Origin: a virus
Length of the DNA stretch: 22,182 nt
IMG/VR virus record: IMGVR_UViG_3300030012_000037
Location: 1,686-23,867 of that record
Direction: 5' to 3' (one strand)
In this document: in pieces, positions 1 to 22,182 of the stretch
Layout: the number at the start of each line of letters is the position of its first letter
Numbering within the stretch: the stretch's first letter is position 1
Made by a program: the position numbers and the translations under genes
The notes under the pieces: generated by a model
What the model saw: only the letters and a program-made list of their open reading frames with translations
The model's database searches: none
Told to the model about the DNA's origin: nothing

Positions 1-790
1 CTCTACCAAATCTCATGCAAGTAACAAAATTGTTATTTGCTGCATTAGGGGTTGTAAAAATATGATCTCTTCTAAATACTATTTCACTACCCATTCCACC
101 AAAGCTACCACCACCATTACCAGTTGTGTCAACTCCCATAAAAATGGTTGAAGCAACAGTATTGTCAGTTCTTCCTATTAACGTACCAGTATAACTTTGA
201 TTGTTTGCCCAACCCCAATATGATCTACCAATAGTAGGCTGGTTGTGAATTTTTATTTGTGCATTATAAGAATTAACACCTTGAACATTTATTCCATAAC
301 TTTGTGTTTCTAGTTTTTGACTATTGTCATAATATAGCCTTACTCCTTCATCACCTTTTGCCCATATCGCTTGTTCACCATTTTGAATTTGAATACTAAC
401 ATCATCTTTAGCACTAATTATAATATCATCACTATTAGCTCCCACGTTATTTATATATAGATCACCAGTATGGTTTTCAATCTTACCGTCAGTATTATTA
501 TGATATAACTCTGTATCTCCGTTAGTGCCTAATTTTAATTTATCATTATCTTCAAGATTAATATGCTGACCATTACTTTGTAATTGACCGCCTAGCTGTG
601 GACTTGTATCGTTAGATAAGTCTGTAACACCACTAGCAAGCTTCCCTGCGGTCACAGCGTTGTTTGCTATGGCATTAGTGTCAACTGCGTTGTCTGCCAG
701 TTCACTTGCACCAACTGAGTTTGCTGGTAGTTTACTTGCGTCTATGGCATCATTCTTGACACCATCTTTTGATACTTGTGTTAATCCCAT
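1..790 (-). CDS. Tail fibre-like protein, C-terminus beyond the window
   Basis: 263 codons open from an ATG at 790 to the left edge, with no stop, so the gene is partial. It opens MGLTQVSKDGVKNDAIDASK, then repeated short segments ASELADNAVDTNAIANNAVT typical of phage fibre linkers. Residues 59-113 repeat modules of the main fibre: NDTSPQLGGQLQSNGQHINL corresponds to residues 764-783 there, LYHNNTDGKIENHTGDLYI to 799-817, and LYYDNSQKLETQSYGINVQG to 844-863. A Gly-rich part (GNGGGSFGGMGSEIVFRRD) follows. It lacks the T7 anchor domain, so it probably attaches to the first fibre rather than to the tail. Receptor binding is inferred. Confidence 0.88.
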   Translation of the reverse strand, partial: MGLTQVSKDGVKNDAIDASKLPANSVGASELADNAVDTNAIANNAVTAGKLASGVTDLSNDTSPQLGGQLQSNGQHINLEDNDKLKLGTNGDTELYHNNTDGKIENHTGDLYINNVGANSDDIIISAKDDVSIQIQNGEQAIWAKGDEGVRLYYDNSQKLETQSYGINVQGVNSYNAQIKIHNQPTIGRSYWGWANNQSYTGTLIGRTDNTVASTIFMGVDTTGNGGGSFGGMGSEIVFRRDHIFTTPNAANNNFVTCMRFGR

Positions 791-833
791 AGTCAGTTAG
801 TGTAAGGGCTTAGTTTATAGACGTAGCTTCGGT

Positions 834-1244
834 CTATATATGATAAACAGCAAAACCAGCTATATCATCGTTTTCATTAGGACCACCATTGTTATACATT
901 CTAAGAACTTCAATTTGTGAGCTATTAACATTTTCCATTACAAACATGTTTCCAGTTACATTACTACGGCCAGCACCACCCGAAGTTTGAACTGTCCCAT
1001 TAGCAGAAAAAGGTAATCCAGCAACACCTACATTATAACCTCCACCACCAGAAATAGCTGTCCAGACAGCACGAAATTCAACATGAACCAACCTTCCAAT
1101 TTTTGTATAAGTTCCTGAACTTGTACCTAGAGTTATACTTCTACCATTTGGATTATAAGTAAGAGATGGAACTGGAGTCCAAGTTCCTTCTTCGTAATCA
1201 TCTAACTCATTAGCAGAACCAGTACCACCTAGAAATATAGACAT
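834..1244 (-). CDS. Short tail fibre tip / fibre-associated protein
   Basis: 136 residues. It begins MSIFLGGTGSANELDDYEEG then TWTPV, followed by glycine-rich beta strands, TYTKIGRLVHVEFRAVW and a final DDIAGFAVYHI. 'ANxLDDYEEGTxTP...TYTKIGRxVxV' is a common C-terminal domain of longer phage tail fibres; here it is a free-standing gene. Its ATG overlaps the main fibre stop by one base (TAATG), so the two are likely made together, and it may form a separate trimeric tip or have been split from a longer fibre. No catalytic motif is seen. After its TAG there are 43 bases to the next fibre gene. Confidence 0.85.
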   Translation of the reverse strand: MSIFLGGTGSANELDDYEEGTWTPVPSLTYNPNGRSITLGTSSGTYTKIGRLVHVEFRAVWTAISGGGGYNVGVAGLPFSANGTVQTSGGAGRSNVTGNMFVMENVNSSQIEVLRMYNNGGPNENDDIAGFAVYHI

Positions 1245-4200
1245 TAGTTTACCTCCGTTAAATTAAATTTGTACTTCTTGCCATTGCGTCTGTTAATCAA
1301 AAATAAATCCTCTGCTCCTTCTTGTATAGTATAACTTCCCCAAGTTGAGTCAACATCATTTGATCCACCTTCGTTAGATAAGTTAAGGTCATTGGTGTAG
1401 ATGTTTCTAACTCTGTTACTGGTAGTTCCAATATCGTAAGAATTATTTGCACTTGGTAAAAAATGTCCATCATAAGTAAATAACCATCTAACACTATTAT
1501 TTCCATATATTTGTGTATTATTACCACTTGTTGTTCCTATATTTAAATTAGAGCCAGTATTTGTAATGTAAGATTGACTTCCATCGTGATAAAGTTTAAA
1601 GTCTGAACTATTACCAAGTTGAAGTTTATCGCCATCTCTTTGTGCAGTATTACCATTTATAACTGCATGACCTGAAACTGTTATACCACCTGAATAAGTC
1701 TCAAGCTTTTTACTAGAATTATAATACAGTTCTGCTGCACCATTAGAAGTGCCTTTAAAGTATGGTTCTCCAGCAGCAGTAGATGCTAAAAATAATTCAT
1801 CTGCAAAGATATACAGTTTTCCAGTAAAGTTTTTTATTTCACTATCTGTTCCGTTGTGAAACAATCTTAAATCAGAACTATCACCAATTTTTACAGCAGT
1901 ATTATCATCAAGAAGAATCTCATTTCCGTTACAATCTAAGTCACCACCTAGCTGTGGTGATGTGTCATTGACCAGATCAGTAGCTACAAGTCCTCCTGTT
2001 TCAGCAGAGTTACCCATATATCCATGAGCAGAGCATTGATAATGCAAGGTTGCTGGTGTTGTATCTGTTATTAATATCTGCGTATAAGCACCACTACTGC
2101 CAGCAGTTCCATTTGTCGTGACGTTAGTTGTATAAGCTGTGGTTTTATTTGCTTCTAAATAAAAACGTAAAGGGTGTCCACTATTGCTGCCATCTGACTG
2201 ATCGAACCTATAAGTTATGCCAGCTATAAGTTTTAAATAAGGTGCAAATTTACCATCTATTTTATATCCATTACCACTACCAGTTCCGTTATATCTATGC
2301 GTAGCATCTTTGCTGGCTACAGTAACAGTAAAGGTTATCGTATTGCCAGTATATAAGTGCTGTATAGGTTTATTTATTGTTGGGGTTATCTTTGTACCCT
2401 CGATAGCAGCAGAGGGTGATATATCGCCATTTACAATACTTCCGTCAACTATCATTGCTGACGTTACAGTATTGTTGCTTGGAGTTCCAATATTAACTGT
2501 AGATCCTAAGACTACAACGTGTGCATCACTACCGCTTGCTGGTGCAGCAGCTAATTTTATAGTGCTGCCATCTAAAGCAAAACCCTCTGACGGAGTAGAA
2601 GTACCAGCATTAGGTTTCTGTATAACACCATTGATACTTAGAAGTATTTGTTGTGCGTTTGCTGGTGCATTTGTAACTGTAAAGTTTTGAGTGCTGCCAT
2701 CAAATGCAGGGCTGAGTGTAGATATAAAGAAGTTTCCTATAGACTGTGTTTCTTCCCAAGCACTATTTGTAGCGTTATAGACTAATAATTTATTTGTAGA
2801 TGTATTGTAAAACAAATCACCAGCATCAAGGTCACTTGTAGGGTTACTAGAACCTACTCTATACCTAGCGGCAAAATCATTTATATCATTACTTAGCTGC
2901 TCTACATCTGCTTCTTTTGCTAATAATTTATGGTAGTTATATACCTGACTTGCACCTGTAGAACTAACTAAAAGTCCTAACTCAGCAGCCATAGTTTTAC
3001 TTCTTAGACTTGCAGGGAAGTTGTTGATAGTTACGTTATCAGATCCACTACCTACAGTTCTTGCGTTAGAAGCAACACCACTAGAGTTAACTATAAGACC
3101 ATCTATGTTTGCAATACTTATAACGACACCTGATACTGGTTGTGTTGCAGGGAAACTATCTTCATCTGCTATAACTTCTAGTCCACCAACAGGAGCTATT
3201 TGATTAGCTACGAAATCTACAACTGCACCAGAAGTAGGAAAAGCACTATCACTATTGGTAATAGTAGTTTGCTTTGCCATACCAGAAGTAATGTTTAGAT
3301 CAGCAGTAGATCCTGTATAACCATCTAATTTATTTAACTCTGTTGTGTTTGCAGTAACACCATTGATAACTGTCTTTTCTGCATCTGTAAGAGCATTTGT
3401 ATCGCTGTTAGATTCATATAAAGTCTTAATCTCACCAGCAGTTTGATCTTGTGTTGCATTAGCTTCTATTGCATTTAACTTGCTATGGTCTGCATCTGTA
3501 AAGACATTACTATCTGAAGCTGCTTCTACTGCTGCTCTAATCTCTGCATTACTCTGATCTGCGGTAGCTCCTGTTTCTATACCATTTAATTTTGTATGGT
3601 CAGCGTCAGTAAAAACATTTGAATCTGATGCTGCTTCTACTGCTGCTCTGATCTCAGCGTTTGTTTGATCGGCAGTAGCACCACTTTCAATACCATTAAG
3701 TTTGCTATGGTCTGCATCAGTAAACACGTTACTATCACTAGCACTTTCTACAAGTGTTCTTATCTCACTAGCAGTCTGGTCTGCTGTTGCACCAGCTTCT
3801 ATAGCATTTAATTTAGAATGATCTGCGTCAGTAAAGACATTACTATCACTTGCACTTTCAGTAAGTGTTCTTATCTCTGCTGCTGTTTGATCTGCTGTTG
3901 CTCCTTCTTCTATACCTGCTAACTTATCTGTAATCTCTTGTTGTGCAAATAAAGTTTGATTTGTATTGCTATCTAAATCTGCTTCTGTAAGTACACTACC
4001 ATCTTGAAAATCAACTGTCTTTACACTTATATTTGTATCTCTTTGTATTTTTATTGCAGCCCCATCAGCAGGAGTATTACCAGAAGTAAATGTAATCTGC
4101 TGACCGTTTACTGTATAGTGAGTACCTTGAGTTTTTAAAACACCACCAACTGTTACATCAATATCTGTTTTAGAAATATATGTAAAACTAATAGAAAAAT

Positions 4201-4258
4201 TTACTTCAGTTCCATTACCTGTGTGGTTAGTAAACGTATTTGTGGTGTTGGTTGCCAT
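1244..4258 (-). CDS. gp17: Tail fibre protein with T7-type N-terminal anchor
   Basis: 1004 residues. Residues 1 to about 115 match the T7 gp17 tail-attachment domain: FSISFTYISKTDIDVTVGGV, HYTVNGQQITFTSGNTPADG, VKTVDFQDGSVLTEADLDSN, QTLFAQQE. Residues 113-297 are five 37-residue repeats (LNxIExGATADQT..EIRT..ESASDSNVFTDADHSK), a trimeric shaft-like motif. Residues 300 to 640 are mixed beta-rich modules. A cupredoxin-like module is at about 641-757 with H695, C742, H745 and M748. After 764 come fibre modules NDTSPQLGGDLDCNGNEI and GDSSDLRLFHNGTDSEI, a second copy LGNSSDFKLYHDGSQSYI, and an ending with no obvious self-cleaving chaperone. The stop overlaps the next ATG (TAATG). It is much longer than T7 gp17 (553), because of the added modules. 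Confidence 0.94.
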   Translation of the reverse strand: MATNTTNTFTNHTGNGTEVNFSISFTYISKTDIDVTVGGVLKTQGTHYTVNGQQITFTSGNTPADGAAIKIQRDTNISVKTVDFQDGSVLTEADLDSNTNQTLFAQQEITDKLAGIEEGATADQTAAEIRTLTESASDSNVFTDADHSKLNAIEAGATADQTASEIRTLVESASDSNVFTDADHSKLNGIESGATADQTNAEIRAAVEAASDSNVFTDADHTKLNGIETGATADQSNAEIRAAVEAASDSNVFTDADHSKLNAIEANATQDQTAGEIKTLYESNSDTNALTDAEKTVINGVTANTTELNKLDGYTGSTADLNITSGMAKQTTITNSDSAFPTSGAVVDFVANQIAPVGGLEVIADEDSFPATQPVSGVVISIANIDGLIVNSSGVASNARTVGSGSDNVTINNFPASLRSKTMAAELGLLVSSTGASQVYNYHKLLAKEADVEQLSNDINDFAARYRVGSSNPTSDLDAGDLFYNTSTNKLLVYNATNSAWEETQSIGNFFISTLSPAFDGSTQNFTVTNAPANAQQILLSINGVIQKPNAGTSTPSEGFALDGSTIKLAAAPASGSDAHVVVLGSTVNIGTPSNNTVTSAMIVDGSIVNGDISPSAAIEGTKITPTINKPIQHLYTGNTITFTVTVASKDATHRYNGTGSGNGYKIDGKFAPYLKLIAGITYRFDQSDGSNSGHPLRFYLEANKTTAYTTNVTTNGTAGSSGAYTQILITDTTPATLHYQCSAHGYMGNSAETGGLVATDLVNDTSPQLGGDLDCNGNEILLDDNTAVKIGDSSDLRLFHNGTDSEIKNFTGKLYIFADELFLASTAAGEPYFKGTSNGAAELYYNSSKKLETYSGGITVSGHAVINGNTAQRDGDKLQLGNSSDFKLYHDGSQSYITNTGSNLNIGTTSGNNTQIYGNNSVRWLFTYDGHFLPSANNSYDIGTTSNRVRNIYTNDLNLSNEGGSNDVDSTWGSYTIQEGAEDLFLINRRNGKKYKFNLTEVN
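1988..2338 (-). other. Cupredoxin-like (type-1 copper) module in the fibre
   Basis: Residues about 641-757 of the fibre. Hydrophobic beta strands FTVTVASKDATHRYNG and YLKLIAGITYRFDQS lead to SGHPLRFY (H695), and TPATLHYQCSAHGYMGN holds C742, H745 and M748. Plastocyanin binds copper through His37, Cys84, His87 and Met92. The His-Cys (47) and Cys-His (3) spacings are the same here; the His-Met spacing is 3 instead of 5. Similar YxCSxHxxMG motifs recur in marine phage structural proteins from memory. Copper binding is plausible, not shown. Confidence 0.75.
3368..3922 (-). repeat. Five tandem 37-residue (111-base) repeats in the fibre shaft
   Basis: Units begin at residues 113, 150, 187, 224 and 261 of the fibre. 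The first four are close (IExGATADQTxAEIR then ASDSNVFTDADHSK); the fifth is degenerate (NATQDQTAGEIKTLYESNSD). DNA copies differ at many third positions, so the repeats are old and kept by protein-level selection. The GIExGATADQT motif is widespread in phage fibres. Confidence 0.93.
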
Positions 4259-4260
4259 TG

Positions 4261-7200
4261 TTAACTAATAAGAGACTTAGCAGCAAATTCTTCAAGAAGT
4301 CTATTTGTGCTTACTTCTACTATACCTCTATAAAGTTTTTTATTTCTATTTTGATCGTTATAAAATTTATCTCTCTTTTCTTGGTCTAATACTTTACTAT
4401 TCTTTATCCACCATTTTTTAGCAGATTGTTTGTAATCATTATGTATTTCTTGTAAACCTTCTTTTAGTTGTTCTCTAGCAGCATACATCATATTTACTCT
4501 GTCACTATTACTAAAATCATTATTTGTTAGTTCATTTATATCTTTTCCTGCAATATTTGCAATAACAGCTTTCATATTAATATCCATATCTGATAGCTCT
4601 ATTTTTAATCCATTACCTCTCATAAGTTGTACCAGTATGTCATTTTTTTGTATATATCTTTCCATCTTTTCATACATTCTTAATTGCAATGTGCCTTTTC
4701 TAAACTTTGCAGTTTCATAAATTAAGTCAGCAAGTTCTTCGTTATTTAATCTTAATTGATTATCAAAATTATCATCACTTAATAATAAATCTTCAGGGGG
4801 TGCAAACTCTCCTCCTGTTTCTTGCAGTACTGACAGAACAGGGTCATTGTTAGAAATGCCTGAATATGTCCAACCATCAAGTAATACATTCCATTCATCT
4901 TTACCAAATCCTATAGGTATCTCTACAAACTTACCTGTAATGTGACTTTGTAATGGTCTTGCAAATTTATCTCCATGAGGAGTAAGACTTGCTATTTCAT
5001 TTACTAATCTAGTTGCAAATATTAAAGGGTTGTAATCACCTTCAAATTGTCCTTTTGGTACTTTTTTATCAATACGAATATTACCGTCACGTTTTTGATT
5101 ATATGCTCCTGAATTAATTGCACCTTTTATAAACTTACCTGTACCGCTAAAAGGTACAGCTATTTGTGCAATTCTTCTAGTAACAAATCCGTTCATCCTA
5201 GAGGGGTCTTCAAACAAGGGTAAGAGTTCTGCTATGCCAGAAATAAATGTTTTATCTATTAAATTGTCATATATAGCAGCTTGCATAACTTGATATATAG
5301 CTTCTTTTTCTAATTTCCTGTCTTCTCCTAAGTATGGTGCAATTCTTGCAAAGTCAGCAGATAAAGCCAGATAACTAGCCCAAGGCTCAAGTCTCTTGTA
5401 ACTAACATACTTATATTTTATTTTTCCATCTGCTCCTCTTACATATTTAATTTCATCATTTTCGCCCCTAACTACTTTATTATTGGGGTCAACTTTTCCA
5501 TATTTAGCTATATCTTCTTCAGTAGCAAGAAATCTAAATGCGTAAGGTATAAAACCAGTTGCAAGTAAATTTTCTCTTTGTTGCTTATTTTTTGGTAAAC
5601 CTCCTGTTATTGCTACTCCTGCTTCAGGATTGTTTATTTGAAAAGCAGCAGTTATACCACCCGCCCAAGCAGCCCCACCTAAACGTGTTCTACCTATTGC
5701 TATGGCTCTTACACTTTTATCTTTTGATGCTATTTCTGCTAGATGTTCTTTAACAAAACCTAATTCACTAATTCTTAATTTTTTACCTAAGTCTGTTTGT
5801 CCAAAAGCAGCAATAGGACTTGCTTTACCAAACTGCTTCATAATATTTATAGGTGTTCTTATAAAAGGAACTATCTGTCTAGCTAACGGATATTCATTAA
5901 CAACATTTTGAAAAGCTTTTAGGTAGTGACCATCTGCCAAATCTTCAGTAAATGTTGCTTCTGCTGCATATTGTTGTGCTTCTCTAAATAATTTTAAATT
6001 CTTTTGTGATAACTTTCCCTCCATTGATTCTCTGTTTATAACCTTAATAATTTTATTAAATTGGTTATTAACATATTTATTGTACTCTCCTCTATTAGCA
6101 AAATTTCTTATACCTTTTTCCATCTCTTTCTGTGTTCTTTCCCAAATGCTTGCTCTTAAATATGATCTAAAATTCATTTGTTTAAACAATTCATCTTCAG
6201 CCATTAAAAATCTACTTGGTAATCCGTATGTATCCATAATTGCTCTACCAAGTTGACCTTTAGTTCCCTCCCAAGATTCCATCATTATTCGTTCACCTGT
6301 TTTGCTTTCTAGTATTGATTGACCTGCATCAACAATATTTCTATTAGCTCTAAAAGCAAAACCTGCCATTCTTAAAGACTCTATAGAAGTTGACATTAGA
6401 TATTGCAAATCTTTTAAAGCTCTCATTCTAGTGCTATTGTCTTCTGCTCCTACTAATTTTGATATAGGTTTTCCAAATGTATTTATTCCTGTAGATATTA
6501 AGTTGACTTGATGTGTAACAGGATTAGATAAAATTGAATTTATAAATAAATGATTAGTTATTTTCATTACATCTGAACCTTTTTGATGTTTTAGTATTAT
6601 CTTCAAAGCTTTCGGATTAGTAGCTGCTAAGTGTAATTTTCTTACCACTTGCTGTAAAGCTTTAGTATCTCCACCATCTGCTAATTTTAAGATTTGTTCT
6701 ACATCAAACTCTCCTAAAAAATCTTCTTCATCTGCCATTTCTTTTGCAGCTTGTTTTCTTGCAATATCTACAGCTTCATCTTCACTTTTTAATTTTAAGA
6801 TAGTTTTTAAACCTTTTCGTGGCACTCTGTCAGAGGTTACATTCGATAATGCAAGACTTCTTGATATAGGAGTAATAGTTCTTCGTTTTATATTTAAAAC
6901 ACTATCTAAGAATTTAAGAGTAAAAGCAAAATCATTTTTAACAACATCATAAGCTTTGCTGTCAAAACTACCGCCTTTCTTCATTGCTATCATGCTATCC
7001 ATTTTACTAGCTAGTTCTCTTACAACTATTGCACTTTCGTTTACTATGTCATTCATAGCTATAATTGCTACTTCTAAATCAATCTCTCCTCCATCACCGT
7101 AAGTTTCTACAAAGTCTGATAAAGCATTAATAGTATCTAAAGGCAGTTGAGTCCTTGCTTTTGCCTTCATAGACTTCCATGTTCTACTCTTTGGATTTAT

Positions 7201-8664
7201 GCTTTGTTTAATTGCATCTCCTCTGGCAACAATAAAATCTACGATCGCTTCTTTATTTCCAAAAGCTTTATCTTTTCCTTGAACAGTAGTTTTAAAATAT
7301 CTGTTTAAATCTCTAGCATTAAAAGTTCTTGTTATTTTCGACCCCTTTAACGGACTACCTAGCAATGTAGAGCCATCTCCACCTAAATAATATTTTTGTA
7401 GTTTTGGATTAGTTTTTAATTTTTCCATATATATATTTAAATTTTCAATTAAGTTATTATCTTGCATATCAAAGGTTGAATCGCCTATATCTCCTCCATC
7501 TTTGGCAAGAATATTTTTTAATCTTGCTACTATTTTGTTTCTTCCTTTTACGTTTCCTGCTCTCATTTCATACATTTTGTCCATAAAAAAATCAACCAAT
7601 TCGTTACCTTTTTTACCTATGCTTTCTTTTGTATAGTCAGTAATACCAAAAATAACTTTACCAATTTCTTCTGTTCTTTTATCTAGCCCTGAAGTCTTTA
7701 TTGTTTCTTTTAAAAATTTACCTACAGGCTCTTTTGCTTTACCTATGCCAGCAGCAGTACCACCAATTAATAACTCACCAACAATAAAATCATTTGCCAT
7801 TGCTCTCATTCTTGCTGCCATACGTTCTTGAACTGGTCTTAAAGTTCCGTCTTCGTTATATTCTTTTGGTGCTTGCATAAAATCTACAATAGTCTTTGCA
7901 ACATCTGATCTTTCTCCTATCCAGTTAAAAAAGTTTTCTTCATAAGGATCATTAACTGCACTTACTCCTGCTCCTGCTAAACCAAATTGTAATCTTTTTA
8001 CACCAAGACTTTTTAAAAACCCTGCTGATTTATACATAGGTATAAGGTATTGAGTTATTGTTTTAGCTGTACCATAAGAAAGACTATTTCTATCATCTTC
8101 GGTTTCTGTAAACCCTCCAACTAAATTACTTAAAGCACTTCTATCGTTTAAATTGCTTTTAAGTGGTATAAGTTCAAAATCTTCTGTTCTATTACTATCG
8201 TATATATCACCAAGTATTAAATCGACTACATCATCTCCAAGTTCATAAATATTATTAACATTTTGTATAAGACCATTTACTAGCCCTCTTTTAACTTTTG
8301 ATGCAAAGTTATCTCGACTTTCATATATCATTTTATTTATTTCGCTATTCTTTTTACCACTTGCCAAAATAGCTTCTTGTTCTTCCTGAAATTGTTTTTG
8401 TACGCTTGCAATATAAGCATCATCATTTAACTTGTCTTTTTTAAATCTACCTACTTTTTCTGTTTCAGATTCATTAACTGGACTTACTTCTTTTTCTATT
8501 TGTATTTGATCTTTTATTTGATTTTCTTTTATATTTTCATCTATTGATTCTGTAGGCAATGTAGGCTTTGGTCTAAGCTCTAAGTTTGGATTTGCTGCAA
8601 CAAGCTCTTCTTTAACTGTTTCAACATCTTGTGTTGCTTGATCTTGAGGATTTAGTTCTTGCAT
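4261..8664 (-). CDS. gp16: Large internal virion / DNA-ejection protein (T7 gp16-like)
   Basis: 1467 residues (T7 gp16 is 1318). T7 gp16 spans the inner membrane and draws in the first part of the genome. Here the N-terminus (1-110) is acidic and polar and lacks the T7 transglycosylase domain. Marine gp16-like hallmarks are at 703-722 (TNHLFINSILSNPVTHQVNL) and 923-942 (NEYPLARQIVPFIRTPINIM), the latter common in large phage ejection proteins. Hydrophobic Gly/Ala stretches near 224-236, 292-308 and 996-1022 (GGAAWAGGITAAF) could be membrane-active. The C-terminal 400 residues are helical and charged. The A+T content is extreme in places (9 G+C of 60 at 7381-7440). It starts 2 bases after gene 15 stops and ends 2 bases before the fibre gene. 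Confidence 0.88.
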   Translation of the reverse strand: MQELNPQDQATQDVETVKEELVAANPNLELRPKPTLPTESIDENIKENQIKDQIQIEKEVSPVNESETEKVGRFKKDKLNDDAYIASVQKQFQEEQEAILASGKKNSEINKMIYESRDNFASKVKRGLVNGLIQNVNNIYELGDDVVDLILGDIYDSNRTEDFELIPLKSNLNDRSALSNLVGGFTETEDDRNSLSYGTAKTITQYLIPMYKSAGFLKSLGVKRLQFGLAGAGVSAVNDPYEENFFNWIGERSDVAKTIVDFMQAPKEYNEDGTLRPVQERMAARMRAMANDFIVGELLIGGTAAGIGKAKEPVGKFLKETIKTSGLDKRTEEIGKVIFGITDYTKESIGKKGNELVDFFMDKMYEMRAGNVKGRNKIVARLKNILAKDGGDIGDSTFDMQDNNLIENLNIYMEKLKTNPKLQKYYLGGDGSTLLGSPLKGSKITRTFNARDLNRYFKTTVQGKDKAFGNKEAIVDFIVARGDAIKQSINPKSRTWKSMKAKARTQLPLDTINALSDFVETYGDGGEIDLEVAIIAMNDIVNESAIVVRELASKMDSMIAMKKGGSFDSKAYDVVKNDFAFTLKFLDSVLNIKRRTITPISRSLALSNVTSDRVPRKGLKTILKLKSEDEAVDIARKQAAKEMADEEDFLGEFDVEQILKLADGGDTKALQQVVRKLHLAATNPKALKIILKHQKGSDVMKITNHLFINSILSNPVTHQVNLISTGINTFGKPISKLVGAEDNSTRMRALKDLQYLMSTSIESLRMAGFAFRANRNIVDAGQSILESKTGERIMMESWEGTKGQLGRAIMDTYGLPSRFLMAEDELFKQMNFRSYLRASIWERTQKEMEKGIRNFANRGEYNKYVNNQFNKIIKVINRESMEGKLSQKNLKLFREAQQYAAEATFTEDLADGHYLKAFQNVVNEYPLARQIVPFIRTPINIMKQFGKASPIAAFGQTDLGKKLRISELGFVKEHLAEIASKDKSVRAIAIGRTRLGGAAWAGGITAAFQINNPEAGVAITGGLPKNKQQRENLLATGFIPYAFRFLATEEDIAKYGKVDPNNKVVRGENDEIKYVRGADGKIKYKYVSYKRLEPWASYLALSADFARIAPYLGEDRKLEKEAIYQVMQAAIYDNLIDKTFISGIAELLPLFEDPSRMNGFVTRRIAQIAVPFSGTGKFIKGAINSGAYNQKRDGNIRIDKKVPKGQFEGDYNPLIFATRLVNEIASLTPHGDKFARPLQSHITGKFVEIPIGFGKDEWNVLLDGWTYSGISNNDPVLSVLQETGGEFAPPEDLLLSDDNFDNQLRLNNEELADLIYETAKFRKGTLQLRMYEKMERYIQKNDILVQLMRGNGLKIELSDMDINMKAVIANIAGKDINELTNNDFSNSDRVNMMYAAREQLKEGLQEIHNDYKQSAKKWWIKNSKVLDQEKRDKFYNDQNRNKKLYRGIVEVSTNRLLEEFAAKSLIS

Positions 8665-8666
8665 AG

Positions 8667-11651
8667 TTAGTCAGTTAAAAATTCTTTGTACTTGCCTGTG
8701 TTATATGACTCCCAAGCTTCAAAACCATATCTATCATACAGACGTTTTGCAGCTATAACATTAATAATAGGGTCATATAGCTCATCTGTAGATTCTATTT
8801 CAAATAATGGTAATCTTTCCTCTAAAAATTCAGGTAGCATGTTAATTTGCATTAGACCAAGAGAGAACTCTTTTTTCTTAAGTGGGTCTAAACCAGACTT
8901 AACTGTATCAGCGTTACTATCTCCTGCTGATTCTGCCATAGCAACAGCACCCATAATTCTAGTTTGTTCATCATTAAAACCTACAGCCGACAACATTTGT
9001 TTAATTGTTTCTTGACTAAACCTTTGTCTTGTATCAACGTCTTCTAATACTTTGTTTAACCTGCCTACTAATACTTCTTTACTTTCTCTTGGTTTTGGTT
9101 GTGGTATGCGTATTTTTTGTCCGATACTTAAATTGTTTGCTTGTTCTTCTGTAAAGTTATTAAATTCTATTATTTCTGGATAACTAATACCTTCATACTT
9201 GTCTGCTATAGCACTTAAATTATCGCCACTTTGTACTGTGTAAGTTGTTTGTTCAGTTTGTGGTGTATTAGCCATAGCTATAAGATCGCCTTCTTGTCCT
9301 CCAAGGTTTGAAATTACATCTGATATGATCTTTTGACCTTGTGCTATTTGTACATCATTAATTGGTAATTGTACTTTGTTTAAATCTTTAGGATTTACAA
9401 TTTCATCTTTATCATTTGCTTTTTTAAATTCATTGTTATCATCTGTCACTACTGGAGGATTATTATCATCTGTCACTACTGGAGGAACATTATCATCTGT
9501 ATTTATAAGTTTTTTATTTTTAGATTTAATAAATTTATCATATTCAATTTGTAAAGGTTCAACTACAAACTCACGCAAACCATAAGCTTCGATTTCTTCA
9601 TTACTTAAATCAACTCTTTTTAAAAACTGTCTTAAGTCATCTTTGTATAAAGGGTCATAGTTCCCTTGTCCATCTTTGTAAGTTTCAAATATTTCATCAA
9701 TAGATATTTCTCCTGCATAGTCATACTGTTCTTCAACATCTGCAAGACTAGGTTTTATTTTTAAACCTTGGTCATCTATATCGGAGTTAGCATACAAACT
9801 TCCAACTGTAAGTCTTAATGTTCTAATTCTTTCTTTTTGTACTTTTGTATTTATTTCTTTTTGTAGAGTTTCATTGTTTACTGCTTCTGGACTTGCAAAA
9901 CTTTGGAGTGTTCTATTGCCTTGAATAATTCTTTTTGATTGGTCTTGTACTTTATCTCCAAAGTCTATAACTTCTGTATCTGTAGGGTATCTCGGAACGT
10001 CTATTTCTATTCCTTCTTCATTGACCTGAAGATTGTCTCCAAATAATCTTTTAGTTGTTTTGTAATCTCTAATTTTTTTTGGTATTGTAAAAAGTAAATT
10101 TTCAATCCTATCTAATTCATCAGAATCTAAATCTGATCTTTTGGTATAAATTCTTTCTAAATTGGTAATAATTTTTGAAGATACACTATCAGCAAATCTT
10201 CTCTCTCCATCTAAACTTGTATCTAAATCTTTTATTGATTTTCTTTTCCATTCTAAATCAGCAGGAGTTTGAAAACTTTGCTCATAAGCAAGGTTAATAT
10301 ATGCAAGAGCTAATTGTTTGTTGTTATATTCTCCATTATCTATTCTGTTAGTAATCAACTGTTGTTGCAATATACTATCTTTAGCAATAGTTTCCTGATT
10401 GTTTGCTACAAAAGTTCTAGTTGCTTTGTCTTGTGACTGAAGAACTCTTAACTCTTCTTTTTCATCATCTGAAGCATTTTCTTTGCTAAGTATTTCTCTA
10501 GCTCTATTTATATTTTCGTTTTCTTGTATTTTATCTTTGTAATCATAAAATCTATTTTCTGCTTTATCTATAGCACTTAAAGCTGTATTTAACTTCTTTC
10601 TAAATTCTTTAGTGTTAGTAATAGAGTTTCTAGTATTTTCTACTTTAACTAATTTAAAACCACCTTTGCCATCAGGTACTTTTTTTGTTCCTAAAGAGTA
10701 TGTTGGAAATAAAGTAGTAAATTCATTTAAAAATTCTCTTGCATCTGTAAACCTAGACATTCCTCCTGATTTATTATTAGCCATTAGTACAGCAAAATTC
10801 ATTATTTGATCTGTATAGTTACCCATCTCTTTTGTAAATTCTTCTCCTACATATTGAGATCTAAGATCTTCTACAAATAATTTAAGTTCATTCTTTATAA
10901 ATGCTCTGTCTTCGGTTTCATCTATAAAATATGATGCTATAATTTGATCTAACTGAACTGCTCCCATTTTTTTTAATTTATCTACTTTATATGCACTATT
11001 AGCTACAGCGTGTTTAGCTTGAAATCCTTTTATACCAGTATCTATTTGTCCTAAAAAATATTTTTTTACATAATATTCTGGCATATCAAGCTGTTCTACT
11101 CTTGCATTTCTTTTGTTACTTATATATTCTTGTACTTGCGGTGAAGAAAAAGGAAAAGCAGCTAAAGATTTAGTTTCTCCGTCAGCAGGATCAACAATTC
11201 TTGTGGTTTCTAATTCTTTAATCCAAGCATTTTTTAAATTAAGACCTAAAGCTTTTGACTTTGCTTTGTAAAAAGCAGGAGCATACCAAGGGTTTTGACC
11301 TCTAACAAATGCTGCTTCTTCTTTATTACCTTGTTTTGTAAGATTATTAAGCTTTTGTGCTATCTGTCCTTGCGTTGTTTCTAAATCAATTTCTGTTGGA
11401 TATAATAATTTTTCTTGTGCTGTAAATCCATCTGAACCTGCTCTCTCTCCTGCTGATTCTGCTTCTGCAATTTCACCTTCTTTAATATCTGTAATTTTGT
11501 TTACTATAAACTTTTGTAATTGAGGTTCTATAATTGATAATGCTTGTGCTACTTGAGACAAAGCATCTTGTGTATTAATAGCAGGTTGTGTACTTTGCGT
11601 AACAAAAGTATCTCTAGGTGATGTAAATGATTGAAAACCTGAATAAGTCAT
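8667..11651 (-). CDS. gp15: Internal virion protein (T7 gp15-like) with C-terminal LysM and lytic transglycosylase
   Basis: 994 residues, longer than T7 gp15 (747). Residues 1 to about 710 are helical, charged and without a recognised catalytic motif, like the T7 ejection-tube protein. A linker at 717-740 carries PPVVTDDNN twice. LysM (about 803-849, YTVQSGDNLSAIADKYEG ... LSIGQKIRIP) binds peptidoglycan. The last 110 residues look like a lysozyme-like transglycosylase: catalytic Glu likely E907 in MAESAGDS, then SLGLMQIN (930-937) and WESYNTGKY (980-988). In T7 the transglycosylase is at the N-terminus of gp16, so the domain has moved to another core protein. The start overlaps the gp14 stop (ATGA). 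The stop is 2 bases from the next ATG. Gp15 identity is by position; the enzyme domain is clear. Confidence 0.9.
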   Translation of the reverse strand: MTYSGFQSFTSPRDTFVTQSTQPAINTQDALSQVAQALSIIEPQLQKFIVNKITDIKEGEIAEAESAGERAGSDGFTAQEKLLYPTEIDLETTQGQIAQKLNNLTKQGNKEEAAFVRGQNPWYAPAFYKAKSKALGLNLKNAWIKELETTRIVDPADGETKSLAAFPFSSPQVQEYISNKRNARVEQLDMPEYYVKKYFLGQIDTGIKGFQAKHAVANSAYKVDKLKKMGAVQLDQIIASYFIDETEDRAFIKNELKLFVEDLRSQYVGEEFTKEMGNYTDQIMNFAVLMANNKSGGMSRFTDAREFLNEFTTLFPTYSLGTKKVPDGKGGFKLVKVENTRNSITNTKEFRKKLNTALSAIDKAENRFYDYKDKIQENENINRAREILSKENASDDEKEELRVLQSQDKATRTFVANNQETIAKDSILQQQLITNRIDNGEYNNKQLALAYINLAYEQSFQTPADLEWKRKSIKDLDTSLDGERRFADSVSSKIITNLERIYTKRSDLDSDELDRIENLLFTIPKKIRDYKTTKRLFGDNLQVNEEGIEIDVPRYPTDTEVIDFGDKVQDQSKRIIQGNRTLQSFASPEAVNNETLQKEINTKVQKERIRTLRLTVGSLYANSDIDDQGLKIKPSLADVEEQYDYAGEISIDEIFETYKDGQGNYDPLYKDDLRQFLKRVDLSNEEIEAYGLREFVVEPLQIEYDKFIKSKNKKLINTDDNVPPVVTDDNNPPVVTDDNNEFKKANDKDEIVNPKDLNKVQLPINDVQIAQGQKIISDVISNLGGQEGDLIAMANTPQTEQTTYTVQSGDNLSAIADKYEGISYPEIIEFNNFTEEQANNLSIGQKIRIPQPKPRESKEVLVGRLNKVLEDVDTRQRFSQETIKQMLSAVGFNDEQTRIMGAVAMAESAGDSNADTVKSGLDPLKKKEFSLGLMQINMLPEFLEERLPLFEIESTDELYDPIINVIAAKRLYDRYGFEAWESYNTGKYKEFLTD
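8670..8999 (-). other. Lytic transglycosylase / lysozyme-like domain (within the gp15-like protein)
   Basis: Residues about 885-994. The three signatures of the goose-lysozyme/SLT fold appear in order: a Glu after a hydrophobic helix (GAVAMAESAG, E907), a G-L-M-Q-I-N type motif (SLGLMQIN, 930-937), and an aromatic/Asn/Gly motif (WESYNTGKY, 980-988). All the residues needed for muralytic activity seem present. Confidence 0.85.
9105..9245 (-). other. LysM peptidoglycan-binding domain (within the gp15-like protein)
   Basis: Residues 803-849 read TYTVQSGDNLSAIADKYEG, then PEIIEFNNF and LSIGQKIRIPQ. This is the standard LysM layout: YTVxxGDxLxxIA, a helix ending in N, and L..GQ.I.IP. It should tether the ejected hydrolase to peptidoglycan glycan chains. 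Confidence 0.93.
9436..9500. repeat. 27-base in-frame tandem repeat (2.4 copies)
   Basis: TTATCATCTGTCACTACTGG plus AGGA (24 bases) is repeated exactly at 9436 and 9463, and an 11-base partial third copy starts at 9490. The period is 27, encoding PPVVTDDNN on the minus strand. It lies in the flexible linker before LysM. Exact DNA identity implies a recent duplication, and copy number could vary between strains. Confidence 0.95.
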
Positions 11652-12247
11652 TTAGTAACAGCCATATAAGTTTGCAAACCTGTCGAAGCAACATTAGCAA
11701 TAGTTGGTAGTAGTCCTTGATAGTTTTGCATTGCTTGTGTATATCCTCTATTTTGTATATCCATAGCTTGATTCCTGCGACTATCTCTTTGTGCAACTAT
11801 AGCAGCAACATCTCTTCCATACTGTGCTTCAGCAGATTCTAATGATTGATCTATAGTTTCTCTTAAAATAGCAGTTTGTCTATCAACATCCATTTGTATT
11901 AACTGCATCAACCTGCCTGATCTGCCTTCGGTAGCTGCTACTCTACCTCTAGCTTGTAATCCTTCAATAGTTTTACCTAATTTTTTTTGTCCTGCATCAG
12001 CTTGTCTTTCAAGTAGTTGAGAGTTAAGTGCTTCTTGTTGTGCTGCAAGAGCAGCATCCGCAGATAAAGCTGTCCTTTCTGCTGCCTGATATGCGTATGA
12101 AGCTTGCTGTCTAGCGATTTTATTTTTAGAAGCTGCACCAGCAACACTTGTAACAGCACTAAGAGCTAAAGCACCACCAAACAGTCCTGCTGCACCACCT
12201 GTTAAAGTACCAGCACTTAGAGCAGTTCCTAAAGCAATAAAACACAT
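11648..12247 (-). CDS. gp14: Internal virion protein (T7 gp14-like)
   Basis: 199 residues (T7 gp14 is 196). In T7 gp14 is an ejected core protein that inserts in the outer membrane and starts the DNA-transfer channel. The first 40 residues, MCFIALGTALSAGTLTGGAA onward, are hydrophobic and Gly/Ala-rich, then come long Ala/Gln/Arg-rich helices (about 42-175) such as QAAERTALSADAALAAQQEA. T7 gp14 begins with MCW followed by a similar hydrophobic segment and ends in Ala/Gln helices, so the N-terminal Met-Cys is conserved. The ATG overlaps the gp13 stop by one base and the TGA overlaps the gp15 ATG by four, a tight coupling that fits fixed stoichiometry. Confidence 0.9.
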   Translation of the reverse strand: MCFIALGTALSAGTLTGGAAGLFGGALALSAVTSVAGAASKNKIARQQASYAYQAAERTALSADAALAAQQEALNSQLLERQADAGQKKLGKTIEGLQARGRVAATEGRSGRLMQLIQMDVDRQTAILRETIDQSLESAEAQYGRDVAAIVAQRDSRRNQAMDIQNRGYTQAMQNYQGLLPTIANVASTGLQTYMAVTK

Positions 12248-12699
12248 TAGGCTATCCTCATAAACTCATAGAATGGTTTTTTATGTTCTCCATACTCTTC
12301 ATGATACCTAGTAAATTCAAAGCCTAATGTCTCTAACCATTTCATAGCTTTCTTGTTATCAGCATATACTACATTGTATAAAATTTTATATGATTCCAGC
12401 AATTCATCAACCCATTTTCTACCTTGTCTTATTAATTGTATTTTATATTTATCATTGCCAAACAATTCTTCTGTTGCAACCATATAAATACAACCATTCT
12501 GAGTAACACCACAGATGCCTATAGGATTATCATTATCACCACAGATCGCCATAATTGTTTTACTAGCTAAATAAGAAATTCGTAAAGCTGCATCAGCGTC
12601 CATATTAGTTTGATATAAAGCTTCTAATCTGTCTATATCTCTCATGTTTTTACTTACATGATTCAAGTCTTTTAGTGTACATTTTCTCATGTGACCCAT
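12247..12699 (-). CDS. gp13: T7 gp13-like virion assembly protein with GNAT-like fold
   Basis: 150 residues (T7 gp13 is 138). The pattern is that of GNAT acetyltransferase-like proteins: N-terminal helix and strand, central IGICGVTQNGCIYMVATEEL, a helix LIRQGRKWVDELLESYKIL, then NVVYADNKKAMKWLETLGF (109-127), where 'N..A..WLE.LGF' is the hallmark end. T7 gp13 has the same layout (WNYVWVGN...IRFLKTIGA) and is required for virion assembly; enzymatic activity has not been assigned as far as I know. Two ATGs are possible (12699 and 12690). The first is chosen because AGGAGA lies 6 bases before it. The stop overlaps the gene 14 ATG (TAATG). Confidence 0.88.
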   Translation of the reverse strand: MGHMRKCTLKDLNHVSKNMRDIDRLEALYQTNMDADAALRISYLASKTIMAICGDNDNPIGICGVTQNGCIYMVATEELFGNDKYKIQLIRQGRKWVDELLESYKILYNVVYADNKKAMKWLETLGFEFTRYHEEYGEHKKPFYEFMRIA

Positions 12700-15153
12700 C
12701 TACATTCTCCTGCTCTTCATGTGAAACATAGCTTCGTATTCTGCACTTGCTAAAAGTGTAGGTAAAAAAGTTTTATTCTTTACATCTATATCAACTCTAT
12801 CTGCTCTACTCATTATTGGCACTCTAAATGTACCTGTCTCTAGGTTTAGTTCTCCTATAGCAGATGAAGCAGCACCTAACAAACGACCACTAAATTTATG
12901 TGTACTGGTGTCTCTATTTTCTGGTGTTACTTCTACTTGGAAGAAACCACTTTTTTCAAACTTTATATAAAAATGATGTAGTTGCAGTCTTGAACTAATA
13001 ATCTCTGCACTATTTTGTTGAGGTGATTCTGTTATTCTTTGCTTACTAAATCTATAGTGCATATCGTATGGTTCTCCTATAATTACTTTTGCATTTCTAT
13101 AGTCTCCTTCTGCTTCTATAGTTGTTGTACTACCATTAGTTAGATTTGTAGTTTGAATAATAGTTGCTGGTTTTAAAGTTTGTGTAGTGCCATTAGGGTC
13201 AACAAAAGTGCTGGTTTCTCCTGATGCAAGATACCTGCCAACTACATTCATCTCTCCTCTTAATCTATAAGGAAGTGTAAATGTAGTTTTATTAGTACCT
13301 GCATTGAAAGCTATAGAAACTCCTGTACTTCCTTCTGTTACTTTATGATCTAAATGAAATTCAAACTCTGAATTAGTTTCTTTGAAATCAGATTCAAAAG
13401 GTAACTTTTCTAAAGTCACCACATTATCTTCTTCTATTACTAAAAACAAATCAGTACCAATAAAATCAATATTTTTTATACGTCTATTTGGATTGATAGT
13501 AAAAGTAAACCAACTGTTTAAAACCTTTTGACCTTGCCCACCAAATAACCATCTATTTATAAATAATTTATTTGGATTATCAGTACCCAAGCAGACTAAT
13601 ATATCTTGATTATTAGAGACTGCCAGCTTAAAAATATTACTTGGTATAAGTCTTGGTACATGAATAGTTATGTTTGCAGCATCTTTCAACGTTACATCTG
13701 TTTGAGTTATATATTCTCTTACACCAGCAAAAGTACCTTTCTTAGTTAAGAAATAAATAGAACTACCAGAACCTACAGGAGCAGCATCATCTGAAGATTC
13801 AAACTCAGTAGCTACAAGTACGTTAGCTGTAGTAGGTGTTAAGTTATCTGCTGAACTACTTAAAACAAATTGTGTTTGTTCAGAAAATAATATTAATTGT
13901 TCTCCCATAGTGACTGCGTGTTTTAAAATCGCAACTTTTGTATGAGAAGCAGCTACATCAATAGGGTGTGAGTCAACTACAGTCAGGACTGTATCAGGAA
14001 AAAAGTTAAAGAACTCTGAAACATTAGATAGTATTACGTTGTCATCAGCTAAAAAGCCTAATCTATTTCTAAAGAAAAATACATTGTTTATATTTCTTCC
14101 TATAAAAGATGGATCTAAAGCTGACTCTTCATCACCTGCTGTACGTTCTCCCCACTTTGGCAGTTCAAAAGATTGACCACTAACTGTATATGTATCACCA
14201 TCAACTCTTGCAAATCTAAAGTTACCATCAGCCTGTCTTATCAAGACATGGGGCATAGTTGAATAGTTAAATTTAAAAGGTATTCCTGCTTCTATAGTCT
14301 CTTCCCATTGCCCCTCTTCAAACGTACCTCCGTTATTAGTTACAAATTTTACATAGTAATTATCAAAGTTAGTGTTTTCATCTCCTTTTACTTCTACTAC
14401 ATAGCCATTAGGTGAAACTGTAGGTAAGTCTGTAAATCTTTGTACTGAGTTTTTTACAACTTGTAGTTGTGTATTACCTTGAGTATCACTTCCATCTATA
14501 GAAAAATTACTGCCATCTGCTTTCTTGACATGAATTACACTACCGTTTCTAGCAATATTAAAACCACTAAGTCCACTACTCAAGCCATTAGCTAGATCAG
14601 TAGCGACTTGTGCAGTACTTAAAGAAGAATCGTTAGTTGTGTCATCAGTTACGGTAACTCCATCTACAGTCACAGTATAGACAGTATCATTAGAAACTTG
14701 TTTTATAAAAATTACTGCTTGTGTAATATTGCCAGCAGACAAAGTTGTGTCCATTGCAGTTGTAACGCTTGTATTTACAACAAAAGTAAAGTCAGCAATA
14801 GTTACAGTCTTAATTTCATTTCTTGGATTTGATGTATTTAAGTATGTTGTGCCATCAGGTTTATTTACAGTTTTTTCTGTACCATCTAACTCATAAACTT
14901 TTACATTACCATTACTGAAAATTGCTACATACTGCTCATTAACATCTCTATTAATAGTTTGAATATGAACATTACCTAGTGTGCTGGTAGATAGGTTTGT
15001 AATATGTTGTATGCCTGATCTTTTTACTAAACCCACAACAGGGTTACTATCAGCATTGTCTTGTATATCAGCATGATCTGACTGCTTAGAAGAATCAGAT
15101 GCTTGCGATACACCTCTTAATAAAGTAGGTATAGCTCTTGATACAATTCCCAT
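12700..15153 (-). CDS. gp12: Tail tubular protein B / nozzle (T7 gp12-like)
   Basis: 817 residues (T7 gp12 is 794). In T7 six copies form the nozzle at the tail tip. The N-terminus IPTLLRGVSQASDSSKQSDH followed by DNADSNPVVGLVKRSG matches the family opening (a GGISQQP-like motif then a QKRP-like motif). The most diagnostic stretch is at 360-385, FFRNRLGFLADDNVILSN then VSEFFNFF, which is strongly conserved in T7 relatives. VDSHPIDVAASHTKVAIL follows near 393-410. The rest is beta-rich, as expected of the propeller and platform domains. The C-terminus ends HMKSRRM, and the AGGAGA encoded there is the ribosome binding site of the next gene. Confidence 0.96.
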   Translation of the reverse strand: MGIVSRAIPTLLRGVSQASDSSKQSDHADIQDNADSNPVVGLVKRSGIQHITNLSTSTLGNVHIQTINRDVNEQYVAIFSNGNVKVYELDGTEKTVNKPDGTTYLNTSNPRNEIKTVTIADFTFVVNTSVTTAMDTTLSAGNITQAVIFIKQVSNDTVYTVTVDGVTVTDDTTNDSSLSTAQVATDLANGLSSGLSGFNIARNGSVIHVKKADGSNFSIDGSDTQGNTQLQVVKNSVQRFTDLPTVSPNGYVVEVKGDENTNFDNYYVKFVTNNGGTFEEGQWEETIEAGIPFKFNYSTMPHVLIRQADGNFRFARVDGDTYTVSGQSFELPKWGERTAGDEESALDPSFIGRNINNVFFFRNRLGFLADDNVILSNVSEFFNFFPDTVLTVVDSHPIDVAASHTKVAILKHAVTMGEQLILFSEQTQFVLSSSADNLTPTTANVLVATEFESSDDAAPVGSGSSIYFLTKKGTFAGVREYITQTDVTLKDAANITIHVPRLIPSNIFKLAVSNNQDILVCLGTDNPNKLFINRWLFGGQGQKVLNSWFTFTINPNRRIKNIDFIGTDLFLVIEEDNVVTLEKLPFESDFKETNSEFEFHLDHKVTEGSTGVSIAFNAGTNKTTFTLPYRLRGEMNVVGRYLASGETSTFVDPNGTTQTLKPATIIQTTNLTNGSTTTIEAEGDYRNAKVIIGEPYDMHYRFSKQRITESPQQNSAEIISSRLQLHHFYIKFEKSGFFQVEVTPENRDTSTHKFSGRLLGAASSAIGELNLETGTFRVPIMSRADRVDIDVKNKTFLPTLLASAEYEAMFHMKSRRM

Positions 15154-15155
15154 GT

Positions 15156-15764
15156 TTACCTATTAAGAACATCAGCAGGTGTAAAGGTATTCATTGCATT
15201 ATTAAGGTTTGGATCACCTGTTAAAACATTATGATCTGCATTGTCATAATCACTATCTAATAAATTAGCTCTTGCTCTAGCTTCATCTTGTCCTGTATAA
15301 GTTCTAAGACCATCATCACCAACTAATCTATCAACAAAAATTCTAGCTGCTCTGATGTTTATATATCTTCTAGCTGGTTCTGGTATTTCATCAAAGTTTC
15401 TAAAGTATGTGACATTACAAGTTAAATCACCATCAAAGACAAAAGTATTATTTTTTCTGTCGTAAAGTTTTGAACCTCTTTGTATGACATCAATAGTAGG
15501 ATGATCGAAAACATTAGCATCTACTTTTAAAACATCAGCACCAATAGTAATTTCATTATTAGCATCTCTAGTAAAGACTACATTAAATTCCTGATTAAAA
15601 GACCAGCCTTCACTTTGTATTTCTTTATCTACTTCAGTTAAAGTTTTTTGTGCAGTCTTAGCATCTACAGGTAAAGTACCTGTCAAAGTATTAATAGGTG
15701 CTTCGCCTATTGCAGCAAGCATAATATTAATACAGTCAAGTTCTGTGGTTGCAGCTACAGCCAT
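15156..15764 (-). CDS. gp11: Tail tubular protein A (T7 gp11-like adaptor)
   Basis: 202 residues (T7 gp11 is 196). In T7 this protein forms a dodecameric ring between portal (gp8) and nozzle (gp12). Family features: N-terminal ELDCINIMLAAIGEAPINTL, a hydrophilic helix TLTEVDKEIQ followed by SEGWSFNQEF (51-60), central FDGDLTCNVTYFRNFDEIPE, and a C-terminal RYINIRAARIFVDRLVGDD with a DEARARANLLDSDYDNADHN helix. The start follows the short lysine-rich ORF by three bases (TAA ACA ATG) and there is no Shine-Dalgarno. The stop is TAA, two bases before the gene 12 ATG. Assignment is by motif, length and position. Confidence 0.94.
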   Translation of the reverse strand: MAVAATTELDCINIMLAAIGEAPINTLTGTLPVDAKTAQKTLTEVDKEIQSEGWSFNQEFNVVFTRDANNEITIGADVLKVDANVFDHPTIDVIQRGSKLYDRKNNTFVFDGDLTCNVTYFRNFDEIPEPARRYINIRAARIFVDRLVGDDGLRTYTGQDEARARANLLDSDYDNADHNVLTGDPNLNNAMNTFTPADVLNR

Positions 15765-15767
15765 TGT

Positions 15768-15863
15768 TTAATAACTTGATTTAGACATCTTAAGAGACAT
15801 CAATTTACTTTTAAGTTTACCAGACTTCTTTTTCTTATTCTTTTTAGTAGGTTTATTAGGCAT
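15768..15863 (-). CDS. 31-residue lysine-rich ORF after the terminator
   Basis: Reads MPNKPTKKNKKKKSGKLKSK then LMSLKMSKSSY; 12 of 31 residues are lysine and none is acidic. It fills the space between the capsid terminator and gene 11 almost exactly: its ATG abuts the terminator T-tract and its TAA is 3 bases from the next ATG (TATTAAACAATG). It has no Shine-Dalgarno. The start MPNKPTKKN resembles the MPNNKNNPSKK start of the ORF after the portal gene. It could be a real basic head/DNA-binding peptide or a leader coupling translation to gene 11. Short length keeps confidence moderate. Confidence 0.45.
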   Translation of the reverse strand: MPNKPTKKNKKKKSGKLKSKLMSLKMSKSSY

Positions 15864-15895
15864 AAAAAAAGGGGTATCTAATAATAGAATACCCC
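15864..15895 (-). terminator. Intrinsic terminator after the capsid gene (T-phi position)
   Basis: On the minus strand GGGGTAT (15895-15889) pairs with ATACCCC (15877-15871). Three more inner pairs (CTA with TAG, across a bulged base) leave a 4-base loop, and seven T residues follow (15870-15864). This is a textbook Rho-independent terminator. T7 has its main terminator, T-phi, in the same place just after gene 10, which raises capsid mRNA relative to tail genes. On the plus strand the hairpin is followed by only four T, so it would be weak that way. Confidence 0.9.
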
Positions 15896-15915
15896 ATTTT
15901 AATCATTTAGGTAGA

Positions 15916-16902
15916 TTATGAAGAAGACAATTTAATTGTTGCTGCACACTCTGGTCTAAGGATTCCATGACCAAGTGCGTACTTGGCGATCATCAATGTT
16001 GATTGATACATAATTCCGTAGTCTGCACCTGAGATCTCAGTTGTCATGTCTTGCAACTTGACTGTGCCGACTGCTGATTTATGGAATACCAAACCTAGCG
16101 TCTTGCTGTCATCTCCGTTATAGGCATTATTAGCACCTGAAGGATTAGAGCCTACGTTAGATTGTGGTACGTTGTTAGACATCATGATAGGGATGCCAGC
16201 TACTTGTGTAACTGTACCAGCAGCAACAGATCCATTACCCTGTGGGTTGAAATCTGTGTTCATAACTCTAGTAGCAGATTCAGGAATCTTATAAAATTCT
16301 GCTGGTGGTAACACACAGAATCTATCTGTGCTTGGAATGTCACGCTTATCGAACTCTTCAGCAATATCATAGATAGCTGCTACAAGTTCATCACCAGTTA
16401 CGTTAGCTGAAGCTGTATTACCAGAAGCAAGGGTAAGAACAAAACCGCCATCTCCACCACTAAGAGTAGTTGATGCACGACTCGCATTAGCTATTACCTT
16501 CGCTACGTTTTGATCGTATGTCCTAGCCAGAGCCTTACCTAATTCAGCAGAATAAGTTGCACGAACATCATAATGGTTCTTCAATTCGTCCAGCCTTGCG
16601 ATTACTGCTTGAGCAATGAGCATATCATCTATGTTGATGATCTTCTCATTAGCCTTAATCTGGTTTGCTCCTACGAGGGGAGTGCCGATTGTATGATACG
16701 CAGCAGTCGCAGTTCCTAAAACTGGGAAACTGGCACTTTTTCCAGAACTAATTGTTCTGACAGAATGTAGTTGCTCGTTGAAAATATTATTCTGGGCAAA
16801 AGATGTCAGAACTTCTCCTGAGAAAATTTTCAAAAAAAGTTCGTCAAAGTTTGTACCCGAATTATTAACAAGACCGAGCCTACTTACAGTTGCGTTAGCC
16901 AT
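15916..16902 (-). CDS. gp10: Major capsid protein (T7 gp10A-like)
   Basis: 328 residues (T7 gp10A is 345), an HK97-fold shell protein. Landmarks shared with T7: LFLKIFSGEVLTSFA (22-36), RTISSGKSASFPVLG (49-63), a central NHYDVRATYSAELGKAL (109-125), and near the C-terminus SAVGTVKLQDM and AKYALGHGILRPECA (about 306-320). It ends IKLSSS with a stop, and the -1 frame at the end closes after a few codons, so no T7-like 10B extension is seen. The base composition is distinctly richer in G+C than the neighbouring virion genes (27 of 60 bases at 16501-16560), consistent with codon selection in the most abundant virion protein. An intrinsic terminator follows directly. Confidence 0.97.
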   Translation of the reverse strand: MANATVSRLGLVNNSGTNFDELFLKIFSGEVLTSFAQNNIFNEQLHSVRTISSGKSASFPVLGTATAAYHTIGTPLVGANQIKANEKIINIDDMLIAQAVIARLDELKNHYDVRATYSAELGKALARTYDQNVAKVIANASRASTTLSGGDGGFVLTLASGNTASANVTGDELVAAIYDIAEEFDKRDIPSTDRFCVLPPAEFYKIPESATRVMNTDFNPQGNGSVAAGTVTQVAGIPIMMSNNVPQSNVGSNPSGANNAYNGDDSKTLGLVFHKSAVGTVKLQDMTTEISGADYGIMYQSTLMIAKYALGHGILRPECAATIKLSSS

Positions 16903-17015
16903 CTGTTTAGTAAGTGTTGTAAATAATTTGTACTGTCTCTGTCTTTACTTCTCTTTTCTCAAAGCGGTATCTGACGTATCAGGCACTATGATATTTAGAT
17001 TTGTATTTAAGAGAA
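16903..17015 (-). promoter_or_regulatory. Leader of the major capsid gene
   Basis: 113 gene-free bases before the capsid ATG, corresponding to the place of phi10 in T7. They contain a short hairpin-like CTGA-TACG-TCAG (16971-16982) and a purine-rich stretch (GAGAAAAGAGAAG, about 16944-16957). Positions 16987-17007 match 16 of 21 bases of 21299-21319 in the other intergenic region. No clear Shine-Dalgarno lies next to the ATG (TACTAAACAG ATG). A late promoter is expected here from T7 but not demonstrated. Confidence 0.35.
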
Positions 17016-17282
17016 CTAGCATTTCCACTTGCGTAGTGCAAGTGCTTTTCTAGTTGGCCTACCTTTGCTGTCTTTCATTGCTCCTTTGACACCCGACATC
17101 CTTGCACAAAAAGATTTCTTTCTTGCTTTTTCTCTAGGTGTCAGTCCACTTTTTTTAGTGACAGGTCGTTGCAACTTTGAACCTGTAGCAGCATTTATTC
17201 TTCTTCTCCCACTTTCAGACAAACCTCCTGTAGGATTTTTGTCCTTTTTTCTGAGAGATAAAGTTTTTCTGCGTGGAGACAT
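17016..17282 (-). CDS. 88-residue basic phage protein (FCARMSGVKG...RKALALRKWKC family)
   Basis: Strongly basic throughout. The order is a Lys/Arg-rich start, NPTGGLSESGRRRINAATGS, KLQRP, then KKSFCARMSGVKGAMKDSKG and RPTRKALALRKWKC at the extreme C-terminus. I recognise this 'NPxGGLSxxGRxxxNxxTGSxLxxPV...RxSFCARMSGxxGPMK...RKALALRKWxC' layout as a widespread short family in marine phages (DUF6321, from memory), sometimes found close to capsid genes. Two cysteines (59 and 88) are in the conserved parts. It is preceded by a 37-base gap after the 79-residue gene and followed by a 113-base gap before the capsid gene. Function unknown; capsid or DNA association is inferred. Confidence 0.85.
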   Translation of the reverse strand: MSPRRKTLSLRKKDKNPTGGLSESGRRRINAATGSKLQRPVTKKSGLTPREKARKKSFCARMSGVKGAMKDSKGRPTRKALALRKWKC

Positions 17283-17319
17283 GAACTACAGATAAGAGTA
17301 GTTAAATAAAATATAACAG

Positions 17320-17559
17320 TTATGCTGTTTTTTGTCGTCTTTTATGGTTATAACTTATTCGTTTACCGCTAGTTTTTGATCGTTTAAACTTTAACTTTTC
17401 TCTATTGCTTAATTCACTAGCAGTTTTAGGTGTCTTACTACTAATTCTTTTAGATGGTCTGCAAGCAGGGTAGCCACGATTCTCTCCTTTCTTACGTCCA
17501 CAGGGTTTACCTGTTTTGACATCTACCCATTTCTCTTTGAACCATCTATCAAGACTCAT
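17320..17559 (-). CDS. 79-residue basic protein with WFKEKWVDV motif
   Basis: MSLDRWFKEKWVDVKTGKPC starts the protein, followed by GRKKGENRGYPACRPSKRIS and a long Lys/Arg/Ser/Thr tail. The (S/T)LxxWFKEKWVDI....CGR......YPxCRPS arrangement is a recurrent small family in phages and large algal viruses as I remember it, possibly related to DUF5872. The two cysteines (20 and 33) flanked by CGR and CRPS could form a structural or metal site. The tail resembles DNA-binding disordered tails. AGG 5 bases before the ATG is a weak ribosome site. It starts inside the previous stop (ATGA). Its position among basic genes next to the capsid suggests a minor head protein, unproven. Confidence 0.8.
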   Translation of the reverse strand: MSLDRWFKEKWVDVKTGKPCGRKKGENRGYPACRPSKRISSKTPKTASELSNREKLKFKRSKTSGKRISYNHKRRQKTA

Positions 17560-17708
17560 TTGCCTACTTTCTTTTGAGCTATAGTATGTGCTTTTTTAAA
17601 AGACATACCACTACGCATATTCTTTTTCATTTCATCCATGTGTTTTTTTGAATGATGCTCTGAATGTTTTTTCAGAGTACGCATTTGACTAAGAGTTAGC
17701 TTTGCCAT
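17556..17708 (-). CDS. 50-residue His/Lys-rich microprotein
   Basis: MAKLTLSQMRTLKKHSEHHS, then KKHMDEMKKNMRSGMSFKKAHTIAQKKVGK. It has 12 Lys, 2 Arg, 5 His and 6 Met against 3 acidic residues. It looks like two helices (about 6-30 and 36-48) joined at RSGMSF. I recall near-identical layouts (LTLxQxxTLKKHxxHHSxKHM...GMSFxxAHxxAxKKVGK) in short phage proteins near head genes; no function is known to me. It overlaps the EF-hand gene by 20 bases upstream and the 79-residue gene by 4 bases (ATGA) downstream, so translational coupling is likely. The His cluster could bind metal or nucleic acid, but this is speculation. Confidence 0.78.
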   Translation of the reverse strand: MAKLTLSQMRTLKKHSEHHSKKHMDEMKKNMRSGMSFKKAHTIAQKKVGK

Positions 17709-17811
17709 TTTTCTTTTTAAGTTGACGGACTAATAAAAAATCTTTTTTAGAAAGCTTACCATCACCATCTTTATCAAGACTTTTCTTTTGTTTGGCTGAT
17801 AGTTTTTTCAT
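17689..17811 (-). CDS. 40-residue EF-hand microprotein
   Basis: MKKLSAKQKK, then S11-L12, then a canonical 12-residue EF-hand loop DKDGDGKLSKKD (13-24), then FLLVRQLKKKNGKANS. The loop has Asp at positions 1, 3 and 5, Gly at 6, a hydrophobic residue at 8, Ser at 9 and an acidic residue at 12 (Asp rather than the usual Glu), so calcium binding is chemically plausible. Short flanking helices fit one EF-hand, which normally pairs with another, so a homodimer would be expected. Outside the loop it is strongly basic (13 Lys). A GGAGGAGG sequence lies about 12 bases before the ATG. The start overlaps the previous stop (ATGA) and the 3' end overlaps the next gene by 20 bases. The reading frame is clear; function unknown. 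Confidence 0.75.
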   Translation of the reverse strand: MKKLSAKQKKSLDKDGDGKLSKKDFLLVRQLKKKNGKANS

Positions 17812-17954
17812 GCTTTAGTGTAACCTCCTCCTGCTGCTTTGTATTGCCTAACAAGCTGACCGCTTGCATAAGCACTAGGCCATTTCTTGACCCTTGCTTT
17901 TACTTTAGCCTTTATCTTTGCATACAGGGTTGGATTTGTAGGTTTGTTAGCCAT
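17808..17954 (-). CDS. 48-residue basic microprotein with PSAYASG...YKxxGG motif
   Basis: The ATG overlaps the scaffold stop (TAATG). The 48 residues contain 9 Lys, 2 Arg and no acidic residue. Order: polar start MANKPTNPTLY, a basic amphipathic helix AKIKAKVKARVKKW, then PSAYASGQLVRQYKAAGGGY. I recall the NPxLYxxVKxxxK...PSAYASGxLVxxYKxxGG pattern as a recurrent short family in marine phages and some bacteria (possibly related to DUF5872); no function is known to me. Its TGA overlaps the next ATG (ATGA). It is the first gene of a run of basic small proteins between scaffold and capsid, and DNA or head binding is inferred from charge only. Confidence 0.8.
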   Translation of the reverse strand: MANKPTNPTLYAKIKAKVKARVKKWPSAYASGQLVRQYKAAGGGYTKA

Positions 17955-18745
17955 TAGCCTAGTACCTTAGAATCTTTCATTCGATCATAAACAGATAATG
18001 TATAAGCTTCATCCTTACCATATCTAGGGTCAGACATAGCTTTAGTAATTTCTGCCTGTGTTTTAAATGTATTTGTTTGAGAAGCAGGTGTTCTTCCATT
18101 TATAAGTTGAGGTTCATAACCTTCGGAAGCTCGCATCTGTGCAGCAAATCCCTGTACTGCAACCTTAATCATAGTAGGATCTTGTGTATCTAAAATACTA
18201 TCAAAGGCTTTTAGTGTTGCGTCTGGTACATTCTTTTGTGTCCACTCTCTAAGCTTGGCATATCCTTCTTCTCCTCCTACAACAGACTGTATATCTTCTA
18301 ATTGACTTTGTTGTATATCAGCAGCAGGTGTACCAGTATTACCTCCTAATCCATTTAAGTATGTATCTATAACTTGTTTAGAAAAACCTGCTTCAGCTAA
18401 TTTGCTGTAATCATCTTCAGTTATAGTTCCTGTATCTTCAAATGTTTTAGATATAACTTGTGGGTCAATACCAACTTCTTCTAATACAGAAGCTAGACCA
18501 TCACCATAAATTTCAGAAGGGTTATATTCTTCATCTGATGTTTCTTCTGTAGATTCTTCTGGTTGGTCTTCAGCTTTGCTTTCATCTATAGCACCAAGCT
18601 TGCCTTCTAGTTCTTTGTAACTACTAACCATATCTTCTACAGTTTTAAACTTGCCAGCATACAGTCCGTTTTCATCTTTTAAACTTTCAATGTCTTGTGC
18701 AGACATTGGTGGTGTTTCGTTAGCTTGTACTTGTGATGATGTCAT
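17954..18745 (-). CDS. gp9: Capsid assembly scaffolding protein (T7 gp9-like)
   Basis: 263 residues (T7 gp9 is 307). Scaffold proteins fill the procapsid and direct capsid protein assembly, then leave before DNA packaging. The N-terminal half is markedly acidic (about 55-80: DESKAEDQPEESTEETSDEE), as usual in this family. The C-terminal half has the pattern seen in T7-like scaffolds: GGEEGYAKLREWTQKNVPD near 167-185, LINGRTPASQTNTFKTQAE near 215-233, then a DPRYGKDEAYTLSVYDRM helix that should bind the capsid protein. It sits between portal and capsid as in T7. Its stop overlaps the next ATG by one base (TAATG). No strong Shine-Dalgarno precedes its start. Confidence 0.93.
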   Translation of the reverse strand: MTSSQVQANETPPMSAQDIESLKDENGLYAGKFKTVEDMVSSYKELEGKLGAIDESKAEDQPEESTEETSDEEYNPSEIYGDGLASVLEEVGIDPQVISKTFEDTGTITEDDYSKLAEAGFSKQVIDTYLNGLGGNTGTPAADIQQSQLEDIQSVVGGEEGYAKLREWTQKNVPDATLKAFDSILDTQDPTMIKVAVQGFAAQMRASEGYEPQLINGRTPASQTNTFKTQAEITKAMSDPRYGKDEAYTLSVYDRMKDSKVLG

Positions 18746-18759
18746 AGTGGTTTTTTCTT

Positions 18760-18939
18760 TTAACTATAGTGAATTGTACTGCCATGTCTAGTAACAACAC
18801 TACCAGACTTGCCAGATTTTTTAACTTCTTCAGTCTGCCCTAGCCTACTGACTACAGCATTTTCAGGTGGTATATATTTTACTTCTTCCTCTTTTTTTTG
18901 TGTGGTTTTTTTAGATGGGTTGTTCTTGTTGTTGGGCAT
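18760..18939 (-). CDS. Small basic hypothetical protein overlapping the portal 3' end
   Basis: 59 residues from the ATG at 18939; a TTG three codons upstream (18948) is a possible alternative, less likely because no Shine-Dalgarno favours it. The sequence begins MPNNKNNPSKKTTQKKEEE and is polar and basic throughout, with a conserved-looking centre YIPPENAVVSRLGQ and end VTRHGSTIHYS. It has no membrane segment and no recognised domain. It overlaps the last 29 bases of the portal gene in another frame and stops 14 bases before the scaffold ATG. The gap-filling position between portal and scaffold, and the absence of any other frame here, support a real gene. Function unknown. Confidence 0.6.
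   Translation of the reverse strand: MPNNKNNPSKKTTQKKEEEVKYIPPENAVVSRLGQTEEVKKSGKSGSVVTRHGSTIHYS
18764..18781 (-). promoter_or_regulatory. Candidate phage-RNA-polymerase promoter before the scaffold gene
   Basis: The minus strand reads CAGTACAATTCACTATAG, with the final G as a possible +1. It matches the T7 consensus (-17 to +1) at 14 of 18 positions, including all eight of CACTATAG, the core shared by T7 and SP6 promoters. The scaffold ATG begins 19 bases after the +1. T7 has promoter phi9 before gene 9. Against it: the initial GGGAGA is not conserved, the site overlaps the C-terminal codons of the preceding ORF, and one chance CACTATAG in a window of this size is not surprising. Confidence 0.3.
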
Positions 18940-20524
18940 TGTTATCAATTTGTTGTGAGATTAGACCTGCTTCAGCTTGCTTCTTAGGATCAAGCAAAGG
19001 TGAGTCAACAGCAGCACTACCAAGACTTCTAATAAGTTCTTGTTGCTGTGCTGCTTGCTGCTCCTGAGCTATCTGTTCACCTGATTTTATCAAGGTATCA
19101 GTTTCAATGCCAATACTTGTAGCTAGTCTCTTAATGGCTTCATCAAGATTTATGTACTGTCTCATAACATCAGCACCTAAAGCTTGTGCCATTGTCGTAA
19201 TAAATTCTATAAGCTTCTCTTTATCCTGCCCTCTTCCAAGACCTTGAAGACCTGTAATAATAGAGATACCAACTATATCATCAGGTAGTTGCGGTACTTT
19301 GCCTGACCTAACAAGTAAGTGCATACGTCTTCTTAGGTAAGGTAGCTGTAACTCGGAACTCAGGATAGAGTAGATTCCACCAAGCGTTGACTCTAGTTCC
19401 TGTGTCAGTATCTTTAGCTCTGTACTTGTTACTCTTTCAGCGTCACGCTGTACTGCTTTAGCCATCAAGAAAGCATACTGTAATCTTTGTTCTATTCTTT
19501 GTACTGCTGTAAAAGATACTTGTAGGTCTGCCCCCTTACCCACTTGTAAGACAGATACATCTTGAGCATTGCCTTCTCTTATAGCTCCATTAGGTGCTTT
19601 AGCTAATACGCTTGCCCTTGTTGTACCATTTGGATTTACAAGAAAAACTGTACGAGCAGACGCAGCAGCATTTTCTATTATTGCTTTCATCAAACCTTCT
19701 AAAGAAATCAAGTCGCCACGATACTCTTCAACGTACCCCCTTCCGTAACTTTCACCACTCAACCTTGTGAACCTAAGATTTATAAAAGGGTTTACATCTT
19801 TCTTAGCTCTTCCATCTGTGTTTGGTATTCTTTCTCCTTTACATTCTTGATGCCAGTTAAAAAAGTCACCATCTCTTTTAACGTGTGTATAAATATCTAA
19901 GTCTTCTTCTACAGTTTGATCTGTATATTTTGCTTTCTCCTGTAATTTTAATAAGAAGTCAGCAGGTAAAGCTTTACCATTAATAGTTTCTTTAATAATA
20001 ATTTCTAAAGTATTTCCATTTGGATCTCTTCTACATACATACTTTTCTAATGGATATACTTGTAAGCCTTCATCAGTTAAATAAAGTAAAACATTACCAC
20101 CTACTATCAAATGCTTGAGTGCTTCAAACATTGCTACTCTATCGTTTGATACTTCTATCTCTCTCATTAAGGCAGCTTCTACTTTACGCAAAGCTTTATC
20201 TATTTCTGTTACTGCTTCCTGCCCACCTTCTTGTTGAGCTATTTTTATTTGATCTAATACTAATTTAAAGAAAGGAATGTTTGTAGGAAAAAGACCTGTC
20301 AAAAGTTTTGCAGCTAAACTGTTTACACCAGCAGCCCCAATAGATTGATAAGGTGTTTTAATCCTACTTCTCCTAGAGCCACTACCACCTGCTGTCTCTG
20401 GTATTAGATAAGGCAAGGTAAACTTGCTGGACTCTTGACCTTCTCTAAGATAAGTAGATCTTTCAGATGCCATTTGTTCATAGAGTCCTGCTGCTGTAGT
20501 GACTTCAGAAGATTTGTATTCCAT
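18911..20524 (-). CDS. gp8: Portal (head-tail connector) protein, T7 gp8-like
   Basis: 537 residues against 536 for T7 gp8, with family landmarks along the whole length. These are TPYQSIGAAGVNSLAAKLL near 57-75, MFEALKHLIVGGNVLLYL near 132-149, SGESYGRGYVEEYRGDL near 256-272, and TSTELKILTQELESTLGG followed by IYSILSSELQLP near 366-395. The protein forms the dodecameric ring at the capsid vertex through which DNA is packaged and ejected; it nucleates head assembly and later binds the gp11 tail protein. The C-terminus (about 480-537) is glutamine-rich, ending NNAQQQEQPI, and the final 29 bases overlap the next small ORF (38 if that ORF began at its upstream TTG). The start ATG directly follows the gp7.3-like stop (TAA AT ATG). 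Confidence 0.97.
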   Translation of the reverse strand: MEYKSSEVTTAAGLYEQMASERSTYLREGQESSKFTLPYLIPETAGGSGSRRSRIKTPYQSIGAAGVNSLAAKLLTGLFPTNIPFFKLVLDQIKIAQQEGGQEAVTEIDKALRKVEAALMREIEVSNDRVAMFEALKHLIVGGNVLLYLTDEGLQVYPLEKYVCRRDPNGNTLEIIIKETINGKALPADFLLKLQEKAKYTDQTVEEDLDIYTHVKRDGDFFNWHQECKGERIPNTDGRAKKDVNPFINLRFTRLSGESYGRGYVEEYRGDLISLEGLMKAIIENAAASARTVFLVNPNGTTRASVLAKAPNGAIREGNAQDVSVLQVGKGADLQVSFTAVQRIEQRLQYAFLMAKAVQRDAERVTSTELKILTQELESTLGGIYSILSSELQLPYLRRRMHLLVRSGKVPQLPDDIVGISIITGLQGLGRGQDKEKLIEFITTMAQALGADVMRQYINLDEAIKRLATSIGIETDTLIKSGEQIAQEQQAAQQQELIRSLGSAAVDSPLLDPKKQAEAGLISQQIDNNAQQQEQPI

Positions 20525-20526
20525 AT

Positions 20527-20778
20527 TTAAACTGGTGTATTTAAGTTGCCTGATCTAGTAGTCTGACCACCTGCTAACAAAGGTATTCTTAATGAAGCTG
20601 TACCTCTTCTTTTAAGTTGCCTTTTACCAGCAGCAATAGTTCTACCTTTCCTTTCTTCTTTGGCAACGGTTCTTTGTTGTCCAGTTACTACCTGTTCAGC
20701 AGTCTTCTCTGCCTTAGGTGCTACTGGTTCGGGATCAGGTAAGGGTGGGGGTGGGGGTGGTTGTCTGAAAAAACACAT
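20527..20778 (-). CDS. gp7.3: T7 gp7.3-like tail assembly protein
   Basis: 83 residues. It starts MCFF, then a run of six prolines (7-12), an acidic/proline linker, and a basic C-terminal region GKRQLKRRGTASLRIPLL, glycines and a final NLNTPV. T7 gp7.3 (99 residues) has the same ending layout, a basic GRKKARAGGKKSL segment then a Gly-rich tail ending in an N-I type motif. Many podoviruses carry this '(K/R)xG..SLRIPxxGG...N' end just before the portal gene. In T7 the protein is needed for tail assembly and adsorption. It lies 2 bases upstream of the portal ATG, so the two are probably translationally coupled. There is no Shine-Dalgarno; the leader is TATTAAACAATC. Assignment rests on C-terminal pattern and position. 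Confidence 0.75.
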   Translation of the reverse strand: MCFFRQPPPPPPLPDPEPVAPKAEKTAEQVVTGQQRTVAKEERKGRTIAAGKRQLKRRGTASLRIPLLAGGQTTRSGNLNTPV

Positions 20779-20784
20779 GATTGT

Positions 20785-21027
20785 TTAATACCTTGATGAA
20801 TTAGTAAAGTCACCAGCAAGTCTTATGTTAGATAACTCTCTATCGTTATCTTTAAGAGTACCAGCTTCTTTCTTTTTCCTTCTAAGTTTTAGTTGTTCAG
20901 TAACTTTAGCTGTGTTAATAGGATCTTTAACATCCTTCTGCTCTCCCTCTACAACAGGTGGAGCATCTTTAAATTCAGCTTTTTTAGGTGCAGGTGTAGC
21001 CCTACCTCCTCCTCCAAAGAAACACAT
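20785..21027 (-). CDS. Small Met-Cys-Phe-Phe protein, possible head-tail adaptor or tail assembly factor
   Basis: 80 residues. The N-terminus is MCFFGGGG followed by a Pro/Ala/Lys segment, an acidic middle (about 22-38), a basic helical stretch LKLRRKKKEAGTLKDNDREL, and a polar end. Low complexity and charge suggest a flexible accessory virion protein. It begins with the same MCFF as the next gene, though the codons differ (TGT TTC TTT here, TGT TTT TTC there), so the likeness is at protein level. It occupies the T7 6.7-7.3 region. T7 gp6.7 and gp7.3 are small virion/tail assembly proteins, which is the best guess for function. The stop is TAA, then 6 bases to the next ATG. Confidence 0.75.
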   Translation of the reverse strand: MCFFGGGGRATPAPKKAEFKDAPPVVEGEQKDVKDPINTAKVTEQLKLRRKKKEAGTLKDNDRELSNIRLAGDFTNSSRY

Positions 21028-21032
21028 AGTTA

Positions 21033-21230
21033 CTAATCCAAAACTTTGTTGTTTAACATAGTTTCACGTTGTCTTTTTTGTTGTTCAATTAGATAATCGA
21101 CAACATACCTTTGCCCTGCACGATACCATATTTCTCTATCAGATAAAGATAAGTCAGGATGACGATTTGGGAAGACTTCATCTAAGCCTTGAATTAAATC
21201 ATCAGTAATAGGTGGTAACTTCAGACCCAA
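21033..21230 (-). CDS. Small conserved podovirus protein, unknown function (T7 gp6.5-7.3 position)
   Basis: 65 residues, not confidently identifiable. The start is TTG: a TAA lies in frame two codons upstream and there is no in-frame ATG until residue 58, which would leave almost nothing. The protein has an acidic/proline N-terminus (PPITDDL) and a central stretch with DREIWYRAGQRYVVDYL. I recall similar WYxAGQRxVVxYL segments in short proteins before the portal gene of marine T7-like phages. The C-terminal third (IEQQKRQRETML) is charged and helical. It has no signal peptide or membrane segment and no clear Shine-Dalgarno. It is followed 5 bases later by the next small gene. Probably a head-tail accessory protein, by position only. 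Confidence 0.7.
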   Translation of the reverse strand: MGLKLPPITDDLIQGLDEVFPNRHPDLSLSDREIWYRAGQRYVVDYLIEQQKRQRETMLNNKVLD

Positions 21231-21385
21231 AGTTTAGATTGAAACTACTATTATAGTAGTTCATAATTTGAAAATATAAATACCTTTGTGTATATATATA
21301 TGCTAATCTGATTTGTAATGGGGGTGGTTTCCCATTGGTAAAGCGTAAGAAAACCTTAGAACTGTGGCTCGTTTTAGGGTTTTCC
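21231..21385 (-). promoter_or_regulatory. 155-base intergenic region between exonuclease and small-protein genes
   Basis: This is the largest gene-free stretch in the window. On the transcribed strand it holds, in order: the 3' half of the long hairpin, an AATGGG/CCCATT inverted repeat with an 8-base loop (21317-21336), an alternating TA tract (about 21291-21301), and a near-perfect 19-base palindrome at 21243-21261. The palindrome ends 12 bases before the TTG start of the next gene. T7 has promoter phi6.5 and RNase III site R6.5 here. A promoter plus processing region is likely, but no consensus phage promoter could be recognised. Confidence 0.45.
21243..21261. repeat. 19-base palindrome upstream of the 65-residue gene
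   Basis: AACTACTAT-T-ATAGTAGTT is a perfect inverted repeat of 9-base arms around one central base. It could be a protein operator on DNA or a short RNA hairpin (7-base-pair stem, 5-base loop). On the minus strand it contains TATAAT, which resembles a bacterial -10 box, but no convincing -35 lies 17 bases upstream. Confidence 0.6.
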
Positions 21386-21395
21386 TTACGGCTTC
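21340..21395 (-). promoter_or_regulatory. Long imperfect hairpin across the exonuclease stop codon
   Basis: On the minus strand CGTAAGGAAAACC (21390-21378) pairs with GGTTTTCTTACG (21355-21344): 12 base pairs with one bulged G and a loop of about 22 bases. With one more bulge (21391) the stem extends to about 15 pairs (21392-21395 with 21340-21343, the last a G-U). The stop codon of the exonuclease is in the stem. There is no T-tract after it, so it is not an intrinsic terminator. T7 has an RNase III processing site (R6.5) at the same map position after gene 6, so an RNA-processing or 3'-stabilising element is the best guess (inference). Confidence 0.5.
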
Positions 21396-22120
21396 CAAAG
21401 ATTTACTTCGCCTGTCTGATAGTTATAATCTCCTTCTCTAAGTATTCTTGTTAGTCTTGCATTGAGTATGGCATCAGCTAATGTATGCCCTTTTTTTATG
21501 TAAGTCTTAGATACCTTATCCCATAAAGCTTCAATAGTATCTGGTGTATCAGCCAATGTCTTGCTTGCTGTAACCATACCCATACCTTTAATACCTTGTA
21601 TTCCGTCACCAGCATCACCAGCCATAGACATTTCAAACCAATGTCTGTTCGCTTTCTTTTGTGTAATGTGTTCTACTTCTTCTGCTGCAAGTAGCTTGCA
21701 AGGAATAGTTCTCATGTCCTTATCGACTGACACGATAATAGGATTGTCATACCTACCATTAGTTGCAAGTAATCCAAGTACGTCATCACCCTCAAGGTTT
21801 GGATAAGTAATACATTCATATCTTTCTTTTACTTTGTTGATTGTATTTTTAAGAGCCAAGGGTTTTAGTTTTCCTATCCTGTTAATTTTGTACTCAGGAA
21901 ATATTTCATGTCTAAATGTAGGGTAAGAAGTAAAGCACATGACAATATCATGCTTGGTTTCTGCAATAGTTCTGTAAACATCTAACCTGTTTTCTATCAG
22001 ATTAAGGCAGTCTCTTACATCACTATGTAATGTATGCTCCCATTCATTCCATTGCGTGTCTTGTTGACAGGCACAGCAGCTTGAAAATATCAACCAATCA
22101 GCATCAATAAGAAGTGTCAT
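21386..22120 (-). CDS. gp6: 5'-3' exonuclease, FEN/PIN-like (T7 gp6-like)
   Basis: A 244-residue nuclease of the FEN/5'-3' exonuclease family. T7 gp6 removes RNA primers, degrades host DNA and helps process concatemers. The metal-binding acidic residues expected of the family are visible: D6 and D8 in the first strand, E110, D112 and D113 in NLEGDDVLG, D133 and D135 in SVDKD, and D169 and D172 in GDAGDG. The latter motif leads into the helix-3-turn-helix DNA-binding loop (IQGIKGMG, about 174-181). The basic stretch at 69-82 (FRHEIFPEYK...) fits the helical arch. It is shorter than T7 gp6 (about 300 residues), missing C-terminal length. The ATG is preceded by GGAGA at good spacing, one of the few clear ribosome binding sites here. 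The stop codon lies inside a long RNA hairpin. Family assignment is firm; exact T7 role is by position and homology. Confidence 0.95.
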   Translation of the reverse strand: MTLLIDADWLIFSSCCACQQDTQWNEWEHTLHSDVRDCLNLIENRLDVYRTIAETKHDIVMCFTSYPTFRHEIFPEYKINRIGKLKPLALKNTINKVKERYECITYPNLEGDDVLGLLATNGRYDNPIIVSVDKDMRTIPCKLLAAEEVEHITQKKANRHWFEMSMAGDAGDGIQGIKGMGMVTASKTLADTPDTIEALWDKVSKTYIKKGHTLADAILNARLTRILREGDYNYQTGEVNLWKP

Positions 22121-22122
22121 AA

Positions 22123-22182
22123 TTAATCTCCAAAGGTGTCTTCATAAACAACTAACCGACCTGTGTTCTGGTCGTACAGTAA
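22123..22182 (-). CDS. C-terminal end of an upstream gene (partial)
   Basis: An open frame enters from the right edge and gives 19 residues ending in YEDTFGD before a TAA stop. The stop is 2 bases upstream of the exonuclease ATG. The GGAGA Shine-Dalgarno of the exonuclease overlaps this stop, which is the compact arrangement expected for adjacent phage genes. The fragment is too short to identify. In T7 relatives a replication or recombination gene (DNA polymerase, or a small gene next to it) sits here, but nothing in these residues proves that. Confidence 0.55.
   Translation of the reverse strand, partial: LLYDQNTGRLVVYEDTFGD

Follow-up and report, generated by a model that had tools for sequence, protein, structure and literature searches.

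What are five tiny, strongly basic genes doing between the scaffold gene and the major capsid gene of a marine T7-like phage? We named these genes A to E in the order in which they follow the scaffold gene in the window (the whole stretch of 22,182 nucleotides that was analysed) and compared them with their relatives in other phages. The comparison suggests that A to E are likely small basic internal head proteins, which are packaged with the DNA and perhaps injected.

Organization of the gene island

The original prediction had described five genes joined by overlaps of 1, 4, 20 and 4 bases and a gap of 37 bases, and all these ORFs are present as described (Table 1). The junctions are -1 (scaffold to A), -4 (A to B), -20 (B to C), -4 (C to D), +37 (D to E) and +113 bases (E to capsid). 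The products were also said to be strongly basic, with about +10 or +11 for the three shortest ones, which agrees with the computed values of +11, +10 and +11 for A, B and C. The summed charge of A to E is +77 versus -27 for the scaffold protein.

Table 1. The island genes and their neighbours in the window (net charge calculated as K+R-D-E)
Feature	Position	Strand	Length (aa)	Start	Net charge	Remarks
Scaffold gene	17954..18745	-			-27	5' of A; phrog_1052 head assembly and Phage_T7_Capsid matches; acidic
Gene A	17808..17954	-	48	ATG	+11	
Gene B	17689..17811	-	40	ATG	+10	
Gene C	17556..17708	-	50	ATG	+11	
Gene D	17320..17559	-	79	ATG	+20	
Gene E	17016..17282	-	88	ATG	+25	
Major capsid gene	15916..16902	-				3' of E; Gp10A-like, 216.7 bits
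Sixth tiny basic ORF	15768..15863	-	31		+12	Lys-rich; between capsid and gp11-like genes

In several relatives, the slot of the sixth ORF is filled by Lys-rich ORFs of about 23-65 aa with varying sequence, and the 31-aa ORF of the window is probably the same kind of gene as the island members. At one locus (L011), the capsid/gp11-like slot holds a GLYANIHAKRKR protein, the motif of which resembles GLWDNIHAKRKR, located just past the targeting-like sequence of the E protein in phage P-SSM7.

Families and predicted structure

Gene A matches positions 1-39 of the DUF5872 profile (PF19197) with 44.4 bits, i.e. the N-terminal half with the 'WPSAYASG' module, while D matches positions 55-113, the C-terminal half, with 54.8 bits (cut-off 27.5). 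Members of this family, which is also annotated for the algal giant virus CpV-BQ1 (PMC12085832), have both halves in one protein, whereas in the window the two halves are encoded by two genes with B and C between them. Gene E matches positions 2-72 of the 72 in the DUF6321 profile (PF19846) with 86.8 bits (cut-off 28.5). C belongs to phrog_31838, a His/Lys-rich 'HSxHHxxKHM' family. B has a single EF-hand-like loop, DKDGDGKLSKKD (DxDxDG...D), followed by a Lys-rich tail; it stays below the curated Pfam cut-off (EF-hand_1, 19.0 versus 25.4 bits), and the loop is degenerate in several relatives. Since A and D are halves of DUF5872, the island is not made of five unrelated families, and the proposal that each gene represents a different small family holds for the other three only. 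A duplication origin of the five genes was considered as well and rejected, as they belong to different families except for A and D, which match different halves of DUF5872. The term 'undescribed' needs a similar correction, as A, D and E fall into families that are named and uncharacterised (DUF5872 and DUF6321/T4-GC119).

Cys20 and Cys33 are invariant in D, as are its W positions, and the invariant residues of E comprise Cys59 and Cys88 together with the non-basic G19, G20, L21, F58 and W86. The structure of E was predicted confidently as three helices (pLDDT 86.4, pTM 0.62). A search of the PDB with this model gave nothing useful (best E 5.6), while the significant matches in BFVD are phage proteins, most of them DUF6321; proteins that contain an E-like domain but bear the name of an AAA-domain or ferritin/Dps-domain protein are among the BFVD matches as well. 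The sequence search of the PDB returned one chance-level match for E (ribosomal uL29, E 0.7) and none for D, the structure model of which was set aside for its low confidence (pLDDT 66).

Conservation in related phages and in a second lineage

The median dN/dS among related loci is 0.25 for A, 0.33 for B, 0.23 for C, 0.15 for D and 0.20 for E, compared with 0.30 for the scaffold gene and 0.095 for the capsid gene, so that selection on the island resembles that on the scaffold gene and is weaker than that on the capsid gene. The proposed check of dN/dS below 1 in each frame thus gave medians of 0.15-0.33, and all five frames are under purifying selection and are more than chance ORFs. The gene order, for which a comparison with related phages had also been proposed, recurs in the scaffold/capsid slot. 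Among 40 related loci holding both the scaffold and the capsid genes, A (24/24), B (8/8), C (10/10) and D (24/24) lie between the two wherever they were found, and E lies there in 36 of the 40. All five genes occur in the isolate P-SCSP2, a Prochlorococcus phage, with order and location unchanged, and each of them is annotated there as a hypothetical protein. How easily such small genes are missed is exemplified by S-CBP4 (KC310804.1), whose E gene (17930-18133) is unannotated in the record. In S-TIP37 (L004:4747-7019), hli and psbA are located beside the E gene in the scaffold/capsid slot. The slot therefore also accepts late metabolic genes, and position alone is a weak argument because these two are not head proteins.

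The genes are also found in a lineage with unrelated head genes. A total of 39 contigs carry the order A-D-C-E without T7-like head genes. In L142, the terminase large subunit is followed by A and D, then by the major tail protein, a B-like ORF of 40 aa (B', assigned by eye and position), C, E and portal; in the same order, L123 has terminase, D, E, a portal-like protein and a head scaffolding protein. The cassette of this lineage, A-D-(tail protein)-B'-C-E, is flanked by the genes for the terminase large subunit and the portal.

Fusion proteins in T4-like cyanophages

Judged by its sequence, E is DUF6321 and the C-terminal module of T4-GC119 in T4-like cyanophages. The module was found in 542 phage isolate records. 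A host-gene origin was considered too; in a collection of 84,980 species genomes, E turned up in 74 contigs, almost all of them from MAGs, which fits a family carried by viruses. In most of the T4-like genomes read, the E-carrying gene lies between gp15 or gp16 and gp17, and elsewhere in P-SSM7; these carriers sit in a variable locus. The fusion reaches 880 aa in ACG-2014f and is predicted to be cleaved, whereas the window has separate genes of 48-88 aa for A, D and E. In phage S-SCSM1, ORF29 (517 aa) carries D, A and E in one polypeptide; SSCSM1_92 of the same phage was rejected as an E carrier in favour of ORF29. Profile searches found the order D-A-E in 19 and A-E in 51 distinct T4-like polypeptides, counts that are biased towards fusions because the loci were fetched with such a protein as the query. 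No homologue of B or C was found in the profile search of the T4-like loci, and a link between B and EF-hand-like stretches of an S-SCSM1 protein was dropped accordingly. The partner modules upstream of E are diverse (L165:7756-9240 and other T4-like carriers), and several of them have two Cys (CRLCKKKET, YYYCYTDKKCKPIP and CWKGY...C).

Cleavage-like and targeting-like sequences

In phage T4, L/I-X-E is the motif after which the protease gp21 cleaves, and the internal protein IPIII is directed to the head by its first 10 residues (PMC9026906). Relative to the GGL anchor in the E module, the pair E↓G/S/A (the arrow marking the putative cut) occupies residue position -13 in 47 of 63 distinct long carriers, and E↓G/S/A/D falls within -10 to -14 in 58 of them. 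Among 119 stand-alone E proteins, none has the site at -13, and a Glu-small pair at -12 to -14 occurs in two, one being the T4-like Syn1_112. When the upstream contexts were reduced to 31 with less than 40% identity, xxE↓G/S/A/D stands right before E in 26 of these unrelated contexts (0.106 expected per context), with a hydrophobic P3 at 20 of the 26 sites. The predicted cleavage product is similar in size to the stand-alone E proteins. On the other hand, the conserved Glu in front of E may belong to the domain itself in certain lineages and need not mark a cleavage site.

A capsid-targeting regular expression, run over the loci in all six frames, matched T4 ipII and ipIII, the E protein of P-SSM7, about 20 genes following the fusion and one neighbouring gene at locus L208. 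The N-terminus of the P-SSM7 E protein is MKTYSQFIEE↓G, compared with MKTYQEFIAE↓A in T4 ipII/ipIII. In about 20 T4-like loci, the gene located 2-5 bases past the E-fusion begins with MK[SNT]FxQF[LMI][ST]E↓S or similar, and one more targeting-like gene is present at L203, where no E-fusion was called. The genes directly past the fusion (L252:44215-44535 and about 20 other T4-like loci) encode 101-119 aa, and from its targeting-like start this product looks like another internal head protein. A similar start, MKSFLQFLKE↓A, is found in the NMNAT of S-SCSM1 (ORF91, L251:3820-5049), a reported virion protein, which in view of this sequence is likely a packaged enzyme and perhaps an injected one. 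In A to E of the window, neither a capsid-targeting sequence nor a gp21 site was seen by inspection.

Carrier proteins in virions

Reports of the carriers in virions all come from T4-like cyanophages; for T7-like phages that have the island, no proteomic study was found. ORF137 of S-CREM2 (108049-109521), which carries DUF6321 with 40.8 bits, was detected in the published virion proteome with 4 peptides and 4.1% coverage (PMC10665884, Table 3). ORF29 of S-SCSM1 is labelled 'virion protein' in its record, and 45 virion proteins of this phage were detected by MS (PMC9602691). In the record of Syn1, the note 'similar to Synechococcus phage S-SM1 protein' is attached to structural proteins, to the virion-detected T4-GC190 and to T4-GC119, and is absent from terminases and replication proteins. 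We infer from this pattern that T4-GC119 was detected in the virions of S-SM1 (PMC3037559).

Comparison with known systems

The T4 internal proteins IPI, IPII and IPIII are small, basic and located in the head, and A to E are likewise small (40-88 aa) and basic (+10 to +25). Moreover, the capsid-targeting pattern and the cleavage rule are common to the T4 internal proteins and to the cyanophage carriers and their operon neighbours. However, family searches revealed no sequence similarity between the mature parts of the T4 proteins and the island families, and the T4 proteins bear a targeting sequence, whereas A to E do not. A to E are therefore not filed as T4-type internal proteins, and yet, by analogy, they probably work like them. 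E has homologues in the T4-GC119/DUF6321 proteins, in which the A and D modules are fused to it; these have been described only as hypothetical, structural or virion proteins. The gp6.7 of T7 is a core protein (PMC11784390). Together with gp7.3 it represents the small virion proteins of a T7-like phage, which are part of the core or helpers of nozzle assembly and are encoded at other positions than the island; the gp6.7 and gp7.3 families are not among the Pfam or PHROG matches of A to E.

Possible roles of the island proteins

Taken together, internal head proteins are favoured by a location within the head block of three unrelated lineages, by fusions that bear processing signals in phages with a prohead protease, and by the carriers reported in virions. 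Among the roles named in the original prediction, internal basic head proteins thus are the best supported, by way of the T4-like virion carriers and their cleavage-like and targeting-like signals, and we infer encapsidation in the T7-like phage of the window as well. One could instead regard A to E as cytosolic proteins that are made late, do not enter the virion and occupy the slot merely for late expression, like the hli and psbA of S-TIP37. We consider this highly improbable, given that the modules occur in reported virion proteins with such signals and that the head-block location recurs across the three lineages. It is unlikely, too, that they are assembly factors, which would assist the scaffold and be lost from the head as it matures: the translational coupling to the scaffold gene and the opposite charge would fit, and head assembly in T4 is slowed to about half when IPIII is lacking (PMC9026906), but the carriers are reported in mature T4-like virions.

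Two narrower versions of the internal-head-protein explanation differ in what the packaged proteins do. As DNA-condensing stabilisers, they would only neutralise and order the DNA in the head and would not be effectors, which is in line with +10 to +25 per protein, the Lys/Arg-rich composition and the adjacent capsid gene. However, E is predicted to fold compactly (pLDDT 86), several of its invariant residues are not basic, and W and C positions do not vary in D. A protamine-like role would not require the sequences to be so constrained; this version appears doubtful to us. Alternatively, they could be injected like the T4 internal proteins and act in the cell, e.g. against host nucleases. T4 internal proteins are small, basic and ejected, and IPI inhibits a restriction enzyme (PMC9026906); the T4-like carriers, moreover, occupy a variable locus, where their partner modules are diverse. 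But with dN/dS of 0.15-0.20, D and E show strong conservation by the standards of arms-race effectors, and no host target is known, and so injection for such a purpose is a fair possibility that we do not favour.

If A to E are internal head proteins, they would be translated straight after the acidic scaffold protein and would enter the procapsid, probably through affinity for the scaffold, with recruitment by charge (-27 versus +77) assumed by analogy with T4. They would remain in the head with the DNA and may enter the cell with it, as the T4 internal proteins do. T4-like cyanophages have a prohead protease; T7-like phages are not known to encode one. In the former, the D, A and E modules would be made as one polyprotein and presumably cut inside the prohead into pieces that match the stand-alone proteins in size, while the T7-like phages encode each module as its own gene. 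More tentatively, and with considerable doubt on our part, A to E might belong to a shared set of mini-proteins (two Cys being usual in A, D and E) that unrelated marine phages pack into their heads. These phages would be T7-like podoviruses, T4-like myoviruses and the tailed lineage whose head genes differ, and the families would extend to algal giant viruses; the toolkit would be encoded as an operon or a protease-cut polyprotein and would consist of injected effectors acting at the start of infection.

In view of the targeting-like start of the reported virion NMNAT, cyanophages may package enzymes and perhaps inject them. The island families are very common in ocean viruses and have had no function, and the comparison proposes a testable one for them, namely head cargo. 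Moreover, what one phage cuts from a polyprotein may be encoded as separate tiny genes by a phage for which no head protease is known.
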